Positions 1 through 64,000 of a stretch of 64,000 nucleotides of DNA are shown one piece after another (within the stretch, counting starts at the first letter, position 1; the number at the start of each line of letters is the position of its first letter). Origin of the DNA: a virus. The stretch spans positions 1 to 64,000 of IMG/VR virus record IMGVR_UViG_3300005613_000057; one strand, written 5' to 3'. The position numbers and the translations under genes were made by a program. The notes below the pieces were generated by a model. It had not been told where the DNA came from, did not search any database, and worked only from the letters and a program-made list of their open reading frames with translations.

Positions 1-1
1 T

Positions 2-106
2 CAAGCACCGGAAGGCAAATATTCGGTGTTTCGCATGTATGATAGAGTCTTGAATGCAACGGAAGTGAAACAAAACTACGACGCGATTCGTGGCCGCTAT
101 GAATAA
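2..106 (+). CDS. C-terminal end of LamG-type tail/adhesin protein (partial)
   Basis: The frame is open from the window edge and ends at TAA 104-106; the gene starts outside the window. The 34 visible residues (SVFRMYDRVLNATEVKQNYD... ending RGRYE) match the last residues of the next gene (SVFRVYNRALSSTEITQNFN... ending GRYGI). That pattern is the last strand of a concanavalin/LamG-like jelly roll. The two genes are therefore tandem paralogues, and the role is probably that of the next gene: a distal tail or receptor-binding protein. Confidence 0.7.
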   Translation, partial: QAPEGKYSVFRMYDRVLNATEVKQNYDAIRGRYE

Positions 107-131
107 ATAACAAGCTAAGGAACCTTTCATC

Positions 132-2444
132 ATGCTTCTAGGCCTCGGTAAAACCCTCACATTCGGACAACAAAAGATCTATCCCTACGCCACTGGTGGG
201 GATTATGTCTATTTGTATGAAGAAGGCAACAAGACATACAGAGTCCATGAGTTTCTCAGCACTGGAACCAACACACTGAATGTTGAAGTTGGGGGAGAAA
301 TGGAGTATCTGATTGTGGCGGGTGGGGGTGGAGGTGGGGATCGCCATGGAGGCGGAGGTGGAGGTGGTGGATTTTTATCTGGATCATTTTCTTTCAGTGC
401 CGAAAATTATACTATCACTGTTGGGGAGGGCGGAACTGGCGGTTCATACGAAGCAAACAACACAAGTCCTAGAGGAAGTGGAGCTCCAGGTAGCAATTCT
501 TCGATTTCCGGTGTTGCAACATCTTATGGTGGTGGCGGCGGAGGAACATATGATGGCAATCCTAGTGGAACATTTGGTTCCGGTGGAGGAGGTGGAGGAA
601 AAAATAGGCCTGGTATTGCAGGAACTGTTGGTCAAGGCAATTCGGGTGGTTCTGGACTAAATCCTGGTGCTGGTGGTGGAGGAGGAGCTAGTTCTGTTGG
701 CGGTAACGCAAATAATGGATCCGGTGGAGATGGCAAGGAATGGCCTGTGGGTTCAGGGAAATATTATGCTGGTGGTGGTGGTGGAGCATGGTCAACTTCT
801 GGTGGTCCCGCAACACCAGGAGGTACAGGAGGTGGTGGCGCGGGAGCATGGAATGACGCTACGATAGAATCGGGTTCTCCTAATACTGGGGGGGGAGGTG
901 GAGGAAGTCGTTCTGAAACCACCTCAACCGTGGGGAGGCCTGGAGGCTCCGGTATCGTAATCGTCCGTTACGTCATTGCAGAGAAGAAGTTGTGGACTCC
1001 GAGTGAGTTGACTGGTTTGCAAGCTTGGTGGGATGTTTCTGACGAATCCACTCTATTCAACGACACTAGTGGAGGAAGCACACCAACGAACGGAGAAGGA
1101 ACTGCCAGATGGGAGGATAAGAGTGGAAATTCTAGAACACTCTCTCAAATTACCAGTTCAGAAAGGCCGACAAAAATTGAAAATGAAGTGAATGGCCTTT
1201 CTGTCTTAAGATTTGCAAACGATAGGTTAGATGGATCTCCTTTCATGTATTCGTTGGGTGGCATGACATTCGCTATAGTTTACAAAAGCAGTGCAGCTGC
1301 ACAATCTTTCTTAGTTTCCGAAGGCAGTACCACAACTAATACTCCTATCTACTCTCCAATTTGCTCTGGAGGCTCATCCTCCACAGCAACTTTTTTTTAC
1401 AGGCCGGACAACGGAACTGTGCAAGTAAATTATTTACCGTCCTATAATTGGTATTCTTGGAATATATTGACACTGATGGACTCGGGAAGTGACATAAAAT
1501 ACACCGGAGATGGAGGCGCAATCACTTCTCTTGCATCATCGTATACTAGATCAACGACAACATTAAATCTTTTGAGAATAGGAGAATTAGCAAGAGGAGT
1601 TGCAGATCAATTCCCAAATAACGCTGACATAGGTGAGATAATTGTTTTTGACTCTGTGCTTTCTACCGCAGACCGCCAACGCCTCGAAGGCTACCTCGCC
1701 CACAAGTGGGGCCTCACAAACAATCTTCCTTCCGGCCATCCTTACAAATACGAGCCTCCATACAAGGTTGAGCCCGAAGAGATCGTGACCGATGGGTTGG
1801 TCCTGAATTTGGATGCTGGTGATTATGCTTCGTATCCGAGAAGTGGAACCACTTGGTATGATTTGAGTGGGGGTGGGAACAATGGAACTCTGACCAATGG
1901 TCCTACTTATGACTCAGAAAACAAGGGAAGCATTGTGTTTGATGGGACGGATGATTATGTTGACTTTTTTGCTCCAAACTTAGGCAATACAACGACAGTC
2001 GAAATGTGGGTAGAGTTGGGTGCTTCATATAGTGGTAAAATGTTTTTTGGCTGGTTGAGATATGATGTGTGGTGTGGAAGTGGACATTTGGGATTCAATA
2101 CCGCAGCTAGTGATGTGCATGGTATTTCTTCGGCTACTGTTTCTTCTCTTGGATTAGTAGGAAATTGGAAACATTATGTTTTTGAAATGAGAAGCGATGT
2201 TTCCTACACGAACAACAAAATTTACATAAATGGCATTTTACAATCGCTAAGTCAACAAAGTGGTTCGGAAAATTCTGGCAATAGAAATTTCAACTCAGGA
2301 AATGGAAGAATTTCAGGATGGAGAAACGATAACAACTACCGAATACCAATGAATTGCTCTGTGTTTAGAGTATACAACCGTGCTCTCTCCTCCACCGAAA
2401 TCACTCAGAACTTCAACGCACTTCGCGGCAGATATGGGATCTGA
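132..2444 (+). CDS. Glycine-rich, double LamG-like tail fibre/adhesin protein
   Basis: This 770-residue protein has three visible parts. A short N-terminal region is followed by a glycine-rich domain (about residues 55-280) that opens with the motif EYLIVAGGGGGG, common in phage tail-fibre and adhesin proteins. Two LamG/concanavalin-like domains follow, one from about residue 285 (WTPSELTGLQAWWDVSD) and one from about 550 (LVLNLDAGDYASYPRSGTTW). The glycine-rich tract is low-complexity GGN codons, which create open frames on the other strand that are not genes. It sits between a paralogue and an RCC1 propeller, so a virion-tip, host-recognition role is inferred. No catalytic motif was seen. 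The ribosome binding site AAGGAAC lies before ATG 132. Confidence 0.7.
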   Translation: MLLGLGKTLTFGQQKIYPYATGGDYVYLYEEGNKTYRVHEFLSTGTNTLNVEVGGEMEYLIVAGGGGGGDRHGGGGGGGGFLSGSFSFSAENYTITVGEGGTGGSYEANNTSPRGSGAPGSNSSISGVATSYGGGGGGTYDGNPSGTFGSGGGGGGKNRPGIAGTVGQGNSGGSGLNPGAGGGGGASSVGGNANNGSGGDGKEWPVGSGKYYAGGGGGAWSTSGGPATPGGTGGGGAGAWNDATIESGSPNTGGGGGGSRSETTSTVGRPGGSGIVIVRYVIAEKKLWTPSELTGLQAWWDVSDESTLFNDTSGGSTPTNGEGTARWEDKSGNSRTLSQITSSERPTKIENEVNGLSVLRFANDRLDGSPFMYSLGGMTFAIVYKSSAAAQSFLVSEGSTTTNTPIYSPICSGGSSSTATFFYRPDNGTVQVNYLPSYNWYSWNILTLMDSGSDIKYTGDGGAITSLASSYTRSTTTLNLLRIGELARGVADQFPNNADIGEIIVFDSVLSTADRQRLEGYLAHKWGLTNNLPSGHPYKYEPPYKVEPEEIVTDGLVLNLDAGDYASYPRSGTTWYDLSGGGNNGTLTNGPTYDSENKGSIVFDGTDDYVDFFAPNLGNTTTVEMWVELGASYSGKMFFGWLRYDVWCGSGHLGFNTAASDVHGISSATVSSLGLVGNWKHYVFEMRSDVSYTNNKIYINGILQSLSQQSGSENSGNRNFNSGNGRISGWRNDNNYRIPMNCSVFRVYNRALSSTEITQNFNALRGRYGI

Positions 2445-2447
2445 CAC

Positions 2448-4829
2448 ATGTTCAATCTAGCAAGTAGAAAATTCTTTTTGGGAAAGAAATCGTCAACCGG
2501 ATTTTCTTTATATGCTGGAGGAGTTGATACCGGACGAGCTTGGGGAGATGCAGGTTTAAGTGGTTATTCTACTCTACACGAATATCGACAAATTGGAACA
2601 GCAGACAATTGGTCAAAAGTAGCTTGCGGCGATACATGGACAATAGCTATAAGAGAAGATGGTACAATGTGGTCTTGTGGAACTCAAAACAGAAGTGACT
2701 TTTATCGTGGTGGTTACAACCCATTGGGTCTCGGAAATCTTCAAGGATACAAGAAAGAATTCACTCAAATAGGAACCGACACGAATTGGTCCGATGTTTG
2801 GGCTTGTCAATATTCTTCTTTTGCCCTGAAAACCAATGGGACTTTGTGGGCTTGGGGGGATGCATATACCTTTGGAGGCGGACTGGGAATTGGTCCATCC
2901 CCAAATACAGGAAATATATGTAATACCCAAAGAACTAGTAGTCCACAACAAATAGGTTCAGCAACAAACTGGACAAATATATTTTCAACAGGAGGACCAT
3001 TTCAAAATACTGTGATAGCAGCAAATTCCAATGGAGAATTATATGGATGGGGAGACAACAGTTATTACAAATTGGGACTTCCTCTAAACAACGATTCATA
3101 TTGCTCTCCAGAATCCCTCACGGGAGCTACTGGGTGGACATCTGTGGCAATGATGGGTGAAGGTCATGCTGCAGCTGCAATAAAAAACGGAGAACTGTGG
3201 ACATGTGGAAGAAACAATAGTGGTCAGCTCGGCTTAGGAGATAATGTAGATAGAACCACATTCACTAGAGTGGGAACATCGACTGATTGGGAAAAAGTTT
3301 TTGCTGGTAATTATAGTTTCTACGCAATAAAAACAAATGGTACTTTGTGGGGTTGGGGTGAAAATGGCGACTACCAATTGGGAATTGGAAATAATGCTGA
3401 TCAAAATTCTCCGGTTCAAATAGGTTCGGATACCGACTGGGAGGGTATGGTTGGTGCAAATAATTGGTATAATGCCGGTAGTGGAAATGGCACTTTGTTT
3501 AAAAAAACCAACGGAGAGATATACGCTATTGGAAGAACTGTTGGTGCAAATGGAACCGGCGTATTAAAAATTGACATAACTTATCCACAACAATATTTGG
3601 ATGTTAGATTGGAGTCATTGACATACATACCAAAATCTTTAACAGGTTGCAAAGATGCATCAATTGGAGATGAACATAGTATGGTAATAAAGTCCGATGG
3701 GACAATGATTGGACTTGGATATGGTGAACGTGTTGGTATAGGATATTCAAGAAATGAAGTCTACAAAATAAGTGAGGATAATGATTGGTATAAGATATTG
3801 GGAGGAAGAGATCCGGCAAATGGTGGAGATTATGTAACAGGTGCTACTTTCATTGTCAAGAATGACGGAACTTTATGGGGAGCAGGAAGAAATACAAGTT
3901 ATTCAAATGGTAGTGTTTGGGGGTATGGTGAAAGTTCAACCTCTCTTTCTTATGTCAATTTTACACAAATTGGAACCGATACCTTTTGGAAAGATGCGAA
4001 ATCTCTTAGCACAGGTTATTACACCACTCTAATGATAAAAGGTGACGGAACTTTGTGGTATACTGGAATTGGAAATGCTATTCCAGAATACAACAATAAT
4101 GGAAGAACATTATATTGGACACAATATGGTTCCGATACATGGAAATGGGTATCACTAGGTTCCAACGGGAGTTCCGCGTGGGGAATCAAATCGGATGGAA
4201 CACTTTGGTCTTGGGGATTGAATAATTATGGACAATTGGGCCTCGGAGATACCACAAGTAGATACTCTAGCATTCATCAAGTGGGTTCATCGACCAATTG
4301 GGTTAAAATTTGGAATTCTTGGTATTCATCTGTCTATGGTCTTCGTTCTGATGGAACATTGTGGTCTTGGGGGAGAGATCGCGTAGGATCTTTGGGAACA
4401 AATCAATCGAGTGGTACTATAGTAACATCACCACTACAAATAGGTTCTGATACAGATTGGGTTGATTTGGTTTCTACCGCCTATGGAACCACTTTTGCTT
4501 TAAAAAACAATGGTGAAGTTTGGACATGGGGCGATAATACATATAATAGCACATATACAAGAGGAGACTATTACACTCCAGTCCAATTTGGAACCGATTC
4601 CAATTATATTGCTGTTTTCGCTAACGGTCGTCACCGAGGAGTTTTCTTCAAATCGGATGGAACGATTGTTTCTAATGAAGATTACTTAAACGGAGAAGAT
4701 TTAGGAAAATATACTAATATTCCTATAGAAGCTTTGACAGATATTGGAACACATCCCTTTACAGAATATTCGGATTCCATAAAAGATAGATTTGCAATCC
4801 AAGCAGACAGGTTTCACTGTTTATTATGA
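2448..4829 (+). CDS. RCC1-type beta-propeller repeat protein, probable tail tip/adhesin
   Basis: The 793-residue protein is built of RCC1-like repeats of about 50-60 residues. Each has a variant of TNGTLWAWGDN..QLG (or DGTLWSWG..NYGQLG) followed by P.QIGSDT.W. I can count at least a dozen such units, enough for two seven-bladed propellers. The family is a protein- or ligand-binding scaffold with no fixed enzymatic activity. The gene starts three bases after the preceding fibre gene, so the two are probably co-transcribed, and a receptor-binding or tail-tip role is inferred from this context. The N-terminal segment (MFNLASRKFFLGKK) resembles a short virion-attachment peptide, which is speculation. 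Confidence 0.75.
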   Translation: MFNLASRKFFLGKKSSTGFSLYAGGVDTGRAWGDAGLSGYSTLHEYRQIGTADNWSKVACGDTWTIAIREDGTMWSCGTQNRSDFYRGGYNPLGLGNLQGYKKEFTQIGTDTNWSDVWACQYSSFALKTNGTLWAWGDAYTFGGGLGIGPSPNTGNICNTQRTSSPQQIGSATNWTNIFSTGGPFQNTVIAANSNGELYGWGDNSYYKLGLPLNNDSYCSPESLTGATGWTSVAMMGEGHAAAAIKNGELWTCGRNNSGQLGLGDNVDRTTFTRVGTSTDWEKVFAGNYSFYAIKTNGTLWGWGENGDYQLGIGNNADQNSPVQIGSDTDWEGMVGANNWYNAGSGNGTLFKKTNGEIYAIGRTVGANGTGVLKIDITYPQQYLDVRLESLTYIPKSLTGCKDASIGDEHSMVIKSDGTMIGLGYGERVGIGYSRNEVYKISEDNDWYKILGGRDPANGGDYVTGATFIVKNDGTLWGAGRNTSYSNGSVWGYGESSTSLSYVNFTQIGTDTFWKDAKSLSTGYYTTLMIKGDGTLWYTGIGNAIPEYNNNGRTLYWTQYGSDTWKWVSLGSNGSSAWGIKSDGTLWSWGLNNYGQLGLGDTTSRYSSIHQVGSSTNWVKIWNSWYSSVYGLRSDGTLWSWGRDRVGSLGTNQSSGTIVTSPLQIGSDTDWVDLVSTAYGTTFALKNNGEVWTWGDNTYNSTYTRGDYYTPVQFGTDSNYIAVFANGRHRGVFFKSDGTIVSNEDYLNGEDLGKYTNIPIEALTDIGTHPFTEYSDSIKDRFAIQADRFHCLL

Positions 4830-4864
4830 CATATAAAAAATCTAGCATTTCCTTTTGAAACTCC

Positions 4865-4892
4865 TTGCATTTCTCCGTATACGAGGTATACT
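4865..4892 (+). promoter_or_regulatory. Sigma70-like promoter before the small-gene cluster
   Basis: TTGCAT (4865-4870), a 16-base spacer and TATACT (4887-4892) lie 43 bases before the start codon at 4935. The position between the tail genes and a run of small genes fits an early or middle host-type promoter. This is motif reading only. Confidence 0.45.
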
Positions 4893-4934
4893 TCTTCATC
4901 GTCGTTTCTCACTCTTTTCTCACACGGAGAACCC

Positions 4935-5273
4935 ATGAACAAGAAGTATGTCACAAAAGCAAAAGTCGTTTTCAAGGGAAGAAACTCAAACTTGTCTTTC
5001 TTCATTGAAGATTACCTTTCCCAGCAGATTTGTTCTCGTTGGGGAAGTTCCGAAATCACTGAAAACAATGTTGATATCACATATACCAAGATTTCCTTTG
5101 AGTGGTTCTACAACAATATGAACGATGCATCTGAAGATTGTCATTGCATCTCTCAATGCTTGACCACACTCAAGAAAGCTGGAATCATTGATTGGTTCTA
5201 TGCAAATTCGTGTTCCGTGGAAAATATTCAGTTTCAAAAGGAGCCTTCCTTCAATGCCGTCAATTTCAGTTGA
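4935..5273 (+). CDS. Hypothetical protein, 112 residues
   Basis: I do not recognise this gene. It encodes a soluble 112-residue protein with several cysteines in the middle (DCHCISQC) and no signal peptide or membrane segment. CGGAGAACCC before ATG 4935 is a good ribosome binding site. It overlaps the next gene by 20 bases and is the first gene of a set of short, closely packed reading frames. Confidence 0.6.
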   Translation: MNKKYVTKAKVVFKGRNSNLSFFIEDYLSQQICSRWGSSEITENNVDITYTKISFEWFYNNMNDASEDCHCISQCLTTLKKAGIIDWFYANSCSVENIQFQKEPSFNAVNFS

Positions 5274-5544
5274 TATTCGCTACAACAAGAAGTGTCCCCA
5301 AGTCGCACACCAAATTGAAAGTTCACTTTTTGACAGGTCTTTTTCCTTTGAAGGTGATTCGTATACTTCCGAAGACCATGTGAATCACAATCTTGGGTTC
5401 AACTACGATTGTATGCTTGTCGCAAAGAACGCATACAAGCGCATTCGTCAAGAACTCTCAAATTTCTTCCGAAATGTTTCGGAAATTCACTCCTACGACA
5501 TCTCGTTGTCAGACGAGAAGAAGTTTCATTTTGAAAGGTTATGA
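5254..5544 (+). CDS. Hypothetical protein, 96 residues
   Basis: The frame is open from further upstream, but ATG 5254 has AAAAGGAG at good spacing and overlaps the previous gene by 20 bases, so I chose it. The product (MPSISVDIRYNKKCP...) is soluble, with no motif I recognise. Confidence 0.55.
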   Translation: MPSISVDIRYNKKCPQVAHQIESSLFDRSFSFEGDSYTSEDHVNHNLGFNYDCMLVAKNAYKRIRQELSNFFRNVSEIHSYDISLSDEKKFHFERL

Positions 5545-5545
5545 T

Positions 5546-5749
5546 ATGAACATGAACGCATTCACTTGTCTTTTTTCCTACACTCTTACCATCATGCTAT
5601 GCACACTGATGTATACGTTGGCTTTTACGATTGACGATTTGTTCATGGAACTTGTCCTTTCCGGTGTTGCATCGGGAATGGTTGGCATCATGTTCACACT
5701 CATGTATAAGATTTTGACCGGAGGAGATGAAAATGAATCAACCACCTAA
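5546..5749 (+). CDS. Small membrane protein, 67 residues
   Basis: There are two hydrophobic helices (about residues 5-28 and 33-55) and a short polar tail ending NESTT. It starts two bases after the previous stop, with AAAGG upstream. This could be a small inner-membrane protein of the kind phages make early, or a holin-like protein, but nothing specific supports a function. Confidence 0.55.
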   Translation: MNMNAFTCLFSYTLTIMLCTLMYTLAFTIDDLFMELVLSGVASGMVGIMFTLMYKILTGGDENESTT

Positions 5750-5975
5750 CACAAATCCTCCTCGCGAAGAGGAGGTTCGTAGCATGATTGATGAGCTCAA
5801 ACAAAGTTCAGAGTATTTTCAGAATCATGCTCCTGAATCCTGTAAGAAGGCAATCGTGTTGATTGAGAATCTTTGGGGAACAATTCAGATTCTCGAATCA
5901 GCACTTGACAAGATTGAAAACTCCGAACCCCCTGTTGTGAACAATCCTCATCGGAGATACCGCAGGAGGAATTGA
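5733..5975 (+). CDS. Hypothetical protein, 80 residues, basic C-terminus
   Basis: ATG 5733 is preferred over ATG 5727 because GGAGGAG lies at normal spacing from it. The N-terminus is proline-rich, a helical middle part follows (IDELKQSSEYFQNHAPESCK), and it ends in an arginine-rich tail (RRYRRRN). It overlaps the preceding membrane protein gene. Function is unknown; the basic tail would suit nucleic-acid binding. Confidence 0.55.
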   Translation: MNQPPNTNPPREEEVRSMIDELKQSSEYFQNHAPESCKKAIVLIENLWGTIQILESALDKIENSEPPVVNNPHRRYRRRN

Positions 5976-5984
5976 AAGGAAGAT

Positions 5985-6344
5985 ATGATTACAAAAATCA
6001 TTAATGAAAATACACCGTTGTATGGAGAAGCAGATATTGAATCCGAATCTCCAAATTGTTTCGTGAATCAAAAGCACTTCATTGGAAAATTTGAGGAAAA
6101 GACGGACATCTGGCTTTATCAAGACATGAATAAGTGGAGAGTCGGGTTTCGTCATTCAGAAAACAAGGATGACTTTACTTCCATTGCTTTGTGCGAAATG
6201 TTTCGTCCGGTTGAGTTTCTATCACAAATTCCGATTCAAGCGAGATACAACCTGATTCAGAATCGTCAAAAGATGAATCACATAATTCTAAAGTCAATTT
6301 CAGAAAAACGTCTTGAAGTTGAAATTTTTGATTTGGTTCCGTAA
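5985..6344 (+). CDS. Hypothetical protein, 119 residues
   Basis: A soluble protein with no family I recognise. GGAAGAT precedes ATG 5985. It is the last gene of this cluster; a strong terminator follows 25 bases after its stop codon. Confidence 0.6.
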   Translation: MITKIINENTPLYGEADIESESPNCFVNQKHFIGKFEEKTDIWLYQDMNKWRVGFRHSENKDDFTSIALCEMFRPVEFLSQIPIQARYNLIQNRQKMNHIILKSISEKRLEVEIFDLVP

Positions 6345-6369
6345 AGACAAAGTTCATTCAACGATTCTC

Positions 6370-6402
6370 AAGAATGCCTTTTTTCAAGGCATTCTTTTTT
6401 TT
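6370..6402 (+). terminator. Rho-independent terminator
   Basis: An inverted repeat, AGAATGCCTT and AAGGCATTCT, has a short T-rich loop and is followed by a run of T residues. It closes the cluster 4935-6344. Confidence 0.8.
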
Positions 6403-6520
6403 TCTTGGTTTATGGGACCATACTGGACCCCGGACGCGATTCCATGAGGCCTCCAAACACACCATATTATCACACCTTTCCAAAAGTCCCATAACACCCT
6501 TTTTACCCTGTTTTTCCATG

Positions 6521-6556
6521 TTGACTCAAGACAAGCGGGTGTATTGACGATATAAT
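6521..6556 (+). promoter_or_regulatory. Sigma70-like promoter
   Basis: A perfect TATAAT lies at 6551-6556. A consensus TTGACT at 6521-6526 is too far (24 bases). The better-placed -35 is AAGACA (6528-6533), which keeps GACA at a 17-base spacer. It lies between a terminator and a lipoprotein gene. Confidence 0.5.
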
Positions 6557-6565
6557 ACATACACG

Positions 6566-6588
6566 CGAGGAGAAAACGGTTCTCCTCG
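6566..6588 (+). promoter_or_regulatory. 5' leader hairpin followed by a T-rich tract
   Basis: CGAGGAGAA and TTCTCCTCG form a perfect stem with a five-base loop, followed by TTTCTTTTTC. It lies about 10 bases after the TATAAT box, so it would form at the 5' end of the transcript. It may act as a leader terminator or attenuator, or protect the RNA end. Confidence 0.5.
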
Positions 6589-6615
6589 TTTCTTTTTCTT
6601 TAGGAGTTTTTCGTC

Positions 6616-6825
6616 ATGAAAAACAAGGTTCGGAATTTGTCTTTTGTTGCGTTGGTTTCTCTGTTTGTTCTCTCTGGTGTCGGATGCACCGTCTCTGCCG
6701 GTGTTGAAGGTAGGGCATTCTATCCGAAGAACGATCCCCGAAAGGGATTCTTTGACTTCGGTGGAATCGACGGCATCTTCTCCTCCGCTCCCTCGGGTGG
6801 CGGATTCAACCTCCTTGGGGACTGA
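6616..6825 (+). CDS. Putative small lipoprotein, 69 residues
   Basis: The N-terminus is basic (MKNKVR), a hydrophobic stretch ends at LSGVGC, and a short glycine/serine-rich mature part follows. Cys24 is a possible lipidation site, although the lipobox (GVGC) is not a perfect match. TTTAGGAG lies before the ATG. A membrane-anchored phage lipoprotein could act in superinfection exclusion or lysis; nothing in the sequence decides this. Confidence 0.55.
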   Translation: MKNKVRNLSFVALVSLFVLSGVGCTVSAGVEGRAFYPKNDPRKGFFDFGGIDGIFSSAPSGGGFNLLGD

Positions 6826-6830
6826 AGTTC

Positions 6831-6989
6831 ATGGAATTTGTAAAGCAAAACCTCGCAAACTTTGAAATTGTGAATGGTGGTTTTGAGTTTTCATGTTCTT
6901 GGGGGTTTCTCATCGGAACCCTCGGAACTTTCATCTTTCTTCGCTACATCATGTGGGCGAAGAAGTTTCCCAAGAAGCGAGAAGGGTGA
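6831..6989 (+). CDS. Small single-span membrane protein, 52 residues
   Basis: This frame is MEFVKQNLANFE... with one hydrophobic helix (GFLIGTLGTFIFLRYIMW) and a basic tail (AKKFPKKREG). It starts five bases after the lipoprotein stop. The membrane topology and tight spacing make it a plausible real gene. Confidence 0.45.
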   Translation: MEFVKQNLANFEIVNGGFEFSCSWGFLIGTLGTFIFLRYIMWAKKFPKKREG

Positions 6990-7049
6990 ATGAACGACCG
7001 AAAGAGATTTTTGATTTTGGTAATCTTGGCTTTCATCACTCTTTGCTAA
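6990..7049 (+). CDS. Possible 19-residue hydrophobic peptide
   Basis: ATG 6990 directly follows the previous stop. The peptide MNDRKRFLILVILAFITLC has a basic head and a hydrophobic tail ending in cysteine, like a lipoprotein signal without a mature part. It could be a minimal membrane peptide or chance. Confidence 0.25.
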   Translation: MNDRKRFLILVILAFITLC

Positions 7050-7064
7050 AGGAAACATTGTAAA

Positions 7065-7334
7065 ATGAACAAGACAGATAGGGAATTCATGTTGACTTTG
7101 GTTCCTCTTCTTCAACTCTCCATCAGAAAGAAAAGTGATGGAGACATGAACCTCAAGTATGCCGAGGATTTCGTGCGTCATTACCGCATCTTCATCGACG
7201 CATCGTATTATGGTGAGATGAACATCGCAAAGGATTTGGATTATGATTATGACTTTGCCCTTTGCGTAAAGGATGTCGCAGACGAATATCACATCAATCT
7301 TCCAGATTCCTTTCACAAAATGTATTTTTCCTGA
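7065..7334 (+). CDS. Hypothetical protein, 89 residues
   Basis: A soluble acidic protein with no recognised domain. AAAGGAAAC precedes ATG 7065 with slightly long spacing. A terminator follows 28 bases after the stop codon. Confidence 0.6.
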   Translation: MNKTDREFMLTLVPLLQLSIRKKSDGDMNLKYAEDFVRHYRIFIDASYYGEMNIAKDLDYDYDFALCVKDVADEYHINLPDSFHKMYFS

Positions 7335-7362
7335 CCGAAAACAACATACTATTTCTTCTTTC

Positions 7363-7388
7363 AGACCCGTCTTGGACGGGTCTTTTTC
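7363..7388 (+). terminator. Rho-independent terminator
   Basis: AGACCCGTC, loop TTG, GACGGGTCT and a T tract: a perfect nine-pair stem. It ends the transcript of 6616-7334. Confidence 0.85.
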
Positions 7389-7396
7389 TATAAATA
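7389..7396 (+). promoter_or_regulatory. T4-type late promoter box TATAAATA
   Basis: An exact TATAAATA starts one base after the terminator T tract and ends six bases before ATG 7403. In T4 this box is the whole late promoter, recognised by gp55, which this phage encodes. The transcript would start at or just before the ATG, so the downstream gene would have almost no leader. Confidence 0.6.
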
Positions 7397-7402
7397 GCTT
7401 TC

Positions 7403-8179
7403 ATGAGAAACAGCATACTTACATACACGGAACACGAAAATCTCTCGGACATCATCACATACGAAATGTGGTGTGGATTGTTGGATTCGGTTGAAACGAA
7501 TACACTCTCAGAGGGAATTCGTGACACTCTTGCGGCCGCAGGAGACAAAATCAAACAAGCAGTCTTGAGAATCTTCGGTCCAATCAAGGACGAGATTCTG
7601 AAACTGGCAGAAGAAATGAAAATCGGATTGCGTGACATCGTGAATGCACTCAAGGAAAGAAGTGTGTTCGGTGTTCTCAAAGCAGTCGGGTTCAAGATAA
7701 GACTTTTGGTCAAGGCAATTCTTGCATTCACTAGAATATGGAGAGAAGGACTTGCAGGAATCTTTCGTGAGATTTCAAAAAACAAGTTGGTTCAAAAACT
7801 TCAATCTGGAGCCATGAAAGTTGACGAGTTCTTGGACAAGTATCCAATTCTCAAGAAAATAGGTGGAATCGCTGTCGCAGGACTTCTTCTCTACATTTGG
7901 TTGAACATGTCGTTCATTGGTGATTTGGAATACGACATGAATGTGGGAGACATGACAGCTGCACTTTCAGGAACCTTTTCAATTGCAGAACTGTTTCTCA
8001 GTCCAGCCGGATTGATGATGATAACTCTCTTTGCGACAGGCGGATTGATTTCCGCACCTTGGTTGGGTGCAAGCACTTTGAACTTGGTTTTGGCTCTCAT
8101 ATATACTGGATATGTCAAGATAAGAGAGAAATCTCCACAAATACAGAACATGATGAGAAAATACATACAGACACGATGA
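7403..8179 (+). CDS. Membrane-associated protein, 258 residues
   Basis: The N-terminal 130 residues are charged and amphipathic (KERSVFGVLKAVGFKIRLL). Hydrophobic segments follow at about 152-170 (IGGIAVAGLLLYIWLNM) and in the last 70 residues (LMMITLFATGGLISAPWLG, LNLVLALIYTGYV). I do not recognise the family. A late promoter box directly upstream suggests expression with structural or lysis genes, so a virion membrane-interaction or holin-like role is possible but unproven. No clear ribosome binding site precedes ATG 7403. Confidence 0.6.
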   Translation: MRNSILTYTEHENLSDIITYEMWCGLLDSVETNTLSEGIRDTLAAAGDKIKQAVLRIFGPIKDEILKLAEEMKIGLRDIVNALKERSVFGVLKAVGFKIRLLVKAILAFTRIWREGLAGIFREISKNKLVQKLQSGAMKVDEFLDKYPILKKIGGIAVAGLLLYIWLNMSFIGDLEYDMNVGDMTAALSGTFSIAELFLSPAGLMMITLFATGGLISAPWLGASTLNLVLALIYTGYVKIREKSPQIQNMMRKYIQTR

Positions 8180-8484
8180 AAACACTTCTACTCGCAATAG
8201 CACTTTCAAACCCAATCACTTGCTTTTATGATGTGAGTGACCTCGTTGCACCGCCACCACAGTTTCAGAACGCACCAAGATTCTCCCTTCCCGCAGGAAT
8301 CGTAGGTAGCATTCCTGTGTTGGCGGTGGACGAGGATGTGATTCGTTTTTCCAACAAGAGAAAATTGGAGAACATCATATTGGATACAGCATTTCACATG
8401 GGGGACTACGATGCGAACATAATTTGGTGGGGAAACACCATGATAATCAAGGGAACACCGGAACTTCACAGGAGTATTCGATGA
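8176..8484 (+). CDS. Putative secreted protein, 102 residues
   Basis: It starts within the stop of the previous gene (ATGA overlap). The first 16 residues (MKTLLLAIALSNPITC) look like a signal or lipoprotein peptide ending at Cys16; the remainder is soluble, with PPPQF and IIWWGNTMIIKG. Overlap at both ends with its neighbours suggests translational coupling. Function is unknown. Confidence 0.5.
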   Translation: MKTLLLAIALSNPITCFYDVSDLVAPPPQFQNAPRFSLPAGIVGSIPVLAVDEDVIRFSNKRKLENIILDTAFHMGDYDANIIWWGNTMIIKGTPELHRSIR

Positions 8485-9701
8485 GATTTTTTGGAGCTGG
8501 TGGGAAAATAGAAAATAATGGATTTCCGCGTTTAGGACATGATTTAGGACAAAGTGAAGCTTCTTGGCATAGATATCAGTATCTTGCAAGCAATTTATTT
8601 ACTGCTTCAAATTACAATACTAATGTCACTACTACAACAGGAGGAATTACCGCTTATAACGGTATTTTTGGTATGTCTACTATGGACGAAAAGGGAATTA
8701 TTTATTCTGCTAGAATAGGACTAGTCAATGGAACATGCCAACACTATCAAATTGATACTAATACTGAAACCATTAGTCTCTTCGACACTGGAATCACTTC
8801 AACCGATGAATATGATGGTACTGCATTATGTGCTACGGTTAACGGAATTATGTATAGCGGAGCAGGTCAAAATGGTAAATACATAAAAATAGACACAAAA
8901 ACAAACCCCCCAACTGTTACCAAAAAAACACTACCAAATTATACTCCTGTTCCTAATGATTCCTATGCTCCACAGGTGGTTCCTACAAGAAACAATCAAG
9001 GATATGTTTACCAATGTCCCTATGGCCATGGTGTTGATAGAATATGGAAATTAGACCCCTACACAGACACAGTAACAGAAATTGGAATCAATTTTAATCC
9101 TAATGTTTCAACGTGGGGTTGGCATTCTAATGTTCTCTGTCCCCAAAATAATTGTATTTATGGAATATATCTAAGAGGTCTGAATAATAATAAGATATTA
9201 AAAATAGATACCAATACCGATACAGTTTCTCTTTTAAATACTACACTCACACTTCCAAATTCTAATGACCAGGCTTATCGAGGAGGCACCTATGATCCAG
9301 TTAGTCAAAAAGTTTGGTTCATGCCTATTTCATTAAAATTCCAAATAGTTTCTTTGGACCCGAATAATAATGATTCGACTTCAACACACGGAACATATTC
9401 AGGCGCAAATGGGCCTAGATATATCGGAGCTTGTCTGGGATTAGACGGAAGAATATATTCGATTGGATGGGCTTATACAAATATTTGGACATATGATATT
9501 CAAAATAATATAAGAACACAGTCGGGGAGCACGGGACTATTAAATGCATATTTGGGTGAATCGGCTATTTTAGGAAAAAACGGAAAAATATATCTCTTTC
9601 CGTTTAATGCAACCACAGGAATAGGTGTAATTAACACATCCAATAATGAAGTATATAACTTACCAACAAATTACTTAATAACAAATAGAAATTCTCATTA
9701 G
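8481..9701 (+). CDS. Beta-propeller-like repeat protein, 406 residues
   Basis: ATG 8481 overlaps the previous stop and has CAGGAG upstream. Blade-like repeats read ..KIDT.TDTV..L and ..DPYTDTVTEIG, with GKIY or GIIY between them, as in YVTN/Vgb- or Kelch-type propellers. There is no signal peptide. With the RCC1 protein it is the second propeller in the left part of the window. A receptor-binding or decoration role is inferred; the base composition is visibly AT-richer than its neighbours, which suggests exchange of this module. Confidence 0.6.
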   Translation: MRFFGAGGKIENNGFPRLGHDLGQSEASWHRYQYLASNLFTASNYNTNVTTTTGGITAYNGIFGMSTMDEKGIIYSARIGLVNGTCQHYQIDTNTETISLFDTGITSTDEYDGTALCATVNGIMYSGAGQNGKYIKIDTKTNPPTVTKKTLPNYTPVPNDSYAPQVVPTRNNQGYVYQCPYGHGVDRIWKLDPYTDTVTEIGINFNPNVSTWGWHSNVLCPQNNCIYGIYLRGLNNNKILKIDTNTDTVSLLNTTLTLPNSNDQAYRGGTYDPVSQKVWFMPISLKFQIVSLDPNNNDSTSTHGTYSGANGPRYIGACLGLDGRIYSIGWAYTNIWTYDIQNNIRTQSGSTGLLNAYLGESAILGKNGKIYLFPFNATTGIGVINTSNNEVYNLPTNYLITNRNSH

Positions 9702-9714
9702 TCGGAAATAAAGC

Positions 9715-9963
9715 ATGAAATACTCAATAATCTCAAGCATGTATGACGAAAAACAAAACAAGATAGTTGAAAAACACGCTGAAGTAAACGAAGAGAACGA
9801 AATCGTCTCGGAAGAAATTCTAGAGACACCTCAAGAAAATTCCGAGTATGTCGTGGAGAATTTCCTTGTTCCTTCCCACAAGATACATATAATAGATGGT
9901 GTCGAGTATCTTGTCACTCCTGAAGGAAAGAAATTCGCGATATGGTCACTTCTAGAAAAATAA
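9715..9963 (+). CDS. Hypothetical acidic protein, 82 residues
   Basis: Soluble, glutamate-rich (EVNEENEIVSEEILETPQEN), ending in a small domain with LVTPEGKKFAIWSLLEK. GGAAATAA lies before ATG 9715. It overlaps the next gene by 22 bases. No family recognised. Confidence 0.55.
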   Translation: MKYSIISSMYDEKQNKIVEKHAEVNEENEIVSEEILETPQENSEYVVENFLVPSHKIHIIDGVEYLVTPEGKKFAIWSLLEK

Positions 9964-10136
9964 GAATTGGAATTGAGATGCTATCAGCATCTGTAGTTTG
10001 TTTTTTGGCAGGTTTGTCTTTTGGGTATCAGACAGAATTTTCATTTCCCTATGCTCTGGGATTTCTCTCTCTATACGCTATCGTTCTGTGGGGAACCCTC
10101 AGAGAGACGATAGAGTGGTATCTGGAGGAAGATTGA
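9942..10136 (+). CDS. Small membrane protein, 64 residues
   Basis: There are two hydrophobic helices (IEMLSASVVCFLAGLSFGY and FPYALGFLSLYAIVLWGTL) and an acidic tail (EWYLEED). This is a hairpin-like topology with cytoplasmic ends likely. No specific function can be given. Confidence 0.5.
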   Translation: MVTSRKIRIGIEMLSASVVCFLAGLSFGYQTEFSFPYALGFLSLYAIVLWGTLRETIEWYLEED

Positions 10137-10256
10137 ATGGGTTGGGAGCATGAAAAATACGGATGGAAAGAGGTGAAAGAAAAAGATGAAACTTGCAATA
10201 ACGATTCTTCTAGCGAGCATGATGATGACTCAAAGCACAACAATAATTCCAGTTGA
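10137..10256 (+). CDS. Possible 39-residue hydrophilic peptide
   Basis: ATG 10137 abuts the previous stop. The peptide (MGWEHEKYGWKEVKEKDE..., ending in Asn/Ser/Asp repeats) overlaps the next gene out of frame by 71 bases. Such long overlaps are uncommon, so this may be chance. Confidence 0.25.
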   Translation: MGWEHEKYGWKEVKEKDETCNNDSSSEHDDDSKHNNNSS

Positions 10257-10695
10257 CACAAAGACCACGCAAAAGTCAAAACAGTTTTTTCAATCGGAAC
10301 CAAAAGCAACAATACTTTGCTATTGGTATTACCCAACACCCGTTGTAGATTCTGCAAGAACCGCATGGATTGGTGTTGATGGATTTGCAATGAACGAGAT
10401 TGACCATGTTCTCTTTTTGGTTGAGAATCGTGGTGTGGTGAAAGTGGAACAAAAGACACTTCTCAAAATGAGAAATGCACCAGCATATTGGATTGGTGTT
10501 CACGGGTCAAGAACATATGCATCCGAAAAATACGGAAACCCCGTAATCAATCTTATTGAGATCAATTACGGGGAAACCATTCATATTCAGGCTGTGGTCG
10601 TGGACAAGAAAGGCAAGAAAGCCTTTTCCACCAAACCAATCAAAATCAAGTGGTATGGTAGCGACTCAATAAATCCATTTCTCTACTCATTTTGA
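10186..10695 (+). CDS. Secreted protein with possible Ig-like domain, 169 residues
   Basis: The first 17 residues (MKLAITILLASMMMTQS) are a likely signal peptide. The rest is beta-rich: IDHVLFLVENRGVVKVEQKT, then IHIQAVVVDKKGKKAFSTKP, which reads like the closing strands of an Ig/fibronectin-like fold. It ends convergently with the dockerin gene on the other strand and overlaps it by nine bases. Confidence 0.5.
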   Translation: MKLAITILLASMMMTQSTTIIPVDTKTTQKSKQFFQSEPKATILCYWYYPTPVVDSARTAWIGVDGFAMNEIDHVLFLVENRGVVKVEQKTLLKMRNAPAYWIGVHGSRTYASEKYGNPVINLIEINYGETIHIQAVVVDKKGKKAFSTKPIKIKWYGSDSINPFLYSF

Positions 10696-12069
10696 GTAGA
10701 ACTCATCCATCGTTGAACGTGCAACCTTGAGATGTTGAAGAATCGTCTGACTTGAAAGTTCAGTCAGTTTACTTCTCCACTCATATCTTTCCTCTTCTGA
10801 TGCTGAACCATATTCCCAAGGAATTTCGTTTTCATTCAAGTTGTAATTCTTGACGAAAGCATTTTTCCAAGAAGCATCTGGTGTTTTTCCTTGACCCGGA
10901 ATAGCGATTCCAACATAAAACGTGTGTGCATACCAAGTCGCAAGACCATCAATTCCTTCTTCAAGATATGGAAGAAATGTAGCTTCACGAATGAAGTCGT
11001 TCTGAACAACTTTGTTGGGAAACTCATATTTTCCACCAGGAGCATACCAAGGACCAATCATGGGAATGATTGGTTTTGTTGTCCCCATTCTCTCATTGAA
11101 CATATGACAAAAGCGAACCAATTCTTTTCTGTATTCGGTTTCTCTCGGCAGAATATTGTTGTTGAATGAATCGGGGTCGTAGCGATTGTAGAATGAAGGA
11201 TTCAACCAATCGCATTCCGACATGAGTTCTTCGTAGCATCCATACTTGAAATCAATTTCATTTTGTTTGACTTCTTCTGGTGCGTTTGCCCACTGATATG
11301 CCGTTGTCGGTGAAGGATGAGGAAGCCAATATTTGAGAAGTGGAAGACCATAGTAGGTCCATTTCATCTTTGGAAACTCTTGTTTCATAACGCGAAGAGC
11401 TTCAACCATGACTCTGGTTGCTTCTGCGTTTTCGGGAGTTCCCTTTCCTTTATCCAAACCACGGAAGAAATCACCTTCGTAGTCCAGCTGCCCATATCCT
11501 GTGGGCTCCTCATCACCGTAGAAAGCACGAACATCAGCAATCACCTTGTCTGTGTTGATGCTCAAACTTCCTGTCTTGTTTCCGTGACCAATATCCCATG
11601 AAGCATACCAAATGTAATAAAGCTCAGCACCAGCACGGGTTCTTGCAACCTTGTCCATCTCTTCTTCATTTGCTATTTGGTGATTGAGTTCATATCTAGT
11701 CGGATCTCCAATTCCCTTTGAACGGAAATATCTACTTGAGAGAGTTCCGTGATGTGGGTAGAGAAGAATATCACCTTTCTTTGGTGCTTCCTCTTCCTGT
11801 TTTGTCTTCATGTTGAGAAGTAGAATACCCAAATCGGAGCCATCGACTGTTCCGTCGTCGTTCAAATCATATTCTTCATTGTCTGTTCCCCATGCTGACA
11901 TCAAGCTCGCCAAATCATGAGAATCAAACTTTTCCCTCTCTTCTGGTGTAGGAATCCCTTCCTTGGGGTTTGGTCCCAAATTTGGTTTCACGTTGTTTTC
12001 TTCAGAAGCAGCCAAAAACCCAAACATACTCTTGATGAAGTCAAAAATTTTGATGAAAAAATTTCTCAT
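10687..12069 (-). CDS. Dockerin-like repeat fused to putative TIM-barrel glycoside hydrolase
   Basis: The 460-residue protein has a short hydrophobic N-terminus (MRNFFIKIFDFIKSMFGFLA). A dockerin-type EF-hand pair follows at about residues 50-88 (LASLMSAWGTDNEEYDLNDD, GTVDGSDLGILLLNM). A C-terminal domain of about 360 residues has features of a (beta/alpha)8 hydrolase: WYASWDIGHGN, YGQLDYEGDFF, WLNPSFYNRYDPD, IIPMIGPWYAPGGKY. The LDYEG motif is a candidate acid pair, but I cannot assign a GH family. It is the only minus-strand gene in the left half and has its own CATAAATA late-type box and AAAGGAAAAA ribosome binding site. A host-polysaccharide-degrading or virion-associated role is inferred. 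Dockerins of this AWG...DLNDDGTVDGSDL type are frequent in planctomycetes, so acquisition from a host is plausible. Confidence 0.6.
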   Translation of the reverse strand: MRNFFIKIFDFIKSMFGFLAASEENNVKPNLGPNPKEGIPTPEEREKFDSHDLASLMSAWGTDNEEYDLNDDGTVDGSDLGILLLNMKTKQEEEAPKKGDILLYPHHGTLSSRYFRSKGIGDPTRYELNHQIANEEEMDKVARTRAGAELYYIWYASWDIGHGNKTGSLSINTDKVIADVRAFYGDEEPTGYGQLDYEGDFFRGLDKGKGTPENAEATRVMVEALRVMKQEFPKMKWTYYGLPLLKYWLPHPSPTTAYQWANAPEEVKQNEIDFKYGCYEELMSECDWLNPSFYNRYDPDSFNNNILPRETEYRKELVRFCHMFNERMGTTKPIIPMIGPWYAPGGKYEFPNKVVQNDFIREATFLPYLEEGIDGLATWYAHTFYVGIAIPGQGKTPDASWKNAFVKNYNLNENEIPWEYGSASEEERYEWRSKLTELSSQTILQHLKVARSTMDEFYSK

Positions 12070-12105
12070 GTGTTTTTCCTTTGTTAAAATAGGGAATACT
12101 CAGAG

Positions 12106-12113
12106 TATTTATG
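12106..12113 (-). promoter_or_regulatory. Late-type promoter box CATAAATA
   Basis: CATAAATA (followed by C) on the minus strand lies 37 bases before the start of the dockerin gene. It differs from the T4 late box TATAAATA by one base, and the same variant occurs before other genes here. Confidence 0.45.
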
Positions 12114-12140
12114 ACTATATAGCTTTGGGAGAAGAAAACC

Positions 12141-12242
12141 ATGAAAGAATTCATTAGCAGCACCAAAGGCAAAGTCATAATATTCATAGTGATAGTATTG
12201 GGAATCGGAATCGTCGGTGGAATTTCTGGATTATTCACTTGA
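12141..12242 (+). CDS. Tiny membrane protein, 33 residues
   Basis: MKEFISSTKGK followed by one hydrophobic helix (VIIFIVIVLGIGIVGGISG). GGGAGAAGAAAACC precedes the ATG, a strong ribosome binding site. It starts divergently from the dockerin gene. Confidence 0.45.
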   Translation: MKEFISSTKGKVIIFIVIVLGIGIVGGISGLFT

Positions 12243-12275
12243 CTTTAGAAAAAGTAAGCGTAGAATTCAAGGAAA

Positions 12276-12360
12276 GCCGGCGTGGCGAAATTGGCATACG
12301 CGGTTGACTCAAAATCAACTTTCCTAGAGGAAATTGCAGGTTCGAGTCCTGTCGCCGGTA
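12276..12360 (+). tRNA. tRNA-Leu (anticodon CAA)
   Basis: A full cloverleaf can be drawn. The acceptor stem is GCCGGCG with CGCCGGT and discriminator A. The D arm is GCG/CGC. The anticodon stem is GTTGA/TCAAC with loop CTCAAAA, giving anticodon CAA. It has a long class II variable arm and a T loop TTCGAGT. The CCA end is not encoded. It would decode TTG leucine codons, common in these AT-rich genes. Confidence 0.9.
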
Positions 12361-12371
12361 TTGGAGAAGCG

Positions 12372-12596
12372 ATGTTTGAAGAAGAATATGATGAAATAGA
12401 GTTTGAAGAAGCTCTCAGAAAAATCATGGACAAACTTCAAGAATCCTTTTCAATTCTAGAGGACCACGGCTTGGTGAGAACTCTATGGGATGAAAATGGA
12501 AACGATTCTTTGGAACCAACGGAAAAGATGATGAAACTTGAGCGTCAAGGAAAACTTCGTTCCTATGTAAAAAACATATTTCAAGAAGATGAATGA
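12372..12596 (+). CDS. Hypothetical acidic protein, 74 residues
   Basis: The frame is open upstream through the tRNA, but ATG 12372 follows the tRNA with GGAGAAG upstream. The product is helical and acidic (EEEYDEIEFEEALRKIMDKL). It overlaps the next gene by eight bases. Function is unknown. Confidence 0.55.
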   Translation: MFEEEYDEIEFEEALRKIMDKLQESFSILEDHGLVRTLWDENGNDSLEPTEKMMKLERQGKLRSYVKNIFQEDE

Positions 12597-12849
12597 TTTT
12601 TACTATTTTAGCTTCGACTTTGACCAGATTTCCGAATGGACACAACCATTCATTGGCAATGTAATCGCATTGACTCCAGAAAAAAATTCAAAGACATTCA
12701 TAATGTTTCTAGAGTATGATTTGGAAAACAACATGGTCATTCATTACGAAGATGATGATGAATGGGGCTATGATATCATGCCAAAAGAGGATTGTCTAAA
12801 TAAGTATCTCGGGTATAGAAAAGAAGGCTATATCCCAATGGAGTTATAA
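12589..12849 (+). CDS. Hypothetical protein, 86 residues
   Basis: Soluble, aromatic and acidic (MNDFYYFSFDFDQISEW; HYEDDDEWGYDIMPKED). It overlaps the previous gene and lies four bases before the next. No family recognised. Confidence 0.55.
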   Translation: MNDFYYFSFDFDQISEWTQPFIGNVIALTPEKNSKTFIMFLEYDLENNMVIHYEDDDEWGYDIMPKEDCLNKYLGYRKEGYIPMEL

Positions 12850-12853
12850 GGCA

Positions 12854-13129
12854 ATGAAAGAATGTTATGTGCGAATGGTCAAGGAATCACACCACTGGAA
12901 AGGTTCCATTGAATTGTTTGGGTTTGATGAACATCAAAGAAGAGTATATCCATCTCCGCCACAAATGGTGTATGAAGTTCATGGCAAACCAGCAACAAGA
13001 ATATTGGATTCAATTCGTAGTTTTCTTGCTGCGAATAAGGAATACAATGCTACACATATTGTAAGAAACGGTTCGGAAAAACTTCTAGGGTTCTTTTCCG
13101 TCCCACTAAGTAAAGGAATAGAAGAATGA
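12854..13129 (+). CDS. Hypothetical protein, 91 residues
   Basis: A compact soluble protein (YVRMVKESHHWKGSIELFGF). It starts five bases after the previous stop and overlaps the next start (ATGA at 13126), so it sits in the middle of a coupled run of small genes. No family recognised. Confidence 0.55.
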   Translation: MKECYVRMVKESHHWKGSIELFGFDEHQRRVYPSPPQMVYEVHGKPATRILDSIRSFLAANKEYNATHIVRNGSEKLLGFFSVPLSKGIEE

Positions 13130-13389
13130 AGAAGATGATTTTGATTGCGGGAATTTTTCTTAGTATATTGGGTATCACCTCACAAGCAACAGCACAACAA
13201 GTTCGTTGGGGCGTAAATGTTCGCTGGAATGGGGGATGGGGTGGCGGGTATTGCCCTCCTCCTGTGTATTATCCACAACCTGTTTATTATCCATCACCAG
13301 TGTATTATGCACCAGTTCCATACTACAATCCATATGTTCCCTGTCCTCCAACATTCAGTCCTGCTGTCTATCGTAGATATTGTTGGTAA
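13126..13389 (+). CDS. Secreted Pro/Tyr-repeat protein, 87 residues
   Basis: A clear signal peptide (MKKMILIAGIFLSILGITSQATAQQ) is followed by WGVNVRWNGGWGGGY and then PVYYPQPVYYPSPVYY repeats with three cysteines. After cleavage it would be a small, extended exported protein. Proteins with this layout are more often cellular than viral, so a host origin is possible. Confidence 0.55.
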   Translation: MKKMILIAGIFLSILGITSQATAQQVRWGVNVRWNGGWGGGYCPPPVYYPQPVYYPSPVYYAPVPYYNPYVPCPPTFSPAVYRRYCW

Positions 13390-13437
13390 TCCAAAAACCT
13401 AAATACTTCTGCAACTTTTTTTACAAAGGAGAACAAA

Positions 13438-13812
13438 GTGGCAGAAGAAAACATCTATCAAGACCTTGAGAATATGTTTGATGGAGAGGATTTTGGGTTC
13501 AATGCTGTCAATGAAGACGAACTAGCAGAACTCACAGGAAGCAAGGAAACAGAAGAACTCTTCTCTTCCGCTGCAAAAAGTGAAGACATTCAGAGATTGG
13601 AATCAAAACTTGATGCAATTCTTAACGACAAGAGTTCCAACACTGATTGTGAAGAAGTTCTTCGTGGTAAAATGCAACAAATCGAGAAACTCGTATTCCC
13701 TCTTCTCATCAACCTGAAGAAGAACCCCGACAAGGAATACATTCTCTGGCCAAACAGAACAACAATCATTGACCAGCAAATCAAGAGAATTCTCGGCGTT
13801 ACCAGATTTTGA
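13438..13812 (+). CDS. Conserved T4-like phage protein of unknown function, 124 residues
   Basis: GTG start with AAAGGAGAAC at ideal spacing. The acidic N-terminal half has a short coiled-coil-like segment (DIQRLESKLDAILND). The C-terminal part reads LKKNPDKEYILWPNRTTIID and ends ILGVTRF, a pattern I associate with a small conserved protein of marine T4-like phages. Its role is not known to me. Confidence 0.6.
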   Translation: MAEENIYQDLENMFDGEDFGFNAVNEDELAELTGSKETEELFSSAAKSEDIQRLESKLDAILNDKSSNTDCEEVLRGKMQQIEKLVFPLLINLKKNPDKEYILWPNRTTIIDQQIKRILGVTRF

Positions 13813-13879
13813 GTGAAATAAACCATTGAAGATATCGTTATAGAGTCAAGTGTGAATCACATTCATAAGGAGAAAAATC

Positions 13880-14233
13880 ATGCTTGAATCAATCGCATTG
13901 TCAATGGTGCTCTGGCAACCACCACATCAGAGAGGTCCAGAATTTCGTCCTCAAAATCCTCCTAGAGCTGTTGAAGGAAGAATGGATTCTCGTCGGCAAC
14001 CAAGAAATTCTTTTTGGTCTCAGGAGGAAAAAAGAGAAAGAACTCCTCAGAGAAGAAGAGGAATTTCACTTGACATTTTTGTTGAAATGCTTCAAAAAGG
14101 AGATCCCAGAGCAGATCTCAACAAAGATGGAAAAATCAATGGTGCTGATTTGGAACTCGTCTTGGAAAGAAAGATGAACAGAATGAAGGGAGAGAGACGA
14201 GGAAGATGCGGTAATTGCTGTAAAAACAAGTAA
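13880..14233 (+). CDS. Arg-rich protein with dockerin-like EF-hand, 117 residues
   Basis: ATAAGGAGAAAAATC before ATG 13880 is a strong ribosome binding site. Residues about 20-60 are Arg/Gln-rich. They are followed by DPRADLNKDGKINGADLELV, a calcium-binding loop of the dockerin/EF-hand type with D-x-N-x-D-G-x-I-x-x-x-D spacing. The basic tail has paired cysteines (CGNCC). A second dockerin-like loop in one phage is unusual. Partner and function are unknown. Confidence 0.55.
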   Translation: MLESIALSMVLWQPPHQRGPEFRPQNPPRAVEGRMDSRRQPRNSFWSQEEKRERTPQRRRGISLDIFVEMLQKGDPRADLNKDGKINGADLELVLERKMNRMKGERRGRCGNCCKNK

Positions 14234-14252
14234 TCTAGGTCTTCTGGGGAAA

Positions 14253-14287
14253 AAACCTCACTAGCATTGAACTAGTGAGGTTTTTTT
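14253..14287 (+). terminator. Rho-independent terminator
   Basis: ACCTCACTAG and CTAGTGAGGT form a perfect ten-pair stem with a seven-base loop, followed by seven T residues. Confidence 0.85.
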
Positions 14288-14290
14288 GCG

Positions 14291-14298
14291 TATAAATA
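14291..14298 (+). promoter_or_regulatory. T4-type late promoter box TATAAATA
   Basis: An exact TATAAATA, followed by C, lies four bases after the terminator T tract: the same terminator-then-late-box arrangement as at 7363-7396. It would drive the genes from about 14312 onward. Confidence 0.6.
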
Positions 14299-14438
14299 CT
14301 TTGGGAAAAACATGAAAAGTATCCGACACATAGAAGTCACTTCAAAAGCATTTTTTTGCAATTGGATTTCGCTATTTCAAAGCACTATTTCCATGATTGA
14401 TAAGATTATGTTTCACTCAATCAGGGAAGAAACCATCC

Positions 14439-14780
14439 ATGCAAAACCAAGACGTAAGATTTTGGCACAACATCAAAACAGGAGAAACCGTGGATTGCAA
14501 ATACCACTATGATTGCAAAATAGTGGAGAAGAAGATATTAAGCGAAGGCAAAATGAACTTTTTTCGCAGTGGCTGGTGTAGATTGGGTGTTTATCGCCAA
14601 ATTGATAAGAAAATAGGAATAGTGGAATGTTACAGTAAAAAATGTTTAAAGAAAGGTATTGATTTTCTACTCTCTAAATATAAGATAGACATGTTGATAA
14701 CTGAAACTCATGATAAAAATTATTCCGAAATGGAAATATTCAAAAATCCCCTAGCGAAAGGAACAGAAAATGGAATTTGA
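14439..14780 (+). CDS. Hypothetical protein, 113 residues
   Basis: The frame is open from TTG 14397, but ATG 14439 has AGGGAAG upstream and begins the better-looking sequence (MQNQDVRFWHNIKTGETV). It contains several cysteines and is basic. A shorter frame in another phase (14312-14512) overlaps its start and is probably not coding. The end overlaps the next gene by 11 bases. Confidence 0.5.
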   Translation: MQNQDVRFWHNIKTGETVDCKYHYDCKIVEKKILSEGKMNFFRSGWCRLGVYRQIDKKIGIVECYSKKCLKKGIDFLLSKYKIDMLITETHDKNYSEMEIFKNPLAKGTENGI

Positions 14781-15078
14781 CAAATCTGAAGACTTTTATA
14801 ATTGGTTGAATTCTTTTGAAAATTTAGATGGTTCTGCATATGGACCAGAATTTGAATCCTATGCTAGAATGCAAAGATTTCTTTTAGATAAGAGTATATG
14901 CAATTGCAAGAAAAAAGGAAAAAGTATAGACTCCTATTATGAAAACTTGAAAAACATTTCAAATGAAAATCGCGACAATCTACTTGAATTCTTGAGTGTG
15001 GAGTATATACTTCTCAAGAAGGAGGAAACCCTCATTGTCGAACTCAGAGCAACATCTACTGAACCATCGCAAAGCTAA
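14770..15078 (+). CDS. Hypothetical protein, 102 residues
   Basis: An acidic, helical soluble protein (MEFDKSEDFYNWLNSFENLD) with a short Cys pair (CNCKKKGKS). It overlaps both neighbours, which suggests coupled translation with the metallopeptidase-like gene. No family recognised. Confidence 0.5.
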   Translation: MEFDKSEDFYNWLNSFENLDGSAYGPEFESYARMQRFLLDKSICNCKKKGKSIDSYYENLKNISNENRDNLLEFLSVEYILLKKEETLIVELRATSTEPSQS

Positions 15079-15661
15079 GAAATTCGTTGAATTAGTAAAA
15101 AAAGAACTGAAAGAATACAATATGAAACTTGTCTTTGGACGAGGAGAAATGGTCAACGGATACAAGTGCCGATGTTCTGGATATTTTGATGAGGAGAAGG
15201 TGGTTGTTGCTTCTAAAAACCGACATTGGTTGAGTGTTCTAGTCCACGAATATTCACATTTTCTTCAGTGGAAGAAAAGGGACGAAGAATACGAAGATAT
15301 GTTTGTGAATGGAAGAGATTGCAATGGGATAATTGACGATTGGTTGGACGGAGAAGAGTATCGCCCAAGCACAATAGAAAAAGCATTCATCAAAGTTCGC
15401 AGAATGGAAAAGACCTGCGACATGATTGCTTTGTCTCTCATCAAAAAATACAAACTACCGATAAACGAAGAATATTTCACAAGACATGCAAACTGTCATG
15501 TTTATTATTATCACATGATGGAAAGAACCAGAAAAAGATATGTCAACGACGAAATGTTCTATAATATCATGGTTCACAAAGCCATGCCAAAGACATTCAA
15601 GTGCAAGAACATTCGTTATATGCCTGAAAAGATATACAAGATTGCTCGAAGAGCATTTTAG
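15035..15661 (+). CDS. Putative zinc metallopeptidase-like protein (HExxH), 208 residues
   Basis: I chose the TTG at 15035 because AAGGAGG lies at ideal spacing; the frame continues upstream to 14996. The motif VLVHEYSHFLQW carries the zinc-binding HExxH signature, and RKYVNDEM and a conserved acidic stretch (GIIDDWLDGEEY) follow. The fold and substrate are unknown. It could be a protease acting on host or virion proteins, or a non-catalytic relative. It lies 12 bases before GMP reductase. Confidence 0.55.
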   Translation: MSNSEQHLLNHRKAKKFVELVKKELKEYNMKLVFGRGEMVNGYKCRCSGYFDEEKVVVASKNRHWLSVLVHEYSHFLQWKKRDEEYEDMFVNGRDCNGIIDDWLDGEEYRPSTIEKAFIKVRRMEKTCDMIALSLIKKYKLPINEEYFTRHANCHVYYYHMMERTRKRYVNDEMFYNIMVHKAMPKTFKCKNIRYMPEKIYKIARRAF

Positions 15662-15673
15662 GGAGATTTCAGT

Positions 15674-16714
15674 ATGAAAATTGAAGACAGCGTAAAGCTG
15701 GATTTTTGTGATGTATTGCTAAAACCAAAGAGAAGCACTCTGACTTCTCGCAAGGATGTGGACATTCTTCGTGAGTTCACGTTTCTAAACAGTAAAAAAA
15801 CTTGGACGGGAATTCCCATTGTTGCTTCCAATATGGACACAATTGGAACTATCTCGATGGCAAAGAAATTTGCAAGCAATTCAATGATGACCTGTCTACA
15901 CAAGTTCTTGGATTTGTCCGAATACAAGTCATTGTATGACGAGAGTTATCACCACGAAAAGAACATCGCATTCACAATCGGAATGAGAGATGGTGATTTT
16001 GAGAAGGGGAGAAAGATAATTTCCCAAAACCCAAACATCAATTTTATCTGCGTTGATGTTGCAAATGGATATTCACAAAGTTTTCTTCACTACATAGAAA
16101 GGATTAGAGCAGAATGGACCGACAAGACAATCATCGCTGGGAACATCGTGACACCGGAAATGACGGAGGCATTGCTACTTGCAGGAGCGGATATCATCAA
16201 GGTTGGTATCGGCAACGGAAGTGCGTGCTTGACACGGAAGGTAGCTGGGGTGGGATGTCCACAGCTGTCAGCAATCATGGAATGCGCCGATGCCGCTCAT
16301 GGTCTGGGAGGGCATATCATGGGGGATGGTGGGTGTACTTGTCCCGGTGACGTAGCAAAAGCATTTGCTGCTGGTGCGGATTTCATCATGTTGGGAGGAA
16401 TGTTGTCTGGACATGATGAATGCGAAGGTGAAATCACTGAAATGGAAGACGGTAAAAGAAAGATGTTGTTCTATGGAATGTCTTCCGATACTGCGATGGA
16501 AAAGCATTATGGTGGTGTTGCTTCTCATCGTGCATCTGAAGGAAAAGCAGTATATGTTCCATACAAGGGAGAAGTTGGTGGGACAATTCAGGAGATTCTC
16601 GGTGGTGTTCGTTCTGCTTGCACATACATCGGCGCTCAGAAACTCAAGCATCTTCCAAAGTGTGCGACTTTCATTCGTGTGAATCGGCAACTCAATACTA
16701 TTTTTGGTGAATGA
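15674..16714 (+). CDS. guaC: GMP reductase
   Basis: The protein is 346 residues, almost exactly the length of bacterial GuaC. Its N-terminus, LDFCDVLLKPKRSTLTSRKD, is the GMP reductase signature and it lacks the CBS insert of IMP dehydrogenase. The catalytic-loop motif is GIGNGSACLTRKVAGVGCPQ, with the cysteine that forms the thioimidate. ADIIKVG and the TIM-barrel phosphate site GDGGCTCPGD are also present. The enzyme converts GMP to IMP with NADPH, feeding guanine nucleotides back towards adenine nucleotides. In a phage with an AT-rich genome this would help rebalance the host pool. AGGGAGA lies before the ATG. Confidence 0.9.
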   Translation: MKIEDSVKLDFCDVLLKPKRSTLTSRKDVDILREFTFLNSKKTWTGIPIVASNMDTIGTISMAKKFASNSMMTCLHKFLDLSEYKSLYDESYHHEKNIAFTIGMRDGDFEKGRKIISQNPNINFICVDVANGYSQSFLHYIERIRAEWTDKTIIAGNIVTPEMTEALLLAGADIIKVGIGNGSACLTRKVAGVGCPQLSAIMECADAAHGLGGHIMGDGGCTCPGDVAKAFAAGADFIMLGGMLSGHDECEGEITEMEDGKRKMLFYGMSSDTAMEKHYGGVASHRASEGKAVYVPYKGEVGGTIQEILGGVRSACTYIGAQKLKHLPKCATFIRVNRQLNTIFGE

Positions 16715-16878
16715 ATATGACTCCTGAAGAAGAACAAAAAATGTTGGATTTCAACTATCTCATTTCCGAGTATGTGAAAACAATCGACAAGAATCTGTGG
16801 GACAAAGCAGTGGACTTTGCTGCAACAATGACTAAATATCCCGGCGTTGAATTTGGACAAGATGGAAACACTGGTTGA
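16711..16878 (+). CDS. Small hypothetical protein, 55 residues
   Basis: ATG 16711 overlaps the guaC stop (ATGA). The peptide MNMTPEEEQKMLDFNYLISE... is acidic and helical, ending GVEFGQDGNTG. Its stop lies two bases before the following glycosyltransferase ATG, so it fits neatly between the two genes. Confidence 0.45.
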   Translation: MNMTPEEEQKMLDFNYLISEYVKTIDKNLWDKAVDFAATMTKYPGVEFGQDGNTG

Positions 16879-16880
16879 AT

Positions 16881-17675
16881 ATGATAATTTGTTCTGTAAC
16901 ATCATTACCAGATAGAACTAATTCTCTAATGGGAGTTTTGAATAGTTTGTTGAATTCAACCATAATTCCAGATAAAGTTATTATTTCTGTCTCTGAGTAT
17001 TATCCCCGTTTAAATAAAAAATATGACTTTAAAAATTTAAAACTTTTACGAGTTTTTTTAGAAAACTATAAAATACCAACAGAAATATTTTTATATAAAA
17101 AAGATGTTGGGCCGCTATTAAAACTAAAAAGTCCTATGAATTATTTGGCAAGCAAAAAATATAATGAAGAAGTTTTGATACTCACTCTTGATGACGATAC
17201 ATTACTGTATGAAAAAACAATAGAAAACATCTTAGTTTCTCAGAAAAAGCAAGAAAAAGCTGTTTACTGTTTGATAGGAACAAAAGATGATACTTTCATA
17301 CACGGAGAAACTATCACTACCGAAACACAAGTAACTGGTTTGGGGGGATATCGTGGAGTTTTATACAATTCAAAGTTTTTAACTAAAGAATTTAATCATT
17401 GGATAGATTTTTTTATAAAAAAACACCAAGAAGAAAATAGTATACCAATGCACGACGATCACATTTTTTCTTGGTATTTCAACAAAAAAAATATTCCAAT
17501 AATAGTTGTTCCTATTCCAGAAAAAAATAAAATATCAGTAATTAATTACATATATTGTGAAAATGTTGATGGAATATTTAGAGATAAATATTCAGATTAC
17601 TCACTTCAATTGTCTGAAAAAATAAGAAAAGAAATTTTATATAATGAAAAATCTTCTAATCATACCCTCGCATAA
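16881..17675 (+). CDS. Glycosyltransferase-like protein (GT-A fold), about 264 residues
   Basis: ATG 16881 is preferred to the in-frame TTG 16875, which overlaps the previous gene. The N-terminus (MIICSVTSLPDRTNSLMGVL) and the acidic metal-binding motif LILTLDDDTLL are typical of GT-A nucleotide-sugar transferases. QVTGLGGYRGVLY and HDDHIFSWYF correspond to the acceptor side. The gene is strikingly AT-rich compared with guaC. The donor and acceptor are unknown. It overlaps the next gene by 32 bases. Confidence 0.65.
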   Translation: MIICSVTSLPDRTNSLMGVLNSLLNSTIIPDKVIISVSEYYPRLNKKYDFKNLKLLRVFLENYKIPTEIFLYKKDVGPLLKLKSPMNYLASKKYNEEVLILTLDDDTLLYEKTIENILVSQKKQEKAVYCLIGTKDDTFIHGETITTETQVTGLGGYRGVLYNSKFLTKEFNHWIDFFIKKHQEENSIPMHDDHIFSWYFNKKNIPIIVVPIPEKNKISVINYIYCENVDGIFRDKYSDYSLQLSEKIRKEILYNEKSSNHTLA

Positions 17676-18345
17676 AAGACCAAATAAATTACAAACTTGT
17701 CTAGATTCTGTTCTGAAGAATTCTTCATGTTCAGACATTTTTGTCATCTTGAATCATGAAGATGCAGAATCATATTCAAATATCATCAAAAAATATGCAA
17801 TTGCAAATGTTCGTTTCATGTTTACAAACAAGAACACTTGTCCAGATAAGCTAAACCATGTTTGTGACCTGTATGGAGAAAACTACGACTTTGTTTCCTT
17901 TATTGGAGACGATTGCGTAGTCACTACTCCAAATTGGGACGAGATTTGTGCAAACTACATCAACAATCACTTTTCTGGCTTGGGAGTGGTTTCACCTTCC
18001 GAACCCTCTTGGGGCAGGAACTATGACGATTTACCTCTTCACTGGATGCAAAGTAAAAGTTTTTGGAAAACCGTTGGATATTTTGTTCATCGAGGCATGA
18101 AACATTGCTATGTTGACAACATCATTCGTGACTTTGCTAAAAGTATTGATGGATATGCAAAAATTCCAACTTGCATAGTGGAACACCACCACCCAAATCA
18201 TGGATTTGAAAACGATGAAGTTTATGATGAAGGGGAGAAAAAGCATTGCGAAGATGACAAAAGAGTGTATAATCAGTTTCTCAACTCTCCCGAATACTTT
18301 GAAACTTTGAAGAAATTACAGGAAGCTAAAATCAATGTTCAATGA
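17644..18345 (+). CDS. Glycosyltransferase (GT2-like), 233 residues
   Basis: LLIIPSHKRPNKLQTCLDSV is a GT2-type start. VSFIGDDCVVTTPNWDEIC carries the DxD-like acidic cluster, and a late HHHPNHGF segment may help metal or acceptor binding. It overlaps both neighbouring glycosyltransferase genes, forming a three-gene cassette. Confidence 0.65.
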   Translation: MKNLLIIPSHKRPNKLQTCLDSVLKNSSCSDIFVILNHEDAESYSNIIKKYAIANVRFMFTNKNTCPDKLNHVCDLYGENYDFVSFIGDDCVVTTPNWDEICANYINNHFSGLGVVSPSEPSWGRNYDDLPLHWMQSKSFWKTVGYFVHRGMKHCYVDNIIRDFAKSIDGYAKIPTCIVEHHHPNHGFENDEVYDEGEKKHCEDDKRVYNQFLNSPEYFETLKKLQEAKINVQ

Positions 18346-19048
18346 CCATTTTGATAAAGTTTTTTGTCTAAACCTTCCCATTCGTGAAGACAGAAAGAAA
18401 AGAATGTCCTCACTGTTTTCTAATCATAGAATGAACGTGGAATTTTTCTCTGCGGTTCGGGGATTTGCAATTCCCTATGTTCATTCATTGGTTTCCGATA
18501 GATTTTCTGCCGCAGGATATGTCGGAACTCTCATCAGCTATCTGAATCTCTTTGATTATGCGTTGGAAAGGGGATATGAGAATATATGTGTAATCGAGGA
18601 TGATGTTATGATTCATCAAAATATCAATTATATTGCAGATGAATACATTCCACGATTGCCCGAGAATACCGACATGGCATACTTCTCGTATATTCCTCTG
18701 AGTGATGACCATTCGATGTGGAACTACAACATTCTCAATGACCGATTCATTGATGGTTCTCCTATTGGTGGAATCATGCGTGCCAAGAACTTGTGTAGTA
18801 TGATGGGATTTTCCATCAACAAAAGAACAATGGAACACTTGTGTAAATCCTTGAACGAAACATTTGAACCCATTGATTTACACATCATGGCAAATATTCA
18901 GAACAATGAAGATTTTGGGGTATATGCTATCAACCCACAGATGTTTTGTTCATCGGAAGGATATTCCGATGGTTGTGGATATACCATTGAAGATTTACAG
19001 AGAAGAAGTGTTGATTTGAGAGCAAGCAAGTATGAGGATTATCAATGA
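18335..19048 (+). CDS. Glycosyltransferase family 25-type protein, 237 residues
   Basis: The N-terminal motif KVFCLNLPIREDRKKRMSSL and the later VIEDDV are hallmarks of GT25, the LPS beta-1,4-galactosyltransferase-like family. AGYVGTLISYLNLFDYALER matches the family's helix before the EDD motif. AGGAAG precedes the ATG. It probably adds a hexose to a lipopolysaccharide or protein acceptor. Confidence 0.8.
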   Translation: MFNDHFDKVFCLNLPIREDRKKRMSSLFSNHRMNVEFFSAVRGFAIPYVHSLVSDRFSAAGYVGTLISYLNLFDYALERGYENICVIEDDVMIHQNINYIADEYIPRLPENTDMAYFSYIPLSDDHSMWNYNILNDRFIDGSPIGGIMRAKNLCSMMGFSINKRTMEHLCKSLNETFEPIDLHIMANIQNNEDFGVYAINPQMFCSSEGYSDGCGYTIEDLQRRSVDLRASKYEDYQ

Positions 19049-19599
19049 TTGTTCAGCCTGAAACTCGCAACATAATTGATTTTTTTGCATATTGGAAACA
19101 TGATGCTATTGTTGCTGATCTAGACGCAAGAAGAAACAACTTCTATGTTCTTTGTTCAAACCTCTACAACGATTTCAACATCGCAACTGTCATCAGAAAC
19201 GCAAACGCTTTTCTTGCGAAGAAAGTGATTCTATATGGTTCTAAGCAGTTTGATCGCAGAGGTGCTGTTGGCACTCACCGTTATACTCATTTTGAACATT
19301 TCAAGGAACAAGAGGGATTGAACATCTTTCTGAAAGAAAAGAAGTTTTCTAGAATCGTTGGAATCGACAACGTAGAGAACTCTATTCCCATCACTAAATA
19401 CGATTGGGGAACACCAACAAAAAATGAAGATGTTCTGATGATTTTTGGCCAAGAGCAGGTAGGAATTCCAGAACATCTACTTGACTTGTGCGATGATGTA
19501 GTATATATTCCTCAATATGGAAGTGTTCGTAGTTTGAATGTGGGAACAGCGAGTGGAATCGCTATGTATGACTTTTGTTCAAAGGTGGTGAAAACATGA
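19045..19599 (+). CDS. SpoU/TrmH-family RNA 2'-O-methyltransferase
   Basis: The 184-residue protein carries the knotted SPOUT motifs. NDFNIATVIRNANAF is motif 1, with its conserved N..TVIRNA. MIFGQEQVGIP is motif 2. IPQYGSVRSLNVGTASGIAM is motif 3, with the SLNV..A signature. The family methylates ribose 2'-OH in tRNA or rRNA using S-adenosylmethionine. The length suits the small single-domain tRNA enzymes. It overlaps its neighbours on both sides (ATGA). The target is unknown; a phage tRNA, host tRNA or mRNA cap-like mark are all possible. Confidence 0.8.
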   Translation: MIVQPETRNIIDFFAYWKHDAIVADLDARRNNFYVLCSNLYNDFNIATVIRNANAFLAKKVILYGSKQFDRRGAVGTHRYTHFEHFKEQEGLNIFLKEKKFSRIVGIDNVENSIPITKYDWGTPTKNEDVLMIFGQEQVGIPEHLLDLCDDVVYIPQYGSVRSLNVGTASGIAMYDFCSKVVKT

Positions 19600-19805
19600 A
19601 GAAGAAAATTTGGTTGCCAGAATACATGTTAGCTTACATCGCTTACGAAGCTCACAAGAAGGGTCTTCATTTAGAAGAGATGTTGTTTACCATGATTGAT
19701 AGAGAAGATGTGAAGAAACTATCAAATGAAGATCTCGTCCTCAAAATTCGTGACACTATGAATGGGGATAAACAGGATGGTTTTATCGTGGTTGATTTGA
19801 AATAA
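19596..19805 (+). CDS. Hypothetical protein, 69 residues
   Basis: ATG 19596 overlaps the stop of the methyltransferase. The N-terminal part, WLPEYMLAYIAYEAHKKGLH, could be a ribbon-helix-helix-like or regulator-type helix. It ends with QDGFIVVDLK. No firm family. Confidence 0.5.
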   Translation: MKKKIWLPEYMLAYIAYEAHKKGLHLEEMLFTMIDREDVKKLSNEDLVLKIRDTMNGDKQDGFIVVDLK

Positions 19806-19813
19806 TAATACAG

Positions 19814-20578
19814 ATGAGTGAAAAAACAATCACATTTGCTACAAATTGTTGGGAAGTAGATTGGGAGTTCATAATAAAATCTGGTGGTTATCTGCAAAAA
19901 ATAAAAAATCTAGACTATGTGAATTTTAATAAAAGAATACTAATAATAAACAATGTAAATGACCCAAAATTAGTTTTAAAAGAAGCAGATAAACTAATAA
20001 ATTTAGGCGTATTGGACGAATATTATCTTGTTGAGGAAAATGCAAAAAAAGTTTTAGACCATTTTGAGATAAAAAAAGAAAGTTTTACCAATATCGGCTA
20101 TTATTATAGTATGTCTCCTCTACTTGCTATATTTTTTTCAAACTCTGAATACATTTTGTATAATACTGCTGATACAATCTTAGAACCAAAAAAATACAAT
20201 TGGGTTGATATGGGAATCAATATAATTGAAGATATGTCAAATAAAGTGGTTTGTGTAAATCCAGTTTGGAACGATGGATATGAAGAAGCAAGACATGAAT
20301 GCGTTTTCAAAAATGGAATGGAGAATGAAAATTGGTTTTTTATGCCAAGATTTTCCGACCAATGTTTCTTAATGCCTCTAAAATTTCTTAAGAAAAAAAT
20401 CTACAACGAAAAAAATGAAATGGCAGACTACTTTTGGCCCCACAATAGAAGTTCAAATGGAACACATATAAATGGAAATGATTTTGAAAAAAGAGTAGCT
20501 GCACATATGTTCAACAATAATGCGATAACTGCTACCAGTAAACATATATCTTATTATCATAAATCAATGAGATTGTGA
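19814..20578 (+). CDS. Putative glycosyltransferase-like protein, 254 residues
   Basis: It is AT-rich, with FATNCWEVDWEF at the start and FSNSEYILYNTADTILEPKK in the middle, a likely acidic nucleotide-sugar site. RFSDQCFLMPLKFL and WPHNRSSNGTHINGNDFEKR follow. The layout resembles the GT-A-like proteins nearby, but I cannot assign a family. It precedes tRNA-Gln. Confidence 0.45.
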   Translation: MSEKTITFATNCWEVDWEFIIKSGGYLQKIKNLDYVNFNKRILIINNVNDPKLVLKEADKLINLGVLDEYYLVEENAKKVLDHFEIKKESFTNIGYYYSMSPLLAIFFSNSEYILYNTADTILEPKKYNWVDMGINIIEDMSNKVVCVNPVWNDGYEEARHECVFKNGMENENWFFMPRFSDQCFLMPLKFLKKKIYNEKNEMADYFWPHNRSSNGTHINGNDFEKRVAAHMFNNNAITATSKHISYYHKSMRL

Positions 20579-20587
20579 GGAGTATGA

Positions 20588-20683
20588 ATGTCAAGAAAAG
20601 AATCACACAGAAAATTTGGTCGTAGACGAAAACTTGGTAGTAAGAAACGAAAAGCTGCCGCAAAAAATCGCAAGAGAAAGTGA
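20588..20683 (+). CDS. Small highly basic peptide, 31 residues
   Basis: The frame MSRKESHRKFGRRRKLGSKK... ends in KNRKRK. About half of its residues are Lys or Arg. GTGAGGAGT lies upstream. It ends six bases before tRNA-Gln. It could bind nucleic acid; a similar 39-residue basic frame lies at 21583. Confidence 0.4.
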   Translation: MSRKESHRKFGRRRKLGSKKRKAAAKNRKRK

Positions 20684-20688
20684 TTGAT

Positions 20689-20759
20689 TGCCCTGTCGGT
20701 TAATGGTAAACCAGGTGACTTTGGATCACCCACTCTTGGTTCGAGTCCAAGCGGGGCAG
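20689..20759 (+). tRNA. tRNA-Gln (anticodon TTG)
   Basis: The acceptor stem is TGCCCTG with CGGGGCA and discriminator G. The D stem is GGTT/AACC. The anticodon stem is GGTGA/TCACC with loop CTTTGGA, giving anticodon TTG. The T arm is CTTGG TTCGAGT CCAAG. CCA is not encoded. It reads CAA codons. Confidence 0.9.
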
Positions 20760-20763
20760 TTGT

Positions 20764-21570
20764 ATGAAATTTTGTAGAATGATGTTCTATTCAGATTACA
20801 TTTCTGATGAACAGTTGATCAAGGCTGTTCAGAACAGTTCTCATTTGGATAAATGTTATATTGGGTTGTGTCAAAAAACATGGACCAATAAACCCCATAA
20901 AAATTTAAATTTAAATCTTTTAAATGGCATATCCTCGTATGCAAAAAATACAGAAGTTATATTCATTGAATCGAAAGAAGCGGGATTGATAGATAATGTA
21001 ACTCCAGCTATCTCGGAAGCATTCTGTAGAAATCATATACTTGACATTGCCAGACAAAACAAATACGATTTCATGTTCATACAAGATACCGATGAATTTA
21101 TGATAAAAGAAGATTATGAAAGTATAATCAATGATCATATTCCGAATATGAAAAAATATAATTATGATTCCTCTGGAATAAGATGTAAAAATTTCTGGAA
21201 ATCTTGGAATTATATAATACCATCAGAAATAAGTAATGTTCCCACGCATGATGGAGAATGGACAAATTTTGGAATTGATTTGCATTCAGATATAAAATTC
21301 ACTAAAAATAGAGAACACACCTCAAAAAACAAGTGTGGTGTGCTTCAAGATTGGTTTCTTTTTCATGCTTCGTTCATAATGACCGACGATCAAGTAAAAG
21401 AAAAATTGAACACTTGGGGACATTCTTCCGATATGAATTACGACACATGGTATCAAGAAAAATGGTTGGATTGGACTCCAGAAACAACTGATTTGCACCC
21501 CTCAACAAGACCAGAAATATGGAAACAAGCTGTTCCTTATGATGGACCACTACCCAAAGAATGCTATTAA
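20764..21570 (+). CDS. Glycosyltransferase-like protein, 268 residues
   Basis: FMFIQDTDEFMIKEDY is a typical metal- and nucleotide-sugar-binding motif of GT-A (GT2-like) enzymes that use a D-x-D-E-F variant. CGVLQDWFLFHASFIMTDDQ follows. The gene is AT-rich and starts five bases after tRNA-Gln, so it may be read with it. Confidence 0.6.
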   Translation: MKFCRMMFYSDYISDEQLIKAVQNSSHLDKCYIGLCQKTWTNKPHKNLNLNLLNGISSYAKNTEVIFIESKEAGLIDNVTPAISEAFCRNHILDIARQNKYDFMFIQDTDEFMIKEDYESIINDHIPNMKKYNYDSSGIRCKNFWKSWNYIIPSEISNVPTHDGEWTNFGIDLHSDIKFTKNREHTSKNKCGVLQDWFLFHASFIMTDDQVKEKLNTWGHSSDMNYDTWYQEKWLDWTPETTDLHPSTRPEIWKQAVPYDGPLPKECY

Positions 21571-21582
21571 GGAGAATATACA

Positions 21583-21702
21583 ATGGCAAAAGGTTTCAAA
21601 CCACTAGACGCAGAAGCAGCTCGCGGAAAACTCAAGAGAGGAAAGCCCAGAAAAAGTAAGAAGAACAAGTATGGTCTTCGTCGTTCTGGCAGAAAGAACT
21701 GA
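21583..21702 (+). CDS. Small highly basic peptide, 39 residues
   Basis: ATG 21583 has AAGGAGAATATAC upstream. MAKGFKPLDAEAARGKLKRG is followed by an Arg/Lys-rich tail (KPRKSKKNKYGLRRSGRKN). It resembles the 31-residue basic frame at 20588 in composition only. A nucleic-acid-binding peptide is possible. Confidence 0.45.
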   Translation: MAKGFKPLDAEAARGKLKRGKPRKSKKNKYGLRRSGRKN

Positions 21703-21707
21703 TTCTT

Positions 21708-21715
21708 CATAAATA
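21708..21715 (+). promoter_or_regulatory. Late-type promoter box CATAAATA
   Basis: CATAAATA followed by C, 19 bases before ATG 21735, is the same one-base variant of the T4 late box as found before other genes in the window. Confidence 0.4.
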
Positions 21716-21734
21716 CATTTTATAGGAGAATCAT

Positions 21735-21932
21735 ATGGAATCTTTCAAAGACTACATGGCAGAAAAAGACAATCCAAAAAACTATATCCTCAAGAAAGAC
21801 CTTGAGGACAACTTTGTTCTTCTTGATTCCGAAGGAAAGGAAATCAAGAAATCCGATTCAAAGAAAGAACTAGAGAAATACGCTAAAGAGCATGGTTATG
21901 AGTTGATGTATTTCAATGAAGATAGCATGTAA
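21735..21932 (+). CDS. Hypothetical protein, 65 residues
   Basis: TATAGGAGAATCAT precedes the ATG. The small charged protein (MESFKDYMAEKDNPKNYILK...) has a KKELEKYAKEHGYELMYFNE tail. It overlaps the SET-domain gene by 17 bases. Confidence 0.55.
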   Translation: MESFKDYMAEKDNPKNYILKKDLEDNFVLLDSEGKEIKKSDSKKELEKYAKEHGYELMYFNEDSM

Positions 21933-22296
21933 AAAATCTGAAAAAGGTGGATTTGGTGTTTTCGCAACAGATTTCATCAAAGAAAACGAATTGATTGAGG
22001 TTTGCCCCGTTCTTCCTATTCACTTCAAGGAATGGGGTTGTCTTCAACATTCAAAACTCATTGACTACATCTTTGAATGGGCTCCTACTGTAGAAAAAAG
22101 AATAGGCTTTATTCTCGGGTATGGTATGGTGTATAATCATTCATACCAACCCAATTCCAAAACCATAAGAGATATACACACGGATACGTTCACCTTCTAT
22201 GCTTTGAGAGACATAGAAGAGGGAGAGGAAATAACACACAATTACAATGGATCTCCTGGCCACACTGGAGATGTTTGGTTTGAGGTAAAGGAGTAG
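21916..22296 (+). CDS. SET-domain protein (putative protein lysine methyltransferase), 126 residues
   Basis: KSEKGGFGVFATDFIKENEL is the SET-N start (GxGVFA). GYGMVYNHSYQPNSK corresponds to the NHS-x-x-PN pseudoknot motif that binds S-adenosylmethionine. FYALRDIEEGEEITHNYNG is the SET-C motif ending in the catalytic tyrosine region. All core motifs are present in a minimal domain without pre- or post-SET parts. Such enzymes methylate lysines, on histones in eukaryotes and on ribosomal or unknown proteins in bacteria. It precedes gp46. The substrate in a phage is unknown. Confidence 0.75.
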   Translation: MKIACKKSEKGGFGVFATDFIKENELIEVCPVLPIHFKEWGCLQHSKLIDYIFEWAPTVEKRIGFILGYGMVYNHSYQPNSKTIRDIHTDTFTFYALRDIEEGEEITHNYNGSPGHTGDVWFEVKE

Positions 22297-22302
22297 ATTA
22301 TT

Positions 22303-22506
22303 TTGATAAAATTTGAAAAAATAAGATGGAAAAACTTTTTGAGTACTGGAAATAGATTTACAGAAGTAACTCTCAATGAATCTAGAACCACATTAATTTC
22401 TGGATCAAATGGACATGGAAAATGTCTAGATCCCGATACTAGCATAGAAATAGACATAAAAGACCCAAAAACAGAAAAGAGATTTAGAGATTTTTTAAAG
22501 AAATAA
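22303..22506 (+). CDS. 46: gp46 N-terminal fragment with split-intein IntN
   Basis: TTG 22303 is chosen because AAGGAG lies eight bases upstream. Residues 1-40 are the start of gp46, the SbcC/Rad50-like subunit of the recombination nuclease, up to the Walker A motif SGSNGHGK. Residue 41 is Cys, the first residue of an intein (CLDPDTSIEIDIKDPKTEKR, block A). The frame stops at TAA 22504 after 27 intein residues. The next frame begins at 22542 with the rest of the intein and gp46. The product is active only if joined to the second fragment by trans-splicing, which would give GHGKSTILDAL, a complete Walker A. Confidence 0.85.
   Translation: MIKFEKIRWKNFLSTGNRFTEVTLNESRTTLISGSNGHGKCLDPDTSIEIDIKDPKTEKRFRDFLKK
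22423..22503 (+). other. IntN half of split intein (27 residues)
   Basis: It starts at Cys (TGT 22423-22425) and covers only intein block A. Classical split inteins have an IntN of about 100 residues; this short IntN matches the class called atypically split inteins. Confidence 0.8.
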
Positions 22507-22541
22507 TTTCTTGTCCAAACCATCAAGGAAAATAATAATAA

Positions 22542-22913
22542 ATGAAAGTGACAATAAAAAATATTGTTGATTTTTATAGAGAAAATCCTGATCTTATAGG
22601 TGAAATAGATGTAAAAACTAGATTTGGATTCAAAAAAATTCAATATGCCGATTTAACTTCAAGGAATTCTGAAGTTTATGAAGTGATCTTAGAATCTGGA
22701 AAAAAATTAAAAACTTCCCCCGAACACTTATTGTTGAATTCAACAGGAAAATGGAGCAAAGTTTCCGAGTTGGAAGAGGAAACATTTTTATTCACTGAAA
22801 ATGGTTTGGAAAAGATAATTTCCATTGAAAAAATCAATTCAACGATGGACCTATATGATCTACAGGTTGAAGATGTCCACGAATTTTATGCTAATGGCAT
22901 AGTATCACACAAT
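22542..22913 (+). other. IntC half of split intein (124 residues)
   Basis: It runs from the new ATG to Asn (AAT 22911-22913). It has block B His, block F and block G, and no homing-endonuclease domain. Confidence 0.8.
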
Positions 22914-24512
22914 TCCACCATTTTGGATGCTCTAGCATTTTCCCTGTTTGGAAAAACTTTCCGAAATATCAACCTTCCACAACTACCCAACTCAATCAAT
23001 CAAAAAGATTGTCTAGTTGAATTGGAATTCACTGCTGGTGGTTCTGAAATCAAAGTCATTCGTGGATTAAATCCAAAGAAATTTGAGATATACAAGAATG
23101 GAACTCTCATAGAGCAATCCGCAAAATCCAAGGATTATCAAAGACAATTTGAAGAAACCATCTTGAAGATGTCATTCAAGGCATTCTGTCAAGTTGTCAT
23201 TCTTGGCTCCAGCAACTATGTTCCATTCATGCGACTTACTGCATCGGATCGCCGCTCCATTGTTGAATCAATCTTGGACATTGATGTGTTCACATCAATG
23301 AATACTGTTCTCAAGAGTAGAATGTCGGAAAACAAGGATTTCATCAAGAACATCGCACACAAAATTGAACTCCAAGAAGAAAAAATTCGCAGTCAACTTG
23401 CCATCATTGAAAACCTCAAATCGGTTTCTCAAGATGCCATCGACAACAATCACAAAGAAATAGAAGAATCCAAGAACAAACTGAACTCTCTACTTGAAAG
23501 TATTCAATCATACAAGAACAAGATAGATTCTCTGAAAAGTCAAATAACAGACAAGGATTCCGTAGCAAACAAACTCAAGAAACTGGAATCTTTTGAGAAG
23601 CAGATTCAAAAACAAATAAAGACAATGGACGAACGCATTGAGTCATACTCTGAAATGACTCACTGTTCCAGTTGCCAACAAACCATCAATGAAGAACACA
23701 AGACTTCTTTGATTGAAAAGAAGAAGAACAAGAAGGAAGAACTCAAGAAAGCTTTCTCGGAACTTCTTCAGAAGAAAAAAGAAATTTCCTCAAGAAAAAG
23801 TGAAATAGATGAAGTTCTTGAAAGCATCAACACCAATCACGAAAAGATATATGAAATCAATTCCGAGGTCAATGGAATCAATACATACATTCAGCGTCTT
23901 CAAAGAAGCAACGAATCTCTTCTCTCTTCAAATGGTGAAACAGAACAAGAAGAAGACAAGTTGAATGATTTGAGAAGTGAAGAAAAAAATCTTGTCGTGA
24001 CCAAAGAAGAGCTTGTAGAAAATGATTCTCTCTATGGAATGGCATCCGTTCTTCTGAAAGACAGTGGAATCAAGAGAAGAATCATTTCACACTATATTCC
24101 AATCATCAACAAGGTAATCAACAGTTATCTTCAACAGATGAACTTCTTCGTTCTTTTTGAATTGGACGAGGAATTCAATGAGAAAATCAAAAGTCGGCAT
24201 CGTGATGAATTCACATACAACAGTTTCAGTGAAGGTGAGAAGAGAAAGATTGACTTGGCACTTCTGTTTGCATGGAGAAAGATTGCTCAAGTCAAGAACT
24301 CCGTGAATACAAATCTCCTGATTCTTGATGAAATTTTGGACGGAAGTTTGGACAACAATTCCACCGAAAGTTTTCTTGATATCATTGCGAGTTTGGATAA
24401 AAATACAAACTTGTTTGTGATTTCCCACAAACCAAAGGAAGTCATTCAAGACAGATTTGAGAAACAAATCACCTTTGTCAAGAAGAACAACTTCAGTCAA
24501 ATTGAGAGGTAG
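22542..24512 (+). CDS. 46: IntC plus gp46 C-terminal part (recombination nuclease ATPase subunit)
   Basis: The first 124 residues are the IntC. Block B is SPEH (59-62), block F is DLYDLQVEDVHEFYANG, and block G is VSHN ending at Asn124, followed by Ser125 as +1 extein residue. gp46 then resumes with STILDALAFSLFGKTFRN. Long coiled-coil arms surround a zinc-hook CSSC. The C-terminal signature FSEGEKRKIDLALLFAWR and Walker B LLILDEILDG complete the ABC-type ATPase. Extein parts total 572 residues, against 560 in T4. gp46 with gp47 resects DNA ends in recombination-dependent replication. AAGGA lies 13 bases before ATG 22542, and three TAA codons in the same frame directly precede it, so separate initiation is required. 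Confidence 0.9.
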   Translation: MKVTIKNIVDFYRENPDLIGEIDVKTRFGFKKIQYADLTSRNSEVYEVILESGKKLKTSPEHLLLNSTGKWSKVSELEEETFLFTENGLEKIISIEKINSTMDLYDLQVEDVHEFYANGIVSHNSTILDALAFSLFGKTFRNINLPQLPNSINQKDCLVELEFTAGGSEIKVIRGLNPKKFEIYKNGTLIEQSAKSKDYQRQFEETILKMSFKAFCQVVILGSSNYVPFMRLTASDRRSIVESILDIDVFTSMNTVLKSRMSENKDFIKNIAHKIELQEEKIRSQLAIIENLKSVSQDAIDNNHKEIEESKNKLNSLLESIQSYKNKIDSLKSQITDKDSVANKLKKLESFEKQIQKQIKTMDERIESYSEMTHCSSCQQTINEEHKTSLIEKKKNKKEELKKAFSELLQKKKEISSRKSEIDEVLESINTNHEKIYEINSEVNGINTYIQRLQRSNESLLSSNGETEQEEDKLNDLRSEEKNLVVTKEELVENDSLYGMASVLLKDSGIKRRIISHYIPIINKVINSYLQQMNFFVLFELDEEFNEKIKSRHRDEFTYNSFSEGEKRKIDLALLFAWRKIAQVKNSVNTNLLILDEILDGSLDNNSTESFLDIIASLDKNTNLFVISHKPKEVIQDRFEKQITFVKKNNFSQIER

Positions 24513-24514
24513 AA

Positions 24515-25180
24515 ATGGCATACCTTAACATAAACATTCCACCAATAGAATGCTTGGTCCGTGGGGAATACCTTAGAAACTTGGAAGATTCACATGACAC
24601 ATATTTTCCATGTTGTCTATTTGGTGTTTCAAGCATTCCCGGCAAGGTTCCTCTCTTTCATTTCATCATGGAAGATGGAGGAATATGGTGGCGTATGCCG
24701 ATATCGGCATTCTGCTGGAAGGAATGTGAACACCAAGAACTTGACGAATTGATGTTGTGGGACAGTTTCAGTTACTACATCTCATGCACGCAGTTTGAGG
24801 TTCTGAAGTCCAAGAAGATGCAGTATATCAGTAGAAGAAAAAACGAGTATCAAGGCACATACTTGTTCACTCTTGACTGGGCAAATGAAGACAGAAACGT
24901 GGCTCCTTTAGGGTTTTCCGAAGAACCAGGACAACACAAGTGCGGACATTTCATCAAGTTGGACAACGGAAACTTTGCAATACAACCCAACAATAGAATT
25001 CTTTTGAGTGACCCATCTTTCTGCACAAAAAGAGGAAACATGCTCATTCAACGGAAACTAAATACACACGACTGGACAGTTGAAAACAACTGGAAGTGGG
25101 TCACTGAAGACAGCGAAAATTATCATTATGAGGTAGTGAATGAAGAATCACAAATTCAGTCTGATAACTCCGACACATAA
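24515..25180 (+). CDS. Conserved phage protein of unknown function, 221 residues
   Basis: It starts three bases after the gp46 stop. It is aromatic-rich and soluble (VRGEYLRNLEDSHDTYFPC; LFHFIMEDGGIWWRMPISAF), with four or five conserved-looking cysteines. I have the impression that it belongs to a family common beside recombination genes in T4-like phages, but cannot name it. It overlaps the next gene by 41 bases. Confidence 0.55.
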   Translation: MAYLNINIPPIECLVRGEYLRNLEDSHDTYFPCCLFGVSSIPGKVPLFHFIMEDGGIWWRMPISAFCWKECEHQELDELMLWDSFSYYISCTQFEVLKSKKMQYISRRKNEYQGTYLFTLDWANEDRNVAPLGFSEEPGQHKCGHFIKLDNGNFAIQPNNRILLSDPSFCTKRGNMLIQRKLNTHDWTVENNWKWVTEDSENYHYEVVNEESQIQSDNSDT

Positions 25181-26390
25181 CCCAAAATACTTGGATGAAC
25201 TTCACGATTCTATCGTGTCCCAAACTCATGAAAATTGGGAGTGGATTGTATACTTGAATGGTTCTATAACGGAAAGTGATATATCCCAAAAAATAAGAGA
25301 AGACTCTAGAGTGATATTACATAGAGAACCCGAAGCATCTGGAGATGTTATTGGTAAAATTAAAAATGAAGCATTCATGTTGGGAACTGGAGATGTTCTT
25401 GTTGAAGTGGACCATGATGATATACTTCGAGAAGACTGTCTGGAAGAGTTGAACATAGCATATCAAGATTCTGAAATAGGATTTGTCTATTCGGAAGATG
25501 CTCGTCTACAAACCAATGGAGAATTCCAACCATTTGGATCATACTATGGATGGCAGTATTACGAAACCGAGTGGAATGGCCACAAAATGAAAGTCATGCG
25601 AAACTTTGAACCATCTTCACAAGCAATGACCATGATTTACTTTCAACCCGACCATGTTCGCTCTTGGAGAAAGGAAATTTATCATGGAATCGGAGGTCAC
25701 GACAAGAGTTTGGATATTCTTGACGACCAAGACCTGTTGGCTAGAACTTATCTCGCTACTAGAATGAAAAACATTCCAAAACCATTGTATATCTATAGAA
25801 TAGACGGTGAAAATTCTTGGTTGAAGAAATTGGATGACATCGGCAGAAAAACCGTTGAAATGTTTCACAAATATGGATATGCTTTGGCAGAAAGAGATGC
25901 CGATATTCACAATAAAATCAAACTTCAATTGGGAGACGCAGAACCTTTGAGAAAAGGTTATGCTCTCTGCTCTCTTGAGGATTATGAAAGAAACAATGGA
26001 TTCTTCTTTGACGACAATTCAGTTGGTGTGATATACGCTCCATTCTTCCCACAAAGATTGAAGGACACGGAAAGATTCATGTCCGAGTGTCATCGTGTTC
26101 TTTGTAACAATGGTTGGTTGTTCACTGAAATTCCTTCTACTGATGGAAGGGGTGCTTGGATGGACCCAAGAAACAAATCATTTTGGAATGAGAACAGTTT
26201 TCTGTATTACACCAACAGAAATCAAGCTAGATTCATTGGAAACAACAAAATTCGTTTTCAATCATGGAGAAAAGAAACACGTTTTATAAACCAGTGGTAT
26301 GAAGACAACAAGATACCAACCACGGTAGCATGGTTGTCCGCACTCAAAACACCACACAGATCGGGACAACCCGGAGGAATAGACATATGA
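25140..26390 (+). CDS. GT2 glycosyltransferase fused to methyltransferase-like half-domain, 416 residues
   Basis: Residues 1-230 are a GT2 enzyme. FSLITPTHNPKYLDELHDSI is the first strand, VEVDHDDIL is the acidic metal-binding motif and ILDDQDLLAR lies near the catalytic end. Residues about 290-410 read like the C-terminal half of a class I methyltransferase (VIYAPFFPQRLKDTERFMSE, CHRVLCNNGWLFTEIPSTDG). The N-terminal SAM-binding glycine loop is missing. The second part may therefore be a structural remnant. It overlaps the co-chaperonin start by four bases. Confidence 0.7.
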   Translation: MKNHKFSLITPTHNPKYLDELHDSIVSQTHENWEWIVYLNGSITESDISQKIREDSRVILHREPEASGDVIGKIKNEAFMLGTGDVLVEVDHDDILREDCLEELNIAYQDSEIGFVYSEDARLQTNGEFQPFGSYYGWQYYETEWNGHKMKVMRNFEPSSQAMTMIYFQPDHVRSWRKEIYHGIGGHDKSLDILDDQDLLARTYLATRMKNIPKPLYIYRIDGENSWLKKLDDIGRKTVEMFHKYGYALAERDADIHNKIKLQLGDAEPLRKGYALCSLEDYERNNGFFFDDNSVGVIYAPFFPQRLKDTERFMSECHRVLCNNGWLFTEIPSTDGRGAWMDPRNKSFWNENSFLYYTNRNQARFIGNNKIRFQSWRKETRFINQWYEDNKIPTTVAWLSALKTPHRSGQPGGIDI

Positions 26391-26698
26391 AATTCAAACC
26401 ATTGGGAGATTTGATTCTTCTTGAACTTAGTTTGGGTGGAGAAGAAGTGACCGAACAAGGAATCATCTATGAAAAGACCATAGAAAGAAATGTGTGGGGC
26501 AAAGTGGTCGCAATCGGTGAAGGAAAACCAGCGATAAAAACAGGAAAAAACATTCCTTGTGAATTCAAAGTCGGTGAAGAGGTGTTGGTTCCCTTTAGAG
26601 GAATGAAAGGAACACACACGGAAGGGCTTTACAGTGGGGATGAAAAAGTGTATCATATCTACGACCGTTATGATGTAATTTGCGCCAAGGAGAAATAA
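26387..26698 (+). CDS. 31: GroES-like co-chaperonin (gp31-type)
   Basis: ATG 26387 overlaps the previous stop. The 103-residue protein has the GroES fold pattern: MKFKPLGDLILLELSLGGEE at the start, NVWGKVVAIGEGKP in the middle, VGEEVLVPFRGMKG, and the closing YHIYDRYDVICAKE. A mobile loop of the right position (EEVTEQGIIYEKTIERN) is present. It would cap host GroEL to fold the major capsid protein, as gp31 does in T4. It lies directly before uvsX. Confidence 0.75.
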   Translation: MKFKPLGDLILLELSLGGEEVTEQGIIYEKTIERNVWGKVVAIGEGKPAIKTGKNIPCEFKVGEEVLVPFRGMKGTHTEGLYSGDEKVYHIYDRYDVICAKEK

Positions 26699-27763
26699 AT
26701 GGCAAAGACAAAGAGTGATTTTCTTAGTGATTTGGTAAAGACATCTGGAAACGACTATGCCTCTACAATTGAAGAGGGAATCGTCAGTGATGTTGATGGA
26801 TTTGTTGATACAGGAAGTTATGCATTCAATGCTCTTCTTTCTGGTTCGTTGAAAGGCGGAATGCCCGACAACAAGATTCTCGCGTTGGCTGGTGAAAGTG
26901 CTACTGGAAAAACTTTTTTCACTATGGGAATGGTGAAGAAGTTTCTAGAAGATAGAGAGAATGCAGTGGTTCTTTATTTTGATAGTGAGCAGGCAGTGAC
27001 TTCAGGAATGTTCCGAGAAAGAGGAATCGACACTTCTCGCGTTGCCATTTTCCCGATTGCTACAGTGGAAGAGTTTCGCCATCAAGTTCTCAAGATTGTC
27101 GATACATACATGAAACTTCCCAAGGATGACCAAAAACCCATGATGATTGTGTTGGATTCTCTTGGTATGTTGTCAACCACCAAGGAAGTAAGTGATACCG
27201 CAGAGGGTAAAGAAGTTCGTGACATGACTCGCGCTCAGGTGGTCAAGGCAACTTTCCGTGTTCTCACACTCAAACTCGGAAAGGCAGGAATTCCTCTTGT
27301 CATGACGAATCACACATATGATGTTGTCGGTTCTTATTTCCCACAGAAGGAAATGGGTGGAGGAAGTGGCCTCAAATACTCCGCATCCACCATTGTCTAT
27401 CTCTCAAAGAAGAAGGACAAGGATGGAACCGATGTTATTGGAAACATCGTCCATTGCAAGTTACACAAGAGTCGTTTGACCAAGGAAAACAAGATGGTTG
27501 ATGTCAACATCAGCTATGACAGTGGATTGAATCCATATTATGGCCTTCTTCCCCTCGCAGAGAAGCATGGACTAATCAAGAAGGTTTCCACCAAGTTTGA
27601 GTTCCCCGATGGAACCAAGGCATTTGAGAAATCAATCTACAAGAACCCCGAAAAGTATTTCACACAGGAGTTCATGGAGGCACTTGAGCCTCTTGTGGCA
27701 AAAGAGTTCAAATATGGCATGGGAAGCAGTGACACGGAGGAAGAAAATGAAACTGTTGATTAA
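26699..27763 (+). CDS. uvsX: UvsX RecA-like recombinase
   Basis: The 354-residue protein has Walker A GESATGKT (65-72), a catalytic Glu region (LYFDSEQAV), Walker [10 protein letters not shown] and loop L2-type sequence with [14 protein letters not shown]. The acidic C-terminus ([12 protein letters not shown]) is typical of UvsX/RecA. It forms the presynaptic filament for strand exchange and recombination-dependent replication, with UvsY, also encoded here. It starts at the base after the gp31-like stop. Confidence 0.93.
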
Positions 27764-28511
27764 ATTTCCCTCTAGGGGCAGACCGGGCAAGTTCATGAAG
27801 GTCTTCAACATGTATAGAAACATGCTCTCTGGAAAGAGAGATGTTTCTTTTTTGTTGTCGTTTGACGAAGATGATGCTACCATGAACAACACGGGAATTA
27901 GAAACTGGTTGAAATCATTGGGCCCAAATGCACACGTTCACTTTGGTCATTCAAATACCAAGATTGAAGCGTGCAACGCAGACTTGGACAAGGCTCCCGA
28001 ATTCGACATCATATTGTTAGCATCGGATGACATGATTCCCGTTCAAGAGGGATACGACGACATCATCTGTTCAGACATGGAAAAACACTTTCCCGATACC
28101 GATGGTGTTCTGTGGTATAACGACGGTTTGGTTGGCAAAAAGTTGAACACTCTTTCCATCATGGGTAAGAAGTATTTCGATCGTTTTGGATACATGTATC
28201 ACCCCGATTACGAGAGTGTCTATTGCGACAATGAATTCATGGAATGTTCTCTCATGTTGGGCAAATGTGAATATATTGACAACGTAATAGTCAAGCATGA
28301 ATGGGTAGGAATGGCAGAGCCACACGATCCAACCCATCAAAAAAATCACAACATGGGATTTTATCAGAGAGACGGTCAGGTTCTTTTGACGAGAAGAACG
28401 AAAAATTTTGATTTGAAAAATGAAGACATCAAATATACCTTGAAGTTTAAAGAGAGAGGAATAAACAATGTCCCGACCACTGTTATCGGTGCTGATCCCA
28501 TCTCTCAATAA
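27747..28511 (+). CDS. Glycosyltransferase-like protein (GT-A), 254 residues
   Basis: The frame is open upstream inside uvsX, but ATG 27747, after GAGGAAGAAA, gives the normal start ([20 protein letters not shown]). [11 protein letters not shown] is a probable metal-binding acidic motif and [17 protein letters not shown] is the second. It overlaps uvsX by 17 bases. Base composition is close to that of uvsX. Confidence 0.65.
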
Positions 28512-29055
28512 TAGAAATGGAATGTTGGAAAAACTGAAGAATGAACTAAATCGACAGATCGATGATAGAAACGTCGAAGTGGTTCCTGTTTCTGATGATG
28601 GTCAAATGTCCATTGGTCAGAAGAGAATGATGTTATTGACTCTGGCAAAGGGGGAATATATCACCTTTGTCGATGACGATGATTGGGTTCCCGAAGACTA
28701 CATTGAGAGGATTCTCGTCGCATTGGAGAGTAAACCCGACTGTTGTTCCATGACAGGAAGGATCACATTCTCAGATGGATACAGTAGACCATTCATACAC
28801 TCGTTGAAGTATGACAAGTGGATTGACGATCATGAGAACAAAGTCTATTATAGACCACCAAATCACCTCAATGTGGTCCGTAAAGATTTAGCTTTGAAAG
28901 CTGGTTTTCCTATGATAAACTCGGGGGAAGATCGAGTCTATTCTCAACGACTCTTTCCGTTGCTAAATAGAGAGGAATGGATCGAAGGTGTGTTGTATGA
29001 ATACAAATGCAAGACAACTTTTGAAGAAGCACATAGATTTCAGGTGGAAAGGTAG
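28468..29055 (+). CDS. GT2-family glycosyltransferase, 195 residues
   Basis: [20 protein letters not shown], then a GEYITFVDDDDWVPEDYI catalytic-metal motif, then SGEDRVYSQRL near the C-terminus. This is a minimal GT2 domain. It overlaps the previous gene by 44 bases. Its motifs are closely mirrored in the next gene, so the two are paralogues. Confidence 0.75.
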   Translation: MSRPLLSVLIPSLNNRNGMLEKLKNELNRQIDDRNVEVVPVSDDGQMSIGQKRMMLLTLAKGEYITFVDDDDWVPEDYIERILVALESKPDCCSMTGRITFSDGYSRPFIHSLKYDKWIDDHENKVYYRPPNHLNVVRKDLALKAGFPMINSGEDRVYSQRLFPLLNREEWIEGVLYEYKCKTTFEEAHRFQVER

Positions 29056-29058
29056 ATT

Positions 29059-29703
29059 ATGAATGATATTAAATTGACAATAGGAATCCCTTCAATACCA
29101 TCGCGTGTTCGAATGAACTTAGAGCCTATGTTTTCTAGATTAATGACACAAATTGCCAATAGAAAAGACGTTGAGGTAGTTTCTATTCTTGACAATAAAA
29201 GCATGACAATAGGCAAAAAAAGACATTTGTTGCATAAAATAGCTCAAGGAGAGTATTGTGCTATAATAGATGATGATGATGATGTCACCACTGATTATGT
29301 GGAAGAAGTGTGCAAAGCAATAGAGAATAACAAAGGGGTTGATGTAATACATTACAACCAAGAAGCTATAATAGAGAAGGTATCTTTCTTGATAACTACG
29401 GATATTCACGCACCACTAGAACCTTTCAATCAACTCCCTAATAACCCCAAAGATCCCAATGGAAATTACATACCCTGCGTAAGACCACCGTGGCATTGGT
29501 GTGCTTGGAGAACTGATTTTGCAAAACAATTCCCTTTTGGAGACTCATTTTCGGGGGAAGATACTTTATTTGTAGAAAAAGCTGTTCCTAATATCAAAAG
29601 TTCCTATAAAATAGATAAGATCTTACACATATACAAGTGGTCTGCAAACACAACTTCCGCTCCAATGATAAACGATAACCCAAATCCTCCGGTGATAATA
29701 TGA
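29059..29703 (+). CDS. GT2-family glycosyltransferase, 214 residues
   Basis: A tandem paralogue of the previous gene: IGIPSIPSRVRMNLEPMFS, MTIGKKRHLLHKIAQGEY, AIIDDDDDVTTDYV and FSGEDTLFVEKAV line up with it in order. It is much more AT-rich than that paralogue, which argues for separate acquisition rather than recent duplication in place. A conserved segment PPWHWCAWR is an acceptor-site candidate. Confidence 0.75.
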   Translation: MNDIKLTIGIPSIPSRVRMNLEPMFSRLMTQIANRKDVEVVSILDNKSMTIGKKRHLLHKIAQGEYCAIIDDDDDVTTDYVEEVCKAIENNKGVDVIHYNQEAIIEKVSFLITTDIHAPLEPFNQLPNNPKDPNGNYIPCVRPPWHWCAWRTDFAKQFPFGDSFSGEDTLFVEKAVPNIKSSYKIDKILHIYKWSANTTSAPMINDNPNPPVII

Positions 29704-29795
29704 TAAACTGTTCTTTATTTGTAATTTTTTATTTTGGTCTTCACGAAAAAATATATGAGAATAAAAAAAAATGTCAATTCCATCATATAGTATAA
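29700..29795 (+). pseudogene. N-terminal relic of a gene like 30570-31349
   Basis: The 31-codon frame begins INCSLFVIFYFGLHEKIYEN. It aligns with LNCSLFVVFHLRLHEEQYLD at the start of the 30570 gene (identical NCSLFV, LHE and Y positions). It then ends at a stop just inside the next glycosyltransferase gene. This looks like the stump of a paralogue whose body was replaced by the gene at 29771. Confidence 0.6.
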
Positions 29796-30568
29796 TAATA
29801 ACCACATTTGTCCACAGATTTGAAAAATACTATAAAAATTTATTGAGCAGTATTTCAACTATGAGGCCAAACATAGACAAAATAGTTTTTGTCAACTCAC
29901 AACACAAAAAAGAGTTTGATCAGGATTATAGGAAGAAAATAATGCAATTTTCTTCCGTATTTCCTAAAACTTATCTAATAATGTCTCCTAAAGTTCGTGG
30001 TTGCTCATTTATGTGGAATACTTGTTGCAACTTTACTAACACCGATTATATCTTGTGTTTAAATGATGATCTAGTTATCGGAAATGGGTTTTTTGATGAT
30101 TATGAGAAAATGTTATTGGAGACAAGGAAAAATTCAGACCAGTCCTTTAGAATAAATTACAGTTTTTCTCACTTTAGTATCTACAAGAAAGACTTGTTTG
30201 AAGTGGGATATTTTGACGAAAGATTACTGGGATTTGGTGAGGAAGACGGAGAATGGCTTTGGAGATGGGAAACCACAAAAAACAAACCTTTGATTTGCTA
30301 CCAAACCAACAAAATACTAAACTGTGTGGATATGTCTCCTACAAATTCAGAAAATATGAAAAAACATTCTGAAGGTGGGGGGAAATATTCTGCATTCAAC
30401 AGAAATTTAATAGAAAACGAATTTTTTGAATTTCCACAAAACCCAGATCCGACTAGAACTGCTCATGTTGGATTATATGGAAGAATAGCTCAAAGAAAAA
30501 GGGGTTCCGAAACTCCAAATTTATATCCGATTGAAAAATGGTATACTGAAAATATAGAAAGGATTTGA
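29771..30568 (+). CDS. GT2-family glycosyltransferase, 265 residues
   Basis: YSIIITTFVHRFEKYYKNLL start, YILCLNDDLVIGNGFFDDYE as the acidic motif, and VGYFDERLLGFGEEDGEWLW as the ED catalytic-base region all fit GT2. It is very AT-rich. Its first 25 bases overlap the relic frame described above. No strong ribosome binding site is visible. Confidence 0.75.
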   Translation: MSIPSYSIIITTFVHRFEKYYKNLLSSISTMRPNIDKIVFVNSQHKKEFDQDYRKKIMQFSSVFPKTYLIMSPKVRGCSFMWNTCCNFTNTDYILCLNDDLVIGNGFFDDYEKMLLETRKNSDQSFRINYSFSHFSIYKKDLFEVGYFDERLLGFGEEDGEWLWRWETTKNKPLICYQTNKILNCVDMSPTNSENMKKHSEGGGKYSAFNRNLIENEFFEFPQNPDPTRTAHVGLYGRIAQRKRGSETPNLYPIEKWYTENIERI

Positions 30569-30569
30569 A

Positions 30570-31349
30570 ATGGATTCAAAACATAGCCTGAACTGTTCGC
30601 TGTTCGTGGTATTCCATCTACGCCTTCATGAAGAACAATATCTCGATAAAGAAAACTGTTTTACATATGGAAAAGTAGGCGATGCTGTGATGGAAGTATC
30701 ATCCCCAAAGATACTTGATAGAGTCATTCAATGCCGTCAAATGCCAGGATTTACAGACAAAGGAAAGCATTGGGCAGAATCTGAATTTCTAATCTCAATG
30801 TATAACAGCCTGAAAGAGGATCCCAACTACAACGGAGGTAGTGAATTGGTAGGCTTCTTGCAGTATGACCATGCAATCAAGTCAACTACTGGAGAGGATT
30901 TGATCGATTTCCTGTTTCGGAACTTGGAGCAAGTTGATTCATCTACTGCCATCTCTTTTGTCCCCATCAATCTACAGGCTGAAGTCACATACAATCACAT
31001 TGCAATGGACTTCTCGAATACACAAAAGTTGCAGGGCGATCCCCTCTGTTACTTTACTATGATTGCCGACTACAACAAGTTCTATGGCTCAGACCATACA
31101 TACACGGACTTCAGGAAGAACAATCAGTCAATCGCTCTATGTTCCTCCTTCGTAATGACAACAGAGAACTTCATGAAGATGATGGAGTTCTGCATTTGGG
31201 CGGCAGAAAAGAACAATCTAGATCAGTTCGACCCTGCAAGAAGACATCGTCTCGCGGGTGGTCTTATGGAACGATATTACGGTTGTTGGATGGCTCTATC
31301 TGGAATCAAATTGATAGAGTTCCCCCTAAAAGCACTAGAGAGAGTTTGA
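30570..31349 (+). CDS. Putative glycan-biosynthesis protein, 259 residues
   Basis: It has LNCSLFVVFHLRLHEEQYLD at the start, GGSELVGFLQYDHAIKS in the middle and LMERYYGCWMALSGIKLIEF at the end. ELVGFLQYDH resembles the ELVGLCHYRR motif of DUF4422-type proteins found in polysaccharide clusters, so a sugar-transfer role is likely but not proven. The base composition is visibly less AT-rich than the gene before it, and a partial paralogue lies at 29700. Confidence 0.45.
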   Translation: MDSKHSLNCSLFVVFHLRLHEEQYLDKENCFTYGKVGDAVMEVSSPKILDRVIQCRQMPGFTDKGKHWAESEFLISMYNSLKEDPNYNGGSELVGFLQYDHAIKSTTGEDLIDFLFRNLEQVDSSTAISFVPINLQAEVTYNHIAMDFSNTQKLQGDPLCYFTMIADYNKFYGSDHTYTDFRKNNQSIALCSSFVMTTENFMKMMEFCIWAAEKNNLDQFDPARRHRLAGGLMERYYGCWMALSGIKLIEFPLKALERV

Positions 31350-31353
31350 TATT

Positions 31354-32115
31354 ATGTGGGGATTTAATTGTGCCATCATTCTTCGCGGACACTCTTCTAG
31401 ACGTGGTAACGCCAATTACGGAAGCATACCTGTAGATTTTGACTGCGAAAAGACTAGTATTGCGTCTTTAAAGCAAAACATAATCAAACCACTGCAAACT
31501 GTCTATCAAAATGTTCATGTGTATTGCTGTCCGTCATCCCCAGATGGAAAGCGGGAGTATCTAACCTCAGAACTTGCATCGTGGATCAAAGTTTACAAGG
31601 AATGTGCTGGGGGATGTCAACTATCAAACATCTGCAACGCACTAGCATCCGTGCCTTTCCATGATGCGCCATCCGATTGCAGATACGACTCTGTTTTCTT
31701 CACTCGGTTTGATCTTCTCTACAAGAAACCCATTACCGAATGGGGAGTCCAAACAGAGTCCTGTGATGTCTGCTATCCTTTCAGGCATGTCAACTCGCAG
31801 GAAGGATCCCACCATGAAGTTCCCGATACGATGATTTGGATCAACAACAAACAAGGGCAGTTCTTCAAATTTGTAGAAAGAATCCATTGCTTGCTAGATG
31901 CCTGTGCAAAACATCGGCATGGGGAATCCCTCCACAACATTTACAAACTTCTTGAGGAGGGTAGCTTGAGTCAATGCTTCATGTCAGATCAAATCTTTAG
32001 AACCAATACGGCACAACCAAACGATCCTTATGGAAAGAACCCATTCTATGTTCACTCTGGTAGGCACTATTATCACGACGATTTCTACTCACCGTGTCTT
32101 TTGAGTGATACATAG
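31354..32115 (+). CDS. Putative glycan-biosynthesis protein, 253 residues
   Basis: IILRGHSSRRGNANYGSIPV near the start and YDSVFFTRFDLLYKKPITEW in the middle resemble the R-x-DL motif of small virus- and phage-borne sugar-transfer proteins, shared with the next gene (VMCRTRSDLVFETDPFDF). HSGRHYYHDDF closes the protein. Function is inferred from context only. Confidence 0.45.
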   Translation: MWGFNCAIILRGHSSRRGNANYGSIPVDFDCEKTSIASLKQNIIKPLQTVYQNVHVYCCPSSPDGKREYLTSELASWIKVYKECAGGCQLSNICNALASVPFHDAPSDCRYDSVFFTRFDLLYKKPITEWGVQTESCDVCYPFRHVNSQEGSHHEVPDTMIWINNKQGQFFKFVERIHCLLDACAKHRHGESLHNIYKLLEEGSLSQCFMSDQIFRTNTAQPNDPYGKNPFYVHSGRHYYHDDFYSPCLLSDT

Positions 32116-32119
32116 ACAA

Positions 32120-32127
32120 CATAAATA
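32120..32127 (+). promoter_or_regulatory. Late-type promoter box CATAAATA
   Basis: CATAAATA lies 18 bases before ATG 32146, in the 30-base gap between two glycan genes. Confidence 0.4.
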
Positions 32128-32145
32128 AAATGTGAGGTATTCATC

Positions 32146-32850
32146 ATGACACTAAAAATCGGTGTATGCGTCAGTGGTCAAATGCGGGCAGTGGAATCGT
32201 GGAACACCTTGAAGCCATACTTGTTCAAGGATGGACGCTCAAGCAAGGTGTATCTACATACTTGGCATCAACCCGAAACTGCCAGGGTCTTTCGGTTCTT
32301 CGATCACAAGTTGGGAAACTGGAGTCCTTTGGTTGCCTCCAACAGCGATGCAGTTAAACTAATTCAACCAACAAACTGTCTGATTGAACACAACACCACA
32401 GAAGTTGTCGATCCATGCATTAGATTTGGACCTGGTGATGTAACACGACATCGTGTTTTGAGCATGTGGCGTGGCCAATACAAGGCATGTGAACTCGCAT
32501 TAAAGCGCGATCACTTCGATGTAATGTGTAGGACTCGTTCCGATCTTGTCTTTGAAACAGATCCGTTCGACTTTCTAAATAACACTCGCCCACCAGAAGG
32601 TGTTGTTTATGTTCCAGAAGGACCGAATGGAGGAGAACCAGAAGCACCACCAACAGAAGCATTGCACGATTGGTTTGGTGTCGCGGAACCAAAGACTTTC
32701 GTCAAATTTGTTTCTCTTTATCAACATGCATGTGACTACTTCAAGGAAAGGCCTACGCTATTTCCCGAGGTGATGCTTAAGCACCACGTTGATCAAATGG
32801 GACTGACTATTGTTCGGTATCCACTAAAATACTACATCAAGAGATTGTGA
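32146..32850 (+). CDS. Putative glycosyltransferase, 234 residues
   Basis: LKIGVCVSGQMRAVESWNTL is the opening, LSMWRGQYKACELALKRDHF comes before VMCRTRSDLVFETDPFDFLN, and the order SGQ.R ... W..QY ... R.RSDL is the signature of a viral and bacterial sugar-transfer family. GAGGTATTCATC precedes the ATG. Confidence 0.55.
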   Translation: MTLKIGVCVSGQMRAVESWNTLKPYLFKDGRSSKVYLHTWHQPETARVFRFFDHKLGNWSPLVASNSDAVKLIQPTNCLIEHNTTEVVDPCIRFGPGDVTRHRVLSMWRGQYKACELALKRDHFDVMCRTRSDLVFETDPFDFLNNTRPPEGVVYVPEGPNGGEPEAPPTEALHDWFGVAEPKTFVKFVSLYQHACDYFKERPTLFPEVMLKHHVDQMGLTIVRYPLKYYIKRL

Positions 32851-32858
32851 GGACTACT

Positions 32859-33524
32859 ATGGTAATAGTTTTAGATGTCGGTTCGATGGACGGTCAACAG
32901 GGATTGGAAAAAGTTGCTGAGTTAACAAACAACCACAACGATCCTGATTACAGACTATATGCTTTTGAAGCTCATCCTAAATATGCAGAGGAGATCAGGA
33001 AAAAGTTTGCTGCCATTTCTCCTTGGTGTGTTTTGGTTCCGAAAGCGGCATCAGACGTAAACGGAGAAGCGTCTTTCCACCTGTGCAAGCGAGATGGAGC
33101 ATCAAGCCTACTCAAGTTCAAAGACAACGACACACTAGGACAGTATTGGCCTGGCAGAGATGATATTCAATACTCTGGCAACTCTGTTCCCGTGGAGACT
33201 ATTCGCCTCGACACCTTCGTAGAGCAGTACAACATCTCTAAGATTGACTATCTTAATCTTGATGCTCAAGGCATGGACTTACCTGTTCTAAAGTCTTTGG
33301 GGAAGTACATCAGCATCGTACAAGAGGGCTGTTGCGAAGCAGCCTACAACGAGAAGGCTGCGATCTATGAGGGACAGCAGTCCTACTTCCATGATATCAT
33401 TGCATGGTTGGAGGGAAATGGGTTTGAGGTCTACAAGCACGAAGTGAATGCACATGCCAAGACTGCTGATCCAAATTGGTACAACGAATACAACGTCTAT
33501 TTTAAAAGGAAGAGAAATGTCTGA
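32859..33524 (+). CDS. FkbM-family SAM-dependent methyltransferase, 221 residues
   Basis: ATG 32859 with GAGGA upstream is preferred over the in-frame GTG 32847. VLDVGSMDGQQG is the SAM-binding loop. YAFEAHPKYAEEIRKKF, SLLKFKDNDT and ETIRLDTFVEQYNISKIDYL are FkbM-specific motifs, and NLDAQGMDLPVLKSLG follows. FkbM enzymes O-methylate sugars or polyketides, so the probable substrate here is a sugar of the neighbouring pathway. Confidence 0.85.
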   Translation: MVIVLDVGSMDGQQGLEKVAELTNNHNDPDYRLYAFEAHPKYAEEIRKKFAAISPWCVLVPKAASDVNGEASFHLCKRDGASSLLKFKDNDTLGQYWPGRDDIQYSGNSVPVETIRLDTFVEQYNISKIDYLNLDAQGMDLPVLKSLGKYISIVQEGCCEAAYNEKAAIYEGQQSYFHDIIAWLEGNGFEVYKHEVNAHAKTADPNWYNEYNVYFKRKRNV

Positions 33525-33876
33525 AAGCACAAAGGTACAAAAGCCATGGGGTTCTTACGAAACCATTTATGGTGATGAGAACACACAAGTCAAGATTATC
33601 TGCATCTCGCCCATGCAGCGTCCGAGTTACCAATACCACTTCAAGAGAACCGAAACATGGGTCGTTGTGAAGGGCAAGGGAACTTTGACCCTTGATGACA
33701 AAACTTCGTTGGTCAAGAAGGGTGATGTAATCTTCGTTCCTAGAAAAGCTAAGCACAGGATTCAGAACACGGGAACAGAGGATTTGATCTTCGTCGAAGT
33801 GCAGATGGGAGAATACTTTGGTGAAGATGACATTGTTCGTATTTCGGATGACTACTCCCGCGAATCTACCAAATGA
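33517..33876 (+). CDS. Cupin protein, mannose-6-phosphate isomerase type II-like, 119 residues
   Basis: ATG 33517 follows AAAAGGAAGAG. KPWGSYETIYGDENTQVKII and QYHFKRTETWVVVKGKGTLT with GDVIFVPRKAKHRIQNTG are the cupin motifs of the isomerase domain found at the C-terminus of mannose-1-phosphate guanylyltransferases. The metal-binding residues of cupin motif 1 (H..R.E.W) are present. It may isomerise a sugar phosphate or epimerise a nucleotide sugar. It overlaps both neighbours. Confidence 0.75.
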   Translation: MSESTKVQKPWGSYETIYGDENTQVKIICISPMQRPSYQYHFKRTETWVVVKGKGTLTLDDKTSLVKKGDVIFVPRKAKHRIQNTGTEDLIFVEVQMGEYFGEDDIVRISDDYSRESTK

Positions 33877-35441
33877 AAGTGCTCATTACCACAAGTGGCG
33901 TTGGCTCTCGGTTGGGCAACCTCACTAAGTTCACCAACAAAGCGTTGGTTCGTGTTGGCAAAAAACCTGCAATTTCTTACATCTTGGACAATTACACAAA
34001 GAACACAGAGTTCGTAATCACACTCGGCCACTACGGAGATCATGTCCGTCAATACATCGAGATTGCACATCCCGATCTCAGAGTTTCGTTTGTCGAAGTT
34101 GACAAGTATGAAGGTGAAGGCAGCAGTCTTCTCTATTCAATTTACTGCGCTAGAAATTTACTGAACGAACCATTCATCTTTCATGCGTGTGATAGTGTCA
34201 TACAACACAAGTTTGTAAAATCGCGAATTGATTCCAACTGGCTCGGTGGCTCTAAGTCTTGTGGAAGTTCCCACTATCGAACCTTCAATGTGTCGAGTGA
34301 TAATGTCTCGCGTCTCAATGAAAAGGGTGAAAAGTCCGCGGACTATGACTACATCGGGATATGTGGAGTCAAGGATCACCTCTCTTTCTGGCGGAATGCC
34401 GAGGAAATACTTAGTAGGGGCGGTTGTCCGTCCGACTATGAAGTCATAGTTTCTATGATGTCTGACGGGGTTCTTTTTGATGTAAAGATACTTGATGGTT
34501 GGAGAGACATCGGAAACATGGAATCTCTCAGGAAGGCAAGAAAATCGGTTGACGACTCTTTCGACATACTTGATAAGGATGACGAGAGTATCTTCGTGCT
34601 TGATGAAAAGGTCATCAAATTCTTTTACGACGAGAAGGTGTGTGCTAATCGTGTCCAACGAGCACGACTGTTGGGGAACAGGGTTCCAAAGTTGTTGGGA
34701 GCATCAAAGAACTTCTATGCATATCGTTATTCAAACGGAACGGTACTCCCCAAGATCATTACACCCAAAAAGATAAAATCTCTCTTAGATTGGGCAGGGA
34801 TAAACTTGTGGAATCCCGTCCCCGATGATGGTTCATATCGCAAACGGTGTGATGATTTCTATCGGGTCAAAACAACACAAAGAATCAACAAGTTCCTCAA
34901 GATCAGTGGAATTGAAGATGTGGAGGAAATAATAAATGGTGAGTTGGTTCCGTCTGCATTGACCATGATTGAACAGATTGACTTCTCCCTGCTCCCTGCA
35001 AAAGTCCCCTCGATGTTTCATGGTGACTTCATACTTGAGAACATACTTGAGACTGGCAATGGATTCACTCTATTGGATTGGAGACAGGACTTTGGTGGTA
35101 CTGTTGAATTTGGCGATCTACACTACGATCTTGCGAAATTGAATCACAACCTGACGATTGACCATAGCGTAGTACACCAAAACCTGTTCTGTTGTGCAAA
35201 TGATGAAAACGGAATCAGATGTCAGATCATGGTTCCGTCCATCAACAACGACTGTCGTGATGTCCTCAAAACTTTTTGCTTGGATCGCGGCATCGATTAC
35301 GGCAATATTTCCATCCTAACGGCTATTGCGTGGTTAAATATGTCTCCACTCCACGAACATCCACTCGACCAATTTCTCTATTACTTTGGTCGATATCACC
35401 TATACATGACATTGAAAGGAAAGAAACATGGTGGCACCTAA
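33873..35441 (+). CDS. Bifunctional nucleotidyltransferase-kinase, 522 residues
   Basis: Residues 1-230 are a sugar-phosphate nucleotidyltransferase: TTSGVGSRLGNLTKFTNKAL matches the GxGxRL...P/NK signature and FHACDSVIQ the metal site. Residues about 245-520 resemble aminoglycoside or choline kinases: PSMFHGDFILENILETGNGF is Brenner's motif (HGDF..EN) and LLDWRQDFGGTVEFGDLHYD the second metal motif. Such fusions phosphorylate a small alcohol or sugar and couple it to CTP or another NTP, as in LicA/LicC or the Cj1416-type cytidylyltransferases. The exact substrate is unknown. It overlaps both flanking genes. Confidence 0.8.
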   Translation: MKVLITTSGVGSRLGNLTKFTNKALVRVGKKPAISYILDNYTKNTEFVITLGHYGDHVRQYIEIAHPDLRVSFVEVDKYEGEGSSLLYSIYCARNLLNEPFIFHACDSVIQHKFVKSRIDSNWLGGSKSCGSSHYRTFNVSSDNVSRLNEKGEKSADYDYIGICGVKDHLSFWRNAEEILSRGGCPSDYEVIVSMMSDGVLFDVKILDGWRDIGNMESLRKARKSVDDSFDILDKDDESIFVLDEKVIKFFYDEKVCANRVQRARLLGNRVPKLLGASKNFYAYRYSNGTVLPKIITPKKIKSLLDWAGINLWNPVPDDGSYRKRCDDFYRVKTTQRINKFLKISGIEDVEEIINGELVPSALTMIEQIDFSLLPAKVPSMFHGDFILENILETGNGFTLLDWRQDFGGTVEFGDLHYDLAKLNHNLTIDHSVVHQNLFCCANDENGIRCQIMVPSINNDCRDVLKTFCLDRGIDYGNISILTAIAWLNMSPLHEHPLDQFLYYFGRYHLYMTLKGKKHGGT

Positions 35442-35550
35442 CTCGTCAACAATCAGATGGGTAGAGCAAACAAATCAAACATTTAAATTTTTGTCTACAT
35501 GCGATTTGCTTTTGGAAATTAAACAAGAGGTTGTAAGAATTCTATCATGA
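35428..35550 (+). CDS. Small hypothetical protein, 40 residues
   Basis: AAAGGAAAGAAAC precedes ATG 35428. MVAPNSSTIRWVEQTNQTFK... ends LLLEIKQEVVRILS. It overlaps the fusion gene at its start and the next gene at its end (ATGA), so it may be a coupling peptide or a real small protein. Confidence 0.4.
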   Translation: MVAPNSSTIRWVEQTNQTFKFLSTCDLLLEIKQEVVRILS

Positions 35551-36527
35551 GACACGACCTTTCACCAAAATTGTTTGTTGGACCAATGAGCAAGACCGTA
35601 GTGGATGCTTGTATTGAATACGCCAACGAGACTCAAACCCCACTTGGACTGATTCCATCTCGCAGACAGGTAGACATGTTCACGGGATATGTCGGTTGGA
35701 AAACCAATACTTTGTCTTCTTATGTTAGAACACGCAGTAGTCTTGTCATTCTTCAAAGAGACCACGGTGGGCCTTTGCAGGGTGACATGGAAGACGATGG
35801 ATTAAATTCTCTTGAGTGTGACGCAATCCACTTCAACTTGCTTCATATCGATCCCTTCAAGAAGTACAAGACCCTAGACTCAGCAATCACCTATACGGCT
35901 AATGTGATCAACAGCATTTCACAGTTCTCTTCCTGTGAGTATGAAATAGGGACAGAGGAGGCGATCTTTCCCATGAGTGTTGCGGATGCCAAAATGTTTT
36001 TTTCACAAGTGAAGGATAAGACATCAAGCAACTTCGATAGGGTTAAGTACCTCGTTGTCCAGTTCGGAACCAAGATTGTGGGGACACACAATACGGGACA
36101 GTTTGATAGAGAACGAGCCAAGCAAATGATTACCTTGTGTAAAGAATTTGGCAAGTTATCGAAAGAACATAATGGCGATTACCTGTCGGATATGGACGTG
36201 AGAGAGCGAAGAGAATTGGGATTGGATGCTCTCAACATCGCCCCTGAAATGGGCGGTATAGAGACAGAATGTATCATAGACCAAATCGGTGGAAATCAGA
36301 GAATTATTGATGAATTTTTCAATTGCTGTATTGTCACGAACAGATGGCAAAAGTGGTTTCCCTCAAACTTCAATCCAACAGAAAACAAGTTGGATGTATT
36401 GCGAGCATGTGGTCACTATTGCTTTTCCACTGCACAGTTCAAGGCCTTGACCGAGAGAATGGACTATGATCGGGTTATAGCAACAACAAAAACCAAAATC
36501 AAGGAAAGGATCGCTAAAATTTTATGA
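35547..36527 (+). CDS. Tagatose-bisphosphate aldolase (GatZ/KbaZ)-like protein, 326 residues
   Basis: KTVVDACIEYANETQTPLGL, IPSRRQVDMFTGYVGW and VILQRDHGGPLQG line up with the start of the GatZ/KbaZ TIM-barrel family (PLLIEATSNQVDQFGGYTG, GGDHLGP). The length is shorter than the usual 420 residues. The catalytic partner GatY/KbaY is absent, so this may act alone in forming or cleaving a sugar C-C bond, or bind a sugar phosphate. Context: between a nucleotidyltransferase-kinase and a HAD phosphatase. Confidence 0.6.
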   Translation: MRHDLSPKLFVGPMSKTVVDACIEYANETQTPLGLIPSRRQVDMFTGYVGWKTNTLSSYVRTRSSLVILQRDHGGPLQGDMEDDGLNSLECDAIHFNLLHIDPFKKYKTLDSAITYTANVINSISQFSSCEYEIGTEEAIFPMSVADAKMFFSQVKDKTSSNFDRVKYLVVQFGTKIVGTHNTGQFDRERAKQMITLCKEFGKLSKEHNGDYLSDMDVRERRELGLDALNIAPEMGGIETECIIDQIGGNQRIIDEFFNCCIVTNRWQKWFPSNFNPTENKLDVLRACGHYCFSTAQFKALTERMDYDRVIATTKTKIKERIAKIL

Positions 36528-36868
36528 AGACCATATTCATCGACATTGATGGCACAGTCCTTCGACATAATGGAGACCTCACCACCCAAGTCGTTTCTGA
36601 TTGTGATGCACTTGATGGTGTAGTACAGAAGTTCAATGATTGGAATCGAAAGGGATACCATATCGTACTCACCACGGGCAGGAAGGAGTGTATGCGAGAT
36701 CTCACGATCAGCCAACTCCAAAAAGCGGGGCTGTTCTACGATCAACTCGTCATGGGACTACCGCGTGGTCAGCGTGTGCTGATCAATGATAGCAAGCCAG
36801 ACATGAAGAATACTGCGGTATCATTTTGTGTTGAAAGAAATAAAGGCATTCGAGACATCGAAGTTTGA
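36524..36868 (+). CDS. HAD-superfamily phosphatase, 114 residues
   Basis: Motif I is FIDIDGTVL (Asp7 and Asp9 as nucleophile and acid), motif II is VLTTGR, and motif III/IV is LINDSKPDMK. The small size without a cap domain resembles capsule-biosynthesis phosphatases and the KDO/heptose phosphate phosphatases. It would dephosphorylate a sugar phosphate in the same pathway. ATG 36524 overlaps the previous stop. It is the last plus-strand gene before the convergent minus strand; no strong terminator hairpin is visible between them. Confidence 0.8.
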   Translation: MKTIFIDIDGTVLRHNGDLTTQVVSDCDALDGVVQKFNDWNRKGYHIVLTTGRKECMRDLTISQLQKAGLFYDQLVMGLPRGQRVLINDSKPDMKNTAVSFCVERNKGIRDIEV

Positions 36869-36925
36869 ATATAGAACGACAAATTCACTGAATAGACTGT
36901 CATACTCGTTTTAATAGTTAAATTA

Positions 36926-37486
36926 TCACAATACTTTATAAACCCAACACCCCTCTGTACTTTCAACCGACCCTATAAGCTCTTCAACTGCTTTGACGAC
37001 TCCCAATGCTTCTGGGAAATCGTGTCCAGCTAAATAGCCTCCTTTTTTTACTTTTGGTTTCCAAGCAATTATATCAGATTTTATACTTTCATAATCATGA
37101 CCCGCATCTATAAAAACAACATCAATTGAATTATCCTCATATAAAGTTGCAGCATCAGTAGATGTCATTCTAATTGGGTTGATTACATGTGAAACGGGAG
37201 AAATGTTGGATAAAAATAATGAATAAAGAGTATTTGTTTTAATATAAACATCCTTTTCGTGATATTCTTCGGTAGGAATAAATTTCCAAGTGTCAACGGC
37301 ATCTATTTTTATATCTTTTCCAGAATTTATAACTTCGACTGCTAGATAAGAAATACTTTTTCCTTTCCAACATCCAACTTCTACTATTTTAGAGCCATCT
37401 CCCAATTCTCTAACAAATCTAGAATATAAATTGGGGTAAGTAAACCAATTTTCACCGAATTGGGGTTGATTGTAAATGTGTTCCAT
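36926..37486 (-). CDS. Class I SAM-dependent methyltransferase, 186 residues
   Basis: IVEVGCWKGKSISYLAVEVI is the SAM-binding loop, IKIDAVDTWK the acidic loop and VVFIDAGHDYESIKSDIIAW the active-site strand of the Methyltransf_24 type. GGYLAGHDFPE follows. These methyltransferases occur in glycan clusters and act on sugars. AT-rich. It follows the Sm-like gene by one base. Confidence 0.8.
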   Translation of the reverse strand: MEHIYNQPQFGENWFTYPNLYSRFVRELGDGSKIVEVGCWKGKSISYLAVEVINSGKDIKIDAVDTWKFIPTEEYHEKDVYIKTNTLYSLFLSNISPVSHVINPIRMTSTDAATLYEDNSIDVVFIDAGHDYESIKSDIIAWKPKVKKGGYLAGHDFPEALGVVKAVEELIGSVESTEGCWVYKVL

Positions 37487-37487
37487 A

Positions 37488-37775
37488 TCACTGAACCAAC
37501 TTTAGTCCTGAATCAGGAACAACCAACTTACTGAATGCGTTGGCATACTCATTTCTCAACTCACTCTTGAGTTCCAAAGTGTAACGAATTTCACTCTTTG
37601 GAAGAACGAATCCATCCAAATCAGCAAAAGGCATCCAAGGAAAGAATCCAAGACCCTTCTCGGTTGGTGCAAGAACACAAGGATTCTTGAGAACATAACC
37701 CTCTCCAGTTTCCTCGACGATCTCTGCGATGATCTCTTCATTGCTCTGCGTACGAATCATTTTGATGTTGCTCAT
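37488..37775 (-). CDS. Sm-like phage protein, 95 residues
   Basis: ATG 37775 has GGAG at good spacing and overlaps the next upstream gene, so I chose it over the longer frame to 37841. IKMIRTQSNEEIIAEIVEET and VLKNPCVLAPTEKGLGFFPW give the short, twisted-strand pattern of Sm/LSm-like phage proteins. It ends with a helix (ELRNEYANAFSKLVV). A related pattern occurs in the 169-residue protein at 41489. Possible RNA binding is inferred. Confidence 0.6.
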   Translation of the reverse strand: MSNIKMIRTQSNEEIIAEIVEETGEGYVLKNPCVLAPTEKGLGFFPWMPFADLDGFVLPKSEIRYTLELKSELRNEYANAFSKLVVPDSGLKLVQ

Positions 37776-38470
37776 GTCAACTCCTTCATATAAAGTTTCT
37801 TGTCGTATCTTTGATGATAGTGGTTTATGTTGGAAGACCAATTGTTCTTGTATTTCCCATCTTCTTTACCACAAACCCACATCTCACACATATGTCTATA
37901 TTTATACCACTCTTCAGACGGAGTGTAATCTTTCATTGGATTCGGAAGAGTTTTTATGTGACTTGAATTGGCCCACCAAATATTGCCACTGTAATGCATT
38001 GATGAATATCCATGTCCCCATAAACTAGGATCTTGTTTTAAATTTTTACTTTCTCCACCCAAATTGACACTGGACGCATCCCAATCATCCAAGTCAACTA
38101 CTCTATCTTTCCAAAGATCGACGTTGAAATACAGAAAATAGTCCAACCAATCTTGTACTTCATTCCAACCAACTTTTGAAACACCTTTGGTGTGGACATA
38201 CAAAGTCTTGAATGATTCTTTTTGTGAATCCTCCCAAAGTTTGGTCAACGTGGGAAACTCGCAGAAAGAAATCTCTTCATTGAAATGTGTCAAATTGATT
38301 TTTGGTTCTTCAAACAACTTCGCGTCCAAGTCGTTCATGTTGCCCAAGTAAACAGTGTTGATACTTTCACAAGCATCAAGCAACCCCGAATTCTTGATTT
38401 TTGCCAATATCTTGTGGGATATTTCGTTGAAGTTATTCAAACCACATACATGAAAATATACGCGAATCAT
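37772..38470 (-). CDS. Sugar-transferase-like protein, 232 residues
   Basis: FKTLYVHTKGVSK with SSMHYSGNIWWANSSHIKTL and EEWYKYRHMCEMWV are typical of a family of viral and bacterial proteins found in glycan clusters and annotated as glycosyltransferase-like. I rely on this pattern, not on a named family. It overlaps both neighbours by four bases. Confidence 0.55.
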   Translation of the reverse strand: MIRVYFHVCGLNNFNEISHKILAKIKNSGLLDACESINTVYLGNMNDLDAKLFEEPKINLTHFNEEISFCEFPTLTKLWEDSQKESFKTLYVHTKGVSKVGWNEVQDWLDYFLYFNVDLWKDRVVDLDDWDASSVNLGGESKNLKQDPSLWGHGYSSMHYSGNIWWANSSHIKTLPNPMKDYTPSEEWYKYRHMCEMWVCGKEDGKYKNNWSSNINHYHQRYDKKLYMKELT

Positions 38471-39024
38471 CTCTTCACCAATATTCCTAGTCCATGGCTA
38501 TATGGATAGTTATAGAAATCACAATCCAAATCATCACTCAATTGTTCACATGCTCTATTCACATCCGAAAAAGATTCGGTGTCGTGAAATATCACACACC
38601 TCGAATGTTCCAATGCAAGTTTCCCACACTCATATGTTTCTTGAAAAGTGTGAACTATATCCACATGCACCAAATCAAAACTTGCTTGTTTGTCCAAGAA
38701 ATCAAAATATTCTTGATACGATGACTTGATTATTTGAACATTGTCCACTTCAGAGAAGTTTTTCAAAACCATTTGGTATTGGTTTTCGTTTCGAACTCCA
38801 GTGTGAACATCCCCGTAAAACATATCCACACCCACGACTTCCTCAAAAACATTCGAAAGAGCACTCAACGAATAACCATAGTCAACACCTATCTCCAAAG
38901 CACTTTTGTTGTTTAGATTGAAATCTTTGATTATCGGTCTTATTATTTTTTCTAATCCCGCCCAAGCACTTGTCACCTGTATTGGATTATTTTTATGGTC
39001 CAAAAAAGATGGTTTGTATTCCAT
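38467..39024 (-). CDS. Class I SAM-dependent methyltransferase, 185 residues
   Basis: SALEIGVDYGYSLSALSNVF and VVGVDMF are the SAM-binding motifs, and FDLVHVDIVHTFQETYECGK the following strand. ATG 39024 has GAGG nine bases upstream; ATG 39030 is an alternative two codons earlier. Related to the methyltransferase at 36926 in type. Probable sugar or small-molecule target. Confidence 0.75.
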   Translation of the reverse strand: MEYKPSFLDHKNNPIQVTSAWAGLEKIIRPIIKDFNLNNKSALEIGVDYGYSLSALSNVFEEVVGVDMFYGDVHTGVRNENQYQMVLKNFSEVDNVQIIKSSYQEYFDFLDKQASFDLVHVDIVHTFQETYECGKLALEHSRCVIFHDTESFSDVNRACEQLSDDLDCDFYNYPYSHGLGILVKR

Positions 39025-39035
39025 ATTCATTTACC

Positions 39036-40049
39036 TCAAATATTTAAAGACTCAACATAAAGTTCATTGATGATCTTCTTAAGCTTCTCTGGACTATTTA
39101 TACCCATTCTGTCTATCTCTTCCGAGATTATGGTCAAAGTGTCTTTTTGCAAGTCAATCTTCTCTTCCTCTGTTGAATTTTCATCGTCCAATTCAACAAC
39201 AGTGAGATTTGCTACAGGAAGAGAATTCAACTCGTCAATCAACAAGTCAACTCCATTGTTACTTCTTCCTTCTCTTCTGTCAACAAGAATCTTTACATAT
39301 TTGTTCCGAAAATCTTCCTTGTTCAATTCCTCGTTTTCATCGTATACAAAGACATGGAACATCTTGTTTTTGTTCTCCACAAACTCAAACTCTCCAGTTT
39401 CAGTGTCAAGAACATGAAACCCCTTCTTCATGTTCGCATCGGAAAACGTGATTTGATATGGTGTCCCAAAATAGTGTATGTTTCCCTTGGATTGCTTTGC
39501 ATGAAAATGACCACTGTAGACAGCATCAAACCTTGAAAAGATTTTTGGTTCCAAACCATCTCGGAATTTCAAGCCAGGAATCACTTCACACCCATTGATT
39601 TCAAAGTGTCCCATTAGAATCTTGGCACGGCATTTCTTAATGAAAGACAGAAAATCCTTTGCGTTTCTCTTGTTCAACCAAGGAACCAACGCAATGCTCA
39701 ACCCCGCCAAATCCATTGTAACAGGTTCTTCGTGTAGAATGAATGACGAATACCGTTCTCCCAAAATTTCTTTTAATGAATTGACTTCATTGGTGCTTCT
39801 GTAATATGTGTCGTGGTTTCCAAGAATGCAATGAAACTTGATTCCCTCCAGTTTGCTCAAAAACCTCTTGCGAACTTGATTCAATGTGTTCACATTCACA
39901 TACTTGCGACGGTCGAAGAAATCTCCCAAGTGAATGATCGTGTCTATGTTGTTTTCCCGAACATACGGAAAGAACTGATTCTCAAAGAAGTTCAGGAAAT
40001 GATCGAGAAACAGTTCGTTGTCGTTGCGTGCGCCAAAAGTGCGAGTCAC
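39036..40049 (-). CDS. 47: gp47 recombination nuclease subunit (Mre11/SbcD-like), N-terminus frameshifted
   Basis: NTIIHLGDFFDRRKYV, CILGNHDTYY and VYSGHFHAKQ are calcineurin-like nuclease metal motifs. The open frame starts at GTG 40049, but the true start is probably ATG 40068. That frame reads MKVAIICDSHF and then shifts by one base at a run of four T (40035-40038) into GARNDNELF. With three T residues the protein would be continuous and have the first metal motif (DSHF, equal to D-x-H). gp47 works with gp46 in end resection. It abuts the homing endonuclease stop. gp46 lies 15 kb away on the other strand. Confidence 0.85.
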   Translation of the reverse strand: MTRTFGARNDNELFLDHFLNFFENQFFPYVRENNIDTIIHLGDFFDRRKYVNVNTLNQVRKRFLSKLEGIKFHCILGNHDTYYRSTNEVNSLKEILGERYSSFILHEEPVTMDLAGLSIALVPWLNKRNAKDFLSFIKKCRAKILMGHFEINGCEVIPGLKFRDGLEPKIFSRFDAVYSGHFHAKQSKGNIHYFGTPYQITFSDANMKKGFHVLDTETGEFEFVENKNKMFHVFVYDENEELNKEDFRNKYVKILVDRREGRSNNGVDLLIDELNSLPVANLTVVELDDENSTEEEKIDLQKDTLTIISEEIDRMGINSPEKLKKIINELYVESLNI

Positions 40050-40068
40050 AAATGATAGCTACTTTCAT

Positions 40069-40785
40069 TTATGACACCTCCATTCTGTAAAATTTAAAGT
40101 TTTTATGATGAGATACTTTACCTTCTAAAAAAGCCTGAGCACATCTATATGTCAGATTGTTGTCGCGACAAAATTCCTTCAAGCAGTCAATTATTTTTTC
40201 AGAACCATCGGGAAAAATAACTTTATATTTTTTTGCCATCGGATTTTTTGAGCCGAGAAGACCAGTCCCTGGAAATTTTTTTCCTTTATTCCAAGATATT
40301 TTAAATTTTTTACCATTTTCTATAGCAATAGTTGCTCTTTTATTTTTTTCTTCCACACCAAGTTCATTCCAATATTTTTGTATACCCTCTACATGTCTTT
40401 TTTTCTTTATTGGGTCTTTATGTTGTTTTTTTGTTCTTTCTGACAATCCGTTTAGATATTTTTTGTCTTTATAATGATCTTTATTCGGGTCAGGAGGATT
40501 TGTTTCCCCTCCTCTAGTCGCATTATACCCATACTCATAAGTTTTGTATTGTTTTATATACTCTATCTCTATTTTTTTAGCTTCTTCCAGCGAATCACAC
40601 TGTTCCAACAAAGTTATTTTAAAGTTATCTCTACCATGTTTGTCAATGGCATATTTGAGAGGTCTTGTGTCTTTTGAATAAAAATGTTGTCTTAACCTTT
40701 TTTCCAAGGTTTTTGAAGTAAAACCTATATATTTTTTATCTGTAATATTATTTGTTATTACATATATTTTATATTTTTTACTCAT
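40069..40785 (-). CDS. GIY-YIG homing endonuclease, 238 residues
   Basis: YKIYVITNNITDKKYIGFTS is the GIY-YIG core, in the variant form KIYVI..KYIG. TLEKRLRQHF follows, with the catalytic Arg, and AKKIEIEYIKQYKTYEYGYN holds the catalytic Glu. The C-terminal part has DNA-binding repeats (KIISW-type NUMOD, LKEFCRDNNLTYRCAQAFLE). Such free-standing endonucleases (Seg type in T4) cut phage genomes that lack the insertion. The gene lies between gp47 and gp55 and is AT-rich relative to both. Confidence 0.85.
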   Translation of the reverse strand: MSKKYKIYVITNNITDKKYIGFTSKTLEKRLRQHFYSKDTRPLKYAIDKHGRDNFKITLLEQCDSLEEAKKIEIEYIKQYKTYEYGYNATRGGETNPPDPNKDHYKDKKYLNGLSERTKKQHKDPIKKKRHVEGIQKYWNELGVEEKNKRATIAIENGKKFKISWNKGKKFPGTGLLGSKNPMAKKYKVIFPDGSEKIIDCLKEFCRDNNLTYRCAQAFLEGKVSHHKNFKFYRMEVS

Positions 40786-40832
40786 CTTAGGACTCCGTAG
40801 AAATAAATATGCATGTGGGACAGCCTACTTCC

Positions 40833-40868
40833 GTAGGTAGGTTTCGGTTTAATCACAATAAACCGATT
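40833..40868 (-). promoter_or_regulatory. Two hairpins in the leader of the homing endonuclease gene
   Basis: On the minus strand, CGGTTTA with TAAACCG (loop TTGTGAT) is followed by CCTAC with GTAGG (loop GGAA). They lie between a late promoter box and ATG 40785. Confidence 0.6.
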
Positions 40869-40876
40869 ACCACATA

Positions 40877-40884
40877 TATTTATA
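40877..40884 (-). promoter_or_regulatory. T4-type late promoter box TATAAATA
   Basis: An exact TATAAATA on the minus strand, 92 bases before the homing endonuclease start. Seg and mob genes in T4 also carry late promoters and leader hairpins. Confidence 0.55.
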
Positions 40885-40892
40885 ATAACGGA

Positions 40893-41477
40893 TCATCCCA
40901 AGAAGTCTCCCAAGTTATTCTTTTCCACGGCGACTACTTTTTTTTTACTTGTCTTCTTTGTTGTCTTCTTCTTGGTGGTCTTCTTCGTGAAGTTCTCCAA
41001 GTCCTTCTCGTTCAGATTGAAAAACGCAAGGTATGGGTCGTTGGAATCCGAATCAACCATATCGTTCTTGACTGCCCAATTCTTGAATTCCTTGCGATAA
41101 TCCATTTCACGAAAATATGCCATCTTGGTATAAAGATACTTCTTCTCTTTCTGTATTCGCCGTAGAAAAGAATAGAAGATGATTTGCGTGAAGAACGCAA
41201 AGGGGTTTTGAGATTTCTTGGGATCAAAGTTGTCAACATACATCAAGCAATTCTCAACACCATCACTTATCATGTCTTCCTTGAATATGTAGTTGACGAA
41301 GTTTGGCTTTCTTGCGAGATTGGTTGCGATGTCCAGAAAGCATTTACCTATGTAGTTACTTACGCCTGGAATTGGTTTGCCTTCCTTCTTGGCTTTCTTT
41401 ATGAGCTTTTTATGCTCTATCATTGCTTTCAGAAATTCTTTATTGTCTATGTAGTTTTCAGGTTTGCGTTTTGCCAT
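40893..41477 (-). CDS. 55: Late promoter sigma factor gp55
   Basis: The 194-residue protein matches T4 gp55 along its length: YIDNKEFLKAMIEHKKL, the DMISDGVENCLMYVDNFDPK region and FAFFTQIIFYSFLRRIQKEK. A lysine-rich tail ends in NNLGDFLG, the sliding-clamp-binding motif. gp55 directs host RNA polymerase core to TATAAATA boxes, several of which are present in this window. GAGGGA precedes the ATG. Confidence 0.9.
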   Translation of the reverse strand: MAKRKPENYIDNKEFLKAMIEHKKLIKKAKKEGKPIPGVSNYIGKCFLDIATNLARKPNFVNYIFKEDMISDGVENCLMYVDNFDPKKSQNPFAFFTQIIFYSFLRRIQKEKKYLYTKMAYFREMDYRKEFKNWAVKNDMVDSDSNDPYLAFFNLNEKDLENFTKKTTKKKTTKKTSKKKVVAVEKNNLGDFLG

Positions 41478-41488
41478 GTTTTATTCCC

Positions 41489-41998
41489 TCATTGAAATCT
41501 TGGTATCCCTCTCCATATGTCATCATCGTCATCATTGTTTTGTTTTCTTGAACTTTTCTCCGAAGCAGTGTTTCCAGAATCTCCGAAGAATCCTATGTCA
41601 GTATCTTCCATGTCTGGTGCTACTTCTTTCAGTTGTTCAAGTATATCCTCTATGTTCACACCTTGCAAGTCTTCTTCGTCAATTTCCGATAGAGCTTCGT
41701 CAATGAAATCGTTGGACTTCTTTGCTTGAACATAATCTCGTATCAATTCCTTTTCCGGTTCCGAATGGGCAACGATAAATTCCTTCGGAAAGTAGTATCT
41801 TTGCGTCTTGGCAAATTCAAACCACTTTCGGAAGGAAATACTGAAATACTTTATCTTGCCATTCTCAGTAACAGGAACTATTGAATACATCATCGGTCTA
41901 TCAACAACAATTCCTTCGGAATCAACTTTTATGACTCTTCCTATTATGTCGGATCCGTCTCTGAGTTTCAAAACTCTATGTCTGGGTCTTTTACTCAT
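41489..41998 (-). CDS. Sm-like domain protein with acidic tail, 169 residues
   Basis: HRVLKLRDGSDIIGRVIKVD and GIVVDRPMMYSIVPVTENGK give the same strand pattern as the 95-residue Sm-like protein at 37488. The rest is acidic, ending DDDDDIWRGIPRFQ. GGGGAAGAAGC precedes the ATG. The location between gp55 and uvsW suggests a role in transcription or replication, which is inference. Confidence 0.5.
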   Translation of the reverse strand: MSKRPRHRVLKLRDGSDIIGRVIKVDSEGIVVDRPMMYSIVPVTENGKIKYFSISFRKWFEFAKTQRYYFPKEFIVAHSEPEKELIRDYVQAKKSNDFIDEALSEIDEEDLQGVNIEDILEQLKEVAPDMEDTDIGFFGDSGNTASEKSSRKQNNDDDDDIWRGIPRFQ

Positions 41999-42285
41999 GC
42001 TTCTTCCCCTTCCATAGTTATTCTAGTTATGTCGTAGTCAAATTTTTCTTCGTTGTATATCTTTACTCTCTCAACCATATGCTTCAAAGTGTAGTTCTTG
42101 CGACTTTTCCACGAAAGGTCATCTGCAATGTCAAAGAGTGTTGCTATCTTCTTTCCCTCACTTTTTCTGAGCTGTCTTCCAATACTCTGAAGAACACGAA
42201 TTCTACTTTTCGATGGTGAAGCAAATATGATGTTCTGCAAACTCCTGATGTTGATTCCTGTTGAGAAAGGTTCCGAAGGAAGCAA
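41995..42285 (-). CDS. uvsW: UvsW C-terminal part (frameshifted fragment)
   Basis: FSTGINIRSLQNIIFASPSK and SIGRQLRKSEGKKIATLFDI are helicase motifs V and VI of UvsW. KHMVERVKIYNEEKFDYDIT is the UvsW C-terminus. It has no start of its own: TTG 42285 begins in the wrong phase of the conserved VASFGTF strand. The frame change lies at a TTT run (42266-42268). This is the 3' half of the next gene. Confidence 0.8.
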   Translation of the reverse strand: MLPSEPFSTGINIRSLQNIIFASPSKSRIRVLQSIGRQLRKSEGKKIATLFDIADDLSWKSRKNYTLKHMVERVKIYNEEKFDYDITRITMEGEEA

Positions 42286-42340
42286 CTATAATACTACCTT
42301 CGCCTCCTTTCATCTCTTTAGTAATTTTATTTGGCTTCAT
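42266..42340 (-). other. uvsW: Middle segment of uvsW in a third reading frame
   Basis: From ATG 42340 the phase reads MKPNKITKEMKGGEGSIIVA and then SFGT, which is the missing strand before motif V. It connects to the N-part if one A is removed from the A8 run (42340-42347 on the minus strand) and to the C-part if one T is removed from 42266-42268. Confidence 0.65.
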
Positions 42341-43709
42341 TTTTTTTCCTACTAATCCAATTTTCATCAATGTCATCATTTTCGGTGATGTCTTTAGCTA
42401 GTTTTATTTTTTTATTGGATAAGACAACATTTTCGTCGGGTTCACACTCAATTACATTATCTTCAAAATGAAACAATACAACCTCTCTTTTTATTGCTTC
42501 TTTTTCTGTTATAGCACGAATTTGCTCTCTGGTTTCTCCTTCGGTTCCGCCAAATACAAAAAATACTTTCCTCTTTGTTTCCTTCTTCTTTATCATCTCA
42601 TAAAGAATCTTTCCGTGTTTCTCAACATATTGAAAGAGGACAAGTGTGTTTCCTTTCGTTTTTGTCGTCAAATCGCGAATAAATTCATTGCGCTCTTTAT
42701 TATTTATGATGAGTTCAATCTCTTGTGGATACTTCAAGTCCTTGCAGGCTTCCTTGTTCTTGTTGGTATGGTCGAGAACAATGCACTTGATTTTGAGAGG
42801 AGAAAGAAGTTTCTTGTCCATCAAGTCCTTTGTTGTAATGACCTTTTGAACTTTACCAAACAATCCTTCAATAACCAATTTGTGTGTCTTTGAACCATCA
42901 AGTGTTCCCGTCAACCCAACTCTATATGGACAATCCTTGAGTTTGGTCATGATGGATGTGAGCGATTGGGCCTTAAATAAATGCGATTCATCGCCGATGA
43001 CGACTCTATAATCCTTGAAATACTTTTCGTTCTCTTTGTATATACTTTGCCATGTGGATATGACTACTTGCTTGTGAGTATTTCTTTCTTGTCCACCGTG
43101 AATCTTGTGACAATTGTCTTCCACATTCCAAGATTTGTCCTTTGAAGAATAGTCTTCAAAATCACTATACATTTGAAGAACAAGTGAAATGGTAGGAACT
43201 ATGATGAGTATCTTTTCGTTTGGAGATATGATGTTTTGATAATAACGAAGAAGTGAGTATATGATCAAACTCTTTCCAGATGCAGTGGGAGAAAGAAGAA
43301 GACAACGACGAAGATTCAAAGCTTTGAGAACACCTTCTATCTGATGTTCGTGTGGTTTGAGTCTTTTACCGTTGGAATATGGTTTCAATTCCTTCTCAAA
43401 GTAATTCTCTATGTCTTCCTTGGTGAACTTGTTCTCGTTGAATGGTATGCGAGAATCTATCTTGACACTGATGTTTCTTTGGTCGCAATATTCCAACAGA
43501 TAGTCGAAAAGACCAGCGTATATGCATTTCGTATGAATGTTGTATAGGCGAATCTTCCCATCCCAAACTCTTTTTCTATATGCAGGAGTGAATCTAGCAT
43601 TTGGAACTTCAAAAGTAAAGTAATCACAAATGTTTCTCTCTAGAGATTCGTCGGCAAAGACACGCAAATATGCATTGTCTTTGTATTCTATGTAGACCTT
43701 TTCTTCCAT
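42327..43709 (-). CDS. uvsW: UvsW-like RNA-DNA helicase, N-terminal part
   Basis: LLSPTASGKSLIIYSLLRYY is Walker A, VVIGDESHLF the DEAH-type motif II, YRVGLTGTLDG motif III and NTLVLFQYVEKHG motif IV. The N-terminal domain binds branched DNA. UvsW unwinds R-loops and remodels forks. After GETREQIRAITEKE comes an extra segment of about 45 residues (VVLFHFEDNVIECEPDENVV and KKIKLAKDITENDDID), which reads like a Hint/intein block-B hairpin, then a stop. See the findings for the frame changes that follow. Confidence 0.85.
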   Translation of the reverse strand: MEEKVYIEYKDNAYLRVFADESLERNICDYFTFEVPNARFTPAYRKRVWDGKIRLYNIHTKCIYAGLFDYLLEYCDQRNISVKIDSRIPFNENKFTKEDIENYFEKELKPYSNGKRLKPHEHQIEGVLKALNLRRCLLLSPTASGKSLIIYSLLRYYQNIISPNEKILIIVPTISLVLQMYSDFEDYSSKDKSWNVEDNCHKIHGGQERNTHKQVVISTWQSIYKENEKYFKDYRVVIGDESHLFKAQSLTSIMTKLKDCPYRVGLTGTLDGSKTHKLVIEGLFGKVQKVITTKDLMDKKLLSPLKIKCIVLDHTNKNKEACKDLKYPQEIELIINNKERNEFIRDLTTKTKGNTLVLFQYVEKHGKILYEMIKKKETKRKVFFVFGGTEGETREQIRAITEKEAIKREVVLFHFEDNVIECEPDENVVLSNKKIKLAKDITENDDIDENWISRKKNEAK

Positions 43710-43710
43710 G

Positions 43711-44148
43711 TTAGTTTATTCCGTGTGTGAACTTTCTCCACTCGATAGCATTGCGAATGGTCCACTGTCTTGCAGAAATGGATTTGACAACGCTTTCCAA
43801 GTATTCACACTTTTCGTTCTGATATTCTATTTTTGCTCTCAACTTGATGAGATCCGAATCGGATTCCAAGAATATGTCCAAGTCTTGACGAAGAACCTTT
43901 TGCTGAAACGGTTCCCATCCATATTCCTTTAGATCTTCATCGGATATTCTTCCCGTATAATACTCCCACTTTTTCTTTCGCATTATTCTATATTCAGTTT
44001 CATATTTCTTCTTTGACAATCTTATATCATGATACAAAGATAGATACTTGTTGTGCAACTGCGGAGTTCGTGTTGACTCTTTGTCCAATTCGGTGTCGTC
44101 GATCACGACATCCTTTTCCACCATTTTTTTAATTTCATCAAAAGTCAT
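43711..44148 (-). CDS. uvsY: UvsY recombination mediator
   Basis: The 145-residue protein matches T4 UvsY (137 residues) in length and layout. DVVIDDTELDKESTRTPQLH at the start lines up with DVFIDSTKL. A helical centre reads KKKWEYYTGRISDEDLKEYG, and the end SISARQWTIRNAIEWRKF matches the UvsY C-terminus. It loads UvsX on gp32-covered DNA. It lies one base from uvsW. Confidence 0.8.
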   Translation of the reverse strand: MTFDEIKKMVEKDVVIDDTELDKESTRTPQLHNKYLSLYHDIRLSKKKYETEYRIMRKKKWEYYTGRISDEDLKEYGWEPFQQKVLRQDLDIFLESDSDLIKLRAKIEYQNEKCEYLESVVKSISARQWTIRNAIEWRKFTHGIN

Positions 44149-44178
44149 AAACGAAGTATAACACTCATTTTAGGAAAG

Positions 44179-44727
44179 TCAAGAAACTTCTACTTCAAAA
44201 CTGGTAAATGCGAAATCAACAGATGCGTTCAATGCTTCAAGCTCAGTGTCTCCATAGTCAAAATCAATTGAAGACAAAGATTTTGGAAACAATCCTTGAA
44301 ATGATACTTTGGCAATCAGATTGTTTTTACTCGAAAGAATGAATAAAACTGCATCACTCACCAAACTCTTATCCACAGGAACTACATCATCATAATTCTT
44401 GTATGTGCTGCAGCTTCTTATCCACTTGTATACTTCCAACCAATTTTCCAAGTTTTCATTGACTATGAAACTGGCGGTAAAATTTTCATGTTCAACCTTT
44501 CCACCTGGATATAAAATAGAATTGAAAACTGTTTGTTGTTCGACTTCACTTATTGCTATACCAGGAATGTTTACACTCTGACAAAAAAATGTGGTATTTG
44601 GTATTTTAGGGATTTCCAATTTGAATCCCGTTGGTTCCAAAAAGTTTTTGTTTGAGGGTTGATTCGCATAAAACCCACCTTTTCTTGGCTGTTTACCACT
44701 TGCATCAGATACATTGATTTCTGCCAT
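44179..44727 (-). CDS. Virion structural protein, gp19-like tail tube fold, 182 residues
   Basis: ATG 44727 has TTTGGAGAAAAAC upstream and is preferred to ATG 44739. IPNTTFFCQSVNIPGIAISE, FTASFIVNENLENWLEVYKW and FPKSLSSIDFDYGD resemble the strand pattern of tail-tube/tube-initiator proteins of T4-like marine phages. It follows the capsid gene, so it may be a tail or neck accessory component. Confidence 0.6.
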   Translation of the reverse strand: MAEINVSDASGKQPRKGGFYANQPSNKNFLEPTGFKLEIPKIPNTTFFCQSVNIPGIAISEVEQQTVFNSILYPGGKVEHENFTASFIVNENLENWLEVYKWIRSCSTYKNYDDVVPVDKSLVSDAVLFILSSKNNLIAKVSFQGLFPKSLSSIDFDYGDTELEALNASVDFAFTSFEVEVS

Positions 44728-44741
44728 GTTTTTCTCCAAAA

Positions 44742-44774
44742 GAAAAAAGGAGAGGATGTTTCCATCCCCTCCTT
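44742..44774 (-). terminator. Terminator after the major capsid gene
   Basis: On the minus strand AGGAGGGGATG pairs with CATCCTCTCCT (one G-T pair), followed by a run of six T. It starts 25 bases after the gp23 stop. Confidence 0.75.
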
Positions 44775-44775
44775 C

Positions 44776-44783
44776 TATTTATC
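44776..44783 (-). promoter_or_regulatory. Late-type promoter box GATAAATA
   Basis: GATAAATA on the minus strand lies directly before the terminator hairpin and 49 bases before the 44727 start. A one-base variant of TATAAATA. Confidence 0.35.
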
Positions 44784-44798
44784 TTTCCCGTTAACCTA

Positions 44799-46163
44799 TC
44801 AGAGTAGGTTGTCAACACGGAAGATTCTGTAGTATGGGTTGGCGCGAACACCACTTGAAGTTGGATCTGACTTGTCTCCAAATCCACCATCAACAGTTGC
44901 GGTAGAAACGAATGGATTGTTGACGATTCCATAACGTGTCTTGAATGCAATCTTGGGTTGGAAGGTTTGCTCACCAACTGCACGAACCATCTGCAATGGA
45001 ACGTATGGGCAGTAGAACATACCAGCGTCATATGGGCTGGTTCCGCGATACCCAACCATGCAGAAGTCGTAAGCGACTGACTGACTGAAGTAAGGATCGA
45101 CATAAACCTTGGTCTTGCCATTGAGAACACCAGCGAAGGTGTTACCAGTGTCATCGACATTGAGGTTGGTCGAAAGTGCGGGGGTGTAATCAAGAACACC
45201 GGCCATTGCAAGTGCCGAAGCAACATCGGACGAGCAGAGGATGAAGTTACCCTTTCCTCTACGAGTGTCCTTAGCAATGAAGTTGGCTTCACGTTCGATT
45301 TGATACATGAGTCCCTTATACTTCTCAACCGACCAACGACCGTTGGCGTCTACGTTGAGATCGAAGATACCTTCGGTCTGAACTGTTCCAGCGCGGCATC
45401 CGAGTTTCGAGGTTGAATACATCGAGCGAACAACTTCACGGTTGATTTCAGCAAGGATTTCAGCCGAGAGGATGTTAGCAAGTTCGGTTTCGGCGTCAAG
45501 ACCGTGAATTGCCTTGAGGTCTTGTGCCAATTCCATTGTGTATTCTGCCTTGAGAGCGCGAGTCTTTGCAGACACGGTTGTCTTCTCAATGCTGAATGCC
45601 ATTTCTGGGAAGTAGTCGGCAGCAGCACCACCGAGTGACTCACCAGCCTGAGTGCTGTAAGCACCAGTTGGTGTAAGACTTGCATTGACACCACTTGTCG
45701 AAATTGTTGCAAGAGGATCAACACTTCCACCTTCAAGACCATTGGTAAGTCCTGCACCATTCTGTGAGTTGTATGCAGTTCCACCAGCACCACCAAACTT
45801 GGTTTGTGCTTCGTTGAAGAGAGCTTCTCCACCCTGTTGTCCTTGATAACGGCTGCGGAGAGCAAAGATGAGTCCGGTTGGTCCAGACATGGGCTGAACA
45901 CCGCAAACATCATAAGCAATCAAATTGGGCATTGCACGACGAACCAAAGAGATGAGAATGGGATCCCAATTGTTCATGGGATAATTTCCACCACTAACGG
46001 TTGCGTTGGCTGGTGCAGCCTCCTTGAGGTGCTTCTCTTGATTCTCAAGAAGAATCGAAGTGACTTGCTTACGATACGAGTCTTTGATCTCAGGAAGATC
46101 GGCATGCTCAAGAATGGGCTGCCATTTCTTCTCAAGTTGTTCTGTTAGTATACTGGGTTCCAT
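44799..46163 (-). CDS. 23: Major capsid protein gp23
   Basis: The 454-residue protein has the gp23 N-terminus with the prohead-cleaved delta domain, then MPNLIAYDVCGVQPMSGPTG, LIFALRSRYQGQQGGEALFN and ALKAEYTMELAQDLKAIHGL, all typical of the T4 major head protein. The E-loop-like segment and YGIVNNPFV at the end fit the HK97 fold. It is processed by gp21. AAAGGAGTAAATAA lies before the ATG. Confidence 0.95.
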   Translation of the reverse strand: MEPSILTEQLEKKWQPILEHADLPEIKDSYRKQVTSILLENQEKHLKEAAPANATVSGGNYPMNNWDPILISLVRRAMPNLIAYDVCGVQPMSGPTGLIFALRSRYQGQQGGEALFNEAQTKFGGAGGTAYNSQNGAGLTNGLEGGSVDPLATISTSGVNASLTPTGAYSTQAGESLGGAAADYFPEMAFSIEKTTVSAKTRALKAEYTMELAQDLKAIHGLDAETELANILSAEILAEINREVVRSMYSTSKLGCRAGTVQTEGIFDLNVDANGRWSVEKYKGLMYQIEREANFIAKDTRRGKGNFILCSSDVASALAMAGVLDYTPALSTNLNVDDTGNTFAGVLNGKTKVYVDPYFSQSVAYDFCMVGYRGTSPYDAGMFYCPYVPLQMVRAVGEQTFQPKIAFKTRYGIVNNPFVSTATVDGGFGDKSDPTSSGVRANPYYRIFRVDNLL

Positions 46164-46192
46164 TTATTTACTCCTTTAAAAGAAATATCTTA

Positions 46193-47335
46193 TTATTTTC
46201 TGGTCTTGCCGATTCTACTGATAGCCTGAGCATATGCACTCATGCTACCACCAGTTTCGAATTCGTAATTTTCTTGAAGATCTTGGATTTCATTGTCTGA
46301 ATCAACTGATCTTTCAATTGTTTCTGCAAAGTAGTTCTCCTTGAGAATCTTTGCCTTGGTCACAAAATCTTCGTGTGATTCGGCGTCAATTCCTTCAAGA
46401 AGTTTACGGAGTTTGACTCTTTCTGAAGCAGTAAGGTCATATCCGATTTCCTCAACAACGTCTCTCTTGTCTGCGGTTTCAACTCTTTCGCGGAGAGAAA
46501 TGTTGTTCTCAATTTCCTTGTTGAGACTTTCTTCAAGTTCTTCAATTCTTTCTGCCATCTTCTCAAGAACATCAACCTTTGATTCGGGAACGTCAATGTT
46601 GTGTTCGAGGAAAAGATTGCGAAGACCTGAAAGGAACTCTTCGGTGATCTCGTTGCGGAGACCGCGTTCAATAGCGACTTCATTTTCCTTCATCCACTCT
46701 TCGACAACGTAGTTGAGATAAGAATCAAGATTATTTGCCATCTCTTCCTTGTTTTCTTCGATTGCGGATGCGAGTTTTGTCTCTACCTTGTTTTCAAGTT
46801 GTTCCACAACTGCGGAAACTCTTTCATTGACTGCTGCCTTGAAGATGGTTGCAGTCTTTTCCTTGAACTCTTCGGTGAGATCTTGACCGTTGAAAAGAGC
46901 TTCCAAGTGATGGTCGATTGAAATTTCTTCTTCAACGACTTCTTCATCATCGTTGTCTTCATCTTCCTTGGTCAACTTAGTTGTCTTTCCAACCTTCTCT
47001 GCGGCCTTCTTGCCTGGATTGTCAGAGAGATAATCAATTTCAGTTTCAACTTCACTCTCTGCATCTGTCATAGAATCCTTCTTGCGAAGTTTTCCGGCCT
47101 TTTTGCCAGGCATCTTTTCATCAGTTGGTCTTTCCGATTCCTTGGAAGCAACATTTGCTTTTAATGTGTCTTCTTCAGAACCTTCAGGAGGCATTCCTTG
47201 TGTTGAACCCTCAAGACCTTCTGAATCTTTGTGCTTTCCACCCTTTGCAGAGTGAGTGAACTTTGGTTTGGTTGCTGCACTTTTTGCCGTTTCTTCGGCT
47301 TCGAGCAGACTCTTTGCTGTTTCTTGAATATCCAT
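46193..47335 (-). CDS. 22: Prohead core scaffold protein gp22
   Basis: Charged, Glu/Lys-rich and helical (380 residues), with LEALFNGQDLTEEFKEKTAT and VNERVSAVVEQLENKVETKL, then VVEEWMKENEVAIERGLRNE, which are gp22 motifs. It is longer than T4 gp22 (269) because of an acidic N-terminal extension. The last residues ISRIGKTRK are also typical. It lies between gp21 and gp23, as in T4, with a late promoter box upstream. Confidence 0.88.
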   Translation of the reverse strand: MDIQETAKSLLEAEETAKSAATKPKFTHSAKGGKHKDSEGLEGSTQGMPPEGSEEDTLKANVASKESERPTDEKMPGKKAGKLRKKDSMTDAESEVETEIDYLSDNPGKKAAEKVGKTTKLTKEDEDNDDEEVVEEEISIDHHLEALFNGQDLTEEFKEKTATIFKAAVNERVSAVVEQLENKVETKLASAIEENKEEMANNLDSYLNYVVEEWMKENEVAIERGLRNEITEEFLSGLRNLFLEHNIDVPESKVDVLEKMAERIEELEESLNKEIENNISLRERVETADKRDVVEEIGYDLTASERVKLRKLLEGIDAESHEDFVTKAKILKENYFAETIERSVDSDNEIQDLQENYEFETGGSMSAYAQAISRIGKTRK

Positions 47336-47360
47336 GAAATTACTCCTTGATTCTATTATT

Positions 47361-47368
47361 TATTTATA
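47361..47368 (-). promoter_or_regulatory. T4-type late promoter box TATAAATA
   Basis: An exact TATAAATA on the minus strand, 25 bases before the gp22 start codon. Confidence 0.65.
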
Positions 47369-47371
47369 ATA

Positions 47372-48049
47372 TTAAAGATTTTGCATGAAACGAGAAAATG
47401 CATTTACTGCCTTTTCTTCCACTACTCTTGGATTTACTGAACGAATTTTCTTGATTTCTTTCTTTGTTTCTTCCACCATCTCTTCTGCTCTAGAAGCATT
47501 TCTAGTAACTAATAGTCCTGCTTCATAGATCCATTCCTTACCTTCCAAAATACCATTCACGAAAGCATCTGGAGCCGAAGGATCTGCAACAATATCTGCT
47601 GCGGTTGCCAGTTGAAAATCGTCTTTGACGAAATTGACTCCTCTTTTTTCTTCAAGTGAACCAATTCCTCTTGAAGAAACTCCCAATTTAGCACCTTCGT
47701 CAATCAAATTCTTGACTATCTTGCCATATGGTGTATCCATCACTTTTGCTTTTCCGATATAGTTTTCACCTTCTCTACGAAGAGAAGTTATCATGTGGGA
47801 AACTCTTTCAAGGTTGATCGTTGGTCCATCGGGATGTCCCAACTCACCAAATGCTCTTCTCTGTTCAATAAAGTCTTTTGAATATCTGGAAGCTTCCTTG
47901 TCAAGAATCTCCATTGGATATATTCTTCCATTGCGATTCTTGAGATTTCCTTGAAGAAACACTCCTTCAATGAAATATTTTTTCTCACCCTTTTCTGTTT
48001 CTTCTGTGAGAATTTCAACTTCCTCGTTTATTTCTCTGAATAGTTTCAT
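47372..48049 (-). CDS. 21: Prohead protease gp21
   Basis: The 225-residue protein has FIEGVFLQGNLKNRNGRIYP, GELGHPDGPTINLERVSH with the candidate catalytic His, and GAKLGVSSRGIGSL with the catalytic Ser: the herpes-type (U9/S78) prohead protease pattern. It cleaves head proteins before DNA packaging. AAGGAC precedes the ATG. Confidence 0.93.
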   Translation of the reverse strand: MKLFREINEEVEILTEETEKGEKKYFIEGVFLQGNLKNRNGRIYPMEILDKEASRYSKDFIEQRRAFGELGHPDGPTINLERVSHMITSLRREGENYIGKAKVMDTPYGKIVKNLIDEGAKLGVSSRGIGSLEEKRGVNFVKDDFQLATAADIVADPSAPDAFVNGILEGKEWIYEAGLLVTRNASRAEEMVEETKKEIKKIRSVNPRVVEEKAVNAFSRFMQNL

Positions 48050-48061
48050 GTTTGATTGTCC

Positions 48062-48406
48062 TTACTTAAAGTAATCTTCCGATATTGTCGTGGGAACTCC
48101 ACTGAATTCCAAAACAGCACTTCCGCCAGAAACAGCGACTGAAACACCTGTGCATCCGGTGAATGAACCAAATCCAATTTCGTTTCCTCTGAAATTTGTT
48201 GTTCCAGCAGGAAGAACTATTGCACCCACACCATGAAAAGTAAGAGTAACAGTCTGTCCATTGTCAACAAATGCTCTATTGAAGCCGAATGTTGAAGGCT
48301 CTGCGGTAACTCCCCCAAAAATTGATGACGAAGAATCTAACGTGGTAGTTCCTGTGAAAATAGCAGAAAACTTTTTATGTGTTGAAGTTATAGTCGTATA
48401 TGCCAT
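48062..48406 (-). CDS. Beta-rich virion protein, possible head decoration, 114 residues
   Basis: It is Ser/Thr/Gly-rich and beta-strand-like (FTGTTTLDSSSSIFGGV; VTLTFHGVGAIVLPAGTTNF), with no helix-forming core. It lies inside the head gene cluster, next to gp21. A decoration or head-fibre role is a reasonable guess. GAGG precedes the ATG. Confidence 0.5.
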   Translation of the reverse strand: MAYTTITSTHKKFSAIFTGTTTLDSSSSIFGGVTAEPSTFGFNRAFVDNGQTVTLTFHGVGAIVLPAGTTNFRGNEIGFGSFTGCTGVSVAVSGGSAVLEFSGVPTTISEDYFK

Positions 48407-48416
48407 TCGTTACCTC

Positions 48417-48899
48417 TTATCTCTTTGAGTATGACTCACAAAAATTCACAACTTGCTCAAATGTTTCTCTTGAGTGAACCAACATATCCATGAAGACCTC
48501 TTGATTGTCTCTTGAAAGATTGTCATGAATATGTACTATTTTCTCTGAAATTTCTGGAGTTATGGTTACTTCTTCTCCAGAGGAATTTTTCAAAGTATAT
48601 TCTTCTCTTATGTCTTTACTACGAATCAAAGAAGAAATGAATTCATCCTTCAATGTTTCTATTTCAGCATCATCCAGAAAAGATTTGACAATTCTTTCAT
48701 CCGATGAAGAACGAGGAGTTACGGTAACAACATACTTTGAACCGCTCTTGTTCATCTTGAAGTCAGCCTTGACTATCTTTGAAAGTTCTTTCTTGACCAT
48801 CTCAGCTGTCTTGGAATCCTTTGTCTCAAAAGATACATCACTCTTCACTGAGAGTCCAACAGTCTTTATGGTTTCTCTAAGGTCTTTGAATTTTTTCAT
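48417..48899 (-). CDS. Hypothetical head-cluster protein, 160 residues
   Basis: Lys/Glu/Ser-rich, with a small alpha-beta N-terminal part (MVKKELSKIVKADFKMNKSG) and a helical C-terminal part (RETFEQVVNFCESYSKR). It overlaps the next upstream gene by four bases. Within the prohead cluster, so a core or internal protein is possible. Confidence 0.5.
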   Translation of the reverse strand: MKKFKDLRETIKTVGLSVKSDVSFETKDSKTAEMVKKELSKIVKADFKMNKSGSKYVVTVTPRSSSDERIVKSFLDDAEIETLKDEFISSLIRSKDIREEYTLKNSSGEEVTITPEISEKIVHIHDNLSRDNQEVFMDMLVHSRETFEQVVNFCESYSKR

Positions 48900-49162
48900 T
48901 CTTCTTCCTCTGCTACCTCTGAACCTTTCATAGCAAGGTCGTTTTCGTCTTCTGCCTTCTCTCTTTTCTTCTTTCCAACAATGGTGCTCTGCATCTCCTT
49001 GGAATTGTTTTCCTTGAACATGGAGTTTGCCAATTCTGTCTTCTTGTCACGAAGCTCAGCGGCAATCTTTTCACTCATTGCGGTATCAAGATGATTTTTG
49101 AAATCTACTGCATTCTTATTGAGAACAGAATTAATCATATTTTCAGTGTGATTTTCAGGCAT
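48896..49162 (-). CDS. Prohead core-like protein, 88 residues
   Basis: ATG 49162 has AAAGGAAAGTATC upstream; the frame is open further. MINSVLNKNAVDFKNHLDTA and KIAAELRDKKTELANSMFKE follow the small core-protein pattern (gp67/68-like) of T4-like phages, a helical domain and a Lys/Glu-rich tail. It overlaps neighbours on both sides. Confidence 0.55.
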   Translation of the reverse strand: MPENHTENMINSVLNKNAVDFKNHLDTAMSEKIAAELRDKKTELANSMFKENNSKEMQSTIVGKKKREKAEDENDLAMKGSEVAEEEE

Positions 49163-49544
49163 GATACTTTCCTTTATGAACTTGCTTTGATTTGAATGAT
49201 GCTGCCGCATCTGGTTTTTCATTTGGTTTTTTCATCTTGTTGTAATACTTCATTCCGACCTTTGAGCCAGAAGAAGTTTTTCTGTAATTTCTTTGGTCAT
49301 TTCTTTCCGATGGAAGAAGTGAACCTTCTTCCACTGAACTATCTGGATTATGACTCATGTAATCATGGACCACCGAAATGTAGTCCTGTGCTTTCGTCAA
49401 CTTACTCTGAACCCACGGTTCCAAGTTGGTTTGCGAATCCATCATTTCAAGAAGCTTGGTGGCATTCTCAACAATAGAACGAAGTTGAGAAATTGCCATT
49501 TCTCCGTCTTGATCTTCTGAAAGATAGTTGCGAAACGATTTCAT
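49155..49544 (-). CDS. Structural cluster protein, 129 residues
   Basis: AISQLRSIVENATKLLEMMD and LEPWVQSKLTKAQDYISVVH are a motif pair I associate with a small virion-cluster protein of marine T4-like phages. The C-terminal 50 residues are basic and disordered (KYYNKMKKPNEKPDAAASFK). Function unknown. Confidence 0.55.
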   Translation of the reverse strand: MKSFRNYLSEDQDGEMAISQLRSIVENATKLLEMMDSQTNLEPWVQSKLTKAQDYISVVHDYMSHNPDSSVEEGSLLPSERNDQRNYRKTSSGSKVGMKYYNKMKKPNEKPDAAASFKSKQVHKGKYHA

Positions 49545-49553
49545 AACTTTAAA

Positions 49554-50192
49554 TTACCTAAAAGTTCTCATGAAAGAACTCAAACAATCTTTAGGTGTTC
49601 TGCCCTCAAAATCCACCGTGTCCATATCTGTATTCCCAACGGCGACAGAGTAAGAACAAGTCACCTTTCCACTATCTCTACCCCAAAGAACTTGAACCTC
49701 CCCTTTGCGTCTATTGCTAAAATCATAAGAAACTTCAGGATAGTCATCATTCACATACTTTTCCAAATCCCTAAACGCGAAGAAATCATAAGATCCAGAT
49801 TTTTTCGGATTGGTAGTGTGGTCTATCATTTTTTTAGTTACGTCTTCTATTTGTTTTAGTTCAGCAGCACTGAAAGGAGTGTCATCTGCTTCTCTAAGAG
49901 TTTCCTCTTGAACTTTGATCACTGGATAAGTCTTTCCATTGAACTCGAACTCGTCGTTTCCTTCCCAAATTGCTGCAGCACGAGCTTTGAGGAATGCGTT
50001 TGCTTCGGAAACTATGTCTTCATGTGCTTCGACTTCTTCACTCTTTTCGCCAGTCCAATTCTTGTCAACGTAATTGAAGAACTTCTTCTTCTCGTCTTCG
50101 GACTTGAATTCGGAAGGAGAATTCACTCCAAACTTCTTCAAAGCGTCCATGAAAAACTTTTGATATTCTGTCATTTTTTCTTCGTTTAGCAT
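49554..50192 (-). CDS. Structural cluster protein, 212 residues
   Basis: MTEYQKFFMDALKKFGVNSP and SEDEKKKFFNYVDKNW form a head-cluster motif, followed by a low-complexity linker and a small alpha-beta domain (YDFFAFRDLEKYVNDDYPEV). The ATG at 50192 follows AGGAACG. It may be a prohead component. Confidence 0.5.
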   Translation of the reverse strand: MLNEEKMTEYQKFFMDALKKFGVNSPSEFKSEDEKKKFFNYVDKNWTGEKSEEVEAHEDIVSEANAFLKARAAAIWEGNDEFEFNGKTYPVIKVQEETLREADDTPFSAAELKQIEDVTKKMIDHTTNPKKSGSYDFFAFRDLEKYVNDDYPEVSYDFSNRRKGEVQVLWGRDSGKVTCSYSVAVGNTDMDTVDFEGRTPKDCLSSFMRTFR

Positions 50193-50201
50193 GATTCGTT
50201 C

Positions 50202-50717
50202 CTATTTTTTATCCTCATCCTTTTCAGATTCGGATGAAACCTGTTGTTCTTTATTTATTTTTTCTTTTGCGAGTTGTTTGTCGGTTTTTCGCAGATCTTT
50301 GACACTCTCAATGTTTTTCTGAATCATTCTATTCACAGCTTCAATTGATTCTTTCTTTGCAATTTCCTTGTCGGTGAACACTTCAAACTGTTCGCCATCA
50401 ATATAAGAAATGACTGGTTTTCCTATACCAGTTCCCAAACTCTTGAGTGTTATGGTGTGTCCCTTATGGTCTACATCCATGAGAAAAAACTCTTTTGCCA
50501 TGTTTGGGTCAACAAACAAGGCTTGTTTTTCCGCATCGGCTTCAGCGGCTGCAGCAGCTGCGTCACCTTGTTCCAACACACTTTGGGAAACGAAATCTCT
50601 TTTATCGGAAAGAGCTTCTTCTAATTTTTCTGAAATGCATAGAAACAGAGATTTCTTGAAGGATTCAAAATCCTCCTTCTCAAGAAATTCAATCATGTTT
50701 CTTGTTTTTTCTCTCAT
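50202..50717 (-). CDS. Structural cluster protein, 171 residues
   Basis: A helical N-terminal half, an alanine-rich linker (GDAAAAAAEADAEKQ) and a small domain with SYIDGEQFEVFTDKEIAK; the C-terminus is Lys/Glu-rich. It overlaps the portal gene by four bases (ATGA-type), so the two are co-translated. Function unknown. Confidence 0.5.
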   Translation of the reverse strand: MREKTRNMIEFLEKEDFESFKKSLFLCISEKLEEALSDKRDFVSQSVLEQGDAAAAAAEADAEKQALFVDPNMAKEFFLMDVDHKGHTITLKSLGTGIGKPVISYIDGEQFEVFTDKEIAKKESIEAVNRMIQKNIESVKDLRKTDKQLAKEKINKEQQVSSESEKDEDKK

Positions 50718-52237
50718 AGTCCGTATTCCGATTGGTCTTGTGGAATGAGTCCTTGTTTTCTTTCTTCCTCTATTTCATTGTTCATCTTCTCAATTTCTTC
50801 ATCTGTGAGTTTCAGAACATTTTTACGAATCCATGAATACGAGAAGAACTTACCAACGTATTGTGTCAAATTCATCAACTCATCAACCTTGTCTTTGCGA
50901 AGTTCTGCTTCCTTCAATTCACTGAAATATGTATCTTTCTTGAAGTCAAAATGAACATCTGGTCTTATTTCTTCCCACTCGTCTCTTGACATTATTTCAC
51001 GAAGAACAACTTGTTTACCCAATAAATCATAAAACACTTCACTGAATTTTGTTCTCAACCTACTCACAAATTTTGCAAACTTCACTTCATCGCGAGTTAT
51101 TTCTGTCGATCTACCCAAAGTAAATCCATTTTCACTTTCAAGACGAGATGCTGGAACATTCAAAGATTTGTAGAGTTTCTTCTGAAAATACTTCACATCC
51201 TCCATTTCCGAAAGATTCTGTCCGCCGGGAAGTGTGGAAATTTCTGTTCCCTTTCCACCTTCACGACGAGGCATCCAATAATCCTCAAGCATCGTCATAA
51301 ATCTTTTGTCGTCACGAATCTCACCAGTGTTTGCATCATAAACTAGTTTATTTCTGTGTTTATTCATCAAATCACGAAGATATTGTTCAGCTTTCTGTTT
51401 TGGTAAGTTACCAACATCCACATAAAATATTCTTCTTTCAGGCGCACGGGAAATTCTATAAATCACCACGGCGTCTTCCATCATTCTAAGTTGATTCAAC
51501 GATTTGATTGCTTTGTGTAGATACCCAACAATTCTCTTGTTTCTCGTATCATAAAGTCCAGAGTTCACCGCAGCAATCGCATCGGGAGAAATTCTCAAAC
51601 CTTCAACATCTGGAGCTGTCGCAAAATTCTTTTGCGAACCCGGAAAAACATACTTGTGAAACACATAAAAATCTTCAACGCCAGAAATCAACTTACTCCC
51701 ATCGGGTCTTGTCTCCTTCTTGAACTCACGAATCTTCTGAAGATTCAGTGGGTCGATATATCGAAGTTCGACAATTCCCTTCTTGGTGTTTTCTGGATTC
51801 ACCAAGATGTGAAAATACAATCTACTATCAATGTACCATCTACGAAAAAGTTCATATCCTTTTGTATTAAACTGCATCATCTCCAAAACATTCTGAAATT
51901 CCTTTGAAACCATCTTCTTTATTTCTGGTTCCAAATGAGTTCCATCCAAATTTATTCGAACGGTATCCTTTTGATCGTTGGTATCAATGCACTCATTCAC
52001 AATTTCCTCTACTGCTGTCTCACACTCGGGGTGAAGTGACATGTCACGATACTTTTGAATCAGTTCATAATCACTTCTTGTGGATCCATCCAAATCAACA
52101 TATTGACCATAAAACCCACCAGACTCAACTATTACAGCACCATCATCAGTATCGGGAGGAACGAAGGAAGACAGTTTATTATCTTCCTTCTCCTCTTTAG
52201 TTTTTCCGAACTTCAGTCCAAATAATTCAAAAGCCAT
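50714..52237 (-). CDS. 20: Portal vertex protein gp20
   Basis: 507 residues with RDMSLHPECETAVEEIVNEC, FRRWYIDSRLYFHILVNPEN and ELRYIDPLNLQKIREFKKE, which are gp20 motifs, then QKLYKSLNVPASRL-type sequence and DEVKFAKFVSRLRTKFSEVF. Portal subunits form the twelve-membered head gate and bind terminase. Confidence 0.95.
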   Translation of the reverse strand: MAFELFGLKFGKTKEEKEDNKLSSFVPPDTDDGAVIVESGGFYGQYVDLDGSTRSDYELIQKYRDMSLHPECETAVEEIVNECIDTNDQKDTVRINLDGTHLEPEIKKMVSKEFQNVLEMMQFNTKGYELFRRWYIDSRLYFHILVNPENTKKGIVELRYIDPLNLQKIREFKKETRPDGSKLISGVEDFYVFHKYVFPGSQKNFATAPDVEGLRISPDAIAAVNSGLYDTRNKRIVGYLHKAIKSLNQLRMMEDAVVIYRISRAPERRIFYVDVGNLPKQKAEQYLRDLMNKHRNKLVYDANTGEIRDDKRFMTMLEDYWMPRREGGKGTEISTLPGGQNLSEMEDVKYFQKKLYKSLNVPASRLESENGFTLGRSTEITRDEVKFAKFVSRLRTKFSEVFYDLLGKQVVLREIMSRDEWEEIRPDVHFDFKKDTYFSELKEAELRKDKVDELMNLTQYVGKFFSYSWIRKNVLKLTDEEIEKMNNEIEEERKQGLIPQDQSEYGL

Positions 52238-52270
52238 TGATTACCCTTTATAGTATATAAATTTCAAATA

Positions 52271-52924
52271 TCAGGTTGTTGGAGCAGCTCCACCAAGATA
52301 GGCTGTACCAGCATTCAAGTTTGCCAATCCAGTAAGAGCAAACGAAATGTTGCCAGTGGAAAGTGCAGTTGAAATTGCGAGTTGAACAGCAGTATCAATT
52401 TGGTTGAGTGAACTACCAGTTGGTTCATAATGAGAGTATGCTAATGATACTTCAAACTCTTCAATTGAACCAGCATCATCAAAATTCAAATCAATAGCAG
52501 CAAGTGATGTTGGCCACATATTGAAGAATTGATAACTTCTAACGGGAGCGCCACTTCTTGAAAGTTGTGTGACTACCCAGTTACTTTGACCATAGGCGTC
52601 CAATGCATCAGCACCCAATGGATTGCCATATTGAGCACATTGTGCCTGCCATGATTCAAATCTTCTTCTCATTATCATTTGTGTGTCGTTGTAAACTGTG
52701 ATACTCCAATCCTCAAAAGTTCTTTCTCCTGCGAGCTTCAACTTTCTACCACCGGGAGTAGAAACTTCCACAGTGTTGACAGTTGCTGCCGGAAGAGAAG
52801 CTGATCTACAGAGATATGTGAAATCAGCACCACCAACGATTGGACCACTCACCAAAAAGTAGTTAGCTCTTGCACCACCCAAAGCCAATTGGTTTTTAAA
52901 TTGTTCTACACTTGGTAATGACAT
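52271..52924 (-). CDS. 19: Tail tube protein gp19
   Basis: 217 residues: ANYFLVSGPIVGGADFTYLC, ERTFEDWSITVYNDTQMIMR and FFNMWPTSLAAIDLNFDDAG are the gp19 pattern. The C-terminus is longer than in T4 (163). AAAAGGAGACACATTAA precedes the ATG. Confidence 0.9.
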   Translation of the reverse strand: MSLPSVEQFKNQLALGGARANYFLVSGPIVGGADFTYLCRSASLPAATVNTVEVSTPGGRKLKLAGERTFEDWSITVYNDTQMIMRRRFESWQAQCAQYGNPLGADALDAYGQSNWVVTQLSRSGAPVRSYQFFNMWPTSLAAIDLNFDDAGSIEEFEVSLAYSHYEPTGSSLNQIDTAVQLAISTALSTGNISFALTGLANLNAGTAYLGGAAPTT

Positions 52925-52960
52925 TTAATGTGTCTCCTTTTTTAGTTAACTTCTATTCTT

Positions 52961-52968
52961 TATTTATG
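52961..52968 (-). promoter_or_regulatory. Late-type promoter box CATAAATA
   Basis: CATAAATA on the minus strand overlaps the stop codon of the first sheath gene and lies 37 bases before the gp19 start. Confidence 0.4.
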
Positions 52969-54823
52969 CACCAAATTCATTGAAATTCGCACCAGTTCTC
53001 GTAGCAATGAAGTTCAGTTGAATGAAGTTGATTGAACGAGTTGGTTTGATGTAAATGTCTGCCCAGAATTCGTTTCTGTCAATTCTTTCGGGTGTATTAT
53101 TTGTCTCATCACATACTACCTTGAAGTCAAATACGCCTCTTCTTGATTTGACATCTTCGAGATATGGAGCAACCAAGGAAACGAATCTTGCTCTTGTGAA
53201 TGCATCATTGAACTCAAAGAGTGAATACTTGGATGCGGTGGAAATTGCCTTCTCAAGAACAATGAACAGTCTACGAACATTGATTCTATCGAATGCACTT
53301 GGTTTCGAAAGAGCAGTCTTGTCACCAAAGAGAACGGTTCCTTCTCCAGGAATTGTTATGATTGGGTTTACACCATCGGGATAGATTTGATCTCTATATG
53401 TCTTGGATGGGTTGAATGCCAACTTCACAACGTCACGAACCTGTCCTCTATTGAGTCCAGCTGGGGACCACCATGCGTCTCTTGTGGTTTCTGTTCTCGC
53501 ACAGAGACCAGCAGTATCAGCATTCAATGGAACCCAACGATAAAGATCGTTGTATGGATCGTATTGATACTTGTAACCAGAGTCGATTACGCAGTATGAG
53601 TTTGATCCAATGGTTGTCTTCAGTTCGGTGCATTTAGCAACCTTATCGGGTTCACTATCAAACTCATTCTTGTTTTCTGCGGAGAAGAATGCAACTGCAT
53701 CCTTTCTTGTAGTAACAAGATCACGAATTCTAGCTGCACTGTTGCCAGTGAGACTTCCTGCGATGACCAAGTTTACGTCATATTGTTCGGTATCTTCAAA
53801 AAGGTTGTAACCATCTGGATCTGTTGATGGAACACTGGTAACTAGTGAAGTTGATGTTTGACCTGCACCACCAGCGAGTGACTGTGCAGTTCCTCCTCCA
53901 GCTCTGAAATATGTTCCGTCCGCATCATTTGTGATACCCCAATTCACAACATACGTTGTTCCACTCTTAATGGATGGTGAAAGACCTGTGTGGGTACTGA
54001 AGTCTGTCATAGCATTGTCAGGAATATCAGCACCACCAACGTAGATATACTGAGATTGGTTGTTGATTACACTCTTGTAGAATGTCGATGAACCATCTTC
54101 TGATTTTGCTTCTGGGAACACTGAAAGATTTGGGAATCTTTCCAATACGGTAAACTTGGAACCAGTGAACAAACCATCTTCATCAACAACCAAAACGTGA
54201 ATTTGGTCATTGGTTGTTGCACCCTGATTGTTGTTTGCTGTTGGACTTTCAAGTTTTTGTATATTTGAAGTGCTTTCTGGAGCGCCTTCATCCTCGTATC
54301 CAAAGAAGTTTGCATAATAAGCAGTTGTTCCATCTCCTCTATTCTCTGCCCAATCTTGGAATCTATCTGGAGAAGAAGTTCCACCTGGACCAGGAAAAAT
54401 AGCGACTCTCAAAGAATCTCCCTTTTGACCAGGATATCTAGCAATGATTCCAACATTATCAGAATCCAAATAATCCTCGTTGTATACCAACTGACCACTT
54501 GGATTTGCATCGTTGGTCACACCACTGTCTGCATTTTTAGCGGATACACCACCATACAAACTGCCACCAACAACACGAACTACCTGCAATCCTCTTGAAT
54601 ATCCTAAAAAGTTTTGTGCCGAGAACCACTGTTCGTAGTTCCAATTTTTTGGGTCGCCAAATGTTTCACGAAAAGCTCTTGGAGTGTCCACCAAAACGAC
54701 TTTCTTTGCTGGACCCCATTCGAAGTTACCAGCGATTCCTCCCAAAGTGGTGGCTACAGCTGGAACTATGGTAGTAAGATCAATTTCTGAAACATTTACA
54801 CCCGGACTGACTTGAAATGCCAT
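52964..54823 (-). CDS. 18: Tail sheath protein gp18, copy A
   Basis: 619 residues. The N-terminus (FQVSPGVNVSEIDLTTIVPA) and C-terminus (NTPERIDRNEFWADIYIKPT and QLNFIATRTGANFNEFGA) are those of the contractile sheath. The middle contains ESTSNIQKLES and a variable surface domain. Near-identical ends and a divergent centre link it to the next gene, a second sheath paralogue. Confidence 0.93.
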   Translation of the reverse strand: MAFQVSPGVNVSEIDLTTIVPAVATTLGGIAGNFEWGPAKKVVLVDTPRAFRETFGDPKNWNYEQWFSAQNFLGYSRGLQVVRVVGGSLYGGVSAKNADSGVTNDANPSGQLVYNEDYLDSDNVGIIARYPGQKGDSLRVAIFPGPGGTSSPDRFQDWAENRGDGTTAYYANFFGYEDEGAPESTSNIQKLESPTANNNQGATTNDQIHVLVVDEDGLFTGSKFTVLERFPNLSVFPEAKSEDGSSTFYKSVINNQSQYIYVGGADIPDNAMTDFSTHTGLSPSIKSGTTYVVNWGITNDADGTYFRAGGGTAQSLAGGAGQTSTSLVTSVPSTDPDGYNLFEDTEQYDVNLVIAGSLTGNSAARIRDLVTTRKDAVAFFSAENKNEFDSEPDKVAKCTELKTTIGSNSYCVIDSGYKYQYDPYNDLYRWVPLNADTAGLCARTETTRDAWWSPAGLNRGQVRDVVKLAFNPSKTYRDQIYPDGVNPIITIPGEGTVLFGDKTALSKPSAFDRINVRRLFIVLEKAISTASKYSLFEFNDAFTRARFVSLVAPYLEDVKSRRGVFDFKVVCDETNNTPERIDRNEFWADIYIKPTRSINFIQLNFIATRTGANFNEFGA

Positions 54824-54860
54824 ATTTTTATCTCCTTGAATAATCTTTTCTTACTTACTC

Positions 54861-56630
54861 TTACGCACCAATTTCGCTGAAGTTGGCGCCAGTTCTTGTA
54901 GCGATGAAATTCAACTGAACATAGTTAATGGAACGATTTGGTTTGATATAGATATCTGCCCAAAGTTCATTTCTGTCAATTCTTTCAGGTGTATTGTTTG
55001 TTTCGTCGCATACTACCTTATAATCTATCAAACCTCTTCTCGACTTCACATCTTCAAGATAGGGTGAAATCAAAGAGATGAATCTTGCTCTTGTGAACGC
55101 ATCATTGAACTCAAAGAGTGAATACTTAGATGCAGTAGAAATTGCCTTCTCAAGAACGATGAAGAGTCTTCTTACATTGATTCTATCAAATGCACTTGGT
55201 TTCGAGAGAGCAGTCTTGTCACCAAGAAGAAGTGTTCCTGTTTCTCTTTCTGTAATGATTGGATTGATTCCCTTTGGATAGATTCTATCTCTGAAAGTCT
55301 TGTTTGGCGAGAATGCCAATGCACCAGAATTTCTTAGAAGACCTCTGTTGTATCCAGCAGGGGACCACCATGCGTCGTTCGTGAACTCAGTTCTTGCACA
55401 AAGTCCGGCTGTGTCGCCATTGAGAGGAACCCAACGATTGACCTGATTGAATGGGTCAAATTGTTTTCTATATCCAGAGTCAATGACCACATAGGAACTT
55501 GAACCAACAGTATCCTTGAATGTTATGCAGGTATCCGCCTTAACAGAATCCGAAGAATTTACATTACTTCCGTTCTTACCTACTGGGCAAGAAACAAATG
55601 CAATGCAATCTTTTCTGGTCTCAGCAATTGTCTTGAGATTACCCACATCGGTAGATGTTTCAAGATCACCGCCGAGAAGAAGGTTTACGTCAATTTTTTC
55701 TGCATCAGCAAGAACACCATATCCGATCAATATATCTGGATCGGTTCTATTGTTGGTATAATTTTGCCCAGTTCCACCACTGAGAGGAACTGTAACTGCT
55801 TCAGCACCACCATCAAAACTAAATTCGTATGTGGTTTCCCAATTTGTATTGAGAACTCCACCTGCACTCAAACCAGCTGAACCAAATACTTCCGCAAAAC
55901 CAGAATTGTCGAGATCATATGAATCAAGAGATCCAGCAACTTTGATGTATTGCGATTCGTTATTGAGAACATTCTTGATGTAAAGCGATGTTCCATCTGC
56001 TCTTCTTGCTCTTGGGTGAAGAGAGACATTTTCAAATCTCTCCAAGATTTCTCCCTTGGTTCCAGTGAACAGTCCATCTTCGTCGATGACAGCAACGTGA
56101 ACTTGGTCAAAACTTTGTGTCAAACCACCAAGAGTGAGAATATTGTCTGTATGTAGTGGTTGTCTAGCAAAACTACTGTAATATGCCCAATCTGCTGCGG
56201 TTGCACCATTTCTTGCGACAGAAACGGCAAGTGAGTCGCCCTTTTCTCCAGCATATTTTGCCATGAATCCAGAAGCAACTTTGGTTGTTAGATCAACTGC
56301 GTCTGTTGGAGCATAAGCATCGTCACCACTTGCTTCGCCAGTATTTGCGTTTTGTGTGTTCGAAGAATTGTTACTCATTGCTCTGACCATCAACAATCCT
56401 TGGGAATACCCCAAGAAGTTGAGAGCAGTCATGTAGTTTGCAGCGTTCCACTGCTTTAAATCACCAAAAATTTCACGAAAAGTCTTTGGAGTGTCGATCA
56501 AGACAGCTTCATTTGCTGGTCCCCACTCTGTTGGGAACGAAATTCCAGCTCTAGTCGTAGCAACAGCTGGAACTATGGTAGTGAGATCGAACTCACTTAC
56601 ATTTACACCTGGACTTACTTGAAATGGCAT
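54861..56630 (-). CDS. 18: Tail sheath protein gp18, copy B
   Basis: 589 residues. It shares FQVSPGVNVSEFDLTTIVPA at the start and FEFNDAFTRARFISLISPYL and NTPERIDRNELWADIYIKPN at the end with copy A, but the central domain differs strongly. Both copies have a full-length sheath plan, so both may assemble. AAGGAGAAAAAAAT precedes the ATG. Confidence 0.93.
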   Translation of the reverse strand: MPFQVSPGVNVSEFDLTTIVPAVATTRAGISFPTEWGPANEAVLIDTPKTFREIFGDLKQWNAANYMTALNFLGYSQGLLMVRAMSNNSSNTQNANTGEASGDDAYAPTDAVDLTTKVASGFMAKYAGEKGDSLAVSVARNGATAADWAYYSSFARQPLHTDNILTLGGLTQSFDQVHVAVIDEDGLFTGTKGEILERFENVSLHPRARRADGTSLYIKNVLNNESQYIKVAGSLDSYDLDNSGFAEVFGSAGLSAGGVLNTNWETTYEFSFDGGAEAVTVPLSGGTGQNYTNNRTDPDILIGYGVLADAEKIDVNLLLGGDLETSTDVGNLKTIAETRKDCIAFVSCPVGKNGSNVNSSDSVKADTCITFKDTVGSSSYVVIDSGYRKQFDPFNQVNRWVPLNGDTAGLCARTEFTNDAWWSPAGYNRGLLRNSGALAFSPNKTFRDRIYPKGINPIITERETGTLLLGDKTALSKPSAFDRINVRRLFIVLEKAISTASKYSLFEFNDAFTRARFISLISPYLEDVKSRRGLIDYKVVCDETNNTPERIDRNELWADIYIKPNRSINYVQLNFIATRTGANFSEIGA

Positions 56631-56679
56631 ATTTTTTTCTCCTTCATGTATACACGGAGTATATCTATACTTCTCTTAT

Positions 56680-56687
56680 TATTTATT
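56680..56687 (-). promoter_or_regulatory. Late-type box AATAAATA
   Basis: AATAAATA on the minus strand lies 49 bases before the sheath copy B start. A one-base variant of TATAAATA in a generally AT-rich gap, so weak evidence. Confidence 0.3.
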
Positions 56688-56720
56688 ATTTTCGTGTTTT
56701 TGGTGTTAACTTATAGACCA

Positions 56721-58904
56721 TCAAGACCAAAAGAAACTTTGATCGTCTTCCATGTCTTTTTCACTCGGAAGATTCTCAATTTTGTTTCTTGTTGATCCTT
56801 CGCGGGAAAGATTCAGAGCATCCTGTGTTCTCTGATCTTCATAGTCAACAATTCCGTCCTCTATGAACCCGAAAGGACTCAGAGACTGCTCCAAATCGTG
56901 AATTCTCTTCTCATAGAGTTTCTTTCTTGTGTCAATGTCTATGATTTCGCGGAAATATGATTGAGTCGTCAACCAAGAGAACAGAACCAAAGTGTCAACC
57001 AAGTCATCATGATACCCTTCGGAAGCTTCGTAGGATACTCCCTTGGAAATAAAGGTGCTGAACTCGGAAATGATATCCAAATCGGGAATCAGAAGTTTAT
57101 CCTGTTCTATCATCTCCTTGAGAATTGAACACCCCAACTTCTTGATTTGATAACTGGTTCGGACACCGTATTGAACCTTTCCACTCTCACCAAATCCACC
57201 GTCCACCTTTTGACCTTTCTTGCCACGATTAGACACCAAAAGAACATTCTCATACTCCATTTCCTGATATAGAATATCTGCGACTTCAGAACCGACATCG
57301 TTGATTTCAACAAGAACGTGTGCTTCGTTGTAGTAGTTACCTATCTTTTGTATTATCGTGGGGTAGACCAAGACAGGCATTTCATTGTTTCGAAACTTCG
57401 CAACAACTCTATAAGGCATCTCCGTCACATCAACCACCGTAAATGCGTGGTAATCTGCACCCTGAGCCCTGCATGTGTCTATGCACATGATGTATATTCG
57501 GTCCTTCTTTGGTTCTTCAAAAATATCCAATCCCTCCGTGGAACTCTTGATCGGATCATCAAACACCATTGTCGCCAGTTTTGCGGAAGAAATCAGAGTG
57601 TCTTCTGAGCCCAAGAAAACACATTCAAACTCCTGCATCCACTGACGTTCAGAAGTGTTGCGAATTGTCTCTTCCTTGAACTTTTGGTCTCTGCCGGGAA
57701 TTTCATTCCAATGAACTTCAATCGGAACATAGGAATTCTTGTCTTTTTCAGCGTTCTTCCACATCTTGTAGAACATGTTCATTCCCTTGGGTGTGCTTAC
57801 CACAACGACCTTTGTGGATTTACCCGAAGATATGGTGGGATATACGGAATTGAAGAAATCCTCTGCAATGTTGTTTGGAACGAATGCAAATTCGTCAAGT
57901 AGAATGCAATTGTGAATATCTATTCCATTAGCGTAAAATGAATGAACTTCTTCAACATCCAACAAATCATATACATTTTCCACACCAGATGGTGCAATTT
58001 TCACCACTTTGGTAAATGAGTTTCTTATGCAAACATTGTCTTGTGGATTTAGAGATATTGCTTCCTTGAAACCCCCACTAGTATTCACCAAATGCTCTGG
58101 AGTGCATTTCAAAGAAGAACCATTGTCAAAAAATATTTTTACAGTTTCACGATTGAAGGTTTTACTCAATCCTCGGAATTTTTTAAATCCTTTACTTGTG
58201 AGGACTTCATATTCCTTCTTTTCATCAGAGAAAAATACCAACTCTTGTATTTGTTTTTTATCATTTTCATTTAAATATTTATAATTGTTTATATTTCTAG
58301 ACGAGTTTGAGTATAAATCCTCTATGGTGGTTTCAAAAATATTCCCAAAAGAATCCCTCAGTGTTATTGAACTATCTCCACTTATGCAGCTGTAAGTATC
58401 ACCACGAACGGCAGAAGAGGATGTCGATGAAGCAATCACCTTTGAACCGTTCTCAAGGTGAATGGATAGTTTGTTCCATTCCACTATTCCCTGTTGCAGC
58501 CATTTGGGAAGATTTTCATACGATTTCTTCAATCTCTGAAGAAGTTCTCTTGCAGTCGTCAACTTGTTCGCAAGAATCGCAACCTTCTTGTCCTGATTGA
58601 ACAGAACATGGTGAAGAAGGTATGATATCATGGTGGTTGACTTGCCACTCTGACGAGGAAGTTTGCAAATTGTGAAGCGATTGCTGTGTATCGTTCTTAC
58701 AATGTTTTCTTGAAATGGATACATCTCAAAGGGAACCAACCCTCTGTCAACATGAACGATTTTGATGTAGGTTTCTATGAAGTATACTGGGTCATTTGCA
58801 CACTTCATATACTCCTCGATTTGCTCAGGAGTAAATTCTACAGGAGTATTTGCGGCCTTGATAAGTGGGTTGCCGAGGTAATGATCATTGTTTTTCGTCG
58901 GCAT
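56721..58904 (-). CDS. 17: Terminase large subunit gp17 with mini-intein
   Basis: 727 residues, 567 without the intein. CKLPRQSGKST (Walker A, Lys88) and, after the intein, CILLDEFAFVPNNI (Walker B and catalytic Glu) form the packaging ATPase. MCIDTCRAQGADYHAFTVVD starts the RNase H-like nuclease. The intein spans residues 173-332 between DTYS and CILLDEF. The spliced product would be typical gp17. The N-terminus overlaps the small terminase gene by 20 bases. Confidence 0.93.
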   Translation of the reverse strand: MPTKNNDHYLGNPLIKAANTPVEFTPEQIEEYMKCANDPVYFIETYIKIVHVDRGLVPFEMYPFQENIVRTIHSNRFTICKLPRQSGKSTTMISYLLHHVLFNQDKKVAILANKLTTARELLQRLKKSYENLPKWLQQGIVEWNKLSIHLENGSKVIASSTSSSAVRGDTYSCISGDSSITLRDSFGNIFETTIEDLYSNSSRNINNYKYLNENDKKQIQELVFFSDEKKEYEVLTSKGFKKFRGLSKTFNRETVKIFFDNGSSLKCTPEHLVNTSGGFKEAISLNPQDNVCIRNSFTKVVKIAPSGVENVYDLLDVEEVHSFYANGIDIHNCILLDEFAFVPNNIAEDFFNSVYPTISSGKSTKVVVVSTPKGMNMFYKMWKNAEKDKNSYVPIEVHWNEIPGRDQKFKEETIRNTSERQWMQEFECVFLGSEDTLISSAKLATMVFDDPIKSSTEGLDIFEEPKKDRIYIMCIDTCRAQGADYHAFTVVDVTEMPYRVVAKFRNNEMPVLVYPTIIQKIGNYYNEAHVLVEINDVGSEVADILYQEMEYENVLLVSNRGKKGQKVDGGFGESGKVQYGVRTSYQIKKLGCSILKEMIEQDKLLIPDLDIISEFSTFISKGVSYEASEGYHDDLVDTLVLFSWLTTQSYFREIIDIDTRKKLYEKRIHDLEQSLSPFGFIEDGIVDYEDQRTQDALNLSREGSTRNKIENLPSEKDMEDDQSFFWS
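57909..58388 (-). other. Contiguous mini-intein in gp17 (160 residues)
   Basis: It starts CISGDSSITLRDSFGN (block A), has block B CTPEH, then VYDLLDVEEVHSFYANGIDI (block F/G) and ends HN before +1 Cys. It has no endonuclease domain; the middle spacer is about 50 residues. Confidence 0.9.
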
Positions 58905-59352
58905 TCTTGTCTTCCAACTCCTTACTCTTCTTTCTTTCTGCTAAAAACTTCTGAAGTTCAGCTGTGCTTCCAACATATATGGAATTGTTTGTGATTGATT
59001 TGGGCCCAGACTGTTCGTCTTCCTTGTTCAAGTCCTTCATCTTCTTGTGAATATCCAAAAGTTTACCATTTGCATCCAAACTTGAGTGAATGAGTTGGGA
59101 AACCACTTCATATGCGCGAGGGCTCTCGCTTTCGCTAGCTACATCTAAAATACCTTCTATAGCTGCTTCAGACTGCTTTATTAAGTTTTTAAGATTTTTA
59201 CGAACCAGATTATAATCAGTATCAGAATCTTTATTTGTTTCTGATTTAACTATTTCTGTTTCTGTTTCTTGTTCTATTTCTGTTTCAGAAGAAACTGTAT
59301 ACTCTATATCAAGTATTTCAGAAATATTTTTTTCAGTGTTCTTTTCTTTCAT
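58885..59352 (-). CDS. 16: Terminase small subunit gp16
   Basis: 155 residues; T4 gp16 has 164. The central helical part (YNLVRKNLKNLIKQSEAAIE, SPRAYEVVSQLIHSSLDANG, KLLDIHKKMKDLNKED) matches the gp16 coiled-coil and oligomerisation core. The N-terminus is a Glu/Thr-rich repeat. It starts DNA recognition and stimulates gp17. Confidence 0.85.
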   Translation of the reverse strand: MKEKNTEKNISEILDIEYTVSSETEIEQETETEIVKSETNKDSDTDYNLVRKNLKNLIKQSEAAIEGILDVASESESPRAYEVVSQLIHSSLDANGKLLDIHKKMKDLNKEDEQSGPKSITNNSIYVGSTAELQKFLAERKKSKELEDKNADEKQ

Positions 59353-59416
59353 ATTAGCATTATTTGTAAATTTTGATTCTAGAACCTCGGCTACAAGTGC
59401 CGTTTTGCTTTTAGGC

Positions 59417-59424
59417 TATTTATC
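59417..59424 (-). promoter_or_regulatory. Late-type promoter box GATAAATA
   Basis: GATAAATA on the minus strand, 65 bases before the gp16 start, in the only gap of this gene group. Confidence 0.35.
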
Positions 59425-59441
59425 ACACTATTCCACACTTT

Positions 59442-60260
59442 TTAAGAAAATGTTCTATTTCCGTAAATCAAGTATGTTTGGTTTGAAGCTGTTACTGAGA
59501 AAGATGTTGCTGAAACGGCGCCAGTCAAACCAGTTTCCAAAGTTTCAAACGGAGTGGTGGAATCAATATCATACACTGAAGCCAAGACTTTTCCTACCAT
59601 TCCTTGGGGTATCAAAACATTGTCACCAAATCCAGAAGTTCCTCCAGTAGCACCAAAGTCCATTTCAGTGACATTGCCATAGTAATATAGTTTGCAGTTG
59701 AATTCAATGCTTGCTGATACAGTTTTTCTTGTTTCAAAATCACTTTCTTCCACATCTTCATCATACGACACGCCTTGTATGATGAACGGAACATCAACAG
59801 ACACATCTGTTGGGTTCAGCATCTTGATGTTTACAGAATATTCTGGACCAAACCAAGGAAGAATTTGTTCCATGATTTGCAGAACATCATCTGTATTCTT
59901 AGCAAATATATGAAGAATGAAGTTGATATTGTATGGAACTTTTCCATAACGATATTTGAATGAGTCTCCAGAATATCCTAAAGTCTTCTCAAAAGAATTC
60001 AACTTTCTACTAGAATCGTATATGAATGATGTAAACTCAAATGACATTCTAGGCAAATTCATATAGAAGTCATTGTCCAAATCGGGATTTTGTTGAAGAC
60101 GAGAAATAAACTTCTGCTTGGACATGTATGAAAGGGGAACTTTTACTCTTTCTTTTTCAGAACCATCGGAGTTGTATCTAGCAACATATATATCGTTGAA
60201 CAATGAACCAAAAGCAATCACAGCTTTCTTTGTTATTCCGTGGTAAAAATAATCACTCAT
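59442..60260 (-). CDS. 15: Tail sheath stabiliser/completion protein gp15
   Basis: 272 residues, the same length as T4 gp15. FGSLFNDIYVARYNSDGSEK, RVKVPLSYMSKQKFISRLQQ and VLQIMEQILPWFGPEYSVNI correspond to gp15 motifs (LMGDLFSNIQIKR, IRVPITYASKEHF, QIVEQILPYFQP). gp15 caps the tail and joins it to the neck. Confidence 0.9.
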   Translation of the reverse strand: MSDYFYHGITKKAVIAFGSLFNDIYVARYNSDGSEKERVKVPLSYMSKQKFISRLQQNPDLDNDFYMNLPRMSFEFTSFIYDSSRKLNSFEKTLGYSGDSFKYRYGKVPYNINFILHIFAKNTDDVLQIMEQILPWFGPEYSVNIKMLNPTDVSVDVPFIIQGVSYDEDVEESDFETRKTVSASIEFNCKLYYYGNVTEMDFGATGGTSGFGDNVLIPQGMVGKVLASVYDIDSTTPFETLETGLTGAVSATSFSVTASNQTYLIYGNRTFS

Positions 60261-61135
60261 CAGAGTTCTCCAAACGGATTAATTTCAGTGAAATCAAGAT
60301 AATCGTCTATTTGGTCTTCAATAGTTTTATTGTCGTTGAAAGAGGAACTGTCTGTTTTGTCTGTGGAAGATGTCATCTTGGCATATAGTCCATTTTCGTT
60401 CATGACATAACGATTTGTATCCGAATCTGTTATCTTCCAAAGACCTATGGTATCCTTCACTGTTAGAATAGAGTTTGCAAAATCAACAACTGTAGCTCTG
60501 GAGTCCGAGGAAGCAAGAGAACCAGAAGTTGCTCCATTTGCAAACGTGAATACGGTTGTATTCTCTTCGAAAGTTCCAGAACCTATTGGAGTTTCCACCG
60601 TGAATGATTGTGTAAATTCTCTTTCATCAACAGCATTGTCTATATCATCCAATTGAGTGTTTATACTCTCTTCACTATACTGGAAGAGTTCAACACTTAG
60701 AGAATAGACATAATTCTTACCCAATTGATAAAATGGGTTTTCGTGTTCTACAAATTTTATTTCAAAGAACTTTTTAGCAAGAGGAAAGTATAGTAAATCT
60801 CCTTCTTTCGGTCTTGTCAGTGAAGTGGTGGTTTCACCAAATCTCTTTTTAGAAACCACAAAGGTAGCACTATCTCTTATTTCAAGACCAAATTTTCCTA
60901 TGAAATCACCATCTCCTTCGAACCCATCCACAGTCTCCAAAAACATTTCTACTATAAAGTGTTGACGAAATGAAGATATCGGGTCGTCCCCAAATACATT
61001 TGGTTGAGTGTTCAGTTCTCTTGGGAGATAATACATATCTAGACCATGAATCTTGATGGTTTCAACAACAAGGTCTTCAATGAGTCTTTGTTCGTATGCT
61101 GAATTGTAGTTTGTAAAATATTTGTTTGTAGCCAT
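60260..61135 (-). CDS. 14: Neck protein gp14
   Basis: 291 residues. NSAYEQRLIEDLVVETIKIH, GLDMYYLPRE and FLETVDGFEGDGDFIGKFG fit gp14. A middle insertion (about 170-230) makes it longer than T4 gp14 (256). It overlaps the gp15 start by one base. Confidence 0.9.
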   Translation of the reverse strand: MATNKYFTNYNSAYEQRLIEDLVVETIKIHGLDMYYLPRELNTQPNVFGDDPISSFRQHFIVEMFLETVDGFEGDGDFIGKFGLEIRDSATFVVSKKRFGETTTSLTRPKEGDLLYFPLAKKFFEIKFVEHENPFYQLGKNYVYSLSVELFQYSEESINTQLDDIDNAVDEREFTQSFTVETPIGSGTFEENTTVFTFANGATSGSLASSDSRATVVDFANSILTVKDTIGLWKITDSDTNRYVMNENGLYAKMTSSTDKTDSSSFNDNKTIEDQIDDYLDFTEINPFGEL

Positions 61136-61136
61136 C

Positions 61137-61955
61137 TTATCCTACCATGAAGTTTGGTGGAAGTTCAAACTCACTGATGATGATTTCTTCTATCTTGTCC
61201 AATTCCTGTTGAGCTTCATCAATCATTCTCTGGCCATTGAATGAAACTCCGCCGGGAAGTGTGATTCCTTCGAATTTGGAAAGGTTTTCTCCCCACTGTC
61301 TCTTTATCATGGCTGTCATGTATCTCTTGAGAAGACGGTCATTGTAGATTTCAGGATATATTCTGGGGTCAAGAACGCGAAAACATTCTATGATGAGATA
61401 ATCACCAGCATTGAAATCTCTAGTGAGAGTCATTGGAAATGTTATCTTATTCGTCACTCTACTGAATTCAATTTCCTTCTCTGGTGTCAGAATATCCGAT
61501 AACAGAGAAAGATGTTGTTGAATCATTGCATAGTTTTGCAAATCAAACGAACCGAATGTATAAAGTTCGTTGAGTGCATACTGATAACGAATGTCGAACA
61601 TTCCAACGGATGTATTTCTCAATTGGAAAACGCGAACAACACTTGCAATCAAGTCTTCCATCGGAACAGTTTCAGAAAGTCCTGCTTCTGTAGCTGTAAT
61701 ATTCCTATCCTTTGTCAGAAACCCATTGTTGGAAGCTTTCATTTCAATGTAACCATTGTCGATGTCGGTCTGAGTTATCTGATACTTCAAAAATATTCTC
61801 TCAACACCATCAAAATGGTATTCCGAGAACAACTGAAGTGCATCGTCAAGACGGTCTTCTATTTGACTACCATCCACGTTTATTTCAATTACGGGTGCGC
61901 CAAGTCGGCGAAGACAATAATCAACAAGTTGCTGTCTTCTTGTAATCTTTGCCAT
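61137..61955 (-). CDS. 13: Neck protein gp13
   Basis: 272 residues. RQQLVDYCLRRLGAPVIEIN and VDGSQIEDRLDDALQLFSEY at the start, and LIECFRVLDPRIYPEIYNDR then YMTAMIKRQWGENLSKFEGI are the gp13 pattern. Its ribosome binding site AGGAG lies in the 3' arm of the terminator described next. Confidence 0.92.
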   Translation of the reverse strand: MAKITRRQQLVDYCLRRLGAPVIEINVDGSQIEDRLDDALQLFSEYHFDGVERIFLKYQITQTDIDNGYIEMKASNNGFLTKDRNITATEAGLSETVPMEDLIASVVRVFQLRNTSVGMFDIRYQYALNELYTFGSFDLQNYAMIQQHLSLLSDILTPEKEIEFSRVTNKITFPMTLTRDFNAGDYLIIECFRVLDPRIYPEIYNDRLLKRYMTAMIKRQWGENLSKFEGITLPGGVSFNGQRMIDEAQQELDKIEEIIISEFELPPNFMVG

Positions 61956-61960
61956 ATGAA

Positions 61961-61995
61961 AAAATCTCCTAAACTTGAAGTATTTAGGAGATTTT
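61961..61995 (-). terminator. Terminator of the 62002 gene, with late-box-like loop
   Basis: On the minus strand AAAATCTCCTAAA and TTTAGGAGATTTT form a 13-pair stem. The T run follows. The loop and end of the first arm contain CTAAATAC (61980-61987), a late-box-like sequence, and the second arm holds the gp13 ribosome binding site. Confidence 0.75.
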
Positions 61996-62001
61996 TAGGT
62001 T

Positions 62002-63279
62002 TCAGATGGTCCCACCACGTTTGACTAGTGCGTCTAGTGCAAACTTGTGGTTTGCCTCTATTCTCTTCTTTTGCTCCTGTGGATACTTGTTCTCTTGAAG
62101 AAGTTTCCCTGTAGCGATGTAGGCTTCTCTATATCTTTCCGTCCAGAAAGAGCAGATCGCGTATTCATCCCACATTCCCCAATCATAGACACTCTGACCG
62201 ACAAACAAAGCGCCTTCGGGGTATTGAAGCGAAATCGCGACCTTTGCATAGCGATAACCTTGGTCAAAACGAGAATAAAGACGACACAATCTTGCAGCTG
62301 CCCAAAGAGGTTCTGCACGATATGGAGCCATCTGATATGAATCAAAATATACCTTGAGAATGTCGTCGATTGGTTTCTCAAGAATCTCCATGATTCTACC
62401 AATCTGATACTTGGAATAGAATGCTTCCTCTGGCCATCCACCGAGGTCAACTCTCTTCTGATACCACTCTATTGCCTTTTCCCAATTCTGGCAGTCTCTA
62501 TAACTCTGTGCAAGATAGAAGTGATAACGATTGAAATCTTTTTCTTCTACATTTCCAGATGTAATTGCTTCTTCAAACACCTTTGCATCATCTTCGTATT
62601 TGGTTGGGTTTGCTGAACGAGCTCCATCTTGAATTGGAGTGTTGGTGAATCCGCGAGCAAAATCGCGAGTCTTGATTTCGTCCTTGCAATCCACATATTC
62701 ATGAAGAACACCACGATAGTAAAATTCCTTTGAGTTCGATGTGAGTTGTGGACGGTGATACTTAGTGTTTCCATAGAATGCAAACACGTTGTAGATGTCT
62801 GCGACCAAGCTCTTCTTGAATTCATCGGGATCGAAGTTTGAATCATAAACAAGAACTTCGTCTGCATCAATCATGAGAGAATAATCGGCCTTGTCTCTTG
62901 CGAGTGCCATGGCTTCGGAACGATTTGTTCCAAAGTCAACCCAAGGTTTTTCATGAAGTTCGCCGGGAATTCCTACGTTGTTGAAGAACTCTCGAATCTT
63001 CTCTTGAGTTCCATCCGTAGATCCGGTGTCAACAATCACCCAATGGTCAATGACTGGAAGAACCGATGCTAGACATCTTTCGATGACCTTCGATTCGTTC
63101 TTTACAATCATGCAAAGAGTAATCGTCTTCTTTTCTCCCGTTGGTTTCGGAAGAGGATTTGCTCCTTGGGGAACATCTGTTTTTGGTTGTGGGTTGGATT
63201 CACTCAACATTTCTGGAGTGATGATTGTTGGTTTGGTTGTTGATTTTTCAATCAATGAATTCTGAACATCTGTCGGCAT
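62002..63279 (-). CDS. GT2 glycosyltransferase with C-terminal TPR-like repeats, 425 residues
   Basis: ITLCMIVKNESKVIERCLAS, WVIVDTGSTDGTQEKIREFF, LMIDADEVLVYDSNFD and FYYRGVLHEYVDC are the core motifs of the GT2 sub-family with the NES...D-T-GS-x-D-GT pattern. Residues about 245-420 have helical-repeat motifs (FYLAQSYRDCQNWEKAIEWY), like TPR. ATG 63279 has GGAGAAAAAC upstream and is preferred to ATG 63309. It sits in the structural module and has an exact late box. Confidence 0.8.
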   Translation of the reverse strand: MPTDVQNSLIEKSTTKPTIITPEMLSESNPQPKTDVPQGANPLPKPTGEKKTITLCMIVKNESKVIERCLASVLPVIDHWVIVDTGSTDGTQEKIREFFNNVGIPGELHEKPWVDFGTNRSEAMALARDKADYSLMIDADEVLVYDSNFDPDEFKKSLVADIYNVFAFYGNTKYHRPQLTSNSKEFYYRGVLHEYVDCKDEIKTRDFARGFTNTPIQDGARSANPTKYEDDAKVFEEAITSGNVEEKDFNRYHFYLAQSYRDCQNWEKAIEWYQKRVDLGGWPEEAFYSKYQIGRIMEILEKPIDDILKVYFDSYQMAPYRAEPLWAAARLCRLYSRFDQGYRYAKVAISLQYPEGALFVGQSVYDWGMWDEYAICSFWTERYREAYIATGKLLQENKYPQEQKKRIEANHKFALDALVKRGGTI

Positions 63280-63313
63280 GTTTTTCTCCATAATAAAGTC
63301 GGTTGTCAAAACT

Positions 63314-63321
63314 TATTTATA
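63314..63321 (-). promoter_or_regulatory. T4-type late promoter box TATAAATA
   Basis: An exact TATAAATA on the minus strand, 34 bases before the start of the GT2-TPR gene at 63279. Confidence 0.6.
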
Positions 63322-63360
63322 TTCTAAAAATTATCTCCAAAAAGAAAAATATGATGTTTA

Positions 63361-64000
63361 TCAAGATGATGTGGGAGGTAATCCAAAACTAGTTCCTGGG
63401 TTTATGGCTTCATCAAAACCTGTATAACCAGCAATTCCCATGATTATTGGAACGGTATTTTCACTACAACAGCAAACATCGGAACCATAGGAAAATGAAG
63501 AATCGAAACCAGTAAGAGAGCAGATTGGACATGAAATATCTTTGTATCCTTTGACTTCCGCTGCACAACAAACTTGAGTTGGATAAAAGAGTCTACATGG
63601 TTCAGATTCAAAGGGAACTGTTGTAGTTCCAGATCCATCATTTATTTCATTATTCACCAAATGATGAAGCATTCCAACAACTCTATCCCACCTTCTTCGT
63701 TCTACAGTGTTTCCAAAGGAGGTTGTTCCTGGTGTTCCATCGAAAAATGTGTTTACGGAAGTTTGTCCGCAAGAAATAAACCAATCATCTTTTAGATTAA
63801 AATCGTAACCAAATTTTGAATAACCGGCAAAACTATCACTGGAAGCTCCGTAGTTTGCTATGAACCAGTCCATTTCCTTGCATATTCTGTCAACACATTC
63901 TTCAGAACCACATACATCATTGTATCCATCTGTGCAAGTTTGTCCATTCCAAGAACCATTTACGCATGGTTCTGTAGAAGTTATTCCTGGAGAAAAGAAA
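63361..64000 (-). CDS. Cysteine-rich protein, partial (5' end outside window)
   Basis: The frame is open across the right edge; ATG 63873 is only internal. About 212 residues are visible. The first part is cysteine-rich (EPCVNGSWNGQTCTDGYNDV with CGSEECVDRIC). LFYPTQVCCAAEVKG and ISCPICSLTGFD then CCCSEN follow. Paired cysteines suggest disulfides or metal binding in an exposed virion protein. No family recognised. Confidence 0.6.
   Translation of the reverse strand, partial: FFSPGITSTEPCVNGSWNGQTCTDGYNDVCGSEECVDRICKEMDWFIANYGASSDSFAGYSKFGYDFNLKDDWFISCGQTSVNTFFDGTPGTTSFGNTVERRRWDRVVGMLHHLVNNEINDGSGTTTVPFESEPCRLFYPTQVCCAAEVKGYKDISCPICSLTGFDSSFSYGSDVCCCSENTVPIIMGIAGYTGFDEAINPGTSFGLPPTSS

What the first reader, a model, noticed from the sequence alone, without database searches (positions are those of the whole stretch)
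22303..24512. gp46 is interrupted in its Walker A motif by a split intein with a 27-residue IntN
gp46 residues 1-40 end at GHGK, followed by Cys41 and only block A of an intein, then TAA. Thirty-five bases later a new frame begins with the remainder of the intein (block B SPEH, block F, and VSHN) and continues STILDAL, the second half of Walker A. The three codons directly before the second ATG are all TAA in its frame, so no single-base error can join the halves. Splicing in trans would restore GHGKSTIL. A very short IntN with a long IntC matches the atypically split inteins first seen in phage terminase sequences (AceL-TerL). A recombination ATPase whose nucleotide site exists only after trans-splicing would make gp46 activity depend on two proteins meeting. 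Whether this particular gp46 example is already described I cannot tell.
Basis: partly seen in the sequence, partly recalled or inferred. Interest (0 to 1): 0.88.

Follow-up and report, generated by a model that had tools for sequence, protein, structure and literature searches.

The report
Split intein interrupting phage gp46 ATPase
A phage DNA-repair ATPase (gp46, the Rad50/SbcC relative) is encoded as two separate proteins that almost certainly rejoin through a naturally split intein with a very short N-terminal part, and relatives show that the break is where a selfish homing-endonuclease gene once sat.

Summary
The gp46 N-half (22303-22506) ends GHGK, then a 27-aa IntN and TAA. After 35 nt, IntC (124 aa) runs into STILDAL and the rest of gp46 (22542-24512). 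It is not an isolated accident. I found 34 distinct loci in IMG/VR with inteins at this Walker A site. Of these, 28 are split at the same intein position (IntN usually 26-33 aa) and six are contiguous. All 34 IntC end in HN followed by Ser+1; 33 of 34 IntN start with Cys1. In 15 split loci the gap (0.9-1.4 kb) holds a homing-endonuclease-type gene. In eight shorter gaps a recognisable endonuclease remnant survives. The window (35 nt) and three others keep nothing. The window's intein is sister to one with a full-length endonuclease ORF. IntC is under purifying selection (dN/dS about 0.1 between split relatives), and AlphaFold2 predicts a confident Hint fold for a contiguous relative. Best reading: an active atypically split intein (AceL/VidaL-like), a "fractured gene" that lost its endonuclease. 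Trans-splicing itself was not tested. New: gp46 as host gene (none found in the papers searched) and the evolutionary series, including re-fusion.

The parts
22303..22422 (+). gp46 N-extein, 40 aa (MIKFEKIRWKNFLSTGN...SGSNGHGK), first half of Walker A; TTG start, GGAG at 22290-22293
   Evidence: aligned with 19 other gp46 N-halves
22423..22503 (+). IntN, 27 aa, Cys1 and block A (CLDPDTSIEIDIKDPKTEKRFRDFLKK)
   Evidence: IntN profile 111 bits
22504..22506 (+). TAA stop ending gp46N-IntN
22507..22541 (+). 35-nt intergenic gap: AAGGA Shine-Dalgarno-like at 22525-22529 and three in-frame TAA at 22533-22541; in relatives this position holds a homing-endonuclease-type gene or its remnant; none detectable here
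22542..22913 (+). IntC, 124 aa: block B SPEH (His62), block F, block G VSHN (Asn124)
22914..24512 (+). gp46 C-extein starting Ser+1 (STILDAL: second half of Walker A), Zn-hook-like CSSC, signature SEGEKRK, Walker B LLILDEILDG, stop
   Evidence: phrog_77, 1e-140
39036..40049 (-). gp47-like nuclease partner (Mre11/SbcD-like), about 15 kb away on the other strand
   Evidence: E 1.4e-17

Best explanation
gp46 is made as two proteins. IntN (27 aa) docks on IntC (124 aa), the Hint fold forms, and class 1 splicing (Cys1, block B His62, Asn124, Ser+1) joins GHGK to STIL, restoring Walker A. The break descends from an intein carrying a free-standing homing-endonuclease gene at intein residue ~27. That gene was later deleted down to 35 nt holding the IntC ribosome-binding site, and splicing was kept because gp46 needs it. 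Shown here: motifs, shared split position, relatives with endonuclease ORF / remnant / none / contiguous, purifying selection on IntC of relatives, Hint fold of a contiguous relative. Inferred: that this pair splices, and that this lineage lost an endonuclease rather than never having had one.
For: Motifs and profiles. 34 distinct loci at the same Walker A insertion: 28 split (27 listed by IntN length: 21-36 aa, 25 of 27 within 26-33), 33/34 Cys1, 34/34 HN and Ser+1. 15 of 27 gaps are 901-1403 nt with a 282-454 aa ORF; C-terminal domains resemble VSR/DUF559, a second PD-(D/E)XK-like type, or GIY-YIG. Eight of 12 shorter gaps hold endonuclease remnants matched by 0 of 200 shuffles each. Window intein sister to L149 (454-aa ORF in the gap), 96/87 support. 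Split IntC L112 vs L117 dN/dS 0.10. AF2 of contiguous relative L095: pLDDT 97.8; best PDB matches include NrdJ-1, VidaL (TM 0.82-0.83) and gp41-1; the split falls in the loop between helix 15-21 and strand 26-28. Own start and SD-like site for IntC.
Against: No splicing assay or mass spectrometry. The window's 35-nt gap retains no detectable endonuclease remnant (71 of 200 shuffles score as high), so loss in this lineage rests on the tree. Tree branches are long and many forks are open. The model is of a contiguous relative, not of the window's own pair.
Confidence: 0.83

Rival explanations
1. The split arose directly in a contiguous mini-intein by mutation (stop plus new start) with no endonuclease stage; trans-splicing still works.
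For: Contiguous inteins exist at this site (L082, L095, L115, L118, L127, L137); the window gap is short and has no remnant.
Against: The split position is the same as in endonuclease-bearing loci; the nearest intein has a full-length endonuclease ORF; eight other short gaps hold remnants.
Confidence: 0.12
2. Decaying or artefactual gp46: the break is a recent inactivating mutation or an assembly error.
For: Single metagenomic record; no reads available.
Against: Multiple TAA codons, SD-like sites at both starts, intact gp46 motifs downstream, and 27 other loci with the same break.
Confidence: 0.02
3. One continuous intein precursor is made by ribosomal bypass or frameshifting over the 35 nt, or an RNA intron joins the halves.
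For: T4 gene 60 uses bypassing in a related phage (own knowledge); the gap is short.
Against: IntC has its own ATG and SD-like site preceded by three stops; relatives have gaps up to 1.4 kb with a separate ORF; no group I/II intron found by Rfam.
Confidence: 0.02
4. The halves associate and work without splicing, as in some endonuclease-split phage enzymes.
For: NrdA of phage Aeh1 and split gp43 of phage 25 work as non-covalent assemblies (PMC2988022).
Against: All splicing residues are kept (33/34 Cys1, 34/34 HN and Ser+1), and the break lies inside the P-loop between Lys and Ser.
Confidence: 0.01

Closest known systems
Atypically split TerL inteins (AceL-TerL, GOS-TerL) and VidaL
   Same: Short IntN (AceL 25 aa; GOS 37 aa, reducible to 27; PMC11766414), long IntC, P-loop insertion in the TerL relatives found here, same Hint fold (VidaL TM 0.82-0.83)
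   Different: Host gene is gp46, not terminase; about 20% structural-alignment identity to VidaL; the TerL-type IntCs are set apart from the gp46 group by a long branch
'Fractured genes' (Dassa et al. 2009, doi 10.1093/nar/gkp095; abstract recalled, text not held)
   Same: Conserved phage replication/repair gene broken by a split intein with a free-standing, often VSR-like, endonuclease between the halves; seen here in 15 gp46 relatives and in TerL relatives
   Different: Break is after ~27 intein residues, not at the usual endonuclease site near residue 100; the window's own copy has no endonuclease. Whether gp46 was among their eight gene types could not be checked
Aes123 PolB1 split intein of Aeromonas T4-like phages
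   Same: IntN gene, VSR endonuclease gene, IntC gene in tandem
   Different: PolB host, typical split site, cysteine-less (PMC11923092)
gp41-1 and NrdJ-1 split inteins
   Same: Best sequence match in PDB (gp41-1, 1.3e-9) and top fold match (NrdJ-1)
   Different: Split at the canonical, more C-terminal site (literature)

Membership tests
Class 1 intein | Cys1, block B [S/T]xxH, block G HN, Cys/Ser/Thr +1 | tested here: met
   Cys41 of gp46N, SPEH62, HN124, Ser+1; 34/34 loci HN and Ser+1, 33/34 Cys1
Class 1 intein | Hint fold | tested here: met
   AF2 of contiguous relative L095, pLDDT 97.8, 61 PDB hits at E<=0.001, top hits inteins; the window's own pair was not folded
Class 1 intein | Splices | not testable with these tools
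   needs expression; dN/dS 0.10 between two split relatives supports function
Atypically split intein (S1 type) | IntN about 15-40 aa, long IntC, separate ORFs | tested here: met
   27 aa / 124 aa, stop and new ATG; literature range PMC12707363, PMC11766414
Fractured gene (Dassa 2009) | Conserved gene broken by a split intein with a free-standing endonuclease gene between the halves | tested here: not met
   window gap 35 nt without endonuclease or detectable remnant; met in 15 relatives, so the window looks like a derived form, not a full member
T4 gp46 / SbcC-Rad50 family | Walker A, Zn hook, signature and Walker B of the family | tested here: met
   phrog_77 1e-140; motifs read; Walker A complete only after joining

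The most novel reading that the evidence does not exclude
Atypically split inteins (gp46 and TerL alike) arise when a free-standing homing-endonuclease gene invades the intein near residue 27-39, away from the one canonical endonuclease site; the split then outlives the endonuclease and can be reversed by re-fusion, so contiguous mini-inteins can descend from split ones.
Probability: 0.55. Interest if true: 0.75.

Novelty: new variant of a known kind. Interest (0 to 1): 0.62.

Why it matters
It adds a new host gene and 28 natural short-IntN split inteins, a class prized for protein labelling and known from few natural examples. It bears on an open question posed in PMC6801210: why endonuclease domains sit only at the canonical intein site. 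Here free-standing endonuclease genes sit near residue 27, with the intein split. The series intact endonuclease, remnant, bare gap, contiguous (including a TerL intein re-fused around an endonuclease relic) makes the birth and reversal of split inteins directly testable. gp46-gp47 may take part in homing itself (PMC2988022), so the element sits in a gene its own spread may use.

Tried and rejected
Intein among close gp46 homologues: the Walker A regions I could read in the 80 best relatives were intein-free (about 20 loci did not match the search pattern). Bacterial/archaeal genomes: no related intein. Isolate phages: no gp46 split intein in 50,697 records at the thresholds used; hits were mostly TerL, plus a UvsX/RecA-like gene. 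Idea that gp46 N-halves were unlinked in the gp47-linked group (L113-L127): rejected; they lie at the end of the gp47 ORF. Remnant in the window's own gap: not distinguishable from shuffles. RNA intron: none. Promoter/terminator at the break: at shuffle level. Dassa 2009 and Stevens 2018 texts not held.

Full report
What is there. The window is most of a 66,021-base viral record. The gp46 N-half ORF 22303-22506 ends SGSNGHGK + CLDPDTSIEIDIKDPKTEKRFRDFLKK*, and 35 nt later ORF 22542-24512 encodes a 124-aa IntC ending HN, then STILDALAFSLFGK and the rest of gp46. Three TAA codons precede the second ATG in its frame. Both ORFs have Shine-Dalgarno-like sites (GGAG, 9 nt; AAGGA, 12 nt). IntC hits Pfam Intein_splicing at 2e-14 and the C-extein hits phrog_77 at 1e-140.

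Relatives. A gp46 query gives gp46 genes whose readable Walker A regions carry no intein. An IntC query and then an IntC alignment give a family at exactly this site. After removing near-copies there are 34 loci with both ends readable: 28 split and six contiguous. IntN lengths (27 split loci, leaving out the divergent L138) are 21-36 aa, 25 of them 26-33. Gaps are bimodal: 6-332 nt (12 loci) and 901-1403 nt (15 loci). All 34 have HN and Ser+1, 33 have Cys1, 33 have SxxH in block B.

The gap. In the long gaps an ORF of 282-454 aa sits between IntN and IntC, in some loci overlapping the IntC start. Many share an N-terminal repeat region; C-termini differ: VSR/DUF559-like (L110, L124, L128, L134), a second type with YPNSxMRYDF (L092, L098, L100, L101, L116, L149; PD-(D/E)XK by inspection, no Pfam hit), and GIY-YIG (L113, 1.2e-10). 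Pfam support is weak for most, so 'homing endonuclease' rests on resemblance to phage VSR endonucleases and on position. Eight of the 12 short gaps (L083, L085, L086, L090, L106, L114, L120, L121) match these ORFs above all 200 dinucleotide shuffles; the window, L088, L093 and L104 do not.

Order of events. On the IntC tree the states endonuclease, short gap and contiguous are scattered, with at least nine, seven and four changes forced by well-supported branches. The window pairs with L149, which carries a 454-aa ORF in the gap (96/87). Contiguous L095 lies inside a supported group with L092 (ORF) and L083 (remnant). L117 (split, 1,339-nt gap) and contiguous L118 are about 88.5% identical DNA on both sides of the gap; their IntC has dS 0.14 against 0.72 in the C-extein, which suggests recent transfer of that part. 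Among TerL relatives the split inteins also carry a VSR-like gene after a 33-39 aa IntN, and contiguous L142 is L139-like DNA with about 0.93 kb deleted, leaving 33 aa resembling the endonuclease N-terminus inside the intein (61% identity, 7e-11). That is direct evidence for split to contiguous in TerL; the general direction in gp46 is inferred.

Function. dN/dS of IntC between split relatives L112 and L117 is 0.10. AF2 on contiguous L095 with 32 aligned sequences gives pLDDT 97.8; PDB matches are inteins, with VidaL, an atypically split intein by my own knowledge, second at TM 0.82-0.83. The split maps to a loop between helix 15-21 and strand 26-28. Splicing is inferred, not shown.

Known or new. 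Short-IntN split inteins are known from TerL (PMC11766414; PMC12707363), and split inteins flanking VSR endonucleases are known (Aes123 PolB; Dassa 2009 from memory). Searches of the held papers found no gp46 split intein, but subscription papers and Dassa 2009 were not readable. PMC6801210 states that endonuclease domains sit at one conserved intein site and asks why not elsewhere; the gp46 and TerL loci place free-standing endonuclease genes at a different one.

Noticed in passing
window 56721-58904 (-): Terminase large subunit (727 aa) carries a contiguous mini-intein (CISGDSSITL...YANGIDIHN|C) at a site other than Walker A; second intein in this genome.
   Followed up: partly
window 39036-40049 (-): gp47-like gene lies about 15 kb from gp46 on the opposite strand; in several relatives (e.g. 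L083, L118) it is directly upstream of gp46.
   Followed up: partly
L142:3449-4249: Contiguous TerL intein with a 33-aa endonuclease-N-terminus relic inside; looks like re-fusion of a split intein by a ~0.93-kb deletion relative to L139.
   Followed up: yes
L145:3741-4241: TerL split intein with only 35 nt between the IntN stop and the IntC ATG, a parallel of the window's bare gap.
   Followed up: no
L117:2578-5372 and L118:3349-4843: IntC is far less diverged at synonymous sites (dS 0.14) than the C-extein (0.72) or the first 24 IntN codons (0.72): possible conversion limited to the IntC side.
   Followed up: partly
gap ORFs of L092, L098, L109, L110, L113, L124: Different nuclease-like C-terminal domains, several behind similar N-terminal repeats, in the same gp46 gap: possible domain shuffling of endonucleases.
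   Followed up: no
L115:2645-5701, L127:2684-6304 and the L113-L123 group: gp47 and the gp46 N-half appear fused in one ORF; L115 and L127 read on through a contiguous intein into gp46. L115 has AxxH in block B.
   Followed up: no
L104:3456-3521: IntN of only 21 aa, and IntC ORF without a nearby ATG; start codon unclear.
   Followed up: no
L138:2253-2423: Divergent member with Ser instead of Cys at position 1 and a 56-aa IntN.
   Followed up: no
L171:1361-3370: Salicola phage SCTP-2 RecA/UvsX-like gene (annotated hypothetical) appears to contain two contiguous inteins, one in the P-loop.
   Followed up: no
window 21916-22296: ORF just upstream of gp46 looks SET-domain-like by eye (NHSYQPNS, EEITHNYNG); not tested.
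   Followed up: no
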